Assembly (NCBI GenBank): GCA_028135785.1
Contig: JAOIHS010000003.1
Span: 1 to 64,000, forward strand
Reading direction: 5' to 3'
From: SAR86 cluster bacterium
GTDB taxonomy: Bacteria; Pseudomonadota; Gammaproteobacteria; Magnimaribacterales; AG-339-G14
Length of the DNA stretch: 64,000 bases
The position numbers were made by a program, and so were the translations under genes. This document shows, one piece after another, positions 1 to 64,000 of this stretch. Position 1 is the stretch's first letter, and each line of letters begins with the position of its first letter. A model generated the notes under the pieces. That model ran no database searches. It was not told where the DNA came from and saw nothing but the letters and a program-made list of their open reading frames with translations.

Positions 1-1
1 A

Positions 2-1006
2 GATCATCCTTGGAGCGCAGTGTCACTTCCTTCAGGAGATATACTCGTCACTGAACTACCTGGAAATATAAAATTAATTTCTCTAGAACAATCTAAGGTA
101 ACAAATATAAAAAATGTTCCGGAAGTTCTGTTTGCAGGGCAGGGCGGGCTTTCTGATATAACAATTCATCCAGACTACAATCAAAACGGTTGGATATATT
201 TTTCTTATTCTGCCTATTCTAGTAATAATTCAGACTTGAATACTTTGTTTGTAGATCGCGCAAGAATTCAAAATAATTCTTTAGTTGATATAGAAAATAT
301 TTTCAAAGCTAAAGCAGATAGAAAAGCACCAGTTCACTTTGGCGCTAAATTGCTTTTTTTAAAAGACAAATCTTTATTAATTACTAGTGGAGATGGTTTT
401 GATTTTAGGGAATTAGCTCAAAGTCTCGATAACCACTTTGGCAAAATAATTAGAGTCTTAGATGATGGCCAAATTCCTGAAGACAATCCTTTTTTTGATG
501 ATCCAGATGCATTATCCGATATTTGGGCTTATGGAGTTAGAAACCCTCAAGGAATTTATTTAGATCAAAATGATATTGTATTTGAAAACGAGCATGGCCC
601 AAGAGGCGGTGATGAGTTAAATATAATAGAGCCTGGCTTAAATTATGGATGGCCAGCAATAACATATGGCATTGATTATATTGGAGCTTTGATCTCACCT
701 TTTACTGAAAAATCAGGAATGGAGCAGCCAATACATCATTGGACTCCATCAATAGCCCCTTCAGGTATGACCATTTATGAAAAGAATTTATTTCCTGAGT
801 GGAAAGATAAAATATTTATTTCATCCCTCGTATTTAGCGATGTCAGAATGTTGACTTTAAATGAAAAAAATATAGTTATAGAAGAAAAAAAATTATTTAA
901 AGAAATTGGAAAAAGAATCCGTAATGTTTTGACTCTGCCTTCGGGTGAGCTTTTATTGATAACTGATAAGAAAAATGGACAACTTATTAAGGTGAAGAGA
1001 AAATGA
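2..1006 (+). CDS. PQQ-dependent sugar dehydrogenase (Asd/YliI type), 5' truncated by window edge
   Basis: Soluble aldose sugar dehydrogenase family: periplasmic beta-propeller enzymes that oxidise sugars with PQQ. The frame is open leftwards to base 2 and reads DHPWSA before the first possible start (a GTG at 20). That matches the family N-terminal signature HPWS..FLP.GD.LVTE, so the true start and any signal peptide lie outside the window. The diagnostic block RNPQG...FENEHGPRGGDELN...NYGWP is present in mid-protein. The stop overlaps the next start (ATGA), so the two genes are probably co-translated. The family call is firm; the substrate cannot be read from sequence. Confidence 0.88.
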   Translation, partial: DHPWSAVSLPSGDILVTELPGNIKLISLEQSKVTNIKNVPEVLFAGQGGLSDITIHPDYNQNGWIYFSYSAYSSNNSDLNTLFVDRARIQNNSLVDIENIFKAKADRKAPVHFGAKLLFLKDKSLLITSGDGFDFRELAQSLDNHFGKIIRVLDDGQIPEDNPFFDDPDALSDIWAYGVRNPQGIYLDQNDIVFENEHGPRGGDELNIIEPGLNYGWPAITYGIDYIGALISPFTEKSGMEQPIHHWTPSIAPSGMTIYEKNLFPEWKDKIFISSLVFSDVRMLTLNEKNIVIEEKKLFKEIGKRIRNVLTLPSGELLLITDKKNGQLIKVKRK

Positions 1007-1455
1007 TTATGAAATATGTACGATTGAGTTCAATTCTATTAATTGCATCTTTAATAACAACTTTTCTATCAACTCCTATTACCACGATTAGTTATTCTCT
1101 TTGGTTGATGAGTTTGAATATGCCATTAACCCTAGAAATTTTTATTGATAGTCTTGTACATGATTGGCTGAACTTAGGTGCAACATTAATAATTTTATTT
1201 TTAATAGGATTTCTAATAGCATTTTTGACTACTGCTTTGATAAGACACCGCTTCAAAGTGACTTTCTTTTCCGAACCAATGTCCTATGGTATTGCTGGCG
1301 CATCATCTATTTTTCTAATTTTATACTTAACGGTAGAATTACTATTTCAAACCCAAATGATAGGTGGAAATAGATATATGCTGGGTTTTGTCGGTCATAT
1401 ATGCGCTGGGTTTCTGGGCGGCTATTTTTTTGGTACATTTTTAAAAAAAGTGTAA
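1003..1455 (+). CDS. Small four-helix membrane protein of unknown function
   Basis: 150 aa, with about four hydrophobic segments (residues 8-35, 55-80, 95-115 and 125-148 roughly) and a basic loop (RHRFK) after the second. I do not recognise the family. It starts with an ATGA overlap on the sugar dehydrogenase stop, so it is translationally coupled to it. A second in-frame ATG lies at 1009. It could be a membrane partner of the dehydrogenase, but only gene order supports that. The short ORF inside it in another frame is a shadow. Confidence 0.7.
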   Translation: MIMKYVRLSSILLIASLITTFLSTPITTISYSLWLMSLNMPLTLEIFIDSLVHDWLNLGATLIILFLIGFLIAFLTTALIRHRFKVTFFSEPMSYGIAGASSIFLILYLTVELLFQTQMIGGNRYMLGFVGHICAGFLGGYFFGTFLKKV

Positions 1456-1467
1456 TAAAATAGATAA

Positions 1468-2040
1468 ATGAGTGAATTAGCAAAATTTAGAAAAATGACA
1501 AGCGGCACATCTGAAGACTATGCGCCTATAGTTGAGGCTGCCATGGAACATGCAGTTAATCTACCTGAGAGAATTATTCAACATCTTGAAATGCTAAAGG
1601 GAGATCATGGCGGGTTCGCTGTTGATCGTTATACTCACTGTCTGCAGACAGCAACTAGAGCTTATAGAGATGGCAAAGATGAAGAATATGTGGTTTGCGC
1701 TCTTTTACATGATATTGGAGACATTCTGGCTCCTGCTAACCATGCTGATTTTGCAGCTACTTTATTAGAGCCGTACATATCAGATAAAAACTTTTGGATT
1801 ATGAAACATCACGGAATTTTTCAAGGTTATTATTTCTTTCATTTTTTAGGTTTGGATAGGAATATGAGAGATAAATATAAAGATAGTGAACACTGGAAAG
1901 ATTGTGTAGCTTTTTGTGCAAAGTATGACCAAAATTCTTTTGATCCAGACTATGACACTCTACCAATAGAAATATTTATGCCGATGCTGAAAAATGTTCT
2001 TTCTCAGACAAAAAAATCAATTTATAAAGCTGAAACTTAA
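1468..2040 (+). CDS. HD-domain metalloprotein, phosphohydrolase or PhnZ/MIOX-like oxygenase
   Basis: 190 aa with an HD-superfamily metal set: H57 (YTHCLQ), H81-D82 (LLHDIGD), H92, H114/H115 (KHHGIF) and D154 (KYDQNS). The YxHxLQTATRA start and the LLHDIGD spacing (24 residues from first His to HD) resemble the small HD-oxygenase branch (PhnZ, inositol oxygenase), which uses a mixed-valent di-iron centre. The same ligand order also occurs in HD phosphohydrolases, so oxygenase versus hydrolase is unresolved. The 3' end overlaps the convergent SDR gene by 4 nt, with the two stop codons sharing TTAA. Confidence 0.75.
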   Translation: MSELAKFRKMTSGTSEDYAPIVEAAMEHAVNLPERIIQHLEMLKGDHGGFAVDRYTHCLQTATRAYRDGKDEEYVVCALLHDIGDILAPANHADFAATLLEPYISDKNFWIMKHHGIFQGYYFFHFLGLDRNMRDKYKDSEHWKDCVAFCAKYDQNSFDPDYDTLPIEIFMPMLKNVLSQTKKSIYKAET

Positions 2041-2939
2041 ACTGGTTCTCCTTTTATTTCAACTTCCTTATCATGCTTCTTCTTAGCCTCTACTAGATCA
2101 GGCATTAAAGAATCTAGTTGTTTCAAATTCCATAGACCCTCACTTTTATAAGACTTAATAACAGCAGGTTGCTGCATTATGCCTAGAGTTCCTTGAGAGA
2201 TATGGAATATTTGATTCGTAATATCCTTTGCATTATCTGAGCATATCCAGGCTATAACAGGAGCAATTTGTTTGGGTCCTTGTTTCCAATTTTCAAGATC
2301 TACTTCTCTTCCGGCTGACTTCATTAAATCAATTGTTAGTCTTGTAGCAGCACCAGGAGAAATAGTATTGACAGTACATTTATATTTAGACATCTCTAAT
2401 GAAAGGGATCTTGAAAAGCCAGCAATACCAGCTTTAGCTGCTCCATAATTAGTTTGACCAAAGTTTCCTATTAAACCTGATACAGATGACATATTAATTA
2501 TTCTGCAATCAAGTTTATTGTTTTCTCTTATGTAACAAGCAAAAGGCTTAGTACAATTAAAGTGACCTTTAAGGTGAACCGCCATAATTGCATCCCAATC
2601 ATTTTCTTCCATATTGAAAAGAGTTTTGTCTCTTAAAATCCCTGCATTATTAATTAAGATATCAACTCTTCCAAACTCATTAAGAGCATCGTTAAAAATA
2701 TTTTGACCGCCTTGAAAAGAGTCTACGCTATCGTAATTTGCTAAAGCTTTTCCTCCGTCATCTATAATTTCTGTTACAACTTTATCTGCAATTTTATTCT
2801 CTCCGCTGCCATCCGGATTGGCTCCTAAATCATTTACAAGAATATTTGCTCCATGTTTAGCCAAACATAAAGCAATCTCTTTTCCAATACCTCTTCCAGC
2901 ACCGGTGATTATTGCAACTTTATCCTTTAATATAGTCAT
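2037..2939 (-). CDS. SDR oxidoreductase, (3R)-hydroxyacyl-CoA dehydrogenase-like (MFE-2 N-domain type)
   Basis: 300 aa classical short-chain dehydrogenase. The NAD(P) site TGAGRGIG is at residues 13-20, followed by the NDLGANPDGSG block typical of the dehydrogenase domain of peroxisomal multifunctional enzyme 2. NNAG is near residue 96, and the catalytic Ser (MSSVSG) and YGAAK are present. It should oxidise a (3R)-hydroxyacyl-CoA or a related alcohol in the cytoplasm. Divergent from the MFS gene across 37 bp; tail-to-tail 4-nt overlap with the HD gene. Substrate inferred from family only. Confidence 0.85.
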   Translation of the reverse strand: MTILKDKVAIITGAGRGIGKEIALCLAKHGANILVNDLGANPDGSGENKIADKVVTEIIDDGGKALANYDSVDSFQGGQNIFNDALNEFGRVDILINNAGILRDKTLFNMEENDWDAIMAVHLKGHFNCTKPFACYIRENNKLDCRIINMSSVSGLIGNFGQTNYGAAKAGIAGFSRSLSLEMSKYKCTVNTISPGAATRLTIDLMKSAGREVDLENWKQGPKQIAPVIAWICSDNAKDITNQIFHISQGTLGIMQQPAVIKSYKSEGLWNLKQLDSLMPDLVEAKKKHDKEVEIKGEPV

Positions 2940-2976
2940 TGTTTCCCCATATGAATTAATTATTTATTTTAACATT

Positions 2977-4428
2977 ATGAAAGACTCTATCGCTAAAGGT
3001 GTAAGTAATTTAACTTTAATTCTATATTCTTCAGGTTCGGGAACGATGGGAGTCAACGGCGTTATCTTTGGCGCTTGGGTTCTATTTTTTTACAATCAAG
3101 TTTTAGGTCTTAGCGCTGTCCTTGCGTCATTGGCCATCGGTATTTCACTAATTTTTGATGCTATTTCTGATCCACTGGTTGGAGCATGGTCAGATAGATT
3201 AAAATCAAAATTGGGCAGAAGACATCCTTTTATCTATTTAAGTATTTTCCCATTAGCATTAGGTTTTTATTTTCTTTTTTCAGAGCCTGCATCTTTAGAT
3301 CAAGACTATCTCTTTTGGAGATTATTAATCTTAGTTGTTTTGATTAGAATTTCTTTAACTTTTTATGAAACTCCAAGAGCTGCACTTGGTCCAGAATTAA
3401 CGAAAGATTATGATCGCAGAAATTTTGTTAATGCTTGGGCATACGCTATAGCTATTTTTGGCTCAATAATTCTCTCTTTCGTGATGTATAAATTTTTTCT
3501 TGTAGAAACCGAAGATTTTAAAGGAGACATGGCATTTTTAAACCCCGAAGCTTATGAGTACTTAGGAGTATTTGCTGCAATATTAATTATAATTTTTGGC
3601 TTAATTTCTTCATTGAGTACGCATCGTTTTATACCTGAACTTCATCAGCCTCAAGTAAAAACTACTTTTTCATCAAAAAAATTATTAGGTGAAATTTTAG
3701 AGTGTTTTTCAAACAGATCATGGCTAGCAATGCTAATTTCAGGATCTTTTTATGGTCTTAATATAGGAATTTCTAGCGGAGTGGGAACATATATAAATAA
3801 ATATTTTTGGCAATGGACTCCAGATGTATTGGCTTTGTTCCCATTAGTGACTGGAATAGCGACAATTTTTGGAGCAATTTTAGCTACTGCGCTAGCTAAA
3901 GGAAGAGAAAAAAGAAATGTATGCATTACGGTTTTTTCTATAAATATTTTAACTAGCCCAATTCCATACTTGCTGAGATTGCTTGATCCTTACACAGAGC
4001 TTTCTTTATTTCCTGATAATGGATCGGACTTAATTTGGTGGATATTAATTTCTTATACAGCAATTGAAGATATGCTGAGAGCTATGGGTTTTGTATTAGT
4101 TATTTCTATGATTTTTGATATTGTTGAAGATAGTCAGATAAAGACTGGAAGAAGAGATGAAGGTATTTTTATGGCAGGACCAGGTCTGATTCAAAAAGTT
4201 TTATCAGGTCTAGGGATATTTGTCTTAGGGTTTGTTCTTCAATATATTGGATTTGATCCTCAAACAACAAATTTGCAAGATGAAAATATACCGATTAATG
4301 AACTAGTAATATTTCAGATTATCATTCAACCTCTTTTAACTTTGGCTGCTACCTTTTGCCTTTTCTTTTACACCATTTCAAGAAACTCGCACAGCGGAGT
4401 CGTTGATGAATTAGGATATAAGAATTAA
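2977..4428 (+). CDS. MFS transporter, GPH (glycoside-pentoside-hexuronide) symporter family
   Basis: 483 aa, about 12 membrane segments. The MelB-type motif after TM2 is clear: DAISDPLVGAWSDR followed by K.GRRHPFIY. GPH proteins are inner-membrane Na+ or H+ coupled symporters for sugars and related polar solutes; this divergent branch is common in marine bacteria and its solute is unknown. A longer open frame from 2818 runs through the divergent SDR gene and gives a non-membrane leader, so I chose the ATG at 2977 (MKDSIAKG). The stop is 2 nt before the rhomboid start. Confidence 0.85.
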   Translation: MKDSIAKGVSNLTLILYSSGSGTMGVNGVIFGAWVLFFYNQVLGLSAVLASLAIGISLIFDAISDPLVGAWSDRLKSKLGRRHPFIYLSIFPLALGFYFLFSEPASLDQDYLFWRLLILVVLIRISLTFYETPRAALGPELTKDYDRRNFVNAWAYAIAIFGSIILSFVMYKFFLVETEDFKGDMAFLNPEAYEYLGVFAAILIIIFGLISSLSTHRFIPELHQPQVKTTFSSKKLLGEILECFSNRSWLAMLISGSFYGLNIGISSGVGTYINKYFWQWTPDVLALFPLVTGIATIFGAILATALAKGREKRNVCITVFSINILTSPIPYLLRLLDPYTELSLFPDNGSDLIWWILISYTAIEDMLRAMGFVLVISMIFDIVEDSQIKTGRRDEGIFMAGPGLIQKVLSGLGIFVLGFVLQYIGFDPQTTNLQDENIPINELVIFQIIIQPLLTLAATFCLFFYTISRNSHSGVVDELGYKN

Positions 4429-4430
4429 CT

Positions 4431-5222
4431 ATGTTTTTCCCTATATCCGACGATAATCCAAGTAACAGAACGCCATTAGTAACTTATATACTTATATGCT
4501 CATGCGCATTCGTTTTCTTTTTACAAATTCTTTCAGAAATGAATCCAGAAATTTATTTTACTTTTGGATTTATTCCATCTAATTTTTTTAATTCAAGTTC
4601 TCTGATCAGCGCTTCTATCCCAATTATTACATCTATGTTTGTTCATGGAGGCTTCGCTCATATTATTGGCAATATGCTCTATTTATGGATCTTTGGCGAC
4701 AATGTTGAAGATTCAATGGGTAGAATTAAATTCATTATATTTTATTTGCTTTGCGGTACAGCAGGAGCTTTATTACAGGGCTATGTTGATCCTCAATCAA
4801 ATATTCCTATGGTCGGAGCAAGTGGGGCAATAGCTGGAGTTTTAGGAGCTTACTTGCTGTTATTTCCGAGAGCCAACGTAAGATGTTTAGTTTTTATTAT
4901 TATAATAATCCAAATGATTAGAGTTCCGGCGTTTCTAGTTTTAGGACTATGGATTTTTGGACAATTTTTTAGTTTGCCTGGATCTTTGGAAGACTCAGGG
5001 GGGACAGCTTATTACGCTCACATAGGAGGATTTTTGGCAGGAATGATATTGATTCCCTTTTTTAAAAAATCCAATGTAAGATTGTTTCAGAATAAAGTTT
5101 CCAATTCTTGGGTTTCGGAAACTGCATTTAATTTAAAAAAGGAAAACAATAATTTACAAAAAAATACTTTTTTGGAATCATTTGTTAAAAAATCTGAAAG
5201 AGAAATTAAAAAAAGAAAATGA
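4431..5222 (+). CDS. Rhomboid-family intramembrane serine protease
   Basis: 263 aa with six or so membrane helices. The catalytic serine lies in GASGAIAG (S131), the catalytic histidine in YAHIGG (H197), and the oxyanion helpers in VHGGFAHIIGN (H77, N81). Rhomboids cleave transmembrane segments in the bilayer. The C-terminal 50 residues are hydrophilic and Lys-rich. It starts 2 nt after the MFS stop and overlaps the DUF3604 gene by 4 nt (ATGA), so it sits in one operon with them. All catalytic residues are intact. Confidence 0.9.
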   Translation: MFFPISDDNPSNRTPLVTYILICSCAFVFFLQILSEMNPEIYFTFGFIPSNFFNSSSLISASIPIITSMFVHGGFAHIIGNMLYLWIFGDNVEDSMGRIKFIIFYLLCGTAGALLQGYVDPQSNIPMVGASGAIAGVLGAYLLLFPRANVRCLVFIIIIIQMIRVPAFLVLGLWIFGQFFSLPGSLEDSGGTAYYAHIGGFLAGMILIPFFKKSNVRLFQNKVSNSWVSETAFNLKKENNNLQKNTFLESFVKKSEREIKKRK

Positions 5223-7462
5223 AATTAATATTTAGGGTTGGGTTTTGGATTTTCGGATCATTATTTGCAGTTTTATTTATTTTAGGGGCATATTATTTTG
5301 CCTTTTATTCAAACTTTTTTGGAACTCTCGAAGATGCTGGATTTAATGTTAACCAATCATATCCAGATGAATTGCTGCAGTCTAAAATTCAATCACAGTT
5401 AAAACATACAAGTTCTAATAAACAAATTGTATTCGGCGATACTCATGTTCACTCAACTTACTCAACGGATGCCTTTTTATGGAGCTTAAAGACATTTAAC
5501 GGAGAAGGGCCTCATTTAATGGCAGAGGCTTGCGATTATGCGCGATTTTGTTCAGCTATAGATTTTTGGGTTAACACTGATCATGCGGAAGCAAGCACCC
5601 CTAGAAAATGGTCTGAGACTATCAAGGCTGTTCAAAATTGTGATGCGGTTAATGAAAATGATAGAGCTAAAGATTTAATTAGTTTTGTAGGATACGAATG
5701 GACTCAAATTAATCCGTCTGACAAAGATGATCACTATGGACACAAAAATGTGATGTTCCTAGAGACTGATAAAAACCTTCTTCCAAATGTTCCTTTTGGA
5801 GCTGCCGGTTATACTTCTGGAGGTTTTAGAGATGCGGAGGGTTTAAATGATGCAAAATTAAATATGCTTTCAGCTTCAGTTGTAGATTTTTCTAATAGAG
5901 AGAGGTATGCAGACTTTATAGCTTTTTACGAAGAGGTTCTTGCTAATCCAGATTGCGATATCAATGATTTAAGTTACTCAAATTGTTATAAATCAGTTCA
6001 TACACCTAAAGATTTATTTTCAATATTAAAAACTGTTCAATCAGATTCTATAGTAATTCCTCACGGTAATGCATGGGGTTACTACACTCCTACAGAGTCA
6101 AGCTGGGATAAACAGCTTTTAGATAATATGCATGATCCTTCAAAGCAAATCTCAATTGAAGTTTTTTCTGGTCACGGAAACTCAGAAGAATATAGAGATT
6201 GGAATGCAACTTTAAGCAAAAACGGCACTAAAGCATGCCCAGAACCAACAGGTAATTACCTTCCTTCTTGTTGGAGGGCTGGAGAAATAATTAAAGAAAG
6301 ATGTTTGACTAATGGTTCTAGTAAAGAAATTTGTTCATCCAGAGCAGAGTTAGCTAAGCAGTCTTATATTGAAGGAGGCCAATATGGACACTGGTCAGTT
6401 TTAGGAGCTAAACCATCAGATTGGTTGGATTCCGGACAATGTAAAGACTGTTTTGTTCCTGCTTTTAATATGAGGCCTAGCGCTTCTGTCCAATACGCTC
6501 TTGCTCTAAGAAAATTTGAAGGTGATAAAATCAATTCATTTGATTTTGGGTTTATTGCATCTAGTGATAATCATCGAGCCAGGCCGGGAACTGGATATAA
6601 AGCGATAGATAGGTTAGTTACAACTGAAGCAAATGGACCATCTAGTGAATTCTTTTACAAAAATACTTATCCAGAAGAGCTAAAATCAGATATTCCATGG
6701 GAAGTTATACCAAGCGAAATTAATACAGCCAGTGAATTAACAATGTTTGAAGCAGAAAGACAGTCTTCATTTTTTACGACTGGAGGTCTTGCTGCAGTTC
6801 ACGTATCTCAAAGAAGCAGAGAAGGAATTTGGGATGGTTTTAAAAACAAGGAAACCTATGCAACCAGTGGCCCTAGAATTTTATTATGGTTTGATCTTAT
6901 AAATTCTAAAAATGGTCGTGTACCTATGGGTTCTAAAACTGAACTTTCTGAAAATCCTGTTTTTGAAGTCAAGGCTGTAGGCTCGTTTAAGCAAAAACCT
7001 GGATGTCCTGATTTGGGTCTCTCAAAAGCAGACAATGAAAAAGTAATGAAACTATGTAAAAACGAGTGTTTCAATCCTTCTGATGAGAGAAGAGAAATAA
7101 CTAGGCTTGAAATAATAAAGATTACTCCTCAAAACTATAATAATGAACCAGTTGAAGATCTGATTAAGGATGTTTGGAAAGTGCACAAATGCAAAGTTAA
7201 TTCTGGGGAGTGTAGATTTAGATTTTCAGATTCAGAATATTCTAAAAATGGTAGAGACAGTCTTTATTATGTTAGAGCCATAGAAGAACCTTCTTTGAGA
7301 ATCAATGGTGGCAATTTAAGATGTGATTATGACGAGAATGGAAATTGTAAAAAAGTTAATATTTGTTATGGAGGTTTCCAAACTAGTAGAGAAGATAATT
7401 GCACGATGTTGTCAGAAGAAAGGGCTTGGTCGTCCCCAATTTACGTTAATCAACTGAATTAA
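5219..7462 (+). CDS. DUF3604 protein, predicted PHP-like metal-dependent hydrolase, membrane-anchored
   Basis: 747 aa. An N-terminal hydrophobic segment (residues 5-28) should anchor or export it. Metal-site motifs follow in the order expected for DUF3604: FGDTHVHSTYSTDAF, NTDHAEA, IPHGNAWG, SGHGNSEEYRDW, ASSDNHRARPGTGYK and ETYATSGPRI. Many Cys pairs suit an extracytoplasmic fold. DUF3604 has no settled reaction; a PHP-type hydrolase or esterase is inferred from the His/Asp motifs. It shares one base with the next MFS start (TAATG) and sits between two GPH permeases, so hydrolysis and uptake of the same compound is plausible. Confidence 0.85.
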   Translation: MKLIFRVGFWIFGSLFAVLFILGAYYFAFYSNFFGTLEDAGFNVNQSYPDELLQSKIQSQLKHTSSNKQIVFGDTHVHSTYSTDAFLWSLKTFNGEGPHLMAEACDYARFCSAIDFWVNTDHAEASTPRKWSETIKAVQNCDAVNENDRAKDLISFVGYEWTQINPSDKDDHYGHKNVMFLETDKNLLPNVPFGAAGYTSGGFRDAEGLNDAKLNMLSASVVDFSNRERYADFIAFYEEVLANPDCDINDLSYSNCYKSVHTPKDLFSILKTVQSDSIVIPHGNAWGYYTPTESSWDKQLLDNMHDPSKQISIEVFSGHGNSEEYRDWNATLSKNGTKACPEPTGNYLPSCWRAGEIIKERCLTNGSSKEICSSRAELAKQSYIEGGQYGHWSVLGAKPSDWLDSGQCKDCFVPAFNMRPSASVQYALALRKFEGDKINSFDFGFIASSDNHRARPGTGYKAIDRLVTTEANGPSSEFFYKNTYPEELKSDIPWEVIPSEINTASELTMFEAERQSSFFTTGGLAAVHVSQRSREGIWDGFKNKETYATSGPRILLWFDLINSKNGRVPMGSKTELSENPVFEVKAVGSFKQKPGCPDLGLSKADNEKVMKLCKNECFNPSDERREITRLEIIKITPQNYNNEPVEDLIKDVWKVHKCKVNSGECRFRFSDSEYSKNGRDSLYYVRAIEEPSLRINGGNLRCDYDENGNCKKVNICYGGFQTSREDNCTMLSEERAWSSPIYVNQLN

Positions 7463-8886
7463 TGTCCTCAGATAAACTACCTTTTCTAACTAAATTTCTA
7501 TATGGATTTGGCTCTATGTCCTATGGAATAAAAGATAATGCTTTTGCATATTTTTTGTTATTTGTTTACGTCCAAATATTTGGACTAGCTCCAGACTTAG
7601 CTGGTTTAGCTATACTATTGATGTTGGTATTTGATGCATTTTCAGACCCTTTGGTTGGGTATTTTTCTGATAGTCATCAGTCTAAATGGGGAAGAAGACA
7701 TCCTTTTATGTATTTTTCTGCCATTCCTGTTAGCCTTTCTTTTTTTCTTCTATGGGATCCCCCAGAAGCGCTTTCACAAACTCAGTTGTTTTTTTATCTA
7801 TTAGGAGTGGGTGTTTTTATAAGAACTGCTATTACGTTTTATGAAATTCCAAGTACTGCTTTAGGACCTGAACTATCTAAAGATTATGTAGAAAGAAGTT
7901 CTCTATTGTCATACAGGTATTGGTTTGGTTGGTGGGGAGGCCTGCTTGTATGGAATTCATTGTGGATATTTGTCGTTTATAGTAGTTACACGGGAACTAC
8001 TGATGCAAGATATCTGCCTGAAACTTGGAAAATTTATGGATTAGTTTGTAGTTTGATAATGTTCATAGCGATCATGGTTACCGCATTAGGAACTCATAAG
8101 CACATAAAGGATTTACATTCTCCAGAAGCAAAAAAGATTTCCTTCAAAAACACTTTAAGCGAACTTTGGGAAACAGTAACAATTAGCCGAGATTATTTGG
8201 TTTTATTTTTAGCAATGATCATTACTAGTGTAGCTACAGGAATAGCGACTAATTTAACGTTATTTTTTTATAGCTACTTTTGGGAATTCACACCATTAAA
8301 TATTTTAACCATTGGTCTGACTCTTTTCCTTACTCCTTTAGTGGGTTTAAAAGTATCACCTATGCTAGCGGCTAAGTTAGGAAAGAGAGAAACTATAATC
8401 TATTTATTCATAGTTGCTTTCGTTGCTGAAAATGTAGTCATTTTAATGAGAGTATTAGATTATTTGCCTAATAATGATTCTTCACTTATTTTACCTATGG
8501 TTCTTATTTTTCATTGGGTAGCTGTAAGTGCTCAGATAATTTCATACACCACCCTTGCTTCAATGGTTTTTGATACAGTTGAAGAGGTTGAAAAACTGAC
8601 AGGAAGAAGAATGGAAGGAACTCTTTTAGCTGCAAGATCCTTTGCAGCTAAATGTATGAGTGGTGCCGGTGCGTTTTTAGCTGGACTAATTTTGTCTGTT
8701 TCAGCCTGGCCAAAAGGAGCTGTTGCTGGTGAAGTAGAATCAAATATTTTAAATAGTGTCGGGCTATCAGCAATATCAATATCTACTATTTTATGGATTT
8801 CAGCAATTTTTGTCTTTTCAAGAGTCAAGATGACAAGGACATCTCACGAAGAGAATTTAGGAGAACTTAATTATAAAAATGATTAA
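7462..8886 (+). CDS. MFS transporter, GPH symporter family (second copy)
   Basis: 474 aa, about 12 TM helices, with the same motif set as the permease at 2977 (DAFSDPLVGYFSD, K.GRRHPFMY, ETGR-like TGRRMEGT near the C-terminus). The two are clearly paralogous but divergent, so they are not a recent duplication. Its start overlaps the DUF3604 stop (TAATG) and its stop overlaps the bolA start by 8 nt. Solute unknown; the immediate coupling to DUF3604 is the best hint. Confidence 0.85.
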   Translation: MSSDKLPFLTKFLYGFGSMSYGIKDNAFAYFLLFVYVQIFGLAPDLAGLAILLMLVFDAFSDPLVGYFSDSHQSKWGRRHPFMYFSAIPVSLSFFLLWDPPEALSQTQLFFYLLGVGVFIRTAITFYEIPSTALGPELSKDYVERSSLLSYRYWFGWWGGLLVWNSLWIFVVYSSYTGTTDARYLPETWKIYGLVCSLIMFIAIMVTALGTHKHIKDLHSPEAKKISFKNTLSELWETVTISRDYLVLFLAMIITSVATGIATNLTLFFYSYFWEFTPLNILTIGLTLFLTPLVGLKVSPMLAAKLGKRETIIYLFIVAFVAENVVILMRVLDYLPNNDSSLILPMVLIFHWVAVSAQIISYTTLASMVFDTVEEVEKLTGRRMEGTLLAARSFAAKCMSGAGAFLAGLILSVSAWPKGAVAGEVESNILNSVGLSAISISTILWISAIFVFSRVKMTRTSHEENLGELNYKND

Positions 8887-9187
8887 AGAAGAAATTGAAA
8901 GTAAATTAAAAGTAGATTGCGAGCCGTGGTATTTAGAAGTAATAAACGAATCTCCTAATCATAATGTTCCTGATGGCGCTGAATCTCACTTTAAAGTAAT
9001 AGTAGTTTCTACCGGTTTTGAGAACTTAAGAGTGGTTCAGAGGCATCAAAAAATATATTCCATATTAGATGAAGAAATGAAAAAGATTCATGCGATTGCC
9101 ATTCATCCTTTTACCCCAGATGAATGGAAAGATAAAACTGGCGAAGAGTTAGAGTCACCAAAGTGTCTTGGTGGGGGACATGACTAA
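8879..9187 (+). CDS. bolA: BolA family protein
   Basis: 102 aa, the usual BolA length. It shows the class II KH-like fold signature: SHFKVIVVS, then LRVVQRHQKIY, then IHAIAIHPFTPDEW, with the conserved histidine in the last block. BolA proteins pair with monothiol glutaredoxins to carry Fe-S clusters and also act as stress regulators. Its start overlaps the MFS stop by 8 nt and its end overlaps trhO by 8 nt. The only glutaredoxin in the window (at 53335) is the dithiol CPYC type, so it is not the obvious partner. Confidence 0.9.
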   Translation: MIKEEIESKLKVDCEPWYLEVINESPNHNVPDGAESHFKVIVVSTGFENLRVVQRHQKIYSILDEEMKKIHAIAIHPFTPDEWKDKTGEELESPKCLGGGHD

Positions 9188-10079
9188 TTCTGATAATTTT
9201 TACTATATATATGCTTTTTATAGCTGCCTAAAGATCAATAAACCACTTTCATATATTCAAGTGGTAGGAAAAAAAGCAAAAAATTTAAAAATAATTGGAA
9301 CTATAATCTTTACCCCTGAGGGAATAAATTCAACTATAGCCTCTCATAATTTAAATAATTTGGATAACTTTATTGCCTTTCTTGAAAAAGATTTTGGTTC
9401 AATTTCAATAAAAAAGTCTAAATCCATAAAAGCTCCTTTTAAAAAACTTAAAATTAAAACTAGAGATGAAATAGTTCCCTCAGGGACAGATGTAAGAGTT
9501 GATGTTTCTTTAAATAAATATATAGAGCCGGAAAATTGGAATGAATTTATTAATGATGAAAGTGTAGTAACGATTGATGTAAGAAATAATTATGAGATCG
9601 GCGTCGGTACTTTTAACAAAGCAGTCTCTCCAAATACTAAAAATTTTAGAGAATTCGATAAATACATTAAAGCGTCTAAAAAGTTATTTACCGATAAAAA
9701 ATTAGCTATTTTTTGTACAGGAGGAATTAGATGTGAAAAAGCATCAGCATTATTTCATGCAAATGGTATTGATGATGTTTATCAACTAGAAGGTGGAATT
9801 CTTAATTATTTTGAAAAATCATCATCTACTGATAATTGGACTGGAGATTGTTTTGTTTTTGATGACAGGGTTACCGTCGATAAAAATTTACAAACTGGAT
9901 CACATACACAATGTTTTGCATGTAGAAGACCTTTATCTAGCGATGATTTATTAAAGCTTGAATACATTGAAGGCATTTCTTGTCATAATTGCAAAAATGA
10001 AAAGACCGAAGAAGATCGACAAAGATTTGCTGAAAGACAAAAACAAAATTTACTAAAAAAAATAAATGACAGTTACTAA
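9180..10079 (+). CDS. trhO: tRNA uridine(34) hydroxylase TrhO (rhodanese-like, UPF0176)
   Basis: 299 aa. TrhO uses molecular oxygen to form 5-hydroxyuridine at the wobble base of tRNA. An N-terminal acylphosphatase-like part comes first, then a rhodanese domain with the active loop CTGGIRCEKASA, then GDCFVFDDRV and a C-terminal CFACRRPL...CHNCKNEK zinc-knuckle-like segment, as in YceA. An in-frame TTG at 9168 gives an extra MVGD, but I prefer ATG 9180, preceded by the purine-rich GGTGGGGG. Overlaps bolA by 8 nt and the RND gene by 14 nt. Confidence 0.9.
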   Translation: MTNSDNFYYIYAFYSCLKINKPLSYIQVVGKKAKNLKIIGTIIFTPEGINSTIASHNLNNLDNFIAFLEKDFGSISIKKSKSIKAPFKKLKIKTRDEIVPSGTDVRVDVSLNKYIEPENWNEFINDESVVTIDVRNNYEIGVGTFNKAVSPNTKNFREFDKYIKASKKLFTDKKLAIFCTGGIRCEKASALFHANGIDDVYQLEGGILNYFEKSSSTDNWTGDCFVFDDRVTVDKNLQTGSHTQCFACRRPLSSDDLLKLEYIEGISCHNCKNEKTEEDRQRFAERQKQNLLKKINDSY

Positions 10080-12507
10080 TTGGATTACAAGAACTCCAAA
10101 AATAAACCTTTTTTCAATGTTTTTTATTCTAATTATCATTGCCACAGGTATTTCTAATTTTAAATTAGATGCATCTTCTGAAACACTTCTGCTAGAAAAT
10201 GATCCTGACCTAAAACTATATAGAGAAAATACTGAACTTTATGGTTCTAGCGATTTTTTAGTTGTTACTTTTACACCCAATGAGACATTAATATCAAAAT
10301 CAGTTATCACTGATATAAAAACCCTTGTAAGTGATCTTTCTCAGATTAAAGGAATTTCAAGCGTTTTAAGTTTATTGGATGTGCCTTTAATAGAAAGCCT
10401 TCCTGGTGAATCTCTTAGCGATATTGCAGATAGTATTTCTACTCTTAACGAAAAAAATATAGATATAAAGTTAGCTAAAAGAGTCTTATCTACAAATCCT
10501 GTTTATAAAAATTTATTAATAAGTGAAGATTTAAAAACCACAGCATTTCAATTAACTTTGAATCGTAATCTTATCTACGAGAGTTTAATCAATGAAAGGT
10601 ATTTAATTAATGAATCCTTTTCCGAAACTAAACAAGAAGATCTTAACGAAATAAATAGGTTAATAAATATAGAAAAAGCTCAGATTTCTAATAATGAAAA
10701 AAAATTAGTTTCGTCAATAAGATCATTGCTTGCCCAATATTCAACTAAAGGTGAGTTGTTTCTAGGTGGCGGGGCAATGATAACTGCTGACACCATTAAG
10801 TTTATCTCTCAAGATTTATTTGTATTTGGCATAGCAGTTTTATTAATCTTTGTAGTTGTGTTGTCATATATTTTTAGAAGTTTGGTGTGGGTATTAATTC
10901 CATTATTGACAGCTGGAGTAACTTCAATCTTGTCAATGGGAGCAGTAGGTTGGTTGGGTTGGAAAGTAACAGTTGTTTCTGCAAATTTTGTTTCTATTCT
11001 AATGATTATCAGTATTTCATTGATGGTGCACTTAATAGTGAGATATCAAGAACTAGCATCTATAAATAAAAATTTAAATCAAAGAGAACTCGTTGGAGAA
11101 ACTCTTAGGCAAATGTTTTTACCATGCCTCTATACAGCGTTAACCACTTTAGTAGCTTTTGCCTCATTAATAGTTAGTGATATAAAGCCAGTCATTGATT
11201 TTGGAATTATTATGGTACTTGGTGTATCGATTACTTTTCTTTTTGCTTTTATTTTTTTTGGCTCTTTGTTATCCCTAATTAATAAAGATAGGTTAAATTT
11301 GGGCTCGGATAATTCTTCTAGAAAAACTTTAATGATTCATAGTCTAGCTAAGAATAATCCCTATAAGGTCATATTATTTTCCTTACTAGTTTTGCTTTTA
11401 TCTAGTTGGGGAATATCTAAATTAACAGTTGAAAATAAGTTTATTGATTATTTCAAATCATCTACTGAAATATACAAAGGCCTCTCTCTAATAGATAGAA
11501 AACTTGGAGGTACAGCGACATTAGATGTAATTATCGATGCTCCAGAAGTTCAAATAGCAGAAGATGAAGGATTTGATGATTTTGATGATGACTTTGGAAG
11601 TGCGTTGGACGATGAAATCGAAGAGCAGGGCTACTGGTTCACTTCTGATAATTTAGCTTATCTTGAAACAATCCATGATTACTTAGAAAATAGACCAGAA
11701 ATAGGAAAAGTTTTGTCTGTTTCCAGCGGCATAAAAATAGCTGAAATAGCTAACAACAATAAAAGACTCTCAGATCTTGAGTTGGCATTGCTTCGAAAGC
11801 TATTACCGGAAGAAATAGAGTCTCAATTATTGGCTTCATATATTACGAATGGCGATAATCAAGTAAGGTTATCTGCAAGAGTAATAGAGTCATATGAAGG
11901 GTTAAACAGAAAAGAATTAATTAGCTCAGTTAGATATGACTTGGAAAATGAGTTCAATTTATCTAAAGATAGATATAAATTAACAGGAATATCAGTAATT
12001 TATAATAATTTATTACAAAGTTTATTTGGTTCATTGATTGGCAGTATGGGGATAGTATTCCTTTGTATTTTCTTGATGTTTATATTTCTTTTTAGGTCTT
12101 TAAGTCTCGCTGTAATAGGCATTATCCCTAACTTTCTAGCCGCTGGTGCCGTCATTGGTACTATAGGGCTTATAGGTATTCCTCTTGATGTTATGACAGT
12201 CACTGTAGCTGCTGTCAGTATCGGAATGGGAGTCGATAATACTATTCATTATATCCATCGATTTAAAAAAGAATTTGCTGCAAGCAAGAACTATTTAGAA
12301 AGCACAAAAAGAACTCATGCAACTATTGGAAGAGCTCTTTTTTATACTTCTATAACAATTGTTTTAGGGTTTTTAGTTCTATCTACTTCTAACTTCAGCC
12401 CAACTATCTTCTTCGGAATTTTTACATCTTTATCTATGGTGATGGCGGTAATAGGGTCTTTAGTTTTATTGCCAGTACTATTAATCAAACTTAAACCAAT
12501 TAGGTGA
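10066..12507 (+). CDS. RND superfamily exporter, MMPL type
   Basis: 813 aa. The layout is RND: one TM near residues 15-32, a periplasmic domain, a cluster of TMs (about 255-405), TM7 near 435, a second periplasmic domain, then a second TM cluster (about 650-805). The GMGVDNTIHYIHRF block in the second half is typical of MMPL/HpnN-like proteins that move lipids or hydrophobic compounds. Residues about 500-525 form a strongly acidic loop (DEGFDDFDDDFG then DDEIEEQ). No membrane-fusion protein or TolC lies nearby, as is usual for MMPL types. Starts inside trhO. Confidence 0.85.
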   Translation: MTVTNWITRTPKINLFSMFFILIIIATGISNFKLDASSETLLLENDPDLKLYRENTELYGSSDFLVVTFTPNETLISKSVITDIKTLVSDLSQIKGISSVLSLLDVPLIESLPGESLSDIADSISTLNEKNIDIKLAKRVLSTNPVYKNLLISEDLKTTAFQLTLNRNLIYESLINERYLINESFSETKQEDLNEINRLINIEKAQISNNEKKLVSSIRSLLAQYSTKGELFLGGGAMITADTIKFISQDLFVFGIAVLLIFVVVLSYIFRSLVWVLIPLLTAGVTSILSMGAVGWLGWKVTVVSANFVSILMIISISLMVHLIVRYQELASINKNLNQRELVGETLRQMFLPCLYTALTTLVAFASLIVSDIKPVIDFGIIMVLGVSITFLFAFIFFGSLLSLINKDRLNLGSDNSSRKTLMIHSLAKNNPYKVILFSLLVLLLSSWGISKLTVENKFIDYFKSSTEIYKGLSLIDRKLGGTATLDVIIDAPEVQIAEDEGFDDFDDDFGSALDDEIEEQGYWFTSDNLAYLETIHDYLENRPEIGKVLSVSSGIKIAEIANNNKRLSDLELALLRKLLPEEIESQLLASYITNGDNQVRLSARVIESYEGLNRKELISSVRYDLENEFNLSKDRYKLTGISVIYNNLLQSLFGSLIGSMGIVFLCIFLMFIFLFRSLSLAVIGIIPNFLAAGAVIGTIGLIGIPLDVMTVTVAAVSIGMGVDNTIHYIHRFKKEFAASKNYLESTKRTHATIGRALFYTSITIVLGFLVLSTSNFSPTIFFGIFTSLSMVMAVIGSLVLLPVLLIKLKPIR

Positions 12508-12511
12508 AAAT

Positions 12512-13645
12512 ATGGGCCCTCTAAAAGGAATTAAAGTTATTGAGTTTTCGGCCCTAGGACCCGGACCATTCTGTGGAATGATCCTTGCAGATTTAGGTGC
12601 TGATGTAACAGTTATAGATCGTTTTGAATCGGCAGGACAATCAACAAAAACTGATATTGCAAGTAGAGGCAAAAGATCTATATCTATCGATTTAAAAAAT
12701 CCTGATTCATTGCCTTTGATTAATGAGTTAATTAGTTCAGCAGATGTCGTTTTAGAGGGACTTAGACCTGGAAAAATGGAAAAACTTAATATGGGTCCGG
12801 ATGATTTTTTAAAAATTAATCCAAAATTAATTTATGGAAGAATGACCGGCTGGGGGCAATTTGGTCCTTTAGCGTCAACTCCAGGTCATGATTTAAATTA
12901 TATTTCTTTGACTGGTGTAATGGCGAGCATTGGAAGTAAGAATGATGTGCCAGCGCCGCCTCTTAATTTAGTAGGAGATTTTGGTGGAGGTGGAATGTTA
13001 TTGGCTATGGGAATATGTGCTGCTTTAGTTGAGACCTCAAGATCAGGAAAAGGTCAAATTATAGATGCAGCTATGACAGATGGTTCGGCATTGCTGATGT
13101 CTATGATGTATGGCTTTTATGGTGCTGGTTTTTGGAAAGACGAAAGAGAGTCTAACCTCCTAGATGGAGCCGCACATTTCTATGGTTGTTATGAGTGTAA
13201 AGATGGAAAATTTGTATCAATTGGATCCATTGAGCCACAGTTTTATAAAGAACTTCTTTCTAGATTAGATTTAGATAAAGAAAAATTTAAAGATCAAATG
13301 GATAAATCTAAATGGCCGGAATTAAAAGAAATTATTAAAGCAAGGTTTAAAGAAAAAAGTAGAGATGATTGGTGCAAGATTATGGAAGGCGGCGAAGTTT
13401 GTTTTTCCCCTGTCTTATCAATGCAAGAAGCCATTGAATTTGAACATAATGTTGAAAGAAAAACATTCGTAGAAATTGATGGTTTAAATCAACCGGCTCC
13501 AGCACCAAGATTTTCTGAAACCCCAAGTGAAATTAAGCATGCACCAGTTGATAAAGGTTTTAATACTAAAGAAATAATTAGTGAATTAGGAGATGAATTT
13601 AATTTCGAAGCTTTAGTAAAGAGCAAAATTATTCCTGAAGGTTAA
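12512..13645 (+). CDS. Alpha-methylacyl-CoA racemase (CaiB/BaiF family)
   Basis: 377 aa family III CoA-transferase fold. Catalytic residues known from Mycobacterium MCR fall at identical numbers here: H126 (PGHDLNY), D156 (VGDFGGG) and E241 (SIEPQF). This favours racemase over CoA-transferase. It would interconvert (2R)- and (2S)-methylacyl-CoA, needed to oxidise branched-chain lipids or sterol side chains. ATG 4 nt after the RND stop; the 3' end overlaps the convergent tatD by 17 nt. A TesB-like thioesterase lies beyond tatD. Confidence 0.9.
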   Translation: MGPLKGIKVIEFSALGPGPFCGMILADLGADVTVIDRFESAGQSTKTDIASRGKRSISIDLKNPDSLPLINELISSADVVLEGLRPGKMEKLNMGPDDFLKINPKLIYGRMTGWGQFGPLASTPGHDLNYISLTGVMASIGSKNDVPAPPLNLVGDFGGGGMLLAMGICAALVETSRSGKGQIIDAAMTDGSALLMSMMYGFYGAGFWKDERESNLLDGAAHFYGCYECKDGKFVSIGSIEPQFYKELLSRLDLDKEKFKDQMDKSKWPELKEIIKARFKEKSRDDWCKIMEGGEVCFSPVLSMQEAIEFEHNVERKTFVEIDGLNQPAPAPRFSETPSEIKHAPVDKGFNTKEIISELGDEFNFEALVKSKIIPEG

Positions 13646-14423
13646 AAAATTTAAGACTATTTTTAAATATTTCGCTGCATAAAATATCAATTGGTTCTTG
13701 CCTGATCTCTGAAACCTTATTTAAAACTTCACTTAAAAATAAAGGTTTATTTCTTCTGCCTTTTATTTTAACTTTTTTAGGAAGTAAATATGGTGAATCA
13801 GTTTCTATTAATAACTTTTCCAAAGGAATATCTGAAATGAACTCTTCCATATGCGCACCTCTTTTTGGATCACATATCCAGCCTGTTAAGCCTATATAAA
13901 AACCTAAATTCAAATAATCAGTCATTTCTATTTTTGACCCAGTAAAGCAATGAACAACACAATTTGTTTCAGGTTTTGCAATTTCTATGCAGTTTAAAAA
14001 ATCTTTATGAGAATCTCTTTGATGAAGAAACAATGGCATTTTTAGCTCATTCGCTATTCCAATATGTTTTTGAAAAGAATTTATTTGATTTTTTTTAGAT
14101 GAGTAATTTCTATTGAAATCTAAACCTGTTTCACCGATAGCCTTAACTAGATTATTTTCAGCAATTTTTTTAATCTCTTCTGCGGATGAGTCATTAAATT
14201 TATCTGCATAATGGGGATGAATACCACAAGTTGATATTAGATTTTCTGGAAATGATTGAGCAATAGAAAGGGCTTTCTTACTATCATTGATATCACAACC
14301 AGTAATGCATATTTTATTAATATTACTTTCTATAAATTCATTTATAATTTCATTTAAATCTATATTAAAAGATTCGTGAGTAAGGTTGGCGCCAATATCA
14401 AATAATTTAGATTGCATGTTCAT
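13629..14423 (-). CDS. tatD: TatD family metal-dependent DNase/hydrolase
   Basis: 264 aa. Motifs in order: FDIGANLTHESF, CGIHPHYAD, AIGETGLDFNRN, LFLHQRDSH, VVHCFTGS, GLTGWICD and IETDSPYLLP. These supply the Glu, His and Asp ligands of the two-metal site of TatD nucleases, which act in DNA repair and degradation in the cytoplasm. The GANL opening is closer to TatD than to YcfH. A second ATG two codons in (14417) is equally possible. Head-to-head with the thioesterase across 18 bp. Confidence 0.9.
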   Translation of the reverse strand: MNMQSKLFDIGANLTHESFNIDLNEIINEFIESNINKICITGCDINDSKKALSIAQSFPENLISTCGIHPHYADKFNDSSAEEIKKIAENNLVKAIGETGLDFNRNYSSKKNQINSFQKHIGIANELKMPLFLHQRDSHKDFLNCIEIAKPETNCVVHCFTGSKIEMTDYLNLGFYIGLTGWICDPKRGAHMEEFISDIPLEKLLIETDSPYLLPKKVKIKGRRNKPLFLSEVLNKVSEIRQEPIDILCSEIFKNSLKFFNLQE

Positions 14424-14441
14424 TAATATAAACTAATTTTT

Positions 14442-15251
14442 ATGAAAACATCGTTTGAGTATTTTACAGAAGATTCATCATTGATTCAGTTAGAAGATAA
14501 TATTTGGAAGGGTTTTCTTTCAGATAGATGGGGAATCGGTAACACCCCTAACGGAGGTTATTCAATGGCGCTAGCAACCCGAGCTATTGCAGGATCTATA
14601 TCGCATAAAGACCCTTTATCTATTTCAGCTAATTACATAGAAAGAGTAGATTTTGGAGAAGCTATAATTAAAGTAGAGCCTCTCGAGGCTACGAAAAGCT
14701 TGAGCACGGCTAGAGCTATGCTATTTCAAGGAAATAAGTTAAAAACTATATTTACTGCAACTTTTACTGATTTCTCTAAATCTAATGGACTTAATTTATC
14801 TGCTAGATCTTCCCCAGACTTCGAACCTTATGATGATTGTATTCTTCAGCCTTATAAAGAAGGATTTAATCCCGTTCTAGAGAAAAGTATAGAAAAAAAA
14901 TATTGTTCAAATTCTCAATGGTGGAAAAGTAATAATAAAAAAAATGATGCTTGTTTAAATTTATATATGTCTTGGCCAGAAAAAGACACTGCCGATCTTT
15001 ATAGTTTGATCTTATTTTTAGATGCAACAACGCCGCCAATTTTTAATAAACTTGGATCAGTAGGATGGGTGCCCACTATTTCACTGACAAGTCATATTCG
15101 AGGTTTTCCAAAACCTGGGCCATTAAAAGTCATAGCAAAAACTGAATTTGTTACTAGAGGTTTTATGGAAGAAGATAGAGAAATTTGGGATTCAGAAGGA
15201 AACTTAGTTGGTCAATCTAAACAGATGGCAAAATTAAGAATAAAGAAGTAA
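14442..15251 (+). CDS. Acyl-CoA thioesterase, TesB-like double hotdog
   Basis: 269 aa with two hotdog halves: TPNGGYSMALATRA in the first and LDATTPPIF...GWVPTISLTSHIRG in the second, ending EIWDSEGNLVGQSKQMAKLR, as in the acyl-CoA thioesterase II superfamily. It should hydrolyse acyl-CoA to free acid and CoA. There is no visible ribosome binding site; the 18-bp gap to tatD is AT only apart from one C, so the mRNA may be leaderless. The racemase gene two loci upstream fits a branched-lipid theme. Confidence 0.82.
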   Translation: MKTSFEYFTEDSSLIQLEDNIWKGFLSDRWGIGNTPNGGYSMALATRAIAGSISHKDPLSISANYIERVDFGEAIIKVEPLEATKSLSTARAMLFQGNKLKTIFTATFTDFSKSNGLNLSARSSPDFEPYDDCILQPYKEGFNPVLEKSIEKKYCSNSQWWKSNNKKNDACLNLYMSWPEKDTADLYSLILFLDATTPPIFNKLGSVGWVPTISLTSHIRGFPKPGPLKVIAKTEFVTRGFMEEDREIWDSEGNLVGQSKQMAKLRIKK

Positions 15252-15309
15252 TTTCCCATTATTTTAGATAAGATATGCAAAATTTAAAATTAAATAAACG
15301 GGGATTGAA

Positions 15310-16161
15310 ATGAAATTTAAAGGAACTAAATCATATATTTCAACGGATGACTTAAGTCTGTCCGTAAATGCGGCTGTAACTCTTGAAAAGCCTTTACTAA
15401 TAAAAGGTGAACCAGGAACTGGAAAAACTATGCTTGCACAGGAAATTGCAGAATCTCTGAAAGTTCCTCTTATCGAATGGAACGTTAAATCAACAACGAA
15501 AGCTCAGCAAGGCCTCTATGAATACGACGCTGTTACTAGACTGAGAGACTCTCAATTAGGCGATGAAAGAGTTAAAGATATTTCAAATTATATCGAGAAA
15601 GGAAAACTTTGGGAGGCTTTTGAAGCTGATGAGAAGGTGGTTCTTTTAATTGATGAAATTGATAAGGCTGATATTGAATTTCCTAATGATTTGCTGCAAG
15701 AAATTGATCGTATGGAGTTTTATGTCTATGAAACTAAACAGCTCATTAAAGCAAAAAAAAGACCCATAGTTATTATTACTAGCAACAATGAAAAAGAATT
15801 ACCTGATGCTTTTTTAAGAAGATGTTTTTTTCATTATATATCTTTCCCTGACAGAGAGACTATGAAACAAATTATTAAAGTTCATCATCCAAAAGTGAAA
15901 GAAAAGCTAGTGAAAGAAGCTTTGGATATATTTTTTGATGTTAGAAAAGTTCCAGGCTTGAAAAAGAAACCATCGACTTCAGAACTGGTTGATTGGTTGA
16001 AACTTTTAATGGCTGATGATTTGCCTGATGAAATTCTTAAAAATAGAGATCCTTCAAAGGCAATTCCACCTTTGTACGGAGCATTGGTTAAAAACGAACA
16101 AGATGTTCAGTTACTTGAAAGACTTGCATTTATGACAAGGAGAGAAAATAACTCTAAATAA
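15310..16161 (+). CDS. MoxR family AAA+ ATPase
   Basis: 283 aa. Walker A GEPGTGKT (about residues 36-43), Walker B VVLLIDEIDKAD, sensor 1 ITSNNEKELPDAFLRRC with the arginine pair. MoxR ATPases act as chaperones that, with a VWA partner, insert metals or assemble enzyme complexes. The stop and the next ATG share TAATG with the VWA gene, the standard MoxR-CoxE pairing. Upstream is a 58-bp gap containing a TAAGAT/GATAT AT-rich stretch that may be a promoter, and a GGGGA before ATG. Confidence 0.9.
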   Translation: MKFKGTKSYISTDDLSLSVNAAVTLEKPLLIKGEPGTGKTMLAQEIAESLKVPLIEWNVKSTTKAQQGLYEYDAVTRLRDSQLGDERVKDISNYIEKGKLWEAFEADEKVVLLIDEIDKADIEFPNDLLQEIDRMEFYVYETKQLIKAKKRPIVIITSNNEKELPDAFLRRCFFHYISFPDRETMKQIIKVHHPKVKEKLVKEALDIFFDVRKVPGLKKKPSTSELVDWLKLLMADDLPDEILKNRDPSKAIPPLYGALVKNEQDVQLLERLAFMTRRENNSK

Positions 16162-17336
16162 TGTTAATTAATTTATTTAAAACTCTTAAAGATGTTGGTA
16201 TTCCTTGCACGCTAAGGGAGTTACTAGACTTAATTAGAGGATTAGAAAATCATCTTGCTTTTGCTAACGTAAATGATTTTTATTTTCTTTCTAGATCAAT
16301 TCTTGTCAAAGATGAAAAACATTACGATAAATTCGACAGAGCTTTTGATATATATTTTAAAGGCCTAGAAACTTTAGATGATGTAATCCAGACCATGATT
16401 CCAGATGAATGGTTAAGAAAAGAATTTGAAAAATTTCTTACTCCAGAAGAATTAAAAAAAATTGAATCTATGGGAGGTCTTGAAAAGCTTTTAGAAGAAT
16501 TTAAAAATAGACTTGAGGAGCAAAAAGGACGTCACGAAGGTGGAAATAAATGGGTTGGAACTGCTGGGACATCTCCATACGGAAATTCTGGAGTTAATCC
16601 AGAGGGTATTAGAGTCGGAGGAGATGGTAAGCAAGGCAAAGCAGTAAAAGTCTGGGAACAAAGGGATTATAGGAACTTAGATGATTCAGTTGAGCTAGGA
16701 ACAAGAAATATAAAGATAGCTTTAAGGAGATTAAGAAAATTTGTAAGAGAATCTAGAGATGATGAATTTGATCTTGATGGCACTATAAAGTCTACAGCCA
16801 AAAATGCCGGACTATTAGATATCAAAATGATCCCTGAAAAGACGAATTCAGTAAAAGTATTAGTTTTATTTGATGTTGGTGGCTCAATGGATCCGCACGT
16901 TAAAATCTGCGAAGAGTTATTCTCAGCCTGCAAAACTGAATTTAAAACTCTTGAATATTTCTACTTTCATAATTTTATTTACGAAACTGTCTGGAAAGAT
17001 AATAATCGTAGACATAACGAGAGAGTTGAAACTATTGAGTTAATTCAAAAATATTCTTCCGATTATAAAATTATCTTTGTTGGCGATGCCTCAATGGCAC
17101 CTTATGAAATATCAAATGCAGGCGGCAGCATAGAACACTGGAACGAAGAGGCTGGCTCTGCTTGGATGAGAAAATTATTTAATAATTACGAAAGATTAAT
17201 TTGGTTAAATCCTATTCCAGAAGATCATTGGGATTATTCAGCATCAATAGACTTATCTAGATCCTTGATAGAAGGTCAAATGTATCCCCTTACCCTTAAA
17301 GGATTGGAAGACGGAATGTCTTTCTTGACTAAATAG
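16161..17336 (+). CDS. CoxE-like VWA-domain protein
   Basis: 391 aa. The N-terminal half is helical (residues 1-130), followed by a Gly/Asn-rich linker (about 125-160). The C-terminal VWA domain has a variant MIDAS: LFDVGGSMD (DxGxS instead of DxSxS), with FVGDASMAPYE supplying a later acidic ligand. CoxE-type proteins work with MoxR ATPases in maturation of metalloenzymes such as molybdenum hydroxylases. No such target enzyme lies in this window, so the client is unknown. Confidence 0.87.
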   Translation: MLINLFKTLKDVGIPCTLRELLDLIRGLENHLAFANVNDFYFLSRSILVKDEKHYDKFDRAFDIYFKGLETLDDVIQTMIPDEWLRKEFEKFLTPEELKKIESMGGLEKLLEEFKNRLEEQKGRHEGGNKWVGTAGTSPYGNSGVNPEGIRVGGDGKQGKAVKVWEQRDYRNLDDSVELGTRNIKIALRRLRKFVRESRDDEFDLDGTIKSTAKNAGLLDIKMIPEKTNSVKVLVLFDVGGSMDPHVKICEELFSACKTEFKTLEYFYFHNFIYETVWKDNNRRHNERVETIELIQKYSSDYKIIFVGDASMAPYEISNAGGSIEHWNEEAGSAWMRKLFNNYERLIWLNPIPEDHWDYSASIDLSRSLIEGQMYPLTLKGLEDGMSFLTK

Positions 17337-17337
17337 T

Positions 17338-18249
17338 TTGTCTAATTTAGCTCTTGAAATAAAGAATCTTTCTAAGACCTATCCTGGCAATATAGAAGCT
17401 CTTAAAAATATTGATCTAAGTGTTTCAGCTGGCGATTTTTATGCTTTATTAGGTCCTAATGGCGCCGGCAAATCAACCGCTATAGGGATTATTAGTTCTT
17501 TGGTTACAAAAACTTCAGGCAGCGTTGAAATTTTAGGTATCGATATTGATACTAATCATTCAAAGGCAAAAAGAAAACTAGGAGTTGTTGGTCAGGAAGT
17601 AAACTTTAATCAATTTGAAACTGTTTATCAGGTTCTTACACATCAAGCAGGCTATTACGGAATGAGCCCTAAAGACATTAAAAAAAATACGGATTACTAT
17701 CTTCAAAGACTTGGTTTATGGGACAAACGTAATGAACAAGGAAGAAACCTTTCGGGAGGGATGAAGAGAAGATTGATGGTGGCTAAGGCTTTAGTTAATA
17801 ACCCTGATCTATTAATCTTAGATGAACCGACTGCTGGAGTAGATATAGAATTGAGAAGATCTTTGTGGGAGTTTCTCCAAGAAATAAATGAAAATGGAAC
17901 TACAATTATTTTAACTACTCATTACTTAGAAGAAGCAGAAAAGCTTTGTAAAAATATTTCTATTATTGATCATGGCCAAATCGTAAGAACCTCTTCAATG
18001 AGATCGCTCTTGCAAGAGTTAGAATCAGAAATTTATGTTTTTGAACTAACAGCATCCCATGAAAAAATAGTAAATTCAGAAAATTTAGAATTTCAAAAAA
18101 TCAATGATACGACCTTTTCAGTTAAAATAGATAAGGTCAATAATCTAAACAAGGTTCTAACTTATTTTTCTCAAAATAATATAAAAATTCAGAGTATGAC
18201 AAATGAAACAAATAGACTTGAAGAGCTATTTTTATCCTTAACTAAATAA
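17338..18249 (+). CDS. ABC-2 type exporter, ATP-binding subunit (YadG-like), TTG start
   Basis: 303 aa. Walker A GPNGAGKST, signature LSGGMKRRLMVAKAL, Walker B LLILDEPTAGVD, switch His in TTHYLEEAE. The start is forced: an in-frame TGA ends at 17328, the first start-like codon after it is TTG at 17338, and the next ATG is over 100 codons in. There is no clear Shine-Dalgarno, so translation probably couples to the VWA stop one base upstream. Forms an exporter with the permease that starts 1 nt after its stop. Substrate unknown. Confidence 0.9.
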   Translation: MSNLALEIKNLSKTYPGNIEALKNIDLSVSAGDFYALLGPNGAGKSTAIGIISSLVTKTSGSVEILGIDIDTNHSKAKRKLGVVGQEVNFNQFETVYQVLTHQAGYYGMSPKDIKKNTDYYLQRLGLWDKRNEQGRNLSGGMKRRLMVAKALVNNPDLLILDEPTAGVDIELRRSLWEFLQEINENGTTIILTTHYLEEAEKLCKNISIIDHGQIVRTSSMRSLLQELESEIYVFELTASHEKIVNSENLEFQKINDTTFSVKIDKVNNLNKVLTYFSQNNIKIQSMTNETNRLEELFLSLTK

Positions 18250-18250
18250 T

Positions 18251-19024
18251 ATGAATTTTATTGAGCAATACAGATCTTTGAGAACCTTAGTAGTAAAGGA
18301 AATTAAAAGGTTCTTTAGAATCTGGCAGCAAACTTTAATTCCTTCTGTAGTTACTACAATTCTTTATTTTGTAATATTTGGCTCATTTATCGGAACAAGA
18401 ATTGGTCAAATGGGCGGATTTGATTATATGCAGTTTATGGCACCCGGTTTAATTATGTTAGCTGTGATAACTAACGCTTATTCAAATGTTGTTTCTTCTT
18501 TTTATGGAGTTAAATTTCAAAAAAGCATAGAAGAATTGCTAGTTTCGCCTATGCCCACATATTTAATTCTATTGGGCTTTGTTGCCGGCGGGGTGGTTAG
18601 AGGTATTTTAGTGGGCATATTGGTTATGGTTACTTCGCTTTTATTCACAGACATTCAGGTTCAAAATATTCCTTTAACACTATTAGTAATTTTTTTAACA
18701 GCAGTACTATTTTCTTTAGCGGGATTGCTTAATGCAATTTTTGCAGATAGCTTTGATGATATAAATATAGTTCCAACATTCGTCCTAACACCTTTAATTT
18801 ATTTAGGTGGTGTTTTTTATTCAATCACTCTTTTATCCGAGACTTGGCAAATTATCTCTAAACTAAATCCAGTGCTGTATATGGTCAATGCATTTAGATA
18901 TGGCATGCTAGGAGTATCAGATATAAACGTAAATGTAGCTTTGGTTATGATTTCATTTTTTATAATTCTTTTTTACACCTTGAGTTTGTATATTTTAAAA
19001 AAAGGCATTGGAATAAGAAGCTAG
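18251..19024 (+). CDS. ABC-2 type exporter, permease subunit (YadH-like)
   Basis: 257 aa with six membrane helices and the ABC-2 layout: an N-terminal cytoplasmic segment (VKEIKRFFRIWQQTLIP), FMAPGLIMLAVITNAYSNV after TM2, and the PLIYLGGVFYSI...LNPVLYMVNAFRYG block typical of the YadH/DrrB group. It pairs with the ATPase one base upstream. The ORF on the opposite strand across its end covers the tRNA and is a shadow. Confidence 0.88.
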   Translation: MNFIEQYRSLRTLVVKEIKRFFRIWQQTLIPSVVTTILYFVIFGSFIGTRIGQMGGFDYMQFMAPGLIMLAVITNAYSNVVSSFYGVKFQKSIEELLVSPMPTYLILLGFVAGGVVRGILVGILVMVTSLLFTDIQVQNIPLTLLVIFLTAVLFSLAGLLNAIFADSFDDINIVPTFVLTPLIYLGGVFYSITLLSETWQIISKLNPVLYMVNAFRYGMLGVSDINVNVALVMISFFIILFYTLSLYILKKGIGIRS

Positions 19025-19053
19025 TTTTAAATATGTTTTTGGTTTTTAATAAA

Positions 19054-19143
19054 GGAGAGGTGGCAGAGTGGTCGAATGCGCTCGCTTGGAAAGCGTGTAA
19101 GGGGGAAACTCCTTCAAGGGTTCGAATCCCTTTCTCTCCGCCA
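19054..19143 (+). tRNA. tRNA-Ser(GGA)
   Basis: A 90-nt class II tRNA with encoded CCA. Acceptor GGAGAGG pairs with TCTCTCC (one G-T), discriminator G, anticodon loop TTGGAAA with anticodon GGA, a long variable arm, and T-arm GGGTTCGAATCCC. The anticodon stem CTCGC/GCGTG has one T-T mismatch at the second pair, otherwise canonical. Reads UCC/UCU serine codons. Confidence 0.95.
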
Positions 19144-19150
19144 AAATAAT

Positions 19151-20014
19151 ATGAACCATACCGAATCAAAGTATTTTAGTTACGCAGACCCTGATGACCC
19201 ATTTATAAGAAAATTTTTAATTAGGGGCATTGAATTTATTTCTGGACAACCAACAATTTATAAATTGTATCGAAAATATCAGGATACCCCTGAGAAATGG
19301 TCAAACTTCTGGGAAGGATGTGTTGATCTTTTAGGATTAAAAATAGATTTAAGTTCAGAACAAATGGTAAAAATTCCAGAATCTGGACCAGCCATATTTG
19401 TAGCAAATCATCCTTTTGGTGTTTTAGATGGTTTGGTTCTAAGTTGGCTTGTAAGTAAAAAAAGAAAAGATTTTAAGTTATTGGTTCATTCTTTGCTTTT
19501 AAGGGCGCCTGAAACTAAAGAAAATTTATTACCGATTGATTTTACAGGTGATAGGAAAGCATTACTTACCAATATAGCAACTAGAAAAGTAGCGCGAAAA
19601 CATTTGTCAGAAGGAGGGTGCATAATAATTTTTCCATCTGGCTCTGTTTCTACAACAGCAAAGTTTTATCATAAAAAGTCTAAAGCTTATGATCCTGAGT
19701 GGAAAAAATTTACTTCTAGGCTAATTAAGCAAACTGATCCAGATATTATTCCCATTAACTTTTTGGGTTCAAATACTTTTCTTTTTCAGCTATGCAGCCA
19801 TATCAGCCCTTTATTAAGATCATCATTGCTATTTCATGAAGTAAAAAGAAGAATAAATACTGAAGTAAGTCTTAGGATAGGAGATCCTTTTAAATATTCA
19901 GACATTTCAAAAGATATTTCTAATGAAGAGCTTGCTGCTCTTCTAAGAAAAAAAACCTATCTATTAAATAGTAATTTTAAAAATTCTCCACCTTATGGCT
20001 TTGAACCTGATTAG
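19151..20014 (+). CDS. Lysophospholipid acyltransferase-like (PlsC/hemolysin-type) protein
   Basis: 287 aa. The acyltransferase motif is ANHPFGVLDG (H87, D93), with five residues between His and Asp as in the hemolysin-like/OlsA branch rather than the usual four, followed by motif III FPSGSVS. It should acylate a lysolipid or related acceptor at the inner membrane. The open frame extends to 19076, but that part is the tRNA-Ser gene, so I chose ATG 19151 (MNHTESKY). Confidence 0.82.
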   Translation: MNHTESKYFSYADPDDPFIRKFLIRGIEFISGQPTIYKLYRKYQDTPEKWSNFWEGCVDLLGLKIDLSSEQMVKIPESGPAIFVANHPFGVLDGLVLSWLVSKKRKDFKLLVHSLLLRAPETKENLLPIDFTGDRKALLTNIATRKVARKHLSEGGCIIIFPSGSVSTTAKFYHKKSKAYDPEWKKFTSRLIKQTDPDIIPINFLGSNTFLFQLCSHISPLLRSSLLFHEVKRRINTEVSLRIGDPFKYSDISKDISNEELAALLRKKTYLLNSNFKNSPPYGFEPD

Positions 20015-20067
20015 AACTTAAATATATCCAGGTGTATACATGTCAGAATTTTCCTGTTAACTTCGTT

Positions 20068-20095
20068 TTAAGACAATCTTTTAAAATTGTCTTAA
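20068..20095. promoter_or_regulatory. 10-bp inverted repeat upstream of csrA
   Basis: TTAAGACAAT and ATTGTCTTAA, perfectly complementary with an 8-nt loop, in the 146-bp gap between the acyltransferase and csrA. There is no T-run after it, so it is a poor intrinsic terminator. It may be an operator or an mRNA hairpin. The TGTCTTAA half also occurs at 38529 and inside the palindrome at 43101. Confidence 0.45.
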
Positions 20096-20160
20096 CATTA
20101 AGATGGATCTAAAAGTTTTTGAACATTCAAGTTGTATAAGAGGTATTTCAGGAGGGAGAA

Positions 20161-20334
20161 ATGTTAGTTCTTAGTAGAAAACAAGACCAGTCATTAATGA
20201 TAGGAGATGATGTAAAGATCACTATTTTGGAAATAAAAGGAAATCAAGTTCGCATAGGTATTAGCGCACCAACCTCAATAGCTGTCCACAGAGAAGAAAT
20301 TCATAATAAATTATCCGAAGATTCTGTAGAATAG
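20161..20334 (+). CDS. csrA: Carbon storage regulator CsrA
   Basis: 57 aa. Begins MLVLSRKQDQSLMIGDDV, with strands KITILEIKGNQVRIGI and the RNA-binding VHREEI block (Arg44 equivalent). CsrA is a dimeric post-transcriptional regulator that binds GGA motifs in mRNA leaders. A strong ribosome site, CAGGAGGGA, precedes the ATG. That site itself carries two GGA triplets and another lies at 20105 (ATGGA), so autoregulation by CsrA is plausible. tRNA-Arg(ACG) follows after 8 nt, as in other gammaproteobacteria where csrA abuts Ser/Arg tRNA genes. Confidence 0.96.
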   Translation: MLVLSRKQDQSLMIGDDVKITILEIKGNQVRIGISAPTSIAVHREEIHNKLSEDSVE

Positions 20335-20342
20335 TATGTGAT

Positions 20343-20419
20343 GCGCCCGTAGCTCAGTTGGATAGAGCACGTGGCTACGAACTACGGTGTCGGAGGTTCG
20401 AATCCTTCCGGGCGCGCCA
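20343..20419 (+). tRNA. tRNA-Arg(ACG)
   Basis: 77 nt with encoded CCA. Acceptor GCGCCCG/CGGGCGC is perfect, discriminator G, D-arm AGCTCAGTTGGATAGAGC, anticodon stem CGTGG/CTACG with loop CTACGAA (anticodon ACG, A34 normally edited to inosine by TadA), T-arm GGAGGTTCGAATCCTTC with one wobble. Probably co-transcribed with csrA. Confidence 0.96.
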
Positions 20420-20467
20420 ACTTAATTATAGTTTTTATAAAATTATTAATCACTCACCGGGGATCAA

Positions 20468-21835
20468 ATGGATTTAAATAGCGACTTACAACCTTTACTA
20501 AAAATTAATAGTCCGAGCTTCGCACCAGTCTACAAATTTGAGAGAGATTTTGACTTAACTAATGTGTTCTTATTTGAAAAAGGGCAGCCCTTCGAGCATT
20601 TTAAAAACTTAAGAGAAAACGCACCGGTTTATTTTCATGAATCTGGCGAAACTGACAGTGAGCCAGGATTTTGGACATTAACATCATACAAAGATATTGA
20701 GCAGGCATCTAAAAATCAAAAAACTTTTTCTTCTCAAATTGGAAGCGGCACTCAGTTTACTCTTGGATATTCTAATGATGTTACGATCGAACAACTTTAT
20801 AGAGCTGCTCTAGATCACATGCTAGGAATGGATGATAAATTACATCTTGCTATGAGAAATCCTCATATGCAGTTTTTTTCACCTAGATTTATAGATGATC
20901 TAAGAAAGAAGGTTTCCATTAAGGTAACAGAGCTCTTAGATAATATTGCCCCTTTAGGCGAATGTAATCTTGTTGATGCTGTTGCTTCAGAAATTCCTAT
21001 TTTTTCTCTTTGTGAGATTTTGGGTGTCCCGGAAAGTGATAGATATAAAATTAAAGAATGGATGACCTTTTTAGAAATGGCTCAATTAGTTGGCGCAACT
21101 CAAGTAGCAGAAAAAAATAACTTAGAGCTTAATGAAAAAGAAAAAGATTCTGCTCCCGATCAAGCAATGATTAACTTATTTCAAGATACTGTAAAAGAAA
21201 TGTTTGATTATGGAAGAAGTATTCTTTTAGAAAGACGAAAAAATCCAGAGAATGACTTACTTACGGTGATAGCTAATATAGAGATTGATGGAAAAAAACT
21301 TCCTGATGAATATCTTGATGGATCCTGGTTGCTTATCATTATTGCTGGAAATGATACAACTAGAAATTCTATAAGCGGAACAATGAAATTGCTCACAGAA
21401 AATCCCTTACAAAAGGAAAAGGTAATTAATGATTCAGATCTTTTGCCAAATATGGTTAACGAATCAATAAGGATGGTTTCGCCAGTAATATTTATGAGAA
21501 GAACAACAACAGAAAATACTCAAATTGGTGAGCAAAAAATAGGGCCTCATGAGAAAGTTGTTTTTTATTATGGAGCTGCTAATAGAGATCCTGAGATTTT
21601 TCCAAATCCTAACCAATTTAATGTGGAGAGAGAGAATGCAAAAAAACATTTGGCTTTTGGTTACGGAAGACATATGTGTTTAGGTAAACATATGGCAAAT
21701 ATGCAATTATCAGAAGTTTATTCTCAAATATTAAGAAGGTTTCCAGATATGCATCAATCTGATGAATGGAAGGTTGTACCTAATAACTTTGTACACGCTA
21801 TTTCGGAAATGCCAGTAAAATTTAAACCTGAGTAA
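20468..21835 (+). CDS. Cytochrome P450
   Basis: 455 aa bacterial class P450. I-helix AGNDTT (293-298) carries the oxygen-activating acid/Thr pair, E332-x-x-R335 is the K-helix motif, and the heme loop FGYGRHMCLG (397-406) has the ligand Cys404. It would hydroxylate a hydrophobic substrate using ferredoxin and reductase, neither of which is adjacent. The open N-terminus (DLTNVFLFEKGQPFEHF) resembles the CYP groups acting on terpenoids, alkanes or sterol side chains. GGGGA precedes the ATG. Substrate unknown. Confidence 0.92.
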   Translation: MDLNSDLQPLLKINSPSFAPVYKFERDFDLTNVFLFEKGQPFEHFKNLRENAPVYFHESGETDSEPGFWTLTSYKDIEQASKNQKTFSSQIGSGTQFTLGYSNDVTIEQLYRAALDHMLGMDDKLHLAMRNPHMQFFSPRFIDDLRKKVSIKVTELLDNIAPLGECNLVDAVASEIPIFSLCEILGVPESDRYKIKEWMTFLEMAQLVGATQVAEKNNLELNEKEKDSAPDQAMINLFQDTVKEMFDYGRSILLERRKNPENDLLTVIANIEIDGKKLPDEYLDGSWLLIIIAGNDTTRNSISGTMKLLTENPLQKEKVINDSDLLPNMVNESIRMVSPVIFMRRTTTENTQIGEQKIGPHEKVVFYYGAANRDPEIFPNPNQFNVERENAKKHLAFGYGRHMCLGKHMANMQLSEVYSQILRRFPDMHQSDEWKVVPNNFVHAISEMPVKFKPE

Positions 21836-21896
21836 TCATTAGCAAATTATTTTAAAATTATATCTAGGTAGTATTCAGTTATTTTGAGAGGGAGTT

Positions 21897-22988
21897 ATGG
21901 AAGGTTTTTTTGATTTAATAGCGAGCGTTTGGAATCAAGGTTTGCTTGGGGTGAGTATCTCACAACTTATAATTTCTTTAGTAATTCTAATTATTTCTTT
22001 AATCTTGAAAGGTGTAGTGTCTTCAATTTGCATCAAATGGTTAGAAAGATTAACTGCTCAAACAGATTCAGAGCTTGATGATTTATTGTTGAGCTCTTTA
22101 AAGAAACCTCTGGGATATATACCTTTAACTATAGGTCTTTATATAATTACTGTTTATTTGCCTCTATCAGGACTGTTTGATCTTGTTGCAACCAATATAG
22201 TCAAGGCATCCGTTGTATTTACAATTTTTAGCGTTTTAGCCAATTCTATTCAACCACTATTCAAAGTACTTACTGGAAATACATGGCTAACTTCTGCTAT
22301 GTCAATGTGGCTAGAAAAGTCACTAAGAATATTGGTTTGGATATTAGGATTTGCTGTAATTTTAGATATATTTGGGATCGAGATCGGTCCATTAATAGCA
22401 GGGTTAGGTCTTTTTTCAGTAGCAATAGCTTTAGGTGCTCAAGATCTTTTTAAAAATTTGATAGCTGGCATGTTGATAATTGGGGAAAATCGTTTCCAAC
22501 CTGGGGATAGAATAGAGGTAATAGATCATTTTCATGGAATAGTTGAAACTATCGGCTTTAGATCAACAACCATTAGATTATTCAACACTTCGCCTATGAT
22601 TATTCCTAATAAAGATCTTTCTGATGTGAGTGTAATAAATCATAAGCAACTAAAATTTAGAAGAATAAAATGGATAATCAATTTAATATATTCAACTGAA
22701 GCAGATACTATTCTTAAAATATGTTCGCAAATTGAACAGGTTATAAGCAGTAAGAAAAAAGGATTTTCAATTAATCCAAATCAAGAGTCATTTGCAAAGG
22801 CAATAGAGTTTGGAGCTAGTTCGATAGACTTAGAAATATTGTGTTATTCAGAGGCAGATGGTTACACTGAATTTTCAGAAACTAAGCAAAATCTTTTAAT
22901 AGAGATTCTCAGAATTGTTAAAGAAAATGGTTCAGATTTTGCCTTTCCATCTAGATCAATATATATAGAATCTTCACCTACAGAATAA
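21897..22988 (+). CDS. Small-conductance mechanosensitive channel, MscS family
   Basis: 363 aa. Several N-terminal helices, then the pore helix and beta domain with GLGLFSVAIALGAQDLFKNLIAGMLIIGENRFQPGDRIEV, followed by VETIGFRSTTIRLFNTSPMIIPNKDLSD. This is a full MscS core plus two extra N-terminal TM segments. It releases solutes on hypo-osmotic shock. A GAGAGGGAG site precedes the start. The next gene begins 5 nt after its stop. Confidence 0.92.
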   Translation: MEGFFDLIASVWNQGLLGVSISQLIISLVILIISLILKGVVSSICIKWLERLTAQTDSELDDLLLSSLKKPLGYIPLTIGLYIITVYLPLSGLFDLVATNIVKASVVFTIFSVLANSIQPLFKVLTGNTWLTSAMSMWLEKSLRILVWILGFAVILDIFGIEIGPLIAGLGLFSVAIALGAQDLFKNLIAGMLIIGENRFQPGDRIEVIDHFHGIVETIGFRSTTIRLFNTSPMIIPNKDLSDVSVINHKQLKFRRIKWIINLIYSTEADTILKICSQIEQVISSKKKGFSINPNQESFAKAIEFGASSIDLEILCYSEADGYTEFSETKQNLLIEILRIVKENGSDFAFPSRSIYIESSPTE

Positions 22989-22993
22989 AATCG

Positions 22994-23548
22994 ATGACGA
23001 AATGGTTATTTTTATTTTTACTGGCTTTGGTTTTGATCTTAACCCTTAGATATTTTTCTTTTTCTTTTCCCCCTAAGGAAGATATAAGCAATTGTGCAGA
23101 CAACACTATCTCTTCTAATTTAGAGGGTTATTGGGATCTTAATAGAGTGGATAATTTTTCTGGACTTGAGCCATTCTTTGAAAAAAATAATACAATTAAT
23201 TATTCAATAATTTTGAATAGGTTGTTGCCTTTTTTTCTCTCTAAGAGCCAATTATTTAGAATAGATTTTTGTAGCGATGAGATTACTATTTCTTATAATT
23301 ATTTTAGACAATGGGTTCAATATAATTTTTCTTTTTTACAAAATACTGAAATCAGATCTTCTGATCCCTCACTGATTTCAGGATTTGCAGCATATGATCC
23401 AGAAATAATTAAAGGTACTTTTATATTCAGAGGTATAGACATCAAACAAGAAATATATTTAGATGGCGGTGAGTTGATTAGAGCAATTGATGTAAAAGGC
23501 TCTAATAAAGGAATTATAAAGTTTTATTATAGAAAATATGAGCAATAA
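22994..23548 (+). CDS. Unknown membrane-anchored or secreted protein
   Basis: 184 aa; I do not recognise the family. Residues 4-22 are hydrophobic (signal anchor or signal peptide), and the rest is polar and aromatic-rich with probable beta strands, e.g. GTFIFRGIDIKQEIYLDGGELIRAIDV written in part here. It follows the MscS gene by 5 nt and overlaps purU by 11 nt, so it is co-transcribed. Two Cys (C34, C92 roughly) could form a disulfide outside the membrane. Confidence 0.65.
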   Translation: MTKWLFLFLLALVLILTLRYFSFSFPPKEDISNCADNTISSNLEGYWDLNRVDNFSGLEPFFEKNNTINYSIILNRLLPFFLSKSQLFRIDFCSDEITISYNYFRQWVQYNFSFLQNTEIRSSDPSLISGFAAYDPEIIKGTFIFRGIDIKQEIYLDGGELIRAIDVKGSNKGIIKFYYRKYEQ

Positions 23549-24395
23549 AGAATACATTTTGAGAGTTACATGCCCAGATAAGTTTGGTTTGGTTGCCAAA
23601 GTTTCTACATGTTTAAATAATTCTGAACTTTTCATAATAGACTCAGCTCATTTTGGCGATCCAGAAACTGGTAAATTTTTTATGAGGGTGAAGGTAATAT
23701 CTCCAAATAAAGAGTTTAAATATGATTCTTTTAAAGACGATTTTTCTAAGTTGGCAAATGAATTAGAAATGGATTGGTCTTTTAGCGATGCAGGAAAAAA
23801 ATTAAAAACATCAATATTTGTTTCAAAGTTTAGTCATTGTCTTCAGGATCTGCTGTACAGAGCTAGTGTCGGTTCTTTAGATATAGATATAAATTGTGTG
23901 ATTTCTAATCATCTGGATCTAAAAAAAATAGCTGATAGATATGAGATACCTTTCTACCATATTCAGGTTCAAGAGGAGGCAAAAGAGAATTCCGAAAAAA
24001 AAATAGAAGAAATATTATCAAAAAATAATATCGAATTAATAATTCTTGCTAGATACATGCAAATTTTATCAAGTACTTTTTGTGAAAAGTACTATGGAAA
24101 TATAATAAATATTCATCATTCTTTTTTACCAAGTTTTAAGGGGGCAAAACCATACCAACAAGCTTATTCAAAGGGTGTAAAGATATTAGGCGCGACAGCT
24201 CACTATGTTTCCTCAGAGTTAGATGAAGGGCCAATCATTGAGCAATCTGTAGATAGAATCAACCATTCTAAAACTCCTAAAGAAATGGAAATTATAGGTA
24301 GAGATATTGAGTCTATTACATTAGCGAAGGCAGTAAAGTATCATACAGAACAAAGAATTTTTTTAAACAAGAATAAAACAGTAATTTTTAATTAA
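23538..24395 (+). CDS. purU: Formyltetrahydrofolate deformylase PurU
   Basis: 285 aa, family length. An N-terminal ACT domain (YILRVTCPDKFGLVAKVS) precedes a formyltransferase-like hydrolase domain with NIHHSFLPSFKGAKPYQQA and GATAHYVSSELDEGPIIEQ, containing the catalytic His and Asp. It hydrolyses 10-formyl-THF to formate and THF, balancing one-carbon pools against methionine and glycine. The ATG at 23538 lies inside the previous gene (11-nt overlap). Confidence 0.93.
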   Translation: MSNKEYILRVTCPDKFGLVAKVSTCLNNSELFIIDSAHFGDPETGKFFMRVKVISPNKEFKYDSFKDDFSKLANELEMDWSFSDAGKKLKTSIFVSKFSHCLQDLLYRASVGSLDIDINCVISNHLDLKKIADRYEIPFYHIQVQEEAKENSEKKIEEILSKNNIELIILARYMQILSSTFCEKYYGNIINIHHSFLPSFKGAKPYQQAYSKGVKILGATAHYVSSELDEGPIIEQSVDRINHSKTPKEMEIIGRDIESITLAKAVKYHTEQRIFLNKNKTVIFN

Positions 24396-24406
24396 TAGAG
24401 GTAATA

Positions 24407-24793
24407 ATGACAGCTCCAATGCAAGGATATTCAACTATAGGAACTAACAATAAAGAAACAGCAGAAATATTTTATGACGGCGTTTTAAGTCAGTTAAATC
24501 CTATTAAGCTTTTAGCAAATGACCGAATAACTATGTGGCTCTCAAAAGAAGATAAGTCTGTTATCTTAGCGATTTCTATTCCTTATGATGGTGAAGTTGC
24601 TACTACCGGAAATGGTGCAATGAAAGCCATAGCTCTAGGCTCACATGAAGAGGTCGATCAAATGTACGCCAAAGCCATAAAGTCAGGTGCGAAGGATGAT
24701 GGCGAGCCAGGCTTGAGAACAGAAACTTTTTATGGAGCTTATGTTTATGACTTAGATGGAAACAAGCTTTGCTTCTTTAATTTTGGTACCTAA
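24407..24793 (+). CDS. VOC/glyoxalase-fold protein
   Basis: 128 aa, a single vicinal-oxygen-chelate module: STIGTNNKETAEIFYDGVL at the N-terminus and ETFYGAYVYDLDGNKLCFF at the C-terminus. Family members include lyases, dioxygenases and resistance proteins; the exact role cannot be read. GAGGTAATA precedes ATG. Tail-to-tail with the PLP gene, stops overlapping by 4 nt (CTAA). Confidence 0.82.
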   Translation: MTAPMQGYSTIGTNNKETAEIFYDGVLSQLNPIKLLANDRITMWLSKEDKSVILAISIPYDGEVATTGNGAMKAIALGSHEEVDQMYAKAIKSGAKDDGEPGLRTETFYGAYVYDLDGNKLCFFNFGT

Positions 24794-25953
24794 TTTAGAG
24801 CTTGATTAATATCCTCAATCAAATCTTCTAAAGTTTCTATCCCTACAGATAGTCTTACGAGTCCATCGGATATTCCTATTCTCTCTCTAGTTTCTGCTGG
24901 AAGCGAGGCATGTGTCATTAGCGCAGGATGCTCTATTAAACTCTCAACACCGCCAAGACTTTCTGCAAGAGTGAATATTTTTGTTTTCTCTAAAAAGGCT
25001 TTTGATGCTTCTAAACCTCCAGCGACTTCAATTGATATAATCCCTCCAAATCCATTCATTTGTTTTTTTGCTATTTCGTGTTGAGGATGGTTTTCTAGTC
25101 CAGGATATATAACTTTAGAAATCTTGTTGTTACTCTCTAATTCTTTTGCAATAGCGAAGGCACTTTCATTATGTCTTTCCATTCTTATAGGAAGCGTTTT
25201 CAAACTCCTTAAAATTAAATAACTATCAAATGAGCTTGTTATTGGCCCTAGTGAATTATGAATATTAGCCATTCGAGCAATCAATTCCTCATCATTTTTA
25301 CCTACAACTAAAATGCCTGCTATCAAATCTGAATGACCACCTAAATATTTAGTAGCAGAATGAAGGACAATATCAATTCCAAGGTTTAAAGGTTTTTGTA
25401 CATAGGATGATGCGAATGTATTGTCACAAATAGACAAGATATCATTTGTTTTAGCAAATTCAGAAATTTTCTCTAGATCTACTATTTTTAAAAGGGGGTT
25501 AGTTGGTGTTTCAACAAAAATCATTTTAGTTTTTGGCGTCAAAGCAGAATCAAGATTTCTTAAATCAGTCATATCAATATATGTAACTGTTATGCCTTGA
25601 GATTTAATTTTAATCTCGTTAAATAATCTAACGGTTCCACCATAGAGATCATCCATAGCAATAACATGGTCTCCTGGTTGCAAGAGCTCAACACAAGCTG
25701 ATATAGCTGCAACCCCTGATGAAAAACCAAAACCAGCTATACCTTCTTCTAAGCTGGTCATGCAGTCCTCAAATGCTTTTCTGGTTGGATTTCCAGATCT
25801 CGAATAATCAAAACCCTGATGCACCCCTGGACTAGATTGCTTGTAAGTTGATGATGTATATAAAGGAGTCATGACTGCTCCAGTAGATGGATCGGGTTCT
25901 TGACCTGCATGTATAGCTCTAGTTTCGAAACCTTTTTTATCTATATCTTTCAT
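24790..25953 (-). CDS. Cystathionine gamma-lyase/gamma-synthase family PLP enzyme
   Basis: 387 aa Cys/Met metabolism PLP enzyme. PLP lysine K202 in HSATKYLGGHSD, YSRSGNPTR near residue 50, DDLYGGTVRLF, and C-terminal SLGGVESLIEHPALMTH. It lies 9 nt after a cystathionine beta-synthase-like gene on the same strand. That pairing points to gamma-lyase, making cysteine from cystathionine, rather than gamma-synthase, though sequence alone does not separate them. Confidence 0.88.
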   Translation of the reverse strand: MKDIDKKGFETRAIHAGQEPDPSTGAVMTPLYTSSTYKQSSPGVHQGFDYSRSGNPTRKAFEDCMTSLEEGIAGFGFSSGVAAISACVELLQPGDHVIAMDDLYGGTVRLFNEIKIKSQGITVTYIDMTDLRNLDSALTPKTKMIFVETPTNPLLKIVDLEKISEFAKTNDILSICDNTFASSYVQKPLNLGIDIVLHSATKYLGGHSDLIAGILVVGKNDEELIARMANIHNSLGPITSSFDSYLILRSLKTLPIRMERHNESAFAIAKELESNNKISKVIYPGLENHPQHEIAKKQMNGFGGIISIEVAGGLEASKAFLEKTKIFTLAESLGGVESLIEHPALMTHASLPAETRERIGISDGLVRLSVGIETLEDLIEDINQALN

Positions 25954-25962
25954 AATTAATAT

Positions 25963-26931
25963 TTAAATATTTTCTTTTACCCAATCTCTATTAAAAGCTT
26001 TTGATAAGTACTTATTTCCTGTATCACAAATTAGTGTAACAACTGTTTTGGGCTCTGTTTGTTTTTTGCACCACTTTACTGCAGCTTCTACTAATGTTCC
26101 GCAAGATGACCCCGCAAGGATTCCCTCTTGTTGCAAAAGACTATCTAACATGGCAAATGCATCTTTATCACTCACATATATGCCTTCGTCAATTACATCC
26201 AGATTTAAAGTTCTTGGGATATAGTCTTCTCCTATTCCCTCTACAAACCATGAGCCTCCATCGTAATTAAATTTTCCAGTATTGACGGCATCTGCAACGA
26301 TAGATCCTTCAGGGTCAGCCACAACTATTTTAATGTCTGGATTTTTTGATTTTAAATATTTGCCAACTCCACTTATTGTTCCACCAGTTCCCACCCCCGC
26401 AACAAAAGCATCTATCTTTCCATCCATTTGATTCCATATTTCGGGTCCGGTAGTCTCTTCATGAACTCTTGGATTAGAAGGATTTTCAAATTGATTTGCA
26501 AAAAAAGAACCTGGTGTTTTCTTTAAAAGATTTTCAGCAACAGAATGATAATGCTCTGGATGACCTTTTTCTACATCTGATCTAGTGATAATTATTTCAA
26601 CTCCCATCGCTTCTAAATGTCTTATTTTTTCCAAGCTCATTTTATCCGGAATAACCAAAATTAATTTGTAACCCTTTAATTGCGCAGCTAAAGCCAAACC
26701 TAAACCCGTATTTCCCGCAGTACATTCTATGATCGTAGATCCTTTAGTTAAAGTGCCGTTTTTTTCCGCATCATCTATCATCTTCAAACCGACTCTATCT
26801 TTAATTGATCCAAATGGATTAAGACTTTCCATTTTTACGTAAAGATCACATAGACCTGTATCTATTTGATTAATTTTTACAACAGGAGTATTCCCTATCA
26901 TTTCAAGAACATTACTGAATTTTAGTTTCAT
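25963..26931 (-). CDS. Cystathionine beta-synthase-like PLP enzyme (no regulatory domain)
   Basis: 322 aa fold-type II PLP enzyme of the CysK/CBS group. PLP lysine K44 in GSIKDR, phosphate-side loop ECTAGNTG, GTGGTISG, and the CBS-type block VEGIGEDYIP in place of the usual cysteine synthase sequence. It lacks C-terminal heme or CBS domains. With the downstream gamma-lyase it forms a reverse transsulfuration pair (homocysteine plus serine to cystathionine to cysteine). Cysteine synthase is the main alternative. Confidence 0.87.
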   Translation of the reverse strand: MKLKFSNVLEMIGNTPVVKINQIDTGLCDLYVKMESLNPFGSIKDRVGLKMIDDAEKNGTLTKGSTIIECTAGNTGLGLALAAQLKGYKLILVIPDKMSLEKIRHLEAMGVEIIITRSDVEKGHPEHYHSVAENLLKKTPGSFFANQFENPSNPRVHEETTGPEIWNQMDGKIDAFVAGVGTGGTISGVGKYLKSKNPDIKIVVADPEGSIVADAVNTGKFNYDGGSWFVEGIGEDYIPRTLNLDVIDEGIYVSDKDAFAMLDSLLQQEGILAGSSCGTLVEAAVKWCKKQTEPKTVVTLICDTGNKYLSKAFNRDWVKENI

Positions 26932-26933
26932 AT

Positions 26934-27059
26934 TTAATCTGGAGGAGTTAATTTTTTTTTGCGATTATACTTTGTCTTATCTTGAAAAACCTTTGCTGAA
27001 TTAAATTTTTTTGCATTTTTTGCAACAGGGTTTCTTTTAGTTTTATTTTCTTTTTCCAT
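26934..27059 (-). CDS. 41-aa basic protein, DUF7230-like
   Basis: A short ORF of 41 codons plus stop, read on the minus strand between the tandem kappa-fold gene and the CBS gene. It is Lys/Asn-rich: starts MEKENKTKRNPVAKNAKKFN, then SAKVFQDKTKYNRKKK and ends PPD. The NPVAK...KFN.A.VF.D pattern matches my memory of a tiny conserved gammaproteobacterial family (DUF7230), likely nucleic-acid or ribosome associated given its charge. The stop lies 2 nt before the CBS start. No clear ribosome site. Confidence 0.6.
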   Translation of the reverse strand: MEKENKTKRNPVAKNAKKFNSAKVFQDKTKYNRKKKLTPPD

Positions 27060-27093
27060 TTTAGAAGTTAGATAAAAAAATAGAAGATAAGTT

Positions 27094-28440
27094 CTAGTTA
27101 ATACAACGTTTATATATTTCTTCTTTTAATAACCAAATTCTGTCTTGCCCCCAAACATAAAAGGGATCGCTACCATCTGAGTTAGTAATTTTAAAACTAG
27201 GTACTCCCCAACAGTTTCCAGAATACATATCATCACAGTTATCATTTAAGATTTTTTTCCATTTTTTTGAGTTTAAATCTTTTTTAATAACTTCCCAATT
27301 GAGATCAAGACTTTGAACTAATTCTTTTAAATAAACAGTATCTCCTATATTTATGCCATCTTGAAATGATGCATTTAATAATGATTCTATATACTCAAAA
27401 CCCTTGCCATACTGATCAATTATTGGAAATAAAGAATAAGCAAGTCTTGCTGGTTTTCCAATTGGGGAATAAATAGACTTCATTTCATGATCATGTTTTC
27501 TTCCTTCTCTAGCTGCATCGGAAATAATATATTTTGCTTTAAAATCTGGAATAGTCATCATTCTCATCAACATTGGCAGAACAGGCTTTGTAAATAAATT
27601 AATAGGATACATTTCTCTCATTTCTCTTACTCTTTTAGTGCTAACAAAAGTATAAGGACTATTTAGAGAAGGGTAATAATACAAATTAATTTTTTTATTC
27701 GAATCAAGATTTTCCGGAGCTTTCGCATGTAAAGAACAAATTAGTTCATTAGAGGATGATTTGTTAAGTCCGAGTTCAATAAGTCTCGTCTCTAAATGAT
27801 TTATGCGATCAACTCCCCAATAAAGTTCCTTTTCATAATAAAAAGCTGAACCAAAATAATAACCACATTCATCTCTTATTTTATTTCCGTTTTGAATCTT
27901 TTTGACGATGTCTTCATTAGAAGAGTTATGAATTCTAGATAATTCATCCAAAACAGTTTTATTTTTTTGCCATAATCCATCGCTTACTTTCTTGCTTATT
28001 TCGATAAAATCTTTCTCTTCTACTGAGCAAAGAATAGAGTTTGCTAGATCTACTAATTCTTGATTAGGGTATGAGTCACTAGAAAAATTTACACCATAAA
28101 AGGGGGATATTCTTCGTACGTCTTCTATGCAGTAATTATCATACAAAGAAGGTTCATGAAGAGCTTCAGGGTTTTCTTCCCCAACAAGTATCGGCTTAAC
28201 CAAAATATCATATGTAGAAGACAATTTGTCTATATATTGAATCGTCAAATGAGAGTAAGGATCATCAACCTTATGGAAATATAATACTTCGTGAGGTCTA
28301 TTCTCGCTTTTACGCTTTTGTTCAGATTTTTCTCTAATAGATACAAAGTTTTCATAACTTGAAAACATATTCATAACGCGATTTCTTAACTTGTAAGAAA
28401 AAGTTCGTCTAGAAAGAAAGCTTCTAAAACTTTTAAGCAT
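27094..28440 (-). CDS. Tandem DsbA/GST-kappa-fold protein (HCCA isomerase-like)
   Basis: 448 aa containing two thioredoxin-like kappa domains. Domain 1 (about 50-220) opens VLYFHKVDDPYSHL; domain 2 (about 245-445) opens LYYYPSLNSPYTFV and ends CWGVPSFKI...WGQDRIWLL, as in 2-hydroxychromene-2-carboxylate isomerases. The usual Ser/Pro-Tyr active motif is kept in domain 2 (SPY) and altered in domain 1 (DPY); neither has CxxC. Family members use glutathione in isomerisation or conjugation. Shares one base with the acyl-CoA ligase stop and belongs to the GST-ligase operon. Confidence 0.8.
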   Translation of the reverse strand: MLKSFRSFLSRRTFSYKLRNRVMNMFSSYENFVSIREKSEQKRKSENRPHEVLYFHKVDDPYSHLTIQYIDKLSSTYDILVKPILVGEENPEALHEPSLYDNYCIEDVRRISPFYGVNFSSDSYPNQELVDLANSILCSVEEKDFIEISKKVSDGLWQKNKTVLDELSRIHNSSNEDIVKKIQNGNKIRDECGYYFGSAFYYEKELYWGVDRINHLETRLIELGLNKSSSNELICSLHAKAPENLDSNKKINLYYYPSLNSPYTFVSTKRVREMREMYPINLFTKPVLPMLMRMMTIPDFKAKYIISDAAREGRKHDHEMKSIYSPIGKPARLAYSLFPIIDQYGKGFEYIESLLNASFQDGINIGDTVYLKELVQSLDLNWEVIKKDLNSKKWKKILNDNCDDMYSGNCWGVPSFKITNSDGSDPFYVWGQDRIWLLKEEIYKRCIN

Positions 28441-30203
28441 TAAATTCTCTCTTCTCCAGAATGAATCTTTTCATAAAGTTCGCTGGTCAAATTAATATAT
28501 CTATTATTTTGAAGGAAAAAAATTGGATCTTCAGATAAAGACGGATCAAAACCAAGTTTTTTTAAGTCTTCTTTTTGGTGTTTAAAGGTACCAGTAGTCT
28601 GCATAGTATTTGTAACTTTTAAAAAATAAGGCTTTTGAAAAGTATTTAAGTTTTCATCTACATGAACTGCAAATTTATCAATATCAAAATCAATTGATAC
28701 ATTCATCATTGCCATTCCAGCTTTACCCTCGGACGATTTAACCTCAACACCATAAACATTAGCATCCAACACTTCTGAAAATTTATTCACAATTGCAGCA
28801 ACCTCCATAGTCGAAACATTCTCACTTTTCCATCTATAGGTATCTCCAACTCTATCTGCAAAAGATAACCAATTATTATCATGTAGCTTTACCAAATCTC
28901 CAGTATTGAAGAATGCATCATCCTTCTTTAAAACATCTGTCATTATCTTTGATTGAGATGCTTGTTGATCTCTATACCCTTGATATTTTGCAAAGAGACT
29001 GATTTCTTGAATATATAGACCTGTTTCACCAGATTTTACTTTTTGACAAAAACCTTCAGCATTTAAAATTGGTTCGCCAGTATCCAAATCACATTTTATA
29101 ACAGAAGTATCAGATCTTTTCCTTCCGATCATTCCTGGTCTGCCAGCTGTATTGATCAACATACCTACTGCTTCTGTGGCTCCATACATTTCAACTATTT
29201 TAGAAATACCGAATCTATCCTGAAAAGACTCCCAAATATCAGGCCTTAAGCCGTTACCAGATATAACTCTAATGCTATGATTTTTATCTTCTTCAGATGG
29301 AGGATTATTCATTAAATATCTGCATAATTCTCCTACATAAACAAAAGCAGTTGCTTTGTGTTTTCTTATGTCGGGCCAAAATTCAGATGCAGAAAACTTA
29401 GGCTTTATAAGAGATGCACATCCTGATCTAAGTGAAGCAGCCCATCCATAGAGAAGACCAGTCGAGTGATAGAGTGGCAGGGTGATATAAAATACGTCAC
29501 TGTGCTTAAAATTAAATCCAAAAAATTGTCCTGCATAACTTCCTTTAACAAATTTTGCATGGTCTACTAATGCAGCTTTTGGTAAACCAGTGGTGCCGGA
29601 GGTAAATATGTATGCTGCTAGATCAATTAATTTTACCCGAGTAACAATTGGCTTCGAGCAATTCTGCGATTGAGTCTTAGCATCTTCGTAACCTTCAGGA
29701 ATAGATTCATTATCTTCCATTAAAAAAAGGGGTAATTTTAATAAGTCTGAATCAGCTAAAGATTTTTGAGTTTTCTCTAAATGAGAGGCACCAAGAAACA
29801 AAGCTTTAGCCTCTGATATTGAAATAACATGCTTTAGACCTTCGCCAGTAACTGTCGTGTTAATCAAAGCAGCAACTGCACCAATCCTATTTGCTGCTAA
29901 AAAAAGCATTAAAAAATCAGCGCTGTTATCCATAAGCATAGCGAAACAATCACCTTTAGAAATCTCTTTTGACTGTAAATAGGCAGCAAACTTATTTACC
30001 TGTTGATCCGCTTCAAGCCATGAAATTTTTTTATCATTAAAGATAAATGCAGTATCTTCAGGATACTTAGCAACGTTTTTTTGAAAAAAAGTATCAATGC
30101 TTAATTCTTTTTCATCTTTCCACACAAAAAAGAATCTCGGTATACCTTGAATATAGTAATTAGCTTCTTCTAGAAACCCTTTTATTGCCCACTTAACACT
30201 CAT
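28440..30203 (-). CDS. Very-long-chain/FATP-type acyl-CoA synthetase
   Basis: 587 aa ANL adenylating enzyme. AMP motif IFTSGTTGLPKAALV, a second core EMYGATE, and GDTYRWKSENVSTMEV with the FATP/VLACS signature FADRVGDTYRWKGENV-like order. It activates long or bulky carboxylic acids to CoA thioesters, often during uptake. An N-terminal amphipathic segment (GIPRFFFVW) may hold it at the membrane. 3 nt after the GST gene, overlapping the kappa-fold gene by one base. Confidence 0.88.
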   Translation of the reverse strand: MSVKWAIKGFLEEANYYIQGIPRFFFVWKDEKELSIDTFFQKNVAKYPEDTAFIFNDKKISWLEADQQVNKFAAYLQSKEISKGDCFAMLMDNSADFLMLFLAANRIGAVAALINTTVTGEGLKHVISISEAKALFLGASHLEKTQKSLADSDLLKLPLFLMEDNESIPEGYEDAKTQSQNCSKPIVTRVKLIDLAAYIFTSGTTGLPKAALVDHAKFVKGSYAGQFFGFNFKHSDVFYITLPLYHSTGLLYGWAASLRSGCASLIKPKFSASEFWPDIRKHKATAFVYVGELCRYLMNNPPSEEDKNHSIRVISGNGLRPDIWESFQDRFGISKIVEMYGATEAVGMLINTAGRPGMIGRKRSDTSVIKCDLDTGEPILNAEGFCQKVKSGETGLYIQEISLFAKYQGYRDQQASQSKIMTDVLKKDDAFFNTGDLVKLHDNNWLSFADRVGDTYRWKSENVSTMEVAAIVNKFSEVLDANVYGVEVKSSEGKAGMAMMNVSIDFDIDKFAVHVDENLNTFQKPYFLKVTNTMQTTGTFKHQKEDLKKLGFDPSLSEDPIFFLQNNRYINLTSELYEKIHSGEERI

Positions 30204-30206
30204 TTT

Positions 30207-31217
30207 TTATCTCTCCAAATAAATTAAACAGCCGGTTTTATCTAATATTGGCTTTAATGATTCCTTCAAATCTATTTTTTCATACTTCTTAATTAATTCT
30301 AACAAAGATTTGCCATGATATTTTTGTGTTTTCTGAGAAAACTCATTGCCTTCTAAATTTATTGAAAACTTATTTTTATTTGTATTTAGGGCTTCTAAGT
30401 TGGCTTCCGACCATGGCAAAAATAATCCACCTATTTCCTTTTCAAGAATAGGTTCTATTGTTTTGTGAACATCACTCCAACCAACAAAGTCTCCTTCTAA
30501 TTTTGGATTTTCCATCTTCTTTATCCAATCAACTAAACTAGGCCTTTGATTGATTAGATTTCTAGCGGTCACGTCAATCCAAGAATTATATAGTTGTCCC
30601 CATAAACCGAAATCAGCAATACTTGGCCTCCCTCCAAATAAGTAAGGAAAGATCTTAAAATGATTATCTAGTAGCTCTATGAGTCTTTTGAATGAAGACT
30701 CAATTTGATCTTTATTTTTATCGCTTGATCCAACGAAAGAAACTCTTGAAATCATTCTATTTCTAACTATTTCAGCTTCTTTATCCAATGCTAAAGATGA
30801 AACAATTGGAATATATTTAATCAAAGTCGGCACATTCATCGCAGCTATGCGTTTTGATGATAATTTTTGATCGGCTTTATAAGACCACCTGTAATGAAAC
30901 ATATGTTTATTTCCCCATTCATCAGCATATTCCTCTATTAATGCAGCGATAAAAGACAAACGTGAATCTTCAGGATAAATACTTAAATTTTTATATTTTT
31001 TTTCTAAAGATTCAATAATTGGCGTTGAATCTTGCATAGACGATCCATTAGAAGATAGAAGAAGAGGGGTTAATGGTAGTTTAGCGTGCTTTAAATATTC
31101 TTTTGAGCGCTGTTTGGTAATCCACTTATGAGGAATTTTTTTATATCTTAAGTAAGATCTTACTTTAATTGAAAAAGGAGAAATTTCAGCCCCAAATAGC
31201 TTAAAACTTTCTTTCAT
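30207..31217 (-). CDS. Long glutathione S-transferase family protein
   Basis: 336 aa against about 200-230 for usual GSTs. The N-terminal thioredoxin domain reads KLFGAEISPFSIKVRSYLRY, then TPLLL...MQDSTPIIESLE (GSH-binding Asp-Ser). The helical C-domain has PYLFGGRPSIADFGLWGQL. The extra 100 residues at the C-terminus are of unknown fold. It probably conjugates or isomerises electrophiles with glutathione. Lies 4 nt after the Dcp gene and 3 nt before the FATP-type ligase. Confidence 0.82.
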   Translation of the reverse strand: MKESFKLFGAEISPFSIKVRSYLRYKKIPHKWITKQRSKEYLKHAKLPLTPLLLSSNGSSMQDSTPIIESLEKKYKNLSIYPEDSRLSFIAALIEEYADEWGNKHMFHYRWSYKADQKLSSKRIAAMNVPTLIKYIPIVSSLALDKEAEIVRNRMISRVSFVGSSDKNKDQIESSFKRLIELLDNHFKIFPYLFGGRPSIADFGLWGQLYNSWIDVTARNLINQRPSLVDWIKKMENPKLEGDFVGWSDVHKTIEPILEKEIGGLFLPWSEANLEALNTNKNKFSINLEGNEFSQKTQKYHGKSLLELIKKYEKIDLKESLKPILDKTGCLIYLER

Positions 31218-31221
31218 TCAA

Positions 31222-33255
31222 TTAAGCTAAACCACGTTTTTTTAATAGTCTTAAAGGGTTTGGTTCTGAACCATTAAATTTTTTAAACTGACTCATTAGA
31301 TCTTTTGAATTACCAGAAGAATAAACCAATTCTTTCAATTTTTTTCCTAGATCTTTATTAAATAATCCATTTTTCTCAAACCCCTCAAAAGCAGAAGAAT
31401 CTAAAACTTCAGACCACATATAACTGTAATAACTTGAGGAATAACCACCAGCAAATATATGACTAAAATAGGTGCTCTCATATCTACTGTCTATCTCGTA
31501 AGGAAGGCCTTTCTTATCAAAAAGCTTTCTTTCAAATTCATTTATATCGTCAACATCTTTATCTTCAGTGTGCCAGGCTAAATCTAAATAGGATGCTGCT
31601 AAATATTCCGTCGTAGCAAAACCTTGATTGAATTTTTGACTAGCAATATATTTACTCATAAGTTCTTCAGATATCTTTTCTCCAGTTTCGTAATGTGTTG
31701 CAAATTCAAATAGTACTTCCGGACTTCTTATCCAGTTTTCCATCATTTGAGAAGGAAATTCAACATAATCTCTTGGCACACTAGTTCCAGATAAAGAAGG
31801 GTAGGTAACATTTGAGAGAAGACCGTGAAGGGCATGACCAAATTCATGAAATAAAGTTATCGCATGTTCGAGATTAAGCAATGTCGGCTCACCTTTTTTT
31901 GGCTTAGGAAAATTACAGACATTTATTATCATTGGTAACACATCGCCATTGTTTTTACTTTGATCTCTGTAACTAGTCATCCAAGCTCCACCTTGTTTAG
32001 AAGGGCGAGCAAAATAATCAGTAAAAAAAATACCAATCAATTGTTTGTTTTGATCAAGAACTTCATATCCTTCCAAATCTTCATGATACTTTGGATGGTC
32101 TTGAATTTTATGAAAAGAAATTTCAAATAATCTTTCTGCTGTTTTAAAAGCAGCTAATCTAATGTTTTTTAATGATAGATATGGTTTAATTTCAGCTTCG
32201 GAAAAATCGTATTTTTCTTTTCTCAATTTCTCTGAATAATGCCACCAATCCCAAGCTTCTAATTTAAAGTTATTTCCTTCACGTTGAATAATTTTTTGCA
32301 TCTCACTAATTTCTTCATTTGCCCTATTGATTGCTGGATCCCAGACAGCATCTAACAAAGAAAATACATTTTCTTTATTTTCGGCCATAGTGTCATCCAA
32401 AGCCAAATCAGCATGAGAGTCATATCCAAGAAGATTTGCTTTATTTTTTCTCAGTTTAGCCATTCTTTTTACCAATTCTTCATTATTTTCAGAATTTGAA
32501 TTTTTACCTCGATTTAAATAACCTTTGTAAAGCTGCTCTCTTAGATCTCTATTTAGAGAGCTCGTTAGAAACGGATATAGATTTTCTCTTGTAGGCTTAA
32601 ATACCCACATATCATCCATTCCAGCATCAATAGCTTGTTCTTTTGCAAAATGAATTAAATCATCCGGCAAACCATCTAGATCAGATTCAGAATCTATTAC
32701 TAAATTAAAATTATTAGTTTCTTTTAAAACATTCTGATTAAATTTTAAAGACAGGGTGGATAGCTCTTCATTGAAATATTGAAGCTTCTTCCTATTTGCT
32801 TCATCTAAAAGAGAGCCTTTAGATTTAAATGCCTTATAAGTCACTTCAGTTAATCGTCTCTGCTCAGAATCCAGATTATCTCTTTGTTCATATACAACTT
32901 TAATTTTTGAGAAGAGCTTCTGATTTAAAATAATTTCATCATTATGCCTGGATAAAACCGGACTAATCTCAGACGCTATTTTATTGAGCTCATCCGATGA
33001 ATCCGCTGATAAAAGATTATAAAAAACTCTGCTAACTTTATTCAAATCAGATCCAGACATCTCCATAGCATTAAGTACATTTTCGAAATCAGGCTTTTTT
33101 GTATTTTTGATTATCTCGTTTATTTCTATCTTATGTCTTTCTATTGATTCTTTAAATGCAGGCAAATAATGTTCTATTTTAATTTCTTCAAAAGGAGGAA
33201 TACCGTATTTATTATCAAAGTCTTTCAACAAAGGGTTATTTTTCATAATTTTCAT
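31222..33255 (-). CDS. dcp: Peptidyl-dipeptidase Dcp (M3 metallopeptidase)
   Basis: 677 aa. Zinc motif LFHEFGHALHGLL with the third ligand Glu in the PSQMMENW region, plus NFPKPKKGEPTLL and SGTSVPRDYVEFPSQ, closest to Dcp rather than OpdA/PrlC. It removes dipeptides from the C-terminus of peptides. No signal peptide, so cytoplasmic. Start at 33255 (MKIMKNN); a second ATG at 33246 is equally possible, and neither has a clear ribosome site. Heads the GST-ligase run. Confidence 0.9.
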   Translation of the reverse strand: MKIMKNNPLLKDFDNKYGIPPFEEIKIEHYLPAFKESIERHKIEINEIIKNTKKPDFENVLNAMEMSGSDLNKVSRVFYNLLSADSSDELNKIASEISPVLSRHNDEIILNQKLFSKIKVVYEQRDNLDSEQRRLTEVTYKAFKSKGSLLDEANRKKLQYFNEELSTLSLKFNQNVLKETNNFNLVIDSESDLDGLPDDLIHFAKEQAIDAGMDDMWVFKPTRENLYPFLTSSLNRDLREQLYKGYLNRGKNSNSENNEELVKRMAKLRKNKANLLGYDSHADLALDDTMAENKENVFSLLDAVWDPAINRANEEISEMQKIIQREGNNFKLEAWDWWHYSEKLRKEKYDFSEAEIKPYLSLKNIRLAAFKTAERLFEISFHKIQDHPKYHEDLEGYEVLDQNKQLIGIFFTDYFARPSKQGGAWMTSYRDQSKNNGDVLPMIINVCNFPKPKKGEPTLLNLEHAITLFHEFGHALHGLLSNVTYPSLSGTSVPRDYVEFPSQMMENWIRSPEVLFEFATHYETGEKISEELMSKYIASQKFNQGFATTEYLAASYLDLAWHTEDKDVDDINEFERKLFDKKGLPYEIDSRYESTYFSHIFAGGYSSSYYSYMWSEVLDSSAFEGFEKNGLFNKDLGKKLKELVYSSGNSKDLMSQFKKFNGSEPNPLRLLKKRGLA

Positions 33256-33297
33256 TTTATATAAGATTTATTAATTTTAAAGAGTCAGTTCCTTTTC

Positions 33298-34026
33298 TTA
33301 ATTATTTATACTTAGCTTATCCATTATATAAAAAGGTAGATAAGTAAATATAAACAGTATTAGCGCAATAGCCATAAAGACAAGTATGTGAAGGGGTGGT
33401 TCAGGCATGAAACGAGTAATATTATCGCCCAGTGGGAATTCAATTAGATACCAGTAATTTGCTGGATTTCCATCAGCAAAATAATTAATAGATAAGTTAA
33501 TTGTATAAACACAAATAGAAATTGGAACGCTGTAAAGAATAGCGTCTTTTAAAGACTTTGTATCTGGCCTATTTTTTAATGTAATCGAGGCGAAAGTAAT
33601 AGCAAAAAGAAGCATCGCATGACTAGCGTTAAATAAAATAAAATGCAGGTGGGGAAAATCATATGGATAGTCTGGCTGAGTCAATGCCATAATTACTCCA
33701 GAAATACCCCAAAAAAAGGACATATTGAAAAAAAATCTATTATTTGTCAGTAAAAATATTGAAATAAAAAAAGATGCAAAATTACATAAATGAAGAGGTA
33801 GGCAGTTTAAAATAAAATATCTTTCCGGGTATAACGCAGGGTAATAAAGTATCTTAGCAAACTCATTAAGAATAATTATTATTGCTAATAATTTTCCAAA
33901 ACTAACCAAAGACTTTTTATCAAAACTCCTTAAAATAAACGAGATTGTTAAACAAGTGGAAAATATAAGAAATATTGTTAAATTATGTTCAAATCCAAAA
34001 ATTTGAAAAGGTTCAGCAATAAACAT
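33298..34026 (-). CDS. YwaF/TIGR02206-family membrane protein
   Basis: 242 aa, about seven TM helices. The family block CLPLHLCNFASF occurs after TM3, and NYFADGNPANYWYLIEFP sits near the end, as in YwaF. Function unknown. The start codon is 1 bp from the divergent gene's start (CAT-A-ATG), so its promoter lies inside the neighbour. On this strand a TATAAAAT stretch ends about 10 nt before the ATG, suggesting a very short or absent leader. Confidence 0.8.
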   Translation of the reverse strand: MFIAEPFQIFGFEHNLTIFLIFSTCLTISFILRSFDKKSLVSFGKLLAIIIILNEFAKILYYPALYPERYFILNCLPLHLCNFASFFISIFLLTNNRFFFNMSFFWGISGVIMALTQPDYPYDFPHLHFILFNASHAMLLFAITFASITLKNRPDTKSLKDAILYSVPISICVYTINLSINYFADGNPANYWYLIEFPLGDNITRFMPEPPLHILVFMAIALILFIFTYLPFYIMDKLSINN

Positions 34027-34027
34027 A

Positions 34028-34393
34028 ATGAAATATTTTATATCAATTAATAAGATTGCTTTATCTTTATTTATAATACTTTTTTCAATTTCTTGTTCGT
34101 TAGGAAAAGATTCTATTGAAGTAGTTTGGTCTGATGAGTTGGATTACTTTACAGATACAGAAGCTTTTTATTTTGTAGATGTAGGAACTAAATCCGCATA
34201 TCTAGGTGGTGTTTTAGAAATATATAGATTAATTGATAGTTCATACGTAGATAGACTTACAGTTACTGATTTTGATCTATTAAGAAGAGGGGATGGTTAT
34301 CCAATATGCCGTATCTGGGGAATTAGTGGAAAAAATAATGAAGTTAATTACTTATTAGCTAGGAATTGTCTTTCTCAGACTGTGGTTGATTAA
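34028..34393 (+). CDS. Small exported protein, possible lipoprotein, unknown
   Basis: 121 aa. The N-terminal signal (MKYF...LSLFIILFSISC) ends at Cys23; S-I-S-C is a weak lipobox because -3 is Ser rather than Leu. The mature part is acidic and short, ending with a possible disulfide pair (C102 and C114 by eye). The gene is enclosed: one base from the divergent YwaF-like start, and its 3' end overlaps the convergent SDR by 35 nt. I do not recognise the family. Confidence 0.68.
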   Translation: MKYFISINKIALSLFIILFSISCSLGKDSIEVVWSDELDYFTDTEAFYFVDVGTKSAYLGGVLEIYRLIDSSYVDRLTVTDFDLLRRGDGYPICRIWGISGKNNEVNYLLARNCLSQTVVD

Positions 34394-35171
34394 GTATTGT
34401 TTTGTAAAAATCTTCAAATTTAGTTTGGAGTCTTTGCATTCCTGAAATCCATCTATCATAGTCAGTGGCCTTTCTTTTTATATACTCCAGCACTTCTTCG
34501 TGAGGGGTCACTAAAAATTTTTCTATCTTAATTGCCTCTATAACAGAGGCAGCACATTCGTCTGCAGTAATCATGCCATCTACACCGGCAGTTCCTGCTC
34601 CTTGAGCGGTCATTGCAGTTTCCACTGCTTGTGGACACAGACAAGAAACACCAATACCTTTGGCTCCATAGGTAATTTTTATCCATTCAGCCAAGCTTAG
34701 CGCAGCGGCTTTAGTTACAGAATAGGGAGCGGAACCAATTTGAGTCAAAAGACCGGCAGCAGAAGCAGTATTTACTAAATATCCAGAGCCTCTTTCTAGC
34801 ATCTGAGGAATTACATGTTTGGCTGCATGAATATGACCCATAACATTTATATCCCATATATTTTGCCAGTCTTCAGTAGTAACATCCAAAAGCATTGGAA
34901 CTCCACCTATGCCTGCATTTGAACAAAATATATCAATACCTCCTTCTTCTTTATTCATAAAGTCTATTAGAGATTTTATTTCTTCTTCGTTGCCTACGTT
35001 TAGTTTAAAAGATTTGAATCCCAATTCAGCTGCTGTTTCGCTTGCTCTCTCTCCATCAATATCGGCAATGAGTACGAATTTTGCCCCTTCATTTTTAAAG
35101 GCTTTGGCTAGAGCTTTGCCAATACCACCTGCAGCACCTGTTACTACAATTCTTTTATCTAGAATATCCAT
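34359..35171 (-). CDS. SDR oxidoreductase, last gene of acyl-CoA operon
   Basis: 270 aa. TGAAGGIG (12-19), CSNAGIGG, catalytic Ser in NTASAAG and YSVTK. The pattern LLTQIGSAPYSVTKAAALSLAEW is typical of SDRs found beside acyl-CoA enzymes. The substrate is likely a hydroxyacyl compound or alcohol from the same pathway. ATG directly follows the ligase stop. Its C-terminal coding end overlaps the small exported gene by 35 nt tail-to-tail. Confidence 0.85.
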   Translation of the reverse strand: MDILDKRIVVTGAAGGIGKALAKAFKNEGAKFVLIADIDGERASETAAELGFKSFKLNVGNEEEIKSLIDFMNKEEGGIDIFCSNAGIGGVPMLLDVTTEDWQNIWDINVMGHIHAAKHVIPQMLERGSGYLVNTASAAGLLTQIGSAPYSVTKAAALSLAEWIKITYGAKGIGVSCLCPQAVETAMTAQGAGTAGVDGMITADECAASVIEAIKIEKFLVTPHEEVLEYIKRKATDYDRWISGMQRLQTKFEDFYKTILNQPQSEKDNS

Positions 35172-36890
35172 TTACTTTCCCATTAACTCTATGGCAGCGG
35201 CTCGCATATCTTTCTTAGCTATTTTTCCAGAGGCAATTCTTGGTAGTTTCTCTGTTTGAAACCAAAAATGAGCAGGTACTTTAAAATTAGCCAATTTGTC
35301 TGACAAAAAACTTGCTAGCTCGATTCCATTTAAGCTTGATTCTTCTCTTATACAAACATTAGTTGCCAGTATTTCTCCTAGGCGCTCATCTGGAATACCA
35401 AAAACACTGGCCTCTAAAACAGCAGGGTGTTCTGCAATTGCAGCCTCTACTTCTGGACACGCAATATTTTCCCCGCCTCTAATAACCATATCTTTTTTTC
35501 TGTCGTTTATAAAAAGAAAGCCATCTTCATCAATGAAGCCAATATCGCCGGTTTTAAACCATCCTTCTGAATCCAAGCATTCATCTGTAGCTTCTTGATT
35601 TTTCCAATAACATCTAAAAGTAGAGGCAGATTTAATACAAACTTCACCGTTCTCATTTTCTTTAAGAACATTACCGTTGTCATCTATGACTCTTAACTCC
35701 ATCACTAAAGGCAGAGGAAATCCGGTGCTAGTTGGTTTATCTAAGTAGGTTTCACCATTATTGTTTGCTCCGAGAGCATTAGTTTCTGTAAGACCATATC
35801 CTATACCTGGACTAGCATTTGGCATATGCTTATTTTGTTTTTTGACTTGCTCTGGAGGTCTTGGAGCACCGCCGCCTAAAAGATCTTTTAAAGTTGATAT
35901 GTCTCTTGGATTTTTTACTTGGGCCTCAACGATTTCGGCTGACATAGTCGGCACACCAGTAAATGCGGATATTTTTTCTTTTTCTATTGTATCAAGAGCC
36001 TTTTCAGCATCCCACTTATACATAAGAACTGTTTTTCTACCAACAGGAATCGATAATAAAAAGATCGCATGAGAACCAGTTACATGAAACAAAGGAACGG
36101 CAACTAGAGTTGCAGGTTGATCTAATGACGCAATTTCATCTTCAACACTAACAATTTCTTCTTCCAAAGCTTGTTTTCCAATAGTTTGGAGAAGGACCCA
36201 GTATAAGGGTGCAAAAGTAATTCCTCTATGCGTTAAAACAACACCTTTGGGGTAACCCGTACTACCAGATGTATACATAATTGAAGCATCGTCTTCAGGA
36301 TCAATACTGACAGGATCAATCAAATCATGAGGCTGATCTTCGATTAGTTTATAAAAATCATTTTCTAAATTTTCAGGTTTATTGGATCGAACAGAGATTC
36401 TAGGAATATTTGGAACTTTTCCATTAATGCGATCAAGGCGCTCTTCATCACCAATGAAAATTTTTGCTTCACTATTCGTTATTCCATATTCAAGTTCATC
36501 GCCTTTCCACCATGAATTTAGTGGAACTATAACGGCACCGATAGATGTGGCAGCTATGTATGAGAACATCCATTCTGGATAATTTCTCATTGATAAAGCA
36601 ACTTTATCTCCTTTCTGAATATTAAATTTTGATTGCAGAGTATTTGCCAATTGATTCGAATATTTTAGCGTTTCTGCAAATTGATATCTTTCGTCCTCAT
36701 AGACTATATGAGTCCAGTCGCCATGCAACAAACCTAGTTGATAATAATCTCTCAGATTTTTAGGCGCGTCTTTGAAAACAAAATAATCGTTACCTCTTAT
36801 ATTGGCTTTTTCAAGCGCAAGCATTCCCTCTTTGGTTACTTCTTTAACTAAATCTAATCTTCCTTCATTTGTCGATAGTTTATTTTTCAT
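35172..36890 (-). CDS. Acyl-CoA synthetase (AMP-forming)
   Basis: 572 aa from ATG 36890 (580 aa if ATG 36914 inside the SDR is used; I prefer 36890, 4 nt after the SDR stop). AMP motif IMYTSGSTGYPKGVV, GYGLTETNA, GWFKTGDIGFID, DRKKDMVIRGGENI and the lysine IASGKIAKKD. It makes a CoA thioester from a carboxylic acid, the entry step for the hydratase and dehydrogenases around it. The class includes fatty and aromatic acid ligases; chain length is unknown. Confidence 0.9.
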   Translation of the reverse strand: MKNKLSTNEGRLDLVKEVTKEGMLALEKANIRGNDYFVFKDAPKNLRDYYQLGLLHGDWTHIVYEDERYQFAETLKYSNQLANTLQSKFNIQKGDKVALSMRNYPEWMFSYIAATSIGAVIVPLNSWWKGDELEYGITNSEAKIFIGDEERLDRINGKVPNIPRISVRSNKPENLENDFYKLIEDQPHDLIDPVSIDPEDDASIMYTSGSTGYPKGVVLTHRGITFAPLYWVLLQTIGKQALEEEIVSVEDEIASLDQPATLVAVPLFHVTGSHAIFLLSIPVGRKTVLMYKWDAEKALDTIEKEKISAFTGVPTMSAEIVEAQVKNPRDISTLKDLLGGGAPRPPEQVKKQNKHMPNASPGIGYGLTETNALGANNNGETYLDKPTSTGFPLPLVMELRVIDDNGNVLKENENGEVCIKSASTFRCYWKNQEATDECLDSEGWFKTGDIGFIDEDGFLFINDRKKDMVIRGGENIACPEVEAAIAEHPAVLEASVFGIPDERLGEILATNVCIREESSLNGIELASFLSDKLANFKVPAHFWFQTEKLPRIASGKIAKKDMRAAAIELMGK

Positions 36891-36894
36891 TTGT

Positions 36895-37659
36895 TTAAGC
36901 GATGGATCCACCATCTATTACAAGCGTATGCCCATTTACAAAACTTCCAGCTTCGGAGGCTAAAAATACAGCTGCTCCAGCAATTTCATCTGGTTCACCA
37001 ATTCTTTTCATTGGACAAGTTGCTGTAGATGCTTTGAGAATCTCTGGATTCTCCCACAAAGCTTTCGCAAAATCCGTTCTTATAAGTCCTGGTGCAATAG
37101 CGTTAGTTCGAATATTAAATTTTCCAAATTCAGCTGCTAAATTTTTAATGAGCATAATATCGGCAGCTTTTGAAATATTATAAGCTCCGATAACCTCACT
37201 AGCTCTTAGTCCGCCAATAGAAGAAACTACGATTATACTTCCATCTTTTCTTTCTATCATTTCAGGAATTACCATTTGTGATAGGTTGTGATTTGCTTTG
37301 ATATTGTTATTCATTATTTTCTCAAAAGCATCATCTGGAATATCTTTTAAAGATCCAAAAAAGGGATTACTAGCCGCATTACAAACTAAAATATCTATTT
37401 GATTATATTTTTCTTTAGTTTTATTTATTAAATTTTCTAGAGAACTTTTATCAGAGATGTTGCATGGAATTACAAAAGCCTCACCAATTCCATCTTTGCA
37501 GAGTTCATTTATTTCAGCTGCGGTCTGCTCGCAAACATCGACTTTACGAGATGAAATAATTACTTTTGCTCCCTGAAGAGCCATAGCAGTAGCTATTGAT
37601 TTTCCTATACCTTTCGATGAGCCAGTTATGACGGCTACCTTATTATCCAAATTAAACAT
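36895..37659 (-). CDS. SDR oxidoreductase (DHRS4-like)
   Basis: 254 aa. TGSSKGIG (12-19), CNAAS replacing NNAG, catalytic Ser in VVSSIGG and YNISK, PGLIRTDFA, and the terminal VNGHTLVIDGGS. It should oxidise a 3-hydroxyacyl-CoA or reduce a ketone with NAD(P)H. AAGGAGAAAA before ATG is a good ribosome site. Downstream of the hydratase by 15 nt and just upstream of the ligase. Confidence 0.87.
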   Translation of the reverse strand: MFNLDNKVAVITGSSKGIGKSIATAMALQGAKVIISSRKVDVCEQTAAEINELCKDGIGEAFVIPCNISDKSSLENLINKTKEKYNQIDILVCNAASNPFFGSLKDIPDDAFEKIMNNNIKANHNLSQMVIPEMIERKDGSIIVVSSIGGLRASEVIGAYNISKAADIMLIKNLAAEFGKFNIRTNAIAPGLIRTDFAKALWENPEILKASTATCPMKRIGEPDEIAGAAVFLASEAGSFVNGHTLVIDGGSIA

Positions 37660-37674
37660 TTTTTCTCCTTAAAA

Positions 37675-38460
37675 TTATTTACCTTTCCATTCGGGTTTTC
37701 TTTTTTCAGCAAAAGCGACTGGTCCTTCTATAAAATCTTCACTTTTCATAAGATCATGAACAGCTGTATAGGGTTCTTTCATTGATTTTTCTAGATCAGG
37801 GTGATTAAAGTTTGCATATGCTACTTGCTTAGTCGCTCTTACTGAAAGAGGCGAGCACTCTTCAATTTGTTTTGCCCAGTTCATGGCTGTTTCCATTAAT
37901 TTATCGCTTGACACAACCTCATTAACAAATCCTAAATCTTTTCCTTCTGTAGCTGGCACATGTCTAGCTGTAAGCATCATACCAAGAGCATTTTTCATAC
38001 TTATCTGCCTAGGAAGTCTTTGAAGTCCTCCTGCTAGAGCAGCAAGACCTACTTTGGGTTCTGGTAAGGCAAATTTTGCTTCGTCTGAGGCAATAATTAA
38101 GTCACAAGCCAAAGCAATTTCAAAACCGCCGCCCATAGCAACACCATTTACAGCTGCGATAACAGGTTTATTTAGATTAAATCTATGTGTTATACCCGCA
38201 AAACCTGAAGAAGCACCAAGCATCATATCGCCACCTTCAGCTTGATATTTTAAATCGTTACCAGCACAAAAAGCTCTTTCACCTTCACCAGTAATAATTG
38301 CTACCCAAAGATCATCATTGTCAGCAAATTCATTCCAAACTTGATCAAATTCAACATGCGACGGAGGATGTAAAGCATTCATTCGCTCAGGACGATTTAT
38401 AGAAACCACAAGAATATGGTTTAATATTTCAACTTTTAAAAATTCGTAATCAGTTTTCAT
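37675..38460 (-). CDS. Enoyl-CoA hydratase/isomerase family protein
   Basis: 261 aa crotonase fold. Oxyanion loops FCAGNDLK and AMGGGFEIAL. Both catalytic glutamates of true hydratases are present and correctly spaced by 20: E114 (GGFEIAL) and E134 (LPEPKVGL). It hydrates a 2-enoyl-CoA. First gene of a minus-strand operon (hydratase, SDR, ligase, SDR), divergent from an HSD10-like SDR across 129 bp. GGGAGAAAAAA before ATG. Confidence 0.9.
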   Translation of the reverse strand: MKTDYEFLKVEILNHILVVSINRPERMNALHPPSHVEFDQVWNEFADNDDLWVAIITGEGERAFCAGNDLKYQAEGGDMMLGASSGFAGITHRFNLNKPVIAAVNGVAMGGGFEIALACDLIIASDEAKFALPEPKVGLAALAGGLQRLPRQISMKNALGMMLTARHVPATEGKDLGFVNEVVSSDKLMETAMNWAKQIEECSPLSVRATKQVAYANFNHPDLEKSMKEPYTAVHDLMKSEDFIEGPVAFAEKRKPEWKGK

Positions 38461-38589
38461 TTTTTTCTCCCTTTTTTCTAAAACAACATCTTAATCAAGC
38501 TTTTGAAAGTAGTCCACTCGCTTTTAAATGTCTTAAGTAGTTACTTGTGATAAATTACAATTTAATTTTTTTAAAGGGAGAATGTAAAA

Positions 38590-39357
38590 GTGGATATCAA
38601 AGATAAAATAGTAATGATTACAGGTGGAGCATCCGGGCTAGGATTAGCTACGGCAAAAGATTTAGCATCCAGAGGAGCCCGAACAGTTTTATTAGATCTT
38701 AATGAAGAAAATTTAGAATCTGCATCTAAAGAAATAGATGGTGAAGTTTTAACTTTTAAAACAAATGTTACAGAAGAGGAAAGCGTAAAAAATGCAATAG
38801 ATCAAACAGTTGAAAAGTTAGGTGGCATTCATGGCTTAGTTAATTGCGCCGGTATAGGTAGTGCATCAAAAACTGTAAGCAAAAATGGTGCTCATCCTTT
38901 AGATTATTTTAAACTAGTCGTTGAAATAAACTTAATTGGAACATTTAATGTTTTAAGATTGGCTGCAGAAGCCATGGGGAAAAATACTCCAGAAAAAGAT
39001 AATGAATGTGGAGTTATCATCAATACCGCATCAGTGGCAGCTTTTGATGGCCAAGTCGGACAAGTTGCATATAGCGCTTCAAAAGGTGGAGTAGCAGCAA
39101 TGACGCTTCCTATTGCTAGAGATCTAGCACGTATGGGTATAAGAATTAATACAATTGCTCCTGGCATATTTGATACCCCAATGATGGCAATGGCTTCTGA
39201 TGAAATTAGAAAACCTTTAATAGAAATGACACAGTTTCCTAAAAGATTAGGATACCCGGAAGAGTTCGCCAAGTTAGTAGCACAAATCATTGAAAACCCT
39301 TTCTTGAATGGCGAGACAATCAGACTTGACGGTGCTATAAGAATGCAACCTAAATAA
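38590..39357 (+). CDS. 3-hydroxyacyl-CoA dehydrogenase type 2-like SDR (HSD10 type), GTG start
   Basis: 255 aa. TGGASGLG (residues 11-18), NCAGIG, NTASVAAFDGQ, YSASKGG, APGIFDTPM, matching the HSD17B10 group that oxidises (2-methyl-)3-hydroxyacyl-CoA with NAD. Start is GTG, preceded by AAGGGAGAATG; an ATG 8 nt upstream runs straight into a stop, and the next in-frame ATG falls inside the Rossmann strand. Together with the divergent operon it completes ligase-hydratase-dehydrogenase steps of a beta-oxidation-like path; no thiolase or acyl-CoA dehydrogenase is in the window. Confidence 0.88.
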   Translation: MDIKDKIVMITGGASGLGLATAKDLASRGARTVLLDLNEENLESASKEIDGEVLTFKTNVTEEESVKNAIDQTVEKLGGIHGLVNCAGIGSASKTVSKNGAHPLDYFKLVVEINLIGTFNVLRLAAEAMGKNTPEKDNECGVIINTASVAAFDGQVGQVAYSASKGGVAAMTLPIARDLARMGIRINTIAPGIFDTPMMAMASDEIRKPLIEMTQFPKRLGYPEEFAKLVAQIIENPFLNGETIRLDGAIRMQPK

Positions 39358-39362
39358 TCTTG

Positions 39363-39935
39363 ATGAGTTACTCTTATATCGAAGGAAGCTCTAGAGAAGA
39401 ATTATCAGAATTCGAAGATTATTTTGAAATCTCTAAATCATTTATGGGTTATGTTCCAAATAGCAATTTACTCATGGCAGAAAATCCAGAGTTGTTTAAA
39501 AGTTTTAGTAGTTTAGCGTCAACAATATTTATGAGTAAAAATATTGATGAAAGTCTAATTCAATTAATTGCTTTAGCATCAAGTCTTTCTTCAGGTTGTA
39601 AATATTGTCAATCTCATACTTCGCATGGAGCGAACAAAGCAGGAGTCGATCCAGCAAAAATTCTAGAAATTTTAAATTACCAGAATAGTGATTTATATTC
39701 CAAAGAAGAAAAGGCTGTATTAAATTTGAGTTTTGCTGCTGGGGAAAATCCAAACTCTGCAAATAAAGAGCATTTTAATGGACTTAAAAAATATTTTACA
39801 AAAAAAGCAGTTATTGACATTGTCGCAGTGATCTCCTTATTTGGTTTTTTAAATAGATGGAATGACACTTTAGGCACAGAAATAGAAGATGTCCCAAATT
39901 CATTTATGCAAAATAATTCAATAATTTTTAAATAA
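39363..39935 (+). CDS. AhpD-like carboxymuconolactone decarboxylase family protein
   Basis: 190 aa. The CMD/AhpD active site SGCKYCQSHTSHGA (CxxCxxxH) is intact, implying a thiol peroxidase or disulfide role rather than decarboxylation. N-terminal residues resemble the PF02627 alkylhydroperoxidase subgroup often near acyl-CoA genes. I use ATG 39363; a TTG directly before it would add one residue. It starts 5 nt after the HSD10-like gene. Confidence 0.85.
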   Translation: MSYSYIEGSSREELSEFEDYFEISKSFMGYVPNSNLLMAENPELFKSFSSLASTIFMSKNIDESLIQLIALASSLSSGCKYCQSHTSHGANKAGVDPAKILEILNYQNSDLYSKEEKAVLNLSFAAGENPNSANKEHFNGLKKYFTKKAVIDIVAVISLFGFLNRWNDTLGTEIEDVPNSFMQNNSIIFK

Positions 39936-40213
39936 TTCTTTCTTAATAATTCTATAAGCTCTTCTGATAAATAAATTTTGTATTTAGAAGGAAAAAGTAG
40001 TTCATACAGGAGATGAATAGTTTTCTAGATATTTAATATTCTCAATAGTGCTTTTATGATTGAAAGCCAATTATGTTTGAATAGTTCTGATGACATTTCT
40101 AAATAGGAGTTACCCTCCGGTATTAGTGAAAAAACTATGTCAATTTCATATTTGAGATGCGCCTTAAATATAAAAATCCGAATTTAAGAGAGTCTTTTAT
40201 ATTAGAATTAATT
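39936..40213. other. 278-bp intergenic region without a supported gene
   Basis: AT-rich. It holds only ORFs of under 20 codons and a weak GGAG/CTCC hairpin near 40101. The open frame running leftward from the TIGR03643 gene to an ATG at 40157 adds 19 residues that do not belong to the family. I see no RNA gene or repeat. Confidence 0.5.
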
Positions 40214-40471
40214 ATGAATGAAGAAGATCTTAATAGAATAATCGAGATGGCATGGGAAGACAGAACTCCATTTGAAATTATTCACTCAGAATTTAATATC
40301 ACTCATGATGAATTAATTAAAATAATGAGATCTAATTTAAAAGGTAGTAGTTTTCGGCTTTGGAGAAAAAGAGTAACAGGCAGGAAGACCAAACATTTGC
40401 TTAAAAGAGGGTTCTCGTTGGGGAGGCATAGGTGTGACAGACAAGGAAAGCTTGTTAGCAAGAGAAGATAA
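40214..40471 (+). CDS. TIGR03643/DUF2805 family small protein
   Basis: 85 aa from ATG 40214. The family core is plain: RIIEMAWEDRTPFEIIHSEF, then SSFRLWRKRVTGRKTKH. A helix-turn-helix-like start plus a very basic C-terminus suggests nucleic acid binding, but no function is established. An upstream ATG at 40157 would add 19 residues before the family start. The C-terminal extension after TKH is Arg/Lys-rich and overlaps the next gene by 38 nt. Confidence 0.82.
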   Translation: MNEEDLNRIIEMAWEDRTPFEIIHSEFNITHDELIKIMRSNLKGSSFRLWRKRVTGRKTKHLLKRGFSLGRHRCDRQGKLVSKRR

Positions 40472-40745
40472 CTTCAAAGATATCCATTTTGATATATCAA
40501 AAGTTATAAATGACACTTCATTGTTTATGGAAGAAAATTTAATTCGGATTACTTTTAATTCTGATAATCCAGATCCTATAGAGGTGTCGGTAGAAAAATA
40601 TACAAATTTTTATAGAGTCTCTTATTGGGATGGTTACGCGGTAAATGAATTTTACGACTATCAACTATTAAATAAAGCTTTAAAAAAGTTTAGTAAATTC
40701 TCTTACAAAGCTTTAGATAATATAAATAAGTTCGGTCTTAAATAA
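40434..40745 (+). CDS. Unknown small acidic protein, GTG start
   Basis: 103 aa, not recognised. GTG at 40434 is preceded by GGGGAGG, a strong ribosome site 7 nt upstream, and the next in-frame ATG is about 30 codons later, so GTG is likely real. The gene overlaps the TIGR03643 gene by 38 nt, suggesting coupled translation. Composition is Asp/Glu/Tyr-rich with a strand-like middle (RVSYWDGYAVNEFYDY) and a helical end. Convergent with a dehalogenase gene 2 bp away. Confidence 0.62.
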   Translation: MTDKESLLAREDNFKDIHFDISKVINDTSLFMEENLIRITFNSDNPDPIEVSVEKYTNFYRVSYWDGYAVNEFYDYQLLNKALKKFSKFSYKALDNINKFGLK

Positions 40746-40747
40746 CC

Positions 40748-41605
40748 CTACAAAGTTTCAATAAAGGATTTTATAGCTTCGCCTATCTCTTTTGGAGAAT
40801 GTTCTTGAATAAAATGATTTCCTTTTACAGTTACCTCTTTAAGATTATTCCATGATCTGACAAATTCTCTTTGTTCCCCGATAAGGATACTTCCTGGATC
40901 AGCGTTTATGAACAATTTTGGAATACTTGAATCTTTATGAAATTCTCCGTTTTTGATTACTTCACTAATAACTTCTTGAGGTTCGCCATCAACAGGTATT
41001 TGTCTAGGCCAAGTCAAAGTAGGGCGTCTATCTTCTCCAGCTTCTTTAAAGGGTCTAATATATTCTGCCTTTTCCTCTTCAGAGAAACCTTTGGCTGAAT
41101 CGTTAAGAAGAATTCTTTCAACAAAAATATTTTTTTCTAATACTAATTCTTCACCAGCTTCAGAACGCATTAGCTGGAAAATATTTCTAGCATTTTCTGG
41201 CCATTGATCCCAAGTGAGAGGCATCACAATCGCTTCCATAAAAGTAATCGATTTAATTCTGTCAGAGTTTTCCCTGGCATATTGAAAACCCAATGCCGAA
41301 CCCCAGTCATGAATAACTAGGTTAATTTCATTTCCCAAATCCAAGGAATCTAAAAGATTTGAAAGATATTTATATTGTCCATGATATTGATACTCAGGAT
41401 TATCTATTCCTTCTAATTTTTCTGAATCTCCCATGCCAATTAAATCGGGAACGATTATTCTTCCCATGCCTTCAACTGCAGGTGTGATATTTCTCCACAG
41501 AAATGAAGAGGCTGGATTACCATGCAAAAAGACAATGGATTGTCCTTCTCCAGAATCTAAATAAGCCAATTTCTTGCCAAATATTTCCTTATATTTTTTT
41601 TCCAT
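40748..41605 (-). CDS. Haloalkane dehalogenase, HLD-II subfamily
   Basis: 285 aa alpha/beta hydrolase. Full HLD-II pentad: nucleophile D100 followed by halide-binding W101 (HDWGSALGF), halide-binding N30 (HGNPASSFLWRN), catalytic acid E124 (FMEAIVMP) and base H264 (GNHFIQEHSP). It should hydrolyse carbon-halogen bonds of alkyl halides to alcohol and halide. No signal peptide, so cytoplasmic. A good GAGGAGC lies just upstream of ATG. Dehalogenation is predicted from the pentad; natural substrates of marine homologues are unclear. Confidence 0.88.
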   Translation of the reverse strand: MEKKYKEIFGKKLAYLDSGEGQSIVFLHGNPASSFLWRNITPAVEGMGRIIVPDLIGMGDSEKLEGIDNPEYQYHGQYKYLSNLLDSLDLGNEINLVIHDWGSALGFQYARENSDRIKSITFMEAIVMPLTWDQWPENARNIFQLMRSEAGEELVLEKNIFVERILLNDSAKGFSEEEKAEYIRPFKEAGEDRRPTLTWPRQIPVDGEPQEVISEVIKNGEFHKDSSIPKLFINADPGSILIGEQREFVRSWNNLKEVTVKGNHFIQEHSPKEIGEAIKSFIETL

Positions 41606-41913
41606 TTGAATGCTCCTCTTAACAATTATAATAAAATATTTTATCTTTAAATGAAGATTTTTACTTATTTTTTCATAAAAGATTAAATTAAATCTAGAAA
41701 ATGATCTGGTTACAAAATCAACAGGAATATATGAAAATTAAATTAATAGGACTCTTTATCATTATTTCAATCTTTGCTGTTTCTTGTGGAGGAGGCGGAA
41801 GCTCTTACTAGAAAGTTATTAAAATATAATCTCCTAATTATTTAATAAGTAAATATATAAAATTTAACATAATATATATTATACGAATAAACATATAATC
41901 CATAAAAGCCATT
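41606..41913. other. 308-bp very AT-rich gap holding a mini-lipoprotein ORF
   Basis: Lies between two dehalogenase genes on the minus strand. The only ORF with a ribosome site is the 26-codon plus-strand ORF at 41731. The part from 41812 on is almost pure A/T with no coding frame. No repeat or hairpin terminator is evident. Confidence 0.5.
41731..41811 (+). CDS. 26-aa mini-lipoprotein ORF or lipoprotein-gene remnant
   Basis: Codes for a Lys-start hydrophobic signal (MKIKLIGLFIIISIF) followed by A-V-S-C (Cys19) and then GGGGSSY and a stop. AGGA lies 6 nt before ATG. This is exactly a lipoprotein export signal plus a Gly-Ser tether with nothing after it. CGGGGSS tethers usually lead into large lipoproteins, so this may be the stub of a decayed gene; alternatively it is a real entericidin-sized lipopeptide. 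An in-frame ATG at 41701 would extend it by ten residues. Confidence 0.5.
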   Translation: MKIKLIGLFIIISIFAVSCGGGGSSY

Positions 41914-43038
41914 TTATAGGATATCTTTGATATCTTTAACCTTAGCCTCTACTTCAAATCCTTTGGCTTCTCCTTTTATGAAGTCGATTATTAGTTGAGC
42001 ATACTCAGGACCCGCTTCTTCTTGAAGAAAATGACCAGGACCCTTGATATTTATTTCTTTAGCTGTAGGTATTCGTCTTAGACCTTCTGTTATTCTTGGA
42101 TTATTTCCAGTAACAGGGTCATTGTCACTATTAGCAATTAAAAATGGTTTATTCCACTTTTCTAATACCTCTCTATAAGCCATTTCATTTTTTCTTAATT
42201 CGCTAGGTATTAAATAAGGAAAAATTTGTGCACCAGCTTTATAAGATGCACTTGGATATGGTGCTTCGTATCCCAATCTTTCTTCGTCACTTACAGAGCC
42301 TAAAATTTGCATAACACCACCTACATCAATATTATCTGCATATCTTGAATATCTAATCCAGTTAGAAAAACCATTACCACCGATAAATTCTTCCCATGTC
42401 GCCGGACCTTGCAACCATATAGTTAGCTTGAATATAGGCCCAGAGATGTAACCTCTTATATCATTCCTCAATCCTCTGCCTGTAGCAAGTAAACCTGTGT
42501 TGGAAGCAATTACTCTTGAAAATCTATCAGGCTCTTCTGCAATGACTCTTAATCCAACTAAGCCTCCCCAATCATGCACATGAGCTGTCATATTTTTTAA
42601 ATCAAGTTTTCTTATAAGCTCAGACATCGTATCGATGTGCATTTGATGCGAGTAATCATCAGTATCAATATACTTATCTGACTTTCCAAATCCGACCATA
42701 TCTGGAGCAATTACTCTATAGCCAGCATCAGTAAGTGTAGGAATCATTTTTCTAAACAAGTAACTCCATGTAGGTTCACCATGAAGAAGATAAATTATTT
42801 CACCGTTCTTAGGACCTTCGTCTAAATAATGAATTCTTAGACCATCTATTTCAAGATAATTCGGTTCAAAGTCATAATCTTTTAAATTTATAAATCTTTC
42901 TTCGGGGGTTCTCAAAACTCCCGGCGATACCAAATTAAATCTTTCATAATTGACATTGGTATCTGTATTTCTTGAATATTGAAATATCCCTATTGAGATA
43001 ATTAAAACAAAAAATGATATCGAAAATATTTTATTCAT
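41914..43038 (-). CDS. Haloalkane dehalogenase-like hydrolase, HLD-I type, membrane-anchored or exported
   Basis: 374 aa. N-terminal hydrophobic segment (residues 4-20) precedes an HLD domain with HGEPTWSYLFRK (E88 as in HLD-I), nucleophile D156 plus W157 (HDWGGLVGL), a catalytic acid in NSDNDPVTG and H336 (GPGHFLQEE). Most dehalogenases are cytoplasmic, so the signal is unusual and puts activity in the periplasm. The second halide Trp cannot be assigned by eye, so epoxide hydrolase or another alpha/beta hydrolase is possible. A palindrome lies 63 bp upstream of the start. Confidence 0.78.
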   Translation of the reverse strand: MNKIFSISFFVLIISIGIFQYSRNTDTNVNYERFNLVSPGVLRTPEERFINLKDYDFEPNYLEIDGLRIHYLDEGPKNGEIIYLLHGEPTWSYLFRKMIPTLTDAGYRVIAPDMVGFGKSDKYIDTDDYSHQMHIDTMSELIRKLDLKNMTAHVHDWGGLVGLRVIAEEPDRFSRVIASNTGLLATGRGLRNDIRGYISGPIFKLTIWLQGPATWEEFIGGNGFSNWIRYSRYADNIDVGGVMQILGSVSDEERLGYEAPYPSASYKAGAQIFPYLIPSELRKNEMAYREVLEKWNKPFLIANSDNDPVTGNNPRITEGLRRIPTAKEINIKGPGHFLQEEAGPEYAQLIIDFIKGEAKGFEVEAKVKDIKDIL

Positions 43039-43100
43039 TATTTGTCCACTTTTTCATAATTAACCTTATCCTAAAGAGATGCAAACAGGAATGCAATGAC

Positions 43101-43119
43101 GTTTAAAACTGTCTTAAAC
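43101..43119. promoter_or_regulatory. 19-bp near-perfect palindrome, candidate operator
   Basis: GTTTAAAACTGTCTTAAAC: two 9-base arms around a central T, mismatched at one symmetric pair only. It sits upstream of the minus-strand dehalogenase start at 43038. On that strand, TTGCAT and TAGGAT spaced 17 bp downstream of it could be a promoter, placing the palindrome in an activator-like position. Confidence 0.5.
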
Positions 43120-43123
43120 TAAA

Positions 43124-44671
43124 TTAAAGATTTATAACTATTAATGATGGTCCGGCTTCATTAACTGATTGAGAAAATACTTTGGTAAATTCTTCTACGG
43201 TAGTAGGCATATAACTTGGAACGCCTAACGATTTAGATAATTGAATCCAATCAATTTTAGGATTGTCTAGAGATAGCATGGATTCTGCTCTATCGCCTGT
43301 CTGGACTGCCCCTACTCTATCCAGTTCTATTTTTAAGATTTCGTAAGAATTATTAGCAAAAATAATATTAGTGATATTTAAACTCTCTCTTGCTTGGGTC
43401 CACAAAGCCTGAATTGTATACATTGCCCCGCCATCGCCATGAAGTGTGATTATAGGTCTGTCAGGCTTGGCTATCGCAGCTCCTACCGCTAATGGTAATC
43501 CTTGGCCTATGGATCCTCCAGTTAGTGCAAGCCAATCATGAGGCTTTGCTTTCCAAGTATGTGGAGTTACTAACATCCCCGATGTTGCCGATTCATCTGA
43601 AACTATGGTGTCTTCAGGCATTAAACTTGCCAACAAAGGACCTAATGTAGATTGGTCTAATTTTCCTGAAGTTGGAATATCAATAACGCCGGATTGAATT
43701 AAATCACTATTAATTTGAGATGACCCTGCTTCATCTGATAAAGCTTTTAATGCTGATAAACCATCTTGATTAGGAGAACACAAATCAATGATATTTGCTT
43801 CATCAGGAGCTAAATAGCTTTTCTTTCCAGGATAGGCAAAAAAAGAAACAGGAGCATTTGTACCTATGAATACCATGTTGGAGGTATTTTTTAAAAACTC
43901 TTCGGCCATTTCTGCAAAATAAGGAACTTGTTCTAATATTGGTAATCCACTTCCTCTCCTAATTCTTGAAACAAATGTATCAGTTACAAGGCGACAACCT
44001 GTTGCACTTGATATTTCGGCAGCCAATTTTATACATTCTTCATTTAAAAACTTTCCTCCAATGAACAAAATAGATTTATCTTTATTGAGTGCTTCGACGG
44101 CCTTAGGAATCGATGATTCATCAATTTTTTTTGAATTGATTTGCTCTAATGGAGCGGGTATTTTTCCGTTAAATTCACCCCAAGCGCAATCGGCTGGAAC
44201 GATTAAAGTAGAAATTTGACCAGGGAATGCATTCGCTTTTTGCCAAGCTTCATTTCCTAAATTACATAGATCTTCCACACTATTGGATCTTCCTACCCAA
44301 TCTGACGCTGATTTAGATAAGTTATCTAAATCTGAGGTCAATGGTGCATTGTATTTAAGATGATAAGTGGCATGGTCACCAACGACATTTACCATTGGCG
44401 ATAAAGCTTTGCTAGCATTGTGAACATTTGCAAAGCTATTGCCTAATCCTGGGCCTAAATGCAGAAGATTTACTGCTGCCTTTCCAGACATTCTTGCGTA
44501 ACCATCAGCTGCACCACTTACCACTCCTTCAAACAAACCTAGAACAGGTCTAATTTCTGGATTATTATCTATTGCTGCAACTAAGTGCATTTCTGAGGTT
44601 CCAGGATTAGCAAAAACAACCTCTAATCCATTAGCTACTAATGTTTTGATTAGGGCGTCTGAGGCATTCAT
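43124..44671 (-). CDS. ThDP-dependent enzyme, acetolactate synthase-like/MdlC-like
   Basis: 515 aa. ThDP-activating Glu48 in GLFEGVVSGAADGYAR, pyrimidine-domain GPGLGN, and the Mg/ThDP motif LHGDGGAMY...NNSYEIL. The size and the absence of a small subunit argue for a decarboxylase or ligase of the benzoylformate decarboxylase-like group often mislabelled acetolactate synthase. It would act on a 2-keto acid. 7 nt after the HbpS-like gene. Confidence 0.85.
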   Translation of the reverse strand: MNASDALIKTLVANGLEVVFANPGTSEMHLVAAIDNNPEIRPVLGLFEGVVSGAADGYARMSGKAAVNLLHLGPGLGNSFANVHNASKALSPMVNVVGDHATYHLKYNAPLTSDLDNLSKSASDWVGRSNSVEDLCNLGNEAWQKANAFPGQISTLIVPADCAWGEFNGKIPAPLEQINSKKIDESSIPKAVEALNKDKSILFIGGKFLNEECIKLAAEISSATGCRLVTDTFVSRIRRGSGLPILEQVPYFAEMAEEFLKNTSNMVFIGTNAPVSFFAYPGKKSYLAPDEANIIDLCSPNQDGLSALKALSDEAGSSQINSDLIQSGVIDIPTSGKLDQSTLGPLLASLMPEDTIVSDESATSGMLVTPHTWKAKPHDWLALTGGSIGQGLPLAVGAAIAKPDRPIITLHGDGGAMYTIQALWTQARESLNITNIIFANNSYEILKIELDRVGAVQTGDRAESMLSLDNPKIDWIQLSKSLGVPSYMPTTVEEFTKVFSQSVNEAGPSLIVINL

Positions 44672-44678
44672 ATAAATT

Positions 44679-45131
44679 TCAAGAAGAATGACTAGGAATT
44701 AATCCAGCAGCTTCTACCCCTGCTATGGCAGAGATTTCATCTTGGTCTGATCTATCTCCAGATACACCAATTGCACCAATATTTTTTCCATCTTTTTGAA
44801 TAATTATTCCACCAGGAGTTGGAATTAATTTCCCACCTGCCATCGTTTGCATTCCTGTGAAAGCTTTATCCAATCGAGGCTGGTCTTCCAAAATATCTCT
44901 TATTGTATTTGTCGATGCACCGTAAGCTAGACAAGACCATGCCTTGGCATAAGCTATATCTGATCTTACAATGCTGCTCCCTTCTTCAGAGAGTGTTGCC
45001 CTTATAACTCCGGCTATATCTATAACAACAGCAGTTAATGGCATAAAGTTTTCAGCTCTACCCTTTTTTAAGGTTTCTTGGCAAATCAATAGAGCTTCGT
45101 CCAAGGAAATTTCACCTGGATTTTTTATCAT
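44679..45131 (-). CDS. HbpS/GlcG family heme-binding-like protein
   Basis: 150 aa. DUF336 core: SLDEALLICQETL, then MPLTAVVIDIAGV, IAYAKAWSCLAYG, and GGIIIQKDGKNIGAIGVSGDRSDQDE, with no signal peptide. HbpS binds heme and senses oxidative stress in Streptomyces; GlcG relatives sit in glycolate and 2-keto acid loci. Its pairing with the ThDP enzyme recurs in many bacteria and suggests a role in the same pathway, but the reaction is unknown. Confidence 0.85.
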   Translation of the reverse strand: MIKNPGEISLDEALLICQETLKKGRAENFMPLTAVVIDIAGVIRATLSEEGSSIVRSDIAYAKAWSCLAYGASTNTIRDILEDQPRLDKAFTGMQTMAGGKLIPTPGGIIIQKDGKNIGAIGVSGDRSDQDEISAIAGVEAAGLIPSHSS

Positions 45132-45139
45132 AGTTACTC

Positions 45140-47470
45140 CTAAAACTTATATCTTATCTTAATAATAAATTTATCTAAGGTTTGATTAGTCCAAGCATCA
45201 GAATATATATCAGTAATGCTGTCTGCTGAGTTTAAAATATTGGCAAGCTTTCCAGCTCTGGTATAAACCACATACAAGTTCGATAAAGGAGAAAATTCAT
45301 ATTTATATCTCATCTGCAAAGCTGTTTCTGATAATTGAAAGTCGTTCAATGAATCAGAGCTAGATTCCATATAGCCTGAATTAGAAACTCTATAAGCTCT
45401 AGAATTCTCGCCTGTTAAGCCATAAACCGTTGCTTTAATTTTAAATTCTTGTCGATTTCCAATGAATAAATCTAAGCTAGCTCCAGTAGAAACTAATCTT
45501 TTATCATAATATCCGAATAAATTTTCTGCGCTGTACTTAGACCAATTGTTTCGTCTCTCATAATTGAACCAATCAAGGGTAATTTGAGCCAATTCAGAAG
45601 GATTTATTTTTGTTGAATAACCCAAAGAGAAACTTTCACTTCTCAAGTCAGCAACCGAAGAGTTTGCTTGATAACCCGACGAGCTATATTTTATTTTGTA
45701 TATAGATTGATATCTTTTAGTATCTGGCGTTGAGTATGAGGAACTTAAATCAAAGGTAGAAAGTTGCTCGATGAAAGGTGCAGAAGCATATTTTCTAGTT
45801 TCAACATAATCCTTGCCCCTTGTAATCGAACACTCACATGCAAACTTAATTTTAGATCTGTCTTTGAACTGAGCTTCATAATTAAAAGAGAGACCAACTC
45901 CATTTCCATAACCTTGATTTGCTGATCTTTGATAGCCTAGTCTCAATCCAAACTCATGTTGAGCAATGGAAGAATTTTTGTCTAAAACAGGATTTAAATA
46001 TTCAAAGAAATTACCAAAAGAAAAATTATCTCTTTTTTTAATGTACCCCATATCATTGATATTAAAGTTCTCATGATGGTAATTAAGATAAGAGAAAGAA
46101 AACAATTTATCAGAAAATCTTTGTGCAAGAGTCGCACGCAATCCTGGACCGGATTTTTTTATGTTTTTTTCTTCGGTTTCAGCATTTCCTATCCATCCAG
46201 AAAACCTTTTAGAGTTTCCAAGATAAAAATCATAATCTACTACATGTACTTGCCCTTTTCTGTCTATAGATGGCCTATCAACAGCAGTAATTAAATAGCC
46301 AACTTTTCCATTAATGATCGATAGGTTTCTTTTGTATCTAGCGGCGAAGTAATCCCTGCCTTTAGAAAAAATTGAGTCATCTTCCGAAGCCGAAAAGAAG
46401 CCATATTGATTAGTTTTACCCTTCTTTGAGTATCTTAAAGCAAGATTAATATCAGATGATTTGTAAGCATAATCATCGCATTCACCTTTATGACTTTCTT
46501 TGGTAGCCGAGCACTTATCTGCAATGCCTCCAATTCTTCTGGTGTTAATAAAGTAGGTTTCCCAACCCGAGATATCAAACAAGGACTGATTTTCAGTAAA
46601 AAATGGTCTTTTATCTCTGTAGAAAGTTTCGTTAGCTGAAAAATTTACAATCAAATCATCGCTTTCTACTTGTCCAAAGTCTGGATTAATTGAAATATCA
46701 ATTTTTGTTTCTGAATCTAAATCCCAAAAGACCTCTCCTCCAATGTTAATAGATCTATTATTTTCTATAAAATTATTTGTCCCGCTTAAATAAGGAAAAA
46801 AATCTATTTTAGATCCTGTTGAAGTATTGGTTTTGTAATTATTAATGTAAATAGGATGAAGTTTTGATAAAAATGGAGCTTGAAAAATCCATAAGCCAGG
46901 CATATTGAAAAAAAGATTTTCATTCACATATTTACGAGCGACTGATACTTTAATTTCTCTTTCTTTTCCGTCAACTTCTGCCATTGGCGCTACACCCCAT
47001 GGAATGTAATATTCTGCTATCCAGGAGTCTTCATTTTGCGAAGTCTTTGCATACCAAATAGCATCCCATTTGTCTGAAAATTCATTTTCATTTGTGTAAA
47101 TTGCGTCTCTTAATGAGTCTCCAATGCTTACCCCAAACTCATATCCTGTATTTGCGTTACCATCAAAATCTATAATTATAAAAATTCTATCAGCGCTGAC
47201 CATAAAGTCATCACGGACGTGTTTTTTGGATGTTTGGGTTTTAAAGGGCTGCTCGCTAATTACTCCAAAATAAATACCTTTTTTATCTGAAAAATACTTA
47301 ACCTCAGTTTTATATTTCGGTTTAGATTTATCATTAGGAAAAACGGTGACGAAGTTATCAAAACTCTTCGCATTAGCCCACTCAGCTTCGGATAATTTTC
47401 CGTCAATATTAATTCCAAAAACACATGTATGTATAAATAACAGACTGATTAATAATAAATTTTTATTCAT
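45140..47470 (-). CDS. CBM9-like plus DUF5916 outer-membrane beta-barrel protein
   Basis: 776 aa. Signal peptide (MNKNLLLISLLFIHTCVFG), then an N-terminal family 9 carbohydrate-binding-like domain (IDGKLSEAEW...YFGVISEQP, FDGNANTGYEFGVSIGDSLRDA), then a long beta-rich region ending KFIIKIRYKF with a C-terminal Phe, as expected for an outer-membrane barrel. DUF5916 function is unknown. Cys residues in a loop (C342, C350 roughly) may pair. Ends 9 nt before the HbpS gene, so all three may be one operon with the EamA transporter upstream. Confidence 0.85.
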   Translation of the reverse strand: MNKNLLLISLLFIHTCVFGINIDGKLSEAEWANAKSFDNFVTVFPNDKSKPKYKTEVKYFSDKKGIYFGVISEQPFKTQTSKKHVRDDFMVSADRIFIIIDFDGNANTGYEFGVSIGDSLRDAIYTNENEFSDKWDAIWYAKTSQNEDSWIAEYYIPWGVAPMAEVDGKEREIKVSVARKYVNENLFFNMPGLWIFQAPFLSKLHPIYINNYKTNTSTGSKIDFFPYLSGTNNFIENNRSINIGGEVFWDLDSETKIDISINPDFGQVESDDLIVNFSANETFYRDKRPFFTENQSLFDISGWETYFINTRRIGGIADKCSATKESHKGECDDYAYKSSDINLALRYSKKGKTNQYGFFSASEDDSIFSKGRDYFAARYKRNLSIINGKVGYLITAVDRPSIDRKGQVHVVDYDFYLGNSKRFSGWIGNAETEEKNIKKSGPGLRATLAQRFSDKLFSFSYLNYHHENFNINDMGYIKKRDNFSFGNFFEYLNPVLDKNSSIAQHEFGLRLGYQRSANQGYGNGVGLSFNYEAQFKDRSKIKFACECSITRGKDYVETRKYASAPFIEQLSTFDLSSSYSTPDTKRYQSIYKIKYSSSGYQANSSVADLRSESFSLGYSTKINPSELAQITLDWFNYERRNNWSKYSAENLFGYYDKRLVSTGASLDLFIGNRQEFKIKATVYGLTGENSRAYRVSNSGYMESSSDSLNDFQLSETALQMRYKYEFSPLSNLYVVYTRAGKLANILNSADSITDIYSDAWTNQTLDKFIIKIRYKF

Positions 47471-48351
47471 AAAATTTTTACTGGATTTTTTTTAACATTA
47501 AAATAGTTTGTCATCCATACACCGAAGAGCATTAAAGAAAGCCCCATTACCATTAAAAAAGTTATTATTTCAGATAATAACAATGAGCTCCAGATCATCG
47601 CGGTAATAGGGATCAAATAGATGACTGTTGAAGCGATTAAAGCTGACGACCTTTTCATGATATAGATCCACCCCATGAGACCTAAAGATGTACAAATAAA
47701 ACTAAGAACAAGCAATGAAACAATAGAGACGGTCGATGGATTTAAATAAAAATTAGTATTAATTTCTAATAAAGTCATAGGGATAGAGCCAAAAGCTCCA
47801 AAAATTAAAGGAATTGTAGTTAAAACTATTGTGCTAATTTGTGGTAGCTTTTCTAAGATATTAGTACATATTGCATAACAAATTGAACCAATTAGACATA
47901 AAAAAACAGGATAAGCAGAAATGGCTAAGGAGTCGTACCCAGTGAAGATTATTAATCCAATAAAGCCTATTGTTATACCTGCTACTTGTTTAAAATTAAT
48001 ATTGTTACTAAAAAATAGAATTCCTATTAAAAGAACAAATATAGGTGTAGTGCCATTCAAAACAGCTGTAAGAGAAGCGTCTAAATCTACTGCAGCCCTT
48101 GCGTACAAGTAAAAAGGTATTGAAAAATTCAGAATTCCAATAACAAACAGAATAAAAATATTTTCTTTTATGCTTTTTATATCTGCTTTCTTAATAAAAA
48201 AAGATAAGAAAATTGCTGCTAAAAATAATCGAATAGTTGTCATAAAAGCAGGGCTAATATCTTGGACGATAATCTTATTGAGCATAAAGGATGCCCCCCA
48301 AACAAAACCAAGCAAAAGAATTAGGATGAAGTTAACTTGGGAGTTACTCAC
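47467..48351 (-). CDS. EamA/DMT family transporter
   Basis: 294 aa with ten TM helices in two EamA repeats (LLGFVWGASFMLNKII at the start, GLMGWIYIMKRSSALIASTVIYLIP in the second). DMT members export amino acids, metabolites or metals. ATGA-type 4-nt overlap with the CBM9-DUF5916 gene downstream, so co-translated. Substrate unknown. Confidence 0.87.
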   Translation of the reverse strand: MSNSQVNFILILLLGFVWGASFMLNKIIVQDISPAFMTTIRLFLAAIFLSFFIKKADIKSIKENIFILFVIGILNFSIPFYLYARAAVDLDASLTAVLNGTTPIFVLLIGILFFSNNINFKQVAGITIGFIGLIIFTGYDSLAISAYPVFLCLIGSICYAICTNILEKLPQISTIVLTTIPLIFGAFGSIPMTLLEINTNFYLNPSTVSIVSLLVLSFICTSLGLMGWIYIMKRSSALIASTVIYLIPITAMIWSSLLLSEIITFLMVMGLSLMLFGVWMTNYFNVKKNPVKIL

Positions 48352-48369
48352 TTTAAAAAAATACTAAAT

Positions 48370-49341
48370 TTAATTTAAAACTTTTTCTGTTCTTAGGAAT
48401 TTAAAGAAACATAAAGTTGCTGCTGCACATAATAAATGCCATATCCCATGCGCCTGAATCAATGAATCTGGATAGCAATAAGGACTATCTGGTACGCCTC
48501 TTAGCCAAACGGTAAAAGCCAGTAAATAACACGCCATTCCAGCATAAAACCAATAGTAGTTAGCTCTACGATATCTTGGGGGATTTGGTGAAAGAATAGC
48601 TGGAACCCAAAACAGAAGTACCCACCAATATTTATCAAATTCCGCAATTATTTCAGTTGGAAATATTCCAAAGATAGCTGCAACAACAAATCCGATAAAA
48701 CCTGAAAGCCATCTAACTATCTGAGAATAAAATCTATATAAAAATTCAGAGACAATCCATAAACCAATTGATACGCCAAATAATTCAAATCCTATTCCCA
48801 TATCAGAACCCAAGAACCATCGCCCTAATCCGTCTATTGAGACAATTGAAAGATAAACAACAAAAAACTTCTTAAGCGACCATCTGCCCATTTCAGATAT
48901 ATTAATAAGCCAAGGCAGAATGATATACATCACCATGCTTAGATTGTCAGCCCAGCCACCCCAGTAGGTATGTGTTCCATGCATCAACATTGATCCAGGA
49001 CCTAAATAAATAGCACAACCTGCATACAGCATGGCTATCGGAGTAAAGCCGTGAAATTGATTTTTGCTTTCAGTATCTTTAGAGAGAACCCAAAACATAT
49101 ATAAACCTGTTGCCATGAATCCTAAATTAGATAGAGTGTTAACTGGCTCCCTAAACATTGAGTCACTTACGGATTCACACCATCTATGCGCCTCTCCTAT
49201 AACAGCACCTGGCTCTAAAGCAGTTACGAAACCAAAATAACCAAACACAACATATATAATTAAAAAAGCTGCACTAATTAAAAGCGCAATAGGAAAAACT
49301 TTCCCATGCCAAGATTCTTTTATAATACTTTGTGAACTCAT
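48370..49341 (-). CDS. CREST superfamily membrane hydrolase, alkaline ceramidase-like
   Basis: 323 aa, about seven or more TM helices. Metal-site residues of alkaline ceramidase ACER3 (S77, H81, D92, H217, H221) have counterparts with the same local spacing: S117 and H121 (GSMLMHGT), D132 (WADNLSM), H298 and H302 (QAHGIWH). EPVNTLSNLGF precedes, as in the family. It likely hydrolyses an amide or ester lipid in the membrane. I chose ATG 49341 after GAGGGGAG; a TTG at 49353 is in frame but worse. Confidence 0.8.
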   Translation of the reverse strand: MSSQSIIKESWHGKVFPIALLISAAFLIIYVVFGYFGFVTALEPGAVIGEAHRWCESVSDSMFREPVNTLSNLGFMATGLYMFWVLSKDTESKNQFHGFTPIAMLYAGCAIYLGPGSMLMHGTHTYWGGWADNLSMVMYIILPWLINISEMGRWSLKKFFVVYLSIVSIDGLGRWFLGSDMGIGFELFGVSIGLWIVSEFLYRFYSQIVRWLSGFIGFVVAAIFGIFPTEIIAEFDKYWWVLLFWVPAILSPNPPRYRRANYYWFYAGMACYLLAFTVWLRGVPDSPYCYPDSLIQAHGIWHLLCAAATLCFFKFLRTEKVLN

Positions 49342-49430
49342 AACTCCCCTCAATGGTTTTTATAAATATATATTTTATAAGAAAATATAAAATATTATTC
49401 TATCGTTAAGTTAGTATAGCTTTCTTATTT

Positions 49431-49628
49431 ATGATTTATATAATTTCAGCTTTAATATTTTTTTTAACATTTATATTTAGCTATAAGTTTTTCAATTATT
49501 TAAAAAGTAAATATCTTTTAAATATTGAAGACGAGAATTTATATATGGCTTTTGGCTTTCTGGCTCTTATTTTAACTGCAGGATTTTCTCTGGCTTCTTC
49601 ATCCCTTTTCTTAATTTTACTAACTTAA
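49431..49628 (+). CDS. 65-aa two-helix membrane protein
   Basis: Two hydrophobic helices (residues 2-24 and 42-63) around a short charged loop (KSKYLLNIEDEN). No family recognised. It ends 3 nt before the oligopeptidase B start, so it may be the leader gene of that operon. The gap upstream (49342-49430) is AT-rich with TATAAT-like stretches for both directions. Confidence 0.55.
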   Translation: MIYIISALIFFLTFIFSYKFFNYLKSKYLLNIEDENLYMAFGFLALILTAGFSLASSSLFLILLT

Positions 49629-49631
49629 TAT

Positions 49632-51665
49632 ATGAACAACCCGCCTAAGCCAAAAAAATTACCTAAAAAATTATTAGCGCATGGAGACGAAAGAATCGAT
49701 GATTACTATTGGCTCAGAGATGACGATAGAAATAATGAAGAAGTAATTTCGTATTTGAAAGAAGAAAACGCATATTTAGAGAGCTGGTTTGCTTCAAAAA
49801 ATGATGCGAGAAAAGAAATCTATAAAGAAATGGTTTCGCATATTCCTGATGCAGAAACTTCGATGAAAATTAAAAGAGATGATTACTTTTACTTTTCAGA
49901 AATGGAGTCAGCAAAACAACATAGTGTTTATTTTCGAGAAAAAGATAATAAAAAAGAATTGTTATTAGATATTAATGAGATGGCTAAAGATCACGATTAT
50001 TATAGCGTTTCTTCATTGGCACCCTCCCCTGATCATAAATTAATTGCATATAGTGAAGATCTCTCCGGACGAAGAGAGTTCAATATAAAAATTAAAGACT
50101 TATCAAAAAACATTGTTATCGATGAAGCTATCAAAAATAGCTCGGGAAGCGTTATTTGGTCTCCATGTAACGAGTTAATTTTTTATACAAAGAAAGATCC
50201 CGTTACCCTGATCACCAATAAAGTTTTAAAACATGTTGTTGGCCAACCTCAAAATAAAGATGTAATTGTTTATGAAGAAAAAGATCCAGAATTCAATTTG
50301 AGCATAGGCAAATCTCGAAGCAAAAAATATTTATACATTTATATTGGGAAAACAGAATCATCAGAAACATTATTATTAGACTTAGAAATAAAAAATTCAG
50401 AATTAATTTCTATATTGCCTCGAGAAGAAAAACACTTATATTCTGTTGAAGATACGCCCGAATGCTTTTATGTACTGACAGATACTGACAATGCTAAGAA
50501 TTTTAAACTGATGAAATTTAATTTAGATCAGATGGGTTCAAAAGATTCTTGGGAGACTGTGGTCGAGCATAATCCAAAAATACTTATTGAAGGATTTGTA
50601 ACTTTTCCTGATTATATTTTTCTTGAAGTTAGAGAGGATGGCTTGCCTAAAATAATTCGTTTGGATAGAACTAATTTATCAAAAAAAAATATTGATTTTA
50701 ATGACCCTGCTTACAGCGCTTATTTGTCGGTAAATAATGATTATTTCAGCGATGAAATATATTTTGGTTATTCTAGTCCAAAAACTCCTAGTTCAGTCTT
50801 CAAACAGAACATAGAGTCCGGTCAAAGAGAACTTGTTTGGAAGCAACAAGTTAAAAACTTTGATGAATCATCCTATTCGGTTGAGCGTTTAAAAATCAAT
50901 GCTCGGGATAATGTAAAAGTTCCAGTCTCTATGATTTATAGAAATGATATTGACCTAAAGAACGCTCCTATTTTAGTTTATGGCTATGGGTCGTATGGAA
51001 GTATTATGGATGCAGGCTTCAGAACCTCTATTCTTCCTTTGTTAGATAGAGGATTTATCTTTGCAGTAGCAAATATTAGAGGCGGCTCAGAAATGGGGAG
51101 ACAGTGGTATGAAGATGGAAAAATGTTGAAGAAAATGAATACCTTTAATGACTTTATCGACTCTACGAAATCTTTAATAAAACAAGGGTATGGTTCAGTC
51201 GATAAGGTATTTGCTATGGGCGGCAGCGCTGGTGGCTTGCTGATGGGAGTTATAGTAAATTTGGAGCCAGAATTATATAAAGGCATCATTTCGGCTGTGC
51301 CCTTTGTAGACGTTCTTACTACTATGTCAGATGAGTCGATTCCTTTAACAACTTTTGAATATAAAGAATGGGGAAATCCGGCTATCAAAGAAGAGTATGA
51401 ATATATAAAACAATATTCTCCATACGATAATATCGTTCCTTCTTACTACCCTACTGTTTTAATTACATCCAGTCTTTACGATTCACAAGTTCAATATTAT
51501 GAGCCTGCTAAATATGTTCCAAAATTAAGAGAAAACTCTCTATCAGAAAATCCAATTTTAATGAAAATGAACCTGGTGGGCGGACATGCTGGAAAGAGCG
51601 GAAGGTTAAATGCTATTGAAGAAAGCGCTTTGGATAACGCTTTTTTATTAAATCTACTGGATTAA
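49632..51665 (+). CDS. ptrB: Oligopeptidase B (S9A prolyl oligopeptidase family)
   Basis: 677 aa. N-terminal beta-propeller, then the hydrolase with YGYGSYG, ANIRGGSEMGRQWYEDGK, nucleophile in MGGSAGGLLMG, acid in SLYDSQVQYYEPAKY and His in GGHAGKSGR. It cleaves small peptides after Arg or Lys in the cytoplasm. Length matches the family. Convergent with the symporter gene at 51685. Confidence 0.93.
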   Translation: MNNPPKPKKLPKKLLAHGDERIDDYYWLRDDDRNNEEVISYLKEENAYLESWFASKNDARKEIYKEMVSHIPDAETSMKIKRDDYFYFSEMESAKQHSVYFREKDNKKELLLDINEMAKDHDYYSVSSLAPSPDHKLIAYSEDLSGRREFNIKIKDLSKNIVIDEAIKNSSGSVIWSPCNELIFYTKKDPVTLITNKVLKHVVGQPQNKDVIVYEEKDPEFNLSIGKSRSKKYLYIYIGKTESSETLLLDLEIKNSELISILPREEKHLYSVEDTPECFYVLTDTDNAKNFKLMKFNLDQMGSKDSWETVVEHNPKILIEGFVTFPDYIFLEVREDGLPKIIRLDRTNLSKKNIDFNDPAYSAYLSVNNDYFSDEIYFGYSSPKTPSSVFKQNIESGQRELVWKQQVKNFDESSYSVERLKINARDNVKVPVSMIYRNDIDLKNAPILVYGYGSYGSIMDAGFRTSILPLLDRGFIFAVANIRGGSEMGRQWYEDGKMLKKMNTFNDFIDSTKSLIKQGYGSVDKVFAMGGSAGGLLMGVIVNLEPELYKGIISAVPFVDVLTTMSDESIPLTTFEYKEWGNPAIKEEYEYIKQYSPYDNIVPSYYPTVLITSSLYDSQVQYYEPAKYVPKLRENSLSENPILMKMNLVGGHAGKSGRLNAIEESALDNAFLLNLLD

Positions 51666-51684
51666 TTTTATTAAAAAATAAATT

Positions 51685-53322
51685 TTAGCTATTAGAAAGA
51701 TAATCTTTCAAAAGCGATCTAATTTCTTTTCTTAATAAAATCATGGCTATTAAGTTCGGCAAAGTTGAAGCAGCGACAGTTATCAAAGCAAAATTCCAAA
51801 TAATTCCCGTATCAATTAAGCCACTACCTGCTACAAACATAGCGCCTAGATAAAAAATACGATAATAAATAATCGAGCCCTCTCCAAATAAATAAGAGGC
51901 GCATCTATCGCCATAATAAGACCAAGTGATCATTGTTGAAAAAGCAAAAAGCAATAAACCTATCGAGACAATGAACTCGCCATAGTTACCAAAAAAGCCT
52001 TTATTAAAAGCTTTGCTTGTTAAAACTGCGGATTTAACTAAAGACTTGCCTTCAACATCTATATTTGAAGAAGCCAATAAACCTTTTTCGATTGCGATTG
52101 AGCCGGTGTATAAAGCCCCGTCTTGATAAAGAAATACTTCTTCTGCTAAAGATCTATTATGAAAAATGGCATTATTTTTAATTAATTTCCCTTGATCGAC
52201 CTTTATCTCTCCAGAAAAACACTCTGAATTATCTCTGCAATCTTTATAGGCGCCTATTAAGTCGGAAGAAGATTTTTCAGAGTCAGCTTCAGATAGAAAA
52301 TACATAGACGTTCGTTCGAATTCAGTTTGATACTTTTCTGTCCATACTCCGGAAGCCATAATCACTAATCCAGTTAATGTACAAATGACTATGGTATCGA
52401 TAAAAGGTTCTAGTATTGAAACAAAACCTTCTTCTACCGAATGTTCGGTGTTGGATGTTGCGTGGGCAATAGGTGACGAGCCTTGTCCAGCTTCATTTGA
52501 ATATAGACCCCTAGCAACTCCATAAGTAAAAGCTGTTGAAAAAGAAGCTCCTAAAAAGCCGCCCACAACAGCCGTACCATTAAAAACGTCATGAATAATT
52601 ACATATAAAGAAGGAAGGATATTTGAATAATTAAATATAAGAACGCTCAGAGAGCCAATGATGTAAATAAGCGCCATGGTCGGAACAATAGAAGCAGCAA
52701 AGCTAGCAATTCTGTTAATGCCGCCGATTATGACAAGTCCTACTAACGAAGTCATGACTACTGCTGTAATCAATGGATTCACACCAAAGCTTGAATTCAA
52801 CGTATTAGAAATATTATCGATTTGTGGCATATTGCCGCTTCCAAAAGTTGAAACTAACAAACAAAAAGCAAAAATATAACCCAACCACTTCATGTTGAGC
52901 CCTTCTTCCATGTATATCATTGGTCCACCTGAAACAGCTTCTGAGCCGATTTTTTTTCTATATTTATGCGATAACGTTACCTCTACAAACTTTGTAGTCA
53001 TTCCTAAAAAGGCTGTGATCCACATCCAGAAAAGCGCAGCTGGCCCACCAATGAATATAGCCATCGCAACTCCACCTATATTTCCAGTTCCAACAGTGCC
53101 AGACAAAGCCGTACTTAAAGCCTGAAAGGGACTGGTTAAACCTTTGGAACCTGAAAACCCACCAGTTCCCAAAATTGACCAGCCTTTTCGAAAGAACCTA
53201 ATTTGGGGAAAGCCTAGATAAAAAGTAAAAAATATACCGGTTGCTAAAAGTGACAGTGGAAACCATGCTGCACTTCCAAAATAACTATCTATTAATAAAA
53301 TATAGTTATTTAATTTATCCAT
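51685..53322 (-). CDS. Alanine/glycine:cation symporter (AGCS) with a large extra loop
   Basis: 545 aa. AGCS hallmarks: TALSGTVGTGNIGGVA, FWMWITAFLGMTTKFVEVTL, SGGPMIYMEEG, YSNEAGQGSSPIAH and LFAFSTMITWSYYGDRC. It imports small neutral amino acids with Na+. A hydrophilic segment of about 110 residues (328-440) lies where the usual AGCS loop is about 20 long; it contains two Cys and Asx-rich repeats and should sit on the external face. Confidence 0.88.
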   Translation of the reverse strand: MDKLNNYILLIDSYFGSAAWFPLSLLATGIFFTFYLGFPQIRFFRKGWSILGTGGFSGSKGLTSPFQALSTALSGTVGTGNIGGVAMAIFIGGPAALFWMWITAFLGMTTKFVEVTLSHKYRKKIGSEAVSGGPMIYMEEGLNMKWLGYIFAFCLLVSTFGSGNMPQIDNISNTLNSSFGVNPLITAVVMTSLVGLVIIGGINRIASFAASIVPTMALIYIIGSLSVLIFNYSNILPSLYVIIHDVFNGTAVVGGFLGASFSTAFTYGVARGLYSNEAGQGSSPIAHATSNTEHSVEEGFVSILEPFIDTIVICTLTGLVIMASGVWTEKYQTEFERTSMYFLSEADSEKSSSDLIGAYKDCRDNSECFSGEIKVDQGKLIKNNAIFHNRSLAEEVFLYQDGALYTGSIAIEKGLLASSNIDVEGKSLVKSAVLTSKAFNKGFFGNYGEFIVSIGLLLFAFSTMITWSYYGDRCASYLFGEGSIIYYRIFYLGAMFVAGSGLIDTGIIWNFALITVAASTLPNLIAMILLRKEIRSLLKDYLSNS

Positions 53323-53334
53323 ATCTTTTTAGAT

Positions 53335-53556
53335 TTAAGATGTAATTTCGGCAGCAAATTCTGTGTATCCGCCTATTAAAACTCCATCGATTGTAATTTG
53401 CGGAAAGGTTCTAGCAGAGGGAAATTTAGTAAATAAATCTTCTCGAGTGTAATCGACATCAAGCATATATTTTTTGAATTCAAGATTTTTTTGCTTACAA
53501 AGACTCTCAGCTTTGTCACAATAAGGACAATGTGGTTTAGACCAAATTTCTATCAT
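53335..53556 (-). CDS. Glutaredoxin, dithiol CPYC type
   Basis: 73 aa from ATG 53556. Active site KPHCPYCDKAE and the GSH-binding TFPQITIDGVLIGGYTE. It reduces protein and GSH-mixed disulfides. The open frame runs up to 53604, but those 16 residues are not glutaredoxin-like, and AGAGGT sits before ATG 53556. Divergent from the membrane protein at 53589 across 32 bp. Confidence 0.92.
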   Translation of the reverse strand: MIEIWSKPHCPYCDKAESLCKQKNLEFKKYMLDVDYTREDLFTKFPSARTFPQITIDGVLIGGYTEFAAEITS

Positions 53557-53588
53557 AATTACCTCTTTAAAATTAATACAATTAAAAT

Positions 53589-54278
53589 ATGACAATAGCT
53601 CCACTTTTCGAAGGATTCAAGTTTTACTTTCAATCAGTTAAAAAATATACAAGTCAAACCGCTCCTATATTCATTTTGTTAGGTTTGCTTTCTGCAAGTT
53701 CTGATATTCTTCTCAATAGTGAAATGTTATTTACATGGGGAATATTAATTTTTATATTCACCAATGTTTTTTTATCGCCCTTCTTAACTGCTTTTAGTAT
53801 TTTACTTGTTAGCGACCTGTCTAATAACTCTTTAAAGGAAAGCATCGGATACTATCTTGTCTCTTTCCAGATTTGTTTAAAGGTCTTGTTATTGACGCTT
53901 GCCACTGGAGCAATAGTTGTTGTCGGTCTTATATTATTTATCTTTCCGGGAGCTTACCTAGCATCTAGACTTTTATATGGTCCCTATTATTTAATTGTTG
54001 AGGGAAAAACAGTTATCCAAGCCATGGATCTTTCCTGGTCGAGTACGAAAGAAAAGTCTATGGATTATATGACTATCTTATTTCTTTATTGGGCGACTTT
54101 AATTATTGTGACCTTCTTGGTCCTTACAACAATTTCCGCCTTTGTAATAAGTTCTGGCGAGGGTTCTTTACCATTCCTAATCAATGTTATTGCTAATACT
54201 TTTTTATCTTACCTGCAGCTCGTCCTTATTAGTTATCCAATTTTCTATGTTTATAAAAACATGGATAGTAATTTTTAA
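53589..54278 (+). CDS. Polytopic membrane protein, YciC/UPF0259-like
   Basis: 229 aa with about six TM helices. The block VVGLILFIFPGAYLASRLLYGPYYLIVEGK...AMDLSWSSTK is the feature shared with YciC/DUF975-type proteins. No function known. Its stop lies 5 bp from the end of the broken MAPEG gene on the other strand. Confidence 0.7.
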   Translation: MTIAPLFEGFKFYFQSVKKYTSQTAPIFILLGLLSASSDILLNSEMLFTWGILIFIFTNVFLSPFLTAFSILLVSDLSNNSLKESIGYYLVSFQICLKVLLLTLATGAIVVVGLILFIFPGAYLASRLLYGPYYLIVEGKTVIQAMDLSWSSTKEKSMDYMTILFLYWATLIIVTFLVLTTISAFVISSGEGSLPFLINVIANTFLSYLQLVLISYPIFYVYKNMDSNF

Positions 54279-54283
54279 AGAAT

Positions 54284-54700
54284 TTAAAACATCATTGCTA
54301 GCCTAAACCACATCCAAAGTATAATACCTGTGCTACTTAGCCAAACTAAACCTCTTAAGTTTTGATTTGCATTCGATCCAATGTGGTATGCAGAATGGAT
54401 AAATCTTAATCCTACTTAAGCATATCCAAGATTTATAAATTGATTGTCCGTTAAGCCTGTTACATAGCAAGTGATGCATGCTGCATAAAATAGTATTGGA
54501 AATTCGAATAAATTAGTTAGATTCCTATCTGTTCTTTTGACCAAATCATTCGAGTCTAAAGGTAATGGGATCGCAAACATTTCTTCTGGTGTGTGTTCGC
54601 CATTATTCACGGCTTTAAATCTAACTGCCGTTTGTAGCATGGCAATTGAAAAAGTCAGCAACATCATATAAAAAATTGGCATTAATATCTCAGTGTTCAT
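54284..54700 (-). pseudogene. MAPEG family gene interrupted by one in-frame TAA
   Basis: The first 94 codons give an MAPEG N-half with RTDRNLTNLFEFPILFYA and end at TAA (54416-54418). The same frame then continues for 43 codons, starting VGLRFIHSAYHIGSN and ending in a last TM helix (GIILWMWFRLAMMF), to a second TAA at 54284. The continuation matches the MAPEG C-half (R..HS..H), so one nonsense change split the gene (e.g. TAT to TAA). AAGGAG before the ATG is intact. MAPEG proteins are four-helix GSH-dependent membrane enzymes; a recent mutation or a sequence error are both possible. Confidence 0.82.
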
Positions 54701-54754
54701 GTTCTCTCCTTATGAATTTAATTTTTTTAATATCATCGCATGTTTTTTGAAAAC

Positions 54755-54770
54755 GATAATCATTGTTATC
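54755..54770. promoter_or_regulatory. Fur-box-like palindrome upstream of ferritin-like gene
   Basis: GATAATCATTGTTATC: arms GATAA/TTATC with 6 nt between. Against the 7-1-7 Fur consensus TGATAAT-n-ATTATCA it agrees at 11 of 14 positions by hand. It lies between the MAPEG start and the ferritin-like gene, about 75 bp from either start. Confidence 0.5.
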
Positions 54771-54843
54771 TTTATTCTCATCAAGCTTATTAAAAAAAAA
54801 TTAGATTAAAATTATCTTTTTAAATAACTTAACGAGCAATGTC

Positions 54844-55284
54844 ATGGAAATTAAAGAATTAGACGAAAAAAAAGTATGCAGTATTCTCAATGAGATAATG
54901 GAATGCGAACTGGCTGGAGTAGTAAGATATACCCACTCCTCATTAATGGTTACTGGTCCATATCGATTACCCATCGTTGACTTTCTTAAGGAGCAAGCTA
55001 ATGAGTCATTAATGCACGCACAGAAAGCTGGTGATTTATTAACAGGTCTAGATGGACATCCAAGTCAGAAAATATCAAAAATTCTAGAAACGAATAATCA
55101 TTCGATTAAAGATATTTTGGAAGAAAGTTTGGATCATGAATTGCTAGCTTTAAGTCTTTACAAAAAACTTTTGCAGGTAGTAGAGAGCGCTTCTATATAT
55201 TTAGAAGAATACACCAGAGCTTTAATTGGTGAAGAAGAACAGCATCAATTAGAGATTAGAAAAATGTTAAAAGACTTTAGTTAG
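54844..55284 (+). CDS. Ferritin-like di-iron protein (bacterioferritin-related)
   Basis: 146 aa four-helix bundle. Candidate iron ligands: E22 (ECELAGVVRY), E54 and H58 (ANESLMHA), E99 (DHELLAL), E130/E131 and H134 (GEEEQH). The ExxxH spacing in helix B differs from bacterioferritin ExxH and matches a separate AESLxHA branch of ferritin-like proteins. It probably stores or oxidises iron. The Fur-like site upstream supports iron control. Tail-to-tail 4-nt overlap (TTAG) with the next gene. Confidence 0.85.
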   Translation: MEIKELDEKKVCSILNEIMECELAGVVRYTHSSLMVTGPYRLPIVDFLKEQANESLMHAQKAGDLLTGLDGHPSQKISKILETNNHSIKDILEESLDHELLALSLYKKLLQVVESASIYLEEYTRALIGEEEQHQLEIRKMLKDFS

Positions 55285-55748
55285 TTGCGATCAAATCCAG
55301 AAATCAAAGTTCTGTTATCAGTGGTAAATGTTTCAACAGACTTCATTAGGACTTCAGAGGCATTTCCCAGCACTTCGAAAGAATTAATCGTCATTAATTC
55401 TAGAAATTTATCTGCATATGGCCCTTCTCCAAAATTATTCATATGAGTCAAAGCCGCATCAGAATTCTTATAAACTTCTCTGAGAGAGATAGATTTTTTA
55501 TCATTAGAAATGAAATATTCATAAGCAATAGTGTTTGGCTCTAGATCTTTAATAAAAGCAACCATTTCCTCAATTAAATTAATTGCTGAATCAGGGTTAT
55601 TTGAATTAACTTTCAAGTCTAAATAAAATTTAATTTGATCATCTTTTTCTCCATCCCAAACAACAAATCCTTTTCCATCAGATTTTTCATAGGATTGTAT
55701 CGATATCGCAAAGATTAAGATTAAGCTGGAGAATAAAATTTTTTTCAT
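55281..55748 (-). CDS. Exported ABM-like (antibiotic biosynthesis monooxygenase fold) protein
   Basis: 155 aa. A signal peptide (residues 1-19) precedes a dimeric alpha-beta barrel like those of quinol monooxygenases: FYLDLKVN...IEEMVAFIKDLEPNTIAYEYFIS, then LREVYKNSDAALTHMNNF. The export signal is unusual for the fold. Function cannot be assigned. Confidence 0.72.
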   Translation of the reverse strand: MKKILFSSLILIFAISIQSYEKSDGKGFVVWDGEKDDQIKFYLDLKVNSNNPDSAINLIEEMVAFIKDLEPNTIAYEYFISNDKKSISLREVYKNSDAALTHMNNFGEGPYADKFLELMTINSFEVLGNASEVLMKSVETFTTDNRTLISGFDRN

Positions 55749-55809
55749 AATAATTTCGTTTACTTTAAATAAATAGTCACATTAAATTTTTTTAAAAAAT
55801 AGAAAATTA

Positions 55810-56649
55810 TCAATTATTTAAGATGATGGGATCTTTTTTTGAGATAACAGAAATAAAAGCTACGATGAAAGCTATTGCAAGAACAACAATAATTGTTGGC
55901 GCTGGCGCACTATCAATAAAATAACTCAAATAAATGCCTGTAAAACAACCTACTAAGGAGATACAAACTGAGAGTTTGATCATTTGGTTCAATCTGTTGG
56001 TTAACAAATGGGCTATTGCTGCGGGTGTTATTAGAAGAGCGATAACAAGAATCATTCCTACTGCTTGAAGAGCCCCTACTATCGTTAATGACAATACAGC
56101 CAACAAAGCATATCGAAGAAAAGATACTGGCATGCCCAAGGCTTTTGCGTGCATTGGATCAAAAACATAAACCATAAAATCAGGGCCTTTGATTAAAATA
56201 ATAATCAGCACTGATAGACCTATCAAGCCTGTTTGAATAATTTCAAATGAGCCAATTCCTAATAAATCTCCAAACAAAATATGATCCAGATGAACTGAAG
56301 TATCTATTTTAGAAATTAAAACTATACCTAAGGCAAACATACTTGAAAAAACTATACCCATCACAGTATCTTCTTTTATCCGACTATTCTCAGAAAGGAA
56401 TCCAGTTAATATCGAGCTCACTATTCCTGCAATAAAAGCCCCTATAAGAAAAGGAATACCTATTATGTAGGAAATTACTACTCCAGGAAGAATTGAGTGA
56501 GCAACGGAGTCCCCCATCAAAGCCCAGCCTTTTAAAACTAGAAAACAAGACAGTAAAGCTGTTGGAATTGATACAAAAAATATTATGATAAAAGCTTTTT
56601 GCATAAATCCATAAGTAAATGGCTCCAGTAAATAGTTAATTATTTCCAC
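55810..56649 (-). CDS. Fe/Mn ABC importer permease D (SitD/YfeD-like)
   Basis: 279 aa ABC-3 permease with about eight TM helices: LKGWALMGDSVAHSILPGV near the start, HLDHILFGDLLGI mid-protein, and VGALQAVGMILVIALLITPAA. Second of two permeases in the operon, as in SitABCD/YfeABCD. Starts 4 nt after the first permease's stop. Last gene of the metal operon. Confidence 0.9.
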   Translation of the reverse strand: MEIINYLLEPFTYGFMQKAFIIIFFVSIPTALLSCFLVLKGWALMGDSVAHSILPGVVISYIIGIPFLIGAFIAGIVSSILTGFLSENSRIKEDTVMGIVFSSMFALGIVLISKIDTSVHLDHILFGDLLGIGSFEIIQTGLIGLSVLIIILIKGPDFMVYVFDPMHAKALGMPVSFLRYALLAVLSLTIVGALQAVGMILVIALLITPAAIAHLLTNRLNQMIKLSVCISLVGCFTGIYLSYFIDSAPAPTIIVVLAIAFIVAFISVISKKDPIILNN

Positions 56650-56653
56650 AGCA

Positions 56654-57514
56654 TCATTCGTTAATTTCTTTAAAGGTTTTTGAAATATTTTTTAGGTTTA
56701 AGTAACCATGTTTTGGAGCAAATAAAAATACTATTATGAAAATGAATGCTTGAAGTAAAACAATGATGCCGCCAGTAGCACCGTCAATATAAAAACTTAA
56801 ATACGCTCCTAAAAATGAACTAATTGATCCAATTAAAAAACTTATTAACAAAACCTTCGTAAACCTATCAGCTAACAAATAAGCAGTGGCTCCTGGAATA
56901 ATAACCATAGCTATGACTAAAAATGCTCCGACAGTTTGTAAAGCGGCTACAGTAGAAGCGCTTAAGATTGTAAAAAAAATTATTTTTTGAGTGACTGGAT
57001 TTAAACCGATAGATTTTGCATGATTTTCATCAAAAAAAACTACTAATAAATTTCTCCAATTGAAGGCCAATACTAAAAGAATAATCGCGCAAATGATTAT
57101 TAGTTGAATTGAATCATAAGGAGTAATAGCTAAAATATTTCCTAATACTATTGTTTGTATATCTACAGAGGTTGGCGATAAAGAAACAATAAATAACCCT
57201 AATCCAAAAAAAGAACTAAAAATCAAACCAATGATTACATCTTGTTTGAGCTTTGTTCTTTCACTTAAAAAAAGCATTGTGCTCGCTGCAAGCCCTCCAG
57301 AAAAGAAAGCCCCTAAAGAAAAGGGGAAACCTAGCATATAAGCACCAGCAACTCCTGGCACAACAGAATGAGATAATGCATCGCCTATCAAAGACCAACC
57401 CTTGAGCATCAAATAACATGAAAGTAAACCGCATACTCCACCAACTAATGAGCTTATAGTCATAGCGTTGACCATATAGATATAATTAAAAGGTAAAAGA
57501 ATAAGATCAATCAT
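56654..57514 (-). CDS. Fe/Mn ABC importer permease C (SitC/YfeC-like)
   Basis: 286 aa ABC-3 permease: [38 protein letters not shown] and [20 protein letters not shown]. The open frame begins at 57604, but the first 30 residues are non-membrane and fully overlap the ATPase gene. ATG 57514 ([14 protein letters not shown]) leaves an 8-nt overlap with the ATPase and gives a normal N-terminus. Confidence 0.88.
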
Positions 57515-58355
57515 TTTTATTGTCGTTATTCTCAGTTTCTCCATATATAACGACTGGTCTTTCGTCGTCAGAAAGAATGGTGACTTCTCTAGTATCATCA
57601 TCATCGTGAAGTTCTTTACCAGTTAGGACAAATCTTCTTAGAACTCCACCGAATGTAAGTTGTAGATTTTCCTGAGTATAAATTTCCTTAGTAGTCCCTT
57701 GCGCCAAAACTGTTTTATTAATCAATACAGATCGATCACAAAACTCGGGGACACTTCCTAAATTGTGGGTTGATACTAAAATTATTTTTCCTTCCGAACG
57801 CATATCTTTTAGGAGGAGCATTATTTGTTCTTCAGTTTTTACATCAACGCCCGTAAAGGGCTCATCCAATAAAACTACTCTGCTTTCTTGGGCCAAGGCT
57901 CTAGCTATGAATACCCTTTTCTTTTGACCGCCAGATAATTCACCGATTTGGCTATTAGCATAAGAGCTCATATCAACTTTATCTAAAGCATTTGAAACTT
58001 TTTCTAAATCAATTTTTTTTGGAATTTTGAGAAAATTCATGTGTCCATATCGACCCATCATCACCACATCTTTTACCAATACAGGAAAGTTCCAGTCTAT
58101 TTCCTCATTTTGAGGAACGTACGCAACAAGGTTTGATTTCAATGCTTTTTTAACTGAATGCCCAAGAATTCTTACTTCGCCTTTGTTTAAAGAAACAAAT
58201 CCCATAATGGATTTAAATAGTGTTGATTTTCCACTACCATTAACACCTACAAGAGCTGTTATTGAACCTTCAGGTAAGTCGAAAGAAGCATCATGTAAAG
58301 CAAGATGTCCATTCTTATATATAACTGTGATATCACTTACTACCAACCCAACCAT
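57507..58355 (-). CDS. Fe/Mn ABC importer ATP-binding subunit (SitB/YfeB-like)
   Basis: 282 aa. Walker [10 protein letters not shown], signature [15 protein letters not shown], Walker [13 protein letters not shown], switch His in STHNLGS. About 30 acidic residues follow the ABC core ([15 protein letters not shown] then ENNDNKND), a tail not needed for the fold. Starts 1 nt after the binding-protein stop. Confidence 0.9.
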
Positions 58356-58356
58356 G

Positions 58357-59244
58357 CTATTTTAATCCTTCCGCTATTGTACTTAAAGTTTTGGATAACA
58401 AATCAATATAAGTTGGTACAGGACCATTTTTAGAACTAAGCGAATCTACATATAAAACTCCTGCATAGGTTGCATTCGTCTCTCTTGCTACTTGTTGAGC
58501 AGGCTTAGGAGACACTGTGCTTTCACTAAAAATTGCTTTGATATTATTTTTATTAATAGTGTCAATTACACGTCTAATTTGTTGAGGAGTTCCTTGTCCA
58601 TCTGAATTCATAGGCCATAGATACAATTCTTTTAAATTATAATCTCGAGTTAAATAACTAAAAGCACCCTCACTAGTTACTAGCCATTTATTTTCGTCAG
58701 GGATATTTTTTAAAATGCTTTCATAAGGCTTAATAGCTTGTTGAATTTTTAATTTATATTCTTGCGAATTATTTTTATAAATTTCTGCGTTCATTGGATC
58801 ATTTTCAATAAGAGCCCTTTCAATATTATCTATATATATAAATACATTTTTATGCGACATCCATGCATGAGGATTAGGTTTTCCTAAATAAGGACCTTGA
58901 GAGATGCCTACTGGATCTATTCCATCAGAGATAGTAATTTTGGGCACACCTTTTAAATTTTTAAAAAATTTATCAAACCATAATTCTAAATTTAAACCGT
59001 TATAAATTATTAAATCTGCTTTTTGCGCTTTCTTTATATCGCCTGGAGTCGCTTGATAATTATGTATTTCTGCATCTGGTTTTGTAATTGATTCGACTAT
59101 TGCTTTATCGCCTGCTACATTTTGAGCGATATCAGCTATAACAGTAAAAGTTGTAATAACTCTAAATTTATCAATTGAAAATGAACCTAACGAAAACGTT
59201 ACAAGAAATATATAAAAAAGAGATTTTATCAAGAGGTATTTCAA
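58357..59244 (-). CDS. Fe/Mn ABC importer periplasmic binding protein (SitA/YfeA-like), TTG start
   Basis: 295 aa. Signal peptide then cluster A-I fold. Metal ligands align with YfeA H76/H141/E207/D282 at identical spacing: H61 (EIHNYQ), H126 (PNPHAW), E192 (TSEGAF) and D267 (LYVDSL). [13 protein letters not shown] and IFSESTVSP are SitA/YfeA-type, favouring Fe2+/Mn2+ over Zn2+ (no His-rich loop). No ATG exists in the N-terminal region; TTG 59244 overlaps the DUF6607 stop (TTGA), so translation is coupled. A second TTG at 59232 is possible. Confidence 0.9.
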
Positions 59245-60389
59245 TTAATAAAATTTTTAAAAAATTTAAGGAAACTAAACTCTTCTCTATCATTCAATAC
59301 TATGTGAGTATTTAAATAATTTTTAATTACCAGTTCATTTTCTTCGCTAATTGAGGTTCCCGAAGTTTTTTCAGCCATAATAAACATTGACTGGTAAAGA
59401 GCTTGATTGTTTAAGTATTGCTTAATAGTAATTGAATCATTTTGATCAAGTATTTTACTCCAGCTATCTCTTATCAATTTCCAAAACCTATATGTATTTT
59501 GAATGTATAGTTCTCCAGCAGACCAATCATGATTTTTTATTCGCTCATATTTCGCTAAGCCAATTTCCTTAGCTATAGGTTGCTGAGAATCATCGTTAAG
59601 AATGACTTTAAGATTAGATTGCTCGTGTATCCAGCCATTCGGTGTAATTGTTTGTTTATTAGTTCCAATCAACAGGTCGTAGTCATTTCTAATTGAAAAC
59701 TCCCTTCTGGGAAGCGGGCGCCATGTCTCAGCACTAATCCATTCAGAGTAACCTTTTTTATGTTGCCACTTACCTATACTTTGATACCTAGGTGAGTCAT
59801 CAACCTGATAAACGGATTGTGACCATTTTCCTTTTATTTGGCCAAAAGAAAGTGTTCGCTTGTTCCAAGTATCATCAGCTTTATATTCATTGATGACTGA
59901 ATCTTGAAAATGCCAATCTTGTCGCCAATGTTTAGTAACCATTGGATCAGATATTTTTCCATCGTTATCTTTAAAAAACATGACTAAAACATGTTGAAGA
60001 CTTATGAAGTTCTTTCTATCCTCAATAAGATAAACAAATTCTGTTGCCCAAGATTGATAAGGACGAGCGGGAGTGAAGTTTTCTTTAAAACCAGCTACCT
60101 CCACAAAATCAAAAGATACTCGATATTGACCGAGCATTGATAAAATTGCTCGCCTATCTTTTTCAAAATTTGAGATACCTGCTTCTTGTAACGATATCCA
60201 ATTTTCTGAAGGTTGTTTATCCAATTCCGAATCAGGGCCTAGAGTGTTTCCTCCTCTAGGTGATAGGTTTGCTTTTTGATCATTGAACATCCAACCAAAT
60301 ATATATTGGTAGGACTGTTTAGAAATTTCTTTACTAAGGACAGGATTAGATAAAAAAAAGAATACTAAAAGGATTTTTTTTAACATCAA
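59241..60389 (-). CDS. DUF6607 family exported protein, first gene of the metal operon
   Basis: 382 aa. A signal peptide (residues 1-19) precedes a Trp-rich, beta-dominated protein: YIFGWMFNDQKANLSPRGG..., HVLVMFF, KHWRQDWHFQD, GKWSQSVYQVDDSPRYQS, RPLPRREFSIRNDYD. DUF6607 has no known function. Its stop overlaps the SitA-like start by 4 nt, so it is translationally tied to Fe/Mn import; an outer-membrane or periplasmic role in metal or heme handling is my inference. Upstream 82 bp are AT-rich and contain TACAGTCTTAAAT. Confidence 0.82.
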   Translation of the reverse strand: MMLKKILLVFFFLSNPVLSKEISKQSYQYIFGWMFNDQKANLSPRGGNTLGPDSELDKQPSENWISLQEAGISNFEKDRRAILSMLGQYRVSFDFVEVAGFKENFTPARPYQSWATEFVYLIEDRKNFISLQHVLVMFFKDNDGKISDPMVTKHWRQDWHFQDSVINEYKADDTWNKRTLSFGQIKGKWSQSVYQVDDSPRYQSIGKWQHKKGYSEWISAETWRPLPRREFSIRNDYDLLIGTNKQTITPNGWIHEQSNLKVILNDDSQQPIAKEIGLAKYERIKNHDWSAGELYIQNTYRFWKLIRDSWSKILDQNDSITIKQYLNNQALYQSMFIMAEKTSGTSISEENELVIKNYLNTHIVLNDREEFSFLKFFKNFIN

Positions 60390-60471
60390 ATCTAGATTAA
60401 CATTTTTTATAAATATATTTAAACTTTAAAAAAATAGATTGATAAAAATTATAAATACAGTCTTAAATAAA

Positions 60472-61107
60472 TTATTTTTTTGCTTCGATCTCATCGATAA
60501 CTAACTTATTTATTCTTTTAGCTTCGCTTAAATCAAGCTCCTTAGGCGCGACCATAAGCATTAGTTCATGCCCTATAACTTTATAATCATAACCCCGTTT
60601 GACGGCTTCTATGGCTCCACATATTTGCCATATTATTAATTTAAATTTAATTTCAAAATTTTCTGTATAGGACTTACTTAGTAAACCACTAGCGACAACT
60701 TGATCTGCATCTATCTTTGCATATTTAACCGTTAAGTCGTAACAAATTTCACAGAAATAATGCGGTCTTTCTTGTAACCATTGAGCCGATGCATCATGAC
60801 AAAGCTCAGTAAACATAAAGTACACAGCGCGCATGAAAGCTATTACTTTATTTTTTTCGAGTTGGTTTATTTTTTCTATTTTTGAAGCTCTTATAGTGAT
60901 GCTTTTTATAATAGCGGCTTCGAGTATGTCTTCTGTTGATGAAAAATATTTATAGAAAGTTCCATAGCCTAAATTTGCAGATTTTGTTAATTTAGTTGCG
61001 GTAAAACCATTAAAACCTTCATCGCTTAAACAAGTTATGGCTGCATCTATCAATTTATCCTTTGAAGAGATTTTTTTTTCAATATTTTGCATAAATGATT
61101 TTAACAT
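60472..61107 (-). CDS. TetR family transcriptional regulator
   Basis: 211 aa. The HTH is DEGFNGFTATKLTKSANLGYGTFYKYFSSTEDIL (given in part), the classic TetR recognition helix region; the C-terminal ligand domain is unassigned. It follows the TonB receptor gene on the same strand but is separated by a strong terminator whose T-tract ends a few bases before the start. ATG 61107 or ATG 61092; neither has a ribosome site, so a leaderless mRNA is possible. Likely target: the TonB receptor or the divergent SDR. Confidence 0.87.
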   Translation of the reverse strand: MLKSFMQNIEKKISSKDKLIDAAITCLSDEGFNGFTATKLTKSANLGYGTFYKYFSSTEDILEAAIIKSITIRASKIEKINQLEKNKVIAFMRAVYFMFTELCHDASAQWLQERPHYFCEICYDLTVKYAKIDADQVVASGLLSKSYTENFEIKFKLIIWQICGAIEAVKRGYDYKVIGHELMLMVAPKELDLSEAKRINKLVIDEIEAKK

Positions 61108-61110
61108 ATT

Positions 61111-61144
61111 AAAAAAAACGGCACTAAGAAGTGCCGCTTTTTTT
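61111..61144. terminator. Bidirectional Rho-independent terminator
   Basis: Stem CGGCACT/AGTGCCG (61119-61125 with 61130-61136), perfect 7 bp, loop AAGA, flanked by A8 on the left and T7 on the right, so it can stop transcription in both directions. It lies 12 nt beyond the TonB receptor stop and ends that transcript. It is the one textbook intrinsic terminator I found in the window. Confidence 0.92.
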
Positions 61145-61155
61145 AAAAATCTAAA

Positions 61156-63693
61156 TTAGAACTCTGTTCCCAAAGTTAATCCAATTCTTCTGCCTTCCGC
61201 ATTTGCATATCTGAACCCACCACCTTGAGCTCTCACTCCAAGCAGTCCATTTGCTAGATATACTTCATCGGTACAGTTTGTACATACAGCGCTAATGTTC
61301 CAACCATTTTGGGTTAAAAGCTCGGCACTTAAATTTAATTTAGTTAAATCTTTAACTGTAGTGAGTCCATCCCATTTACCTAATGTAACTGAGTATTCGT
61401 CTTTATAAGTTACTGAGGCAGTTAATGTCAGTTCACCTTCATCAAAGTTTCGAACTTTTTGGATATAAGCACTCAAATTATTTTCGGCTGAAAAAGGTAA
61501 AGTTTGACCTTTTCTATCAATACCACAAGGATTGGATGCAGTTGCTTGCTGAGCAGCTGTATCACAAAATCTATCCCAAGTAGCATCTACAAAGGCAATA
61601 GTCCCACCTAAAGATGTAGAATCACTTAGATAGGTTCTATAGGTTAGATCTATTCCTTGAATAGTTGCATCACCAGTTACTACACAACCAGTAGGACTTC
61701 CCGCCGCATTAACACAAACCAGTAACTGTTGATTATCAGTGTAATCGTATTGATAACCTGTGATTTCAAGTTGACTACTTCCGCCGTTAAGACTTGTTTT
61801 GTAACCTGCTTCAATCATCTCAACTTCTTCCATGTTGTAAGGCTTTTCGGCATCAGCAGCATTCCATTTAGCAAATGCAGGCCCGCCTGATTTATAAGCT
61901 GTTGAATAAGTCAGCCAAGTTAGACTGTCGTCTAGTGTATATTCAAGCGTAACTTTTGGATCGAACTCCTTAGCAGTAGTTCCTGCATTAGTTGCATAAG
62001 GTGCCACTACCAAAGGAACACGAGAATTTGAAGTTGTTCCAGAATAAGTATAAGGCTTATCATGAATAGAATATCTACCGCCAATAAATAATTCTAAATT
62101 ATCATTTAAAGGAATTTTTACATTTGCAAAAATCGCTGTGGATTGGGTCTTTAGACCAACTCTAGCAATATTTTCAAATGACCCAAGCATAGCTGCTGTA
62201 AAGTTAGCAACATCTTGGTCAACTATCTTTAAAGCGCCTCGTGCTATTGGTTTAGCTCCACCAGTTACATAAGCCTGACAATTTGCGTCGGTAACACAAG
62301 TATTCAGACCTGCTAAAATTGTTGCATAATTCGCACCAGTTGGGTTTAAAGCAGAAGCTCCATTTGTTATTACGCCAGTCGTCCCATCTATCGTTGAGAA
62401 ACCATTAGCTATATTGTAAGCAGTCGCGTTAGCAGAAGCCCCGAATAAGACATTTTGAACACTTAAAGGGAAAGAAGTAAAATTATCGCTTCTATAACCT
62501 TGATCTCTGGCTCCATAAAGGCCCACTGACCAAGGGTATTTTATAGAATCATCAGAATCAATTCTAATTTCTAGAGTGGTCGTATTGGTAGAGGAATCGT
62601 GACTTTGAGTTAAACCAGCAAGACTAGTCGCATCGAAATCTCTTAATTCACCCGAGTTAACTTTATTCGCGCCAAGTATAGCTGTAACTGAAAAGTCATC
62701 GTAATCCTTGCTAAGATTTAAGGCAGCTGTCATGCCTTCTGAGAAGTTATATCCTGGAGTGCTTAAAGCTTGAGAATCTTCAGACTTGTAAGAGCTTATT
62801 ACCGTAGCATTTGTTTGATTAGTTACTCCGTAAGTATTCTGTGAAGATGCAGCTGCTAAGCTAGAACATACTGCTGCTGGAGTGCCTGCCGAAAACATAG
62901 GTAAAAAATGTGATGCAGGGTTTTGTGAATTACAAATAAATTTTTGCTCCATCACAATTGCATCTTGATTTGATTTGCTATGGCTTAAAGAAGCATTCCA
63001 ATCTATACCTGAATCAGTTAATCCATAAAAAGCAGCTCTAAATGAGTTGTAATGAACTCCATTATCTCTTCCGGTGGTTTCTTCAAAACTAGTTCCATCT
63101 TCCTGAGATTCAGACAATGTAAATCTTGCAGAAACAGAATTAGTAATATTAGTTTCGAACATTAAAGCAAGACTTTGGTCGCCGTTGTCACCAGCTTTTA
63201 AAGAAACTTTTCCAGTTTGTTCGCCAGAAGGCTTTTTAGTTACTAAATTTACGATCCCTCCTAAAGCATTAACTCCATAGATAGCTCCTTGAGGACCTTT
63301 TAAAATTTCTAGTCGTTCTAAATCACTAAAAGAGTGCATACTTGTAGAAACTCTTGGCTGAGCAACTCCGTCAATCACAATCGCAACAGATGGGTCAGCA
63401 CCTATGTCGAATCCATAAGTACCAATACCTCTGATTCTAATACCTTTTCTAGAAGCGCCTTCACCACCGATAACTAAATCAGGTGATAGTTGATCTAAAT
63501 CAGATATATTTCTTATACCTCTTTCTTGTAGATCATCACCAGAGATTGCTGCAATAGCTGCAGCCGTATCCATAACAGTTGAAACTCTTTTTTGAGCTGT
63601 AACTGTCACTTCTTCAAATACTGCATTTTGTGCAATAGCTATTGGTGTAAGAGCTAATGATGCAAATATCATTAAATTTTTAAAATTATCCAT
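61156..63693 (-). CDS. TonB-dependent outer-membrane receptor
   Basis: 845 aa. Signal peptide (MDNFKNLMIFASLALTPIAIAQ), TonB box-like EEVTVTAQKR, plug domain with GIRIRGIGTYGFD, LERLEILKGPQGAIYG and GGIVNLVTKKPS, and a barrel ending in GLTLGTEF (terminal Phe). Long loops carry paired Cys. The subgroup is the broad vibrioferrin/OMR type in marine bacteria that takes up varied organics, so the ligand is open. I use ATG 63693 after GGAGGGG; the frame runs to 63738 without a signal peptide. Confidence 0.93.
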   Translation of the reverse strand: MDNFKNLMIFASLALTPIAIAQNAVFEEVTVTAQKRVSTVMDTAAAIAAISGDDLQERGIRNISDLDQLSPDLVIGGEGASRKGIRIRGIGTYGFDIGADPSVAIVIDGVAQPRVSTSMHSFSDLERLEILKGPQGAIYGVNALGGIVNLVTKKPSGEQTGKVSLKAGDNGDQSLALMFETNITNSVSARFTLSESQEDGTSFEETTGRDNGVHYNSFRAAFYGLTDSGIDWNASLSHSKSNQDAIVMEQKFICNSQNPASHFLPMFSAGTPAAVCSSLAAASSQNTYGVTNQTNATVISSYKSEDSQALSTPGYNFSEGMTAALNLSKDYDDFSVTAILGANKVNSGELRDFDATSLAGLTQSHDSSTNTTTLEIRIDSDDSIKYPWSVGLYGARDQGYRSDNFTSFPLSVQNVLFGASANATAYNIANGFSTIDGTTGVITNGASALNPTGANYATILAGLNTCVTDANCQAYVTGGAKPIARGALKIVDQDVANFTAAMLGSFENIARVGLKTQSTAIFANVKIPLNDNLELFIGGRYSIHDKPYTYSGTTSNSRVPLVVAPYATNAGTTAKEFDPKVTLEYTLDDSLTWLTYSTAYKSGGPAFAKWNAADAEKPYNMEEVEMIEAGYKTSLNGGSSQLEITGYQYDYTDNQQLLVCVNAAGSPTGCVVTGDATIQGIDLTYRTYLSDSTSLGGTIAFVDATWDRFCDTAAQQATASNPCGIDRKGQTLPFSAENNLSAYIQKVRNFDEGELTLTASVTYKDEYSVTLGKWDGLTTVKDLTKLNLSAELLTQNGWNISAVCTNCTDEVYLANGLLGVRAQGGGFRYANAEGRRIGLTLGTEF

Positions 63694-63743
63694 TGTCCCC
63701 TCCAGGATTTTTTTTTCAGAGAACATATAGTCAGTCAAAATAG

Positions 63744-63756
63744 TGACAATATGTCA
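63744..63756. promoter_or_regulatory. TGACA-ATA-TGTCA palindrome upstream of TonB receptor
   Basis: Perfect 5-bp arms around three bases, within CATATAG direct repeats (63724 and 63756 on) in the 231-bp divergent region between the receptor and the SDR. The spacing suits a dimeric repressor such as the TetR regulator encoded downstream. Nothing else in the region looks like a gene. Confidence 0.5.
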
Positions 63757-63924
63757 TATAGAATGTAACTTACCCCTTTGAAAATTTTTGTAAACCTTTT
63801 TTTAAATTTTTTATAATTATAAAAAACATAATTTGTTTAAAAACGAAAATATATCTAATTAAAAAAGGTTACATTAAAGATCTAAAAAAATAGTAATTTA
63901 ATTAAAAAATCTTCAGGAGAAAAT

Positions 63925-64000
63925 ATGGATTTAGGAATATCAGGTAAAAAGGCAATTGTGTGTGCTTCAAGCAGAGGCTTAGGCAAAGCTTGTGCTGAAG
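63925..64000 (+). CDS. SDR oxidoreductase, 3' truncated by window edge
   Basis: Only 25 codons: MDLGISGKKAIVCASSRGLGKACAE. The xxSSRGLGKA turn is the NAD(P)-binding loop of the SDR family (3-oxoacyl-ACP-reductase-like subgroup). CAGGAGAAAAT precedes the ATG. Divergent from the TonB receptor, so they may share a regulatory region. The catalytic part lies outside the window. Confidence 0.85.
   Translation, partial: MDLGISGKKAIVCASSRGLGKACAE

Follow-up and report, generated by a model that had tools for sequence, protein, structure and literature searches.

A strictly conserved, putative ACER-branch CREST hydrolase of SAR86 bacteria with a predicted periplasm-facing zinc site

The stretch of SAR86 cluster DNA analysed here (64,000 nucleotides, hereafter the window) carries a CREST/PF05875 gene at 48370..49341 on the minus strand, whose strictly conserved product of 323 aa is very probably a hydrolase from the ACER branch of CREST proteins and, as a member of its Pfam family, an ordinary one. 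Its unusual points are added helices and host bacteria without a detected SPT gene. Taken as a whole, the protein is best explained as a periplasm-facing intramembrane zinc hydrolase that deacylates an N-acyl lipid, perhaps an imported one, although in its entirety this explanation could equally turn out right or wrong.

The gene is an open reading frame that starts with ATG at 49341 and has its stop codon ending at 48370; GAGGGG lies just 5' of the start. An earlier note on this DNA had named S117, H121, D132, H298 and H302 as a putative metal site, and the translation bears this out for all five residues. The first three form CREST motifs one and two (S117-x3-H121-x10-D132, 48946..48993, minus strand) and the last two form motif three (H298-x3-H302, within QxHxxWH, 48436..48450, minus strand). 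Defined as S+4H+11D followed by HxxxH in the part beginning 100 aa further on, the full pattern was found in 25 of 100,000 shuffles of the protein and in one of the 56 open frames of at least 150 aa within the window. In an alignment of the window protein with 80 named relatives, kept from 161 named matches and bearing their depositors' own titles, the five residues are invariant (81/81). The same is true of E65, N68, N72, C289 and Q296, and W54, C55 and E56 are found in all 80 sequences that have a residue there. One copy outside this set (L047, genome G044) has alanine at the position of S117; exchange of the corresponding serine for alanine in ACER3 is reported to leave about 0.17% of the activity (PMC9436119).

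Against the Pfam profile Ceramidase (PF05875), the window protein scores 46.4 bits with a cut-off of 32.5, and all 42 sequences of the marine family alignment A2 match this profile at E up to 0.001. The motifs SxxxH, Asp and HxxxH, by which section 13 of PMC3146951 defines the CREST superfamily, are all present. Searching the window protein with PF03006 (Hemolysin III/PAQR) gave no match at E up to 1, and no NCBIfam model was found for the five PF05875 proteins tried. The exact ACER-type spacing emphasised in the earlier note is present but not diagnostic of ACERs, since the same S+4H+11D and HxxxH spacing is shared by 6/6 members of A3 and 15/15 members of A4, two sets of gammaproteobacterial PF05875 proteins from loci of a survey of 369 genomes of the class. 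Being common to other bacterial PF05875 groups, it is a mark of the ACER-like CREST branch rather than of ceramidases in particular. At the sequence level, the immediate link to ACER3 is weak: ACER3 was neither matched by the window protein in phmmer nor found among the matches of the A1 profile, in both cases at E up to 10, and hhalign to one single ACER3 stretch gave 12.7% (E 0.0023, 78 columns). A2 is linked to A3, the YCE group, at 99.4% (E 8.6e-22), and the A3 profile finds human ACER3 at E 8.9e-8. The profile link to A4 is weak (47.5%, E 1.9e-4).

The AlphaFold2 model of the window protein, built from 42 sequences (pLDDT 91.7, pTM 0.89), has human ACER3 (6g7o) as its best solved match in VIA-align (Z 18.4, rmsd 3.5, 216 residues), which together with the PF05875 matches upholds the earlier description of the product as a CREST protein from bacteria whose zinc site resembles that of ACERs. 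The best rows after ACER3 belong to SID-1 (15.9), Myomaker (14.2), ADIPOR (13.6) and GPCR (12.0), with some SID-1 rows below the best GPCR row. Foldseek returned nothing under E 0.001 and placed five chains of the SID-1 family above ACER3 (E 4.1e-3). The high rank of SID-1 family chains, first by Foldseek and second by VIA-align, would fit a receptor, channel or pore-like protein without enzymatic activity, as claimed for hemolysin III or SID-1, and proteins of the SID-1 family are likewise described as having extra helices (PMC3146951, section 13). Such a function is nevertheless very improbable, because the catalytic residues are invariant in all 81 sequences and because, compared with Ceramidase in 42 of the 42 scanned A2 members, HlyIII matches three weakly (best E 1e-4) and the SID-1 family profile one.

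The seven-helix core of the CREST fold is predicted for the window protein, both from the VIA-align rows above GPCR and from the long helices of the model. Eleven helices of at least 10 residues are present in the model; those at 126-140 and 142-152 directly adjoin and were counted as one. The resulting ten would correspond to the seven core helices, one helix ahead of the core and an inserted pair. The predicted additional N-terminal membrane helix, TM0, comprises residues 15-36 (49234..49299, minus strand), of which 17-36 form a hydrophobic segment. Averaged over the 81 sequences, after segments split by the scan had been rejoined by eye, predicted inside loops contain 2.2-3.0 K+R and outside loops 0-0.5, except for the RWCE loop, which is predicted outside with a mean K+R of 2.8 alongside 4.5 acids. 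These charges place the N-terminus and the C-terminus inside and the RWCE, S/H/D and H/H loops outside, and we infer from them that the metal site probably faces the periplasm.

By analogy with the zinc residues and mechanism of ACER3 (described in PMC9436119 and PMC6303388), the CREST protein would act as an ACER-branch zinc hydrolase within the membrane, with Zn2+ bound by H121, H298 and H302, the attacking water oriented by D132 and the oxyanion stabilised by S117. W54 and E65 may pack behind the metal, and a likely disulfide between C55 and C289, as between C21 and C196 in ACER3, would pin the N-terminal loop. The core, with its added N-terminal helix and inserted helix pair, would lie in the inner membrane with the metal site towards the periplasm, so positioned as to act on a lipid of that membrane's outer leaflet, from which it would cut a fatty acyl chain, most probably an amide-linked one. 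The first-choice substrate would be a ceramide-like N-acyl lipid from seawater, cleaved to release a free fatty acid. Hydrolytic activity as such is highly probable, and cleavage of an amide rather than an ester bond is slightly favoured. The choice of an imported ceramide-like lipid as substrate was made by elimination and is tentative.

A function as lipid esterase, similar to phospholipase A as proposed for Per1, is doubtful in our estimate. Cleavage of amide as well as ester lipids has been proposed for members of CREST (PMC3146951), and the window's family showed no special pathway for amide lipids, which would suit an esterase, but the PF05875 and ACER3 matches favour the amidase branch.

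Elimination of the cell's own sphingolipids is based on the lipid pathways of the host order, which bear out the earlier remark that such bacteria are not known for abundant sphingolipids to the extent that no gene for SPT-type synthesis was found. The SPT model NF047599 was over its cut-off in none of 101 genomes of the SAR86 order, the window's own genome being 64.9% complete, and was passed by 2 of 14 control genomes. Matches to alpha-oxoamine synthases were obtained in 67 of the 101 genomes, with at most one in each at E up to 1e-20, one split gene aside. Forty loci from 38 of these 67 genomes comprise 19 enzymes close to that of the window's own genome and 21 distant ones; for the remaining 29 genomes, the score was the sole criterion. 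The two further SPT models, NF047600 and NF047603, were applied to nine of the alpha-oxoamine synthases, which were classified as 5-aminolevulinate synthase (six) or glycine C-acetyltransferase (three), so that SPT was rejected for those examined. Since SPT was over cut-off in 0/101 genomes by NF047599, one of the three models, the CREST protein is unlikely to be involved in sphingolipids of the cell itself, and the lipid that it cleaves is probably something other than a self-made sphingolipid. Among 31 further gene-bearing genomes, drawn from the 80 named loci and mostly not titled SAR86, SPT was over cut-off in two.

PF00282, which we take to be the family of sphingosine-1-phosphate lyase, was over cut-off in 0/101 genomes and matched 6/101 at E up to 0.001. 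This lack, like that of a conserved partner gene, counts against the preferred explanation. Sphingosine kinase was rejected as an interpretation of PF00781, which matches weakly in 43/101 genomes and is over cut-off in 19, in frames of mostly 277-304 aa that are presumably NAD kinases. Ornithine-type lipids were likewise rejected, with PF13444 over cut-off in 11/101 genomes, none of them in the window's family f1 (best 30.2 bits). A search for sphingolipid or ornithine-lipid genes nearby, proposed in the earlier note, came back empty for the nine window genes scanned at 43124-54278 and for ten families of neighbouring genes from relatives that were scanned too; elsewhere in the window, the translations were read.

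The alpha-oxoamine synthases also touch on haem synthesis. Glutamyl-tRNA reductase (PF05201) was found in 38/101 genomes, all of families f3 and f4, and a 5-aminolevulinate synthase-like enzyme in many genomes of f1 and f2 (six classified and 19 loci similar). The window's own genome has such a gene (G000 contig C16, L191:8959-10221), beside genes that we presume from their translations to be hemC, hemB, hemE and hemH. The SAR86 order thus seems to split by its route to the haem precursor; a literature search for SAR86 with aminolevulinate found no paper on it.

LpxC passed its cut-off in 19 of the 21 SAR86 genomes examined, with no match in the window's own genome or in G045, and lipid A is thus an amide lipid at hand in these bacteria. 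The CREST protein might accordingly deacylate a self-made amide-linked lipid, for example lipid A or N-acylated lipoproteins, and so remodel the envelope, for which the predicted orientation of the metal site towards the periplasm would be suitable. We consider this rather unlikely, because three genomes of genus g3 (G009, G012 and G015) have LpxC, yet the CREST gene was found in 0/16 genomes of this genus, one of them 96% complete, and because no gene family recurs beside the CREST gene across lineages in 101 loci, some of which are the same gene taken twice, as unnamed and named record. An imported N-acyl lipid is the substrate that we continue to prefer.

In the window, the CREST gene is followed 18 bp downstream on the same strand by a gene for an EamA transporter (47467..48351, minus strand), for which clustering revealed no homologue in any of the other 100 loci and which stands where two same-genus genomes have the small protein c20. 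The next gene, encoding a DUF5916 protein (45140..47470, minus strand), is likewise found two genes downstream of CREST in the same-genus loci L042 and L046. Together with genes for an HbpS-like protein and a TPP enzyme, these genes occupy 43124-49341 on the same strand with gaps of 18, -4, 8 and 7 bp, and because the gaps are so short, the five may form one operon. An operon-based assignment of function was rejected, as the neighbours vary by lineage. The secreted-looking family c27, without Pfam match, lies at most 90 bp from the CREST gene in four of the eight loci where it occurs; in L086, L089, L088 and L090 it has signal-peptide-like starts and the same strand as CREST. These loci are titled SAR86 or Gammaproteobacteria, plus some titled OCS116. 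Family c22, another of this kind, adjoins the CREST gene in 10 loci of genus g4. Both occur in too few lineages to name a function. In a locus titled SAR86B (L082:5121-5864), a proteorhodopsin-like gene (PF01036, 157.5 bits) is located directly upstream of CREST on the same strand.

The search in related genomes that the earlier note had suggested showed a patchy distribution, with the gene in 52 of the 101 genomes of the order (own included) and in 21 of its 38 near-complete ones; genera g1, g2 and g4 are among those that carry it. PF05875 was over cut-off in 37 of the 369 sampled genomes of the class, among them that of the window and two more from its order. A search of 398 evenly drawn Pseudomonadota with the A2 profile (E up to 1e-10) yielded only the genome of the window and a single partial match. 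The named relatives are titled SAR86, PS1 and OCS116 clade, OM182, Pseudohongiella, Woeseia, Pseudomonadales, plain Gammaproteobacteria and other Alphaproteobacteria, with a few SAR202/Chloroflexi MAGs. None of 86 candidate stretches of viral contigs was confirmed as a virus-borne copy, and plasmids gave two distant matches (22-23% identity), from Leptospira and Hymenobacter, annotated as 'ceramidase domain-containing protein'.

The window protein is 70-74% identical to three copies from genus g16 of family f2 and 50-51% identical to the copies of two genomes of its own genus (50-52% over six genomes of the genus). Eight flanking proteins were matched in both of these two genomes with 56-87% identity, order and strand around the CREST gene being conserved for six of them, and a ninth was matched in one of them (52%). 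In a tree of 59 sequences, the root of which is unreliable because the outgroup branch is very long, the window copy groups with the f2 copies (support 0.974) and three same-genus copies stand elsewhere. A copy that resembles the gene of another SAR86 family, at the locus of its own genus, suggests replacement by transfer at the same locus as the simplest reading. Wrong binning of the contig was judged unlikely, because in both order and similarity the flanking genes agree with the window's genus.

Bacterial members of CREST close to the alkaline ceramidases have been on record since 2011, when section 12 of PMC3146951 suggested a ceramidase test. Our literature search, judged mostly by titles and openings and with subscription journals largely outside, found no assay of such a protein. 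A more far-reaching reading is that a clade of pelagic bacteria such as SAR86 and PS1, mostly without detected sphingolipid synthesis, strips fatty acids from the ceramides and further N-acyl lipids of algae and algal viruses by means of a periplasm-facing, ten-helix relative of ACER. We regard this as improbable, and if true, it would make these bacteria a sink for marine sphingolipids that has so far gone unrecognised. The marine clade offers a clean test, as it combines a strictly conserved zinc site with bacteria lacking a detected SPT gene, so that any activity on amide lipids would point to a scavenged or unknown lipid.

Compared with the other bacterial PF05875 proteins, the marine family shares with A3 the CE motif and the zinc spacing. 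A3 proteins are shorter in five of six cases (211-263 aa; the sixth has 315 aa), and in their consensus the N-terminal helix, the insertion in the middle and the Q of QxHxxWH are missing; they are perhaps the hypothetical group 2 of PMC3146951. A4 proteins (211-278 aa) share the S+4H+11D and HxxxH spacing but have HxxKH in place of HxxWH and no WCE motif, and perhaps represent hypothetical group 1 with plant SAG18 of the same paper. With ACER3, the window protein has in common all five residues of the (H)3SD site in the same spacing. According to PMC6303388, the Ca2+ motif D19WCE(X)N24, 32AEF34 and C196 are strictly conserved in ACERs. The counterparts of W20, C21, E22 and E33 are kept in the marine family, where residues 53-56 (RWCE, 49174..49185, minus strand) correspond to D19-W20-C21-E22, with W, C and E in 80/80 sequences, and E65 (49147..49149, minus strand) corresponds to E33. 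C289 (48475..48477, minus strand), paired with C196 by its place in the loop ahead of the last helix, is the likely partner of C55, and both cysteines for the equivalent of the C21-C196 disulfide are present (80/80 and 81/81). In contrast, the place of D19 is taken by R in 68 and G in 7 of 80 sequences, that of N24 by V, I or L in 80/80, and AEF mostly reads REP (R 71, E 81 and P 80 of 81, with P at F34). ACER3 has seven helices, whereas the model of the window protein has ten long ones. TR-FRET places the N-terminus of ACER3, and hence its metal site, on the cytoplasmic side (PMC6303388), which differs from the side predicted here; for ACER2, an orientation opposite to this result has been reported (PMC3146951). 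With the counterparts of D19 and N24 lost, the strict ACER Ca2+ motif is broken, and the window protein is for this reason filed as an ACER-branch CREST hydrolase and not as an ACER ceramidase.
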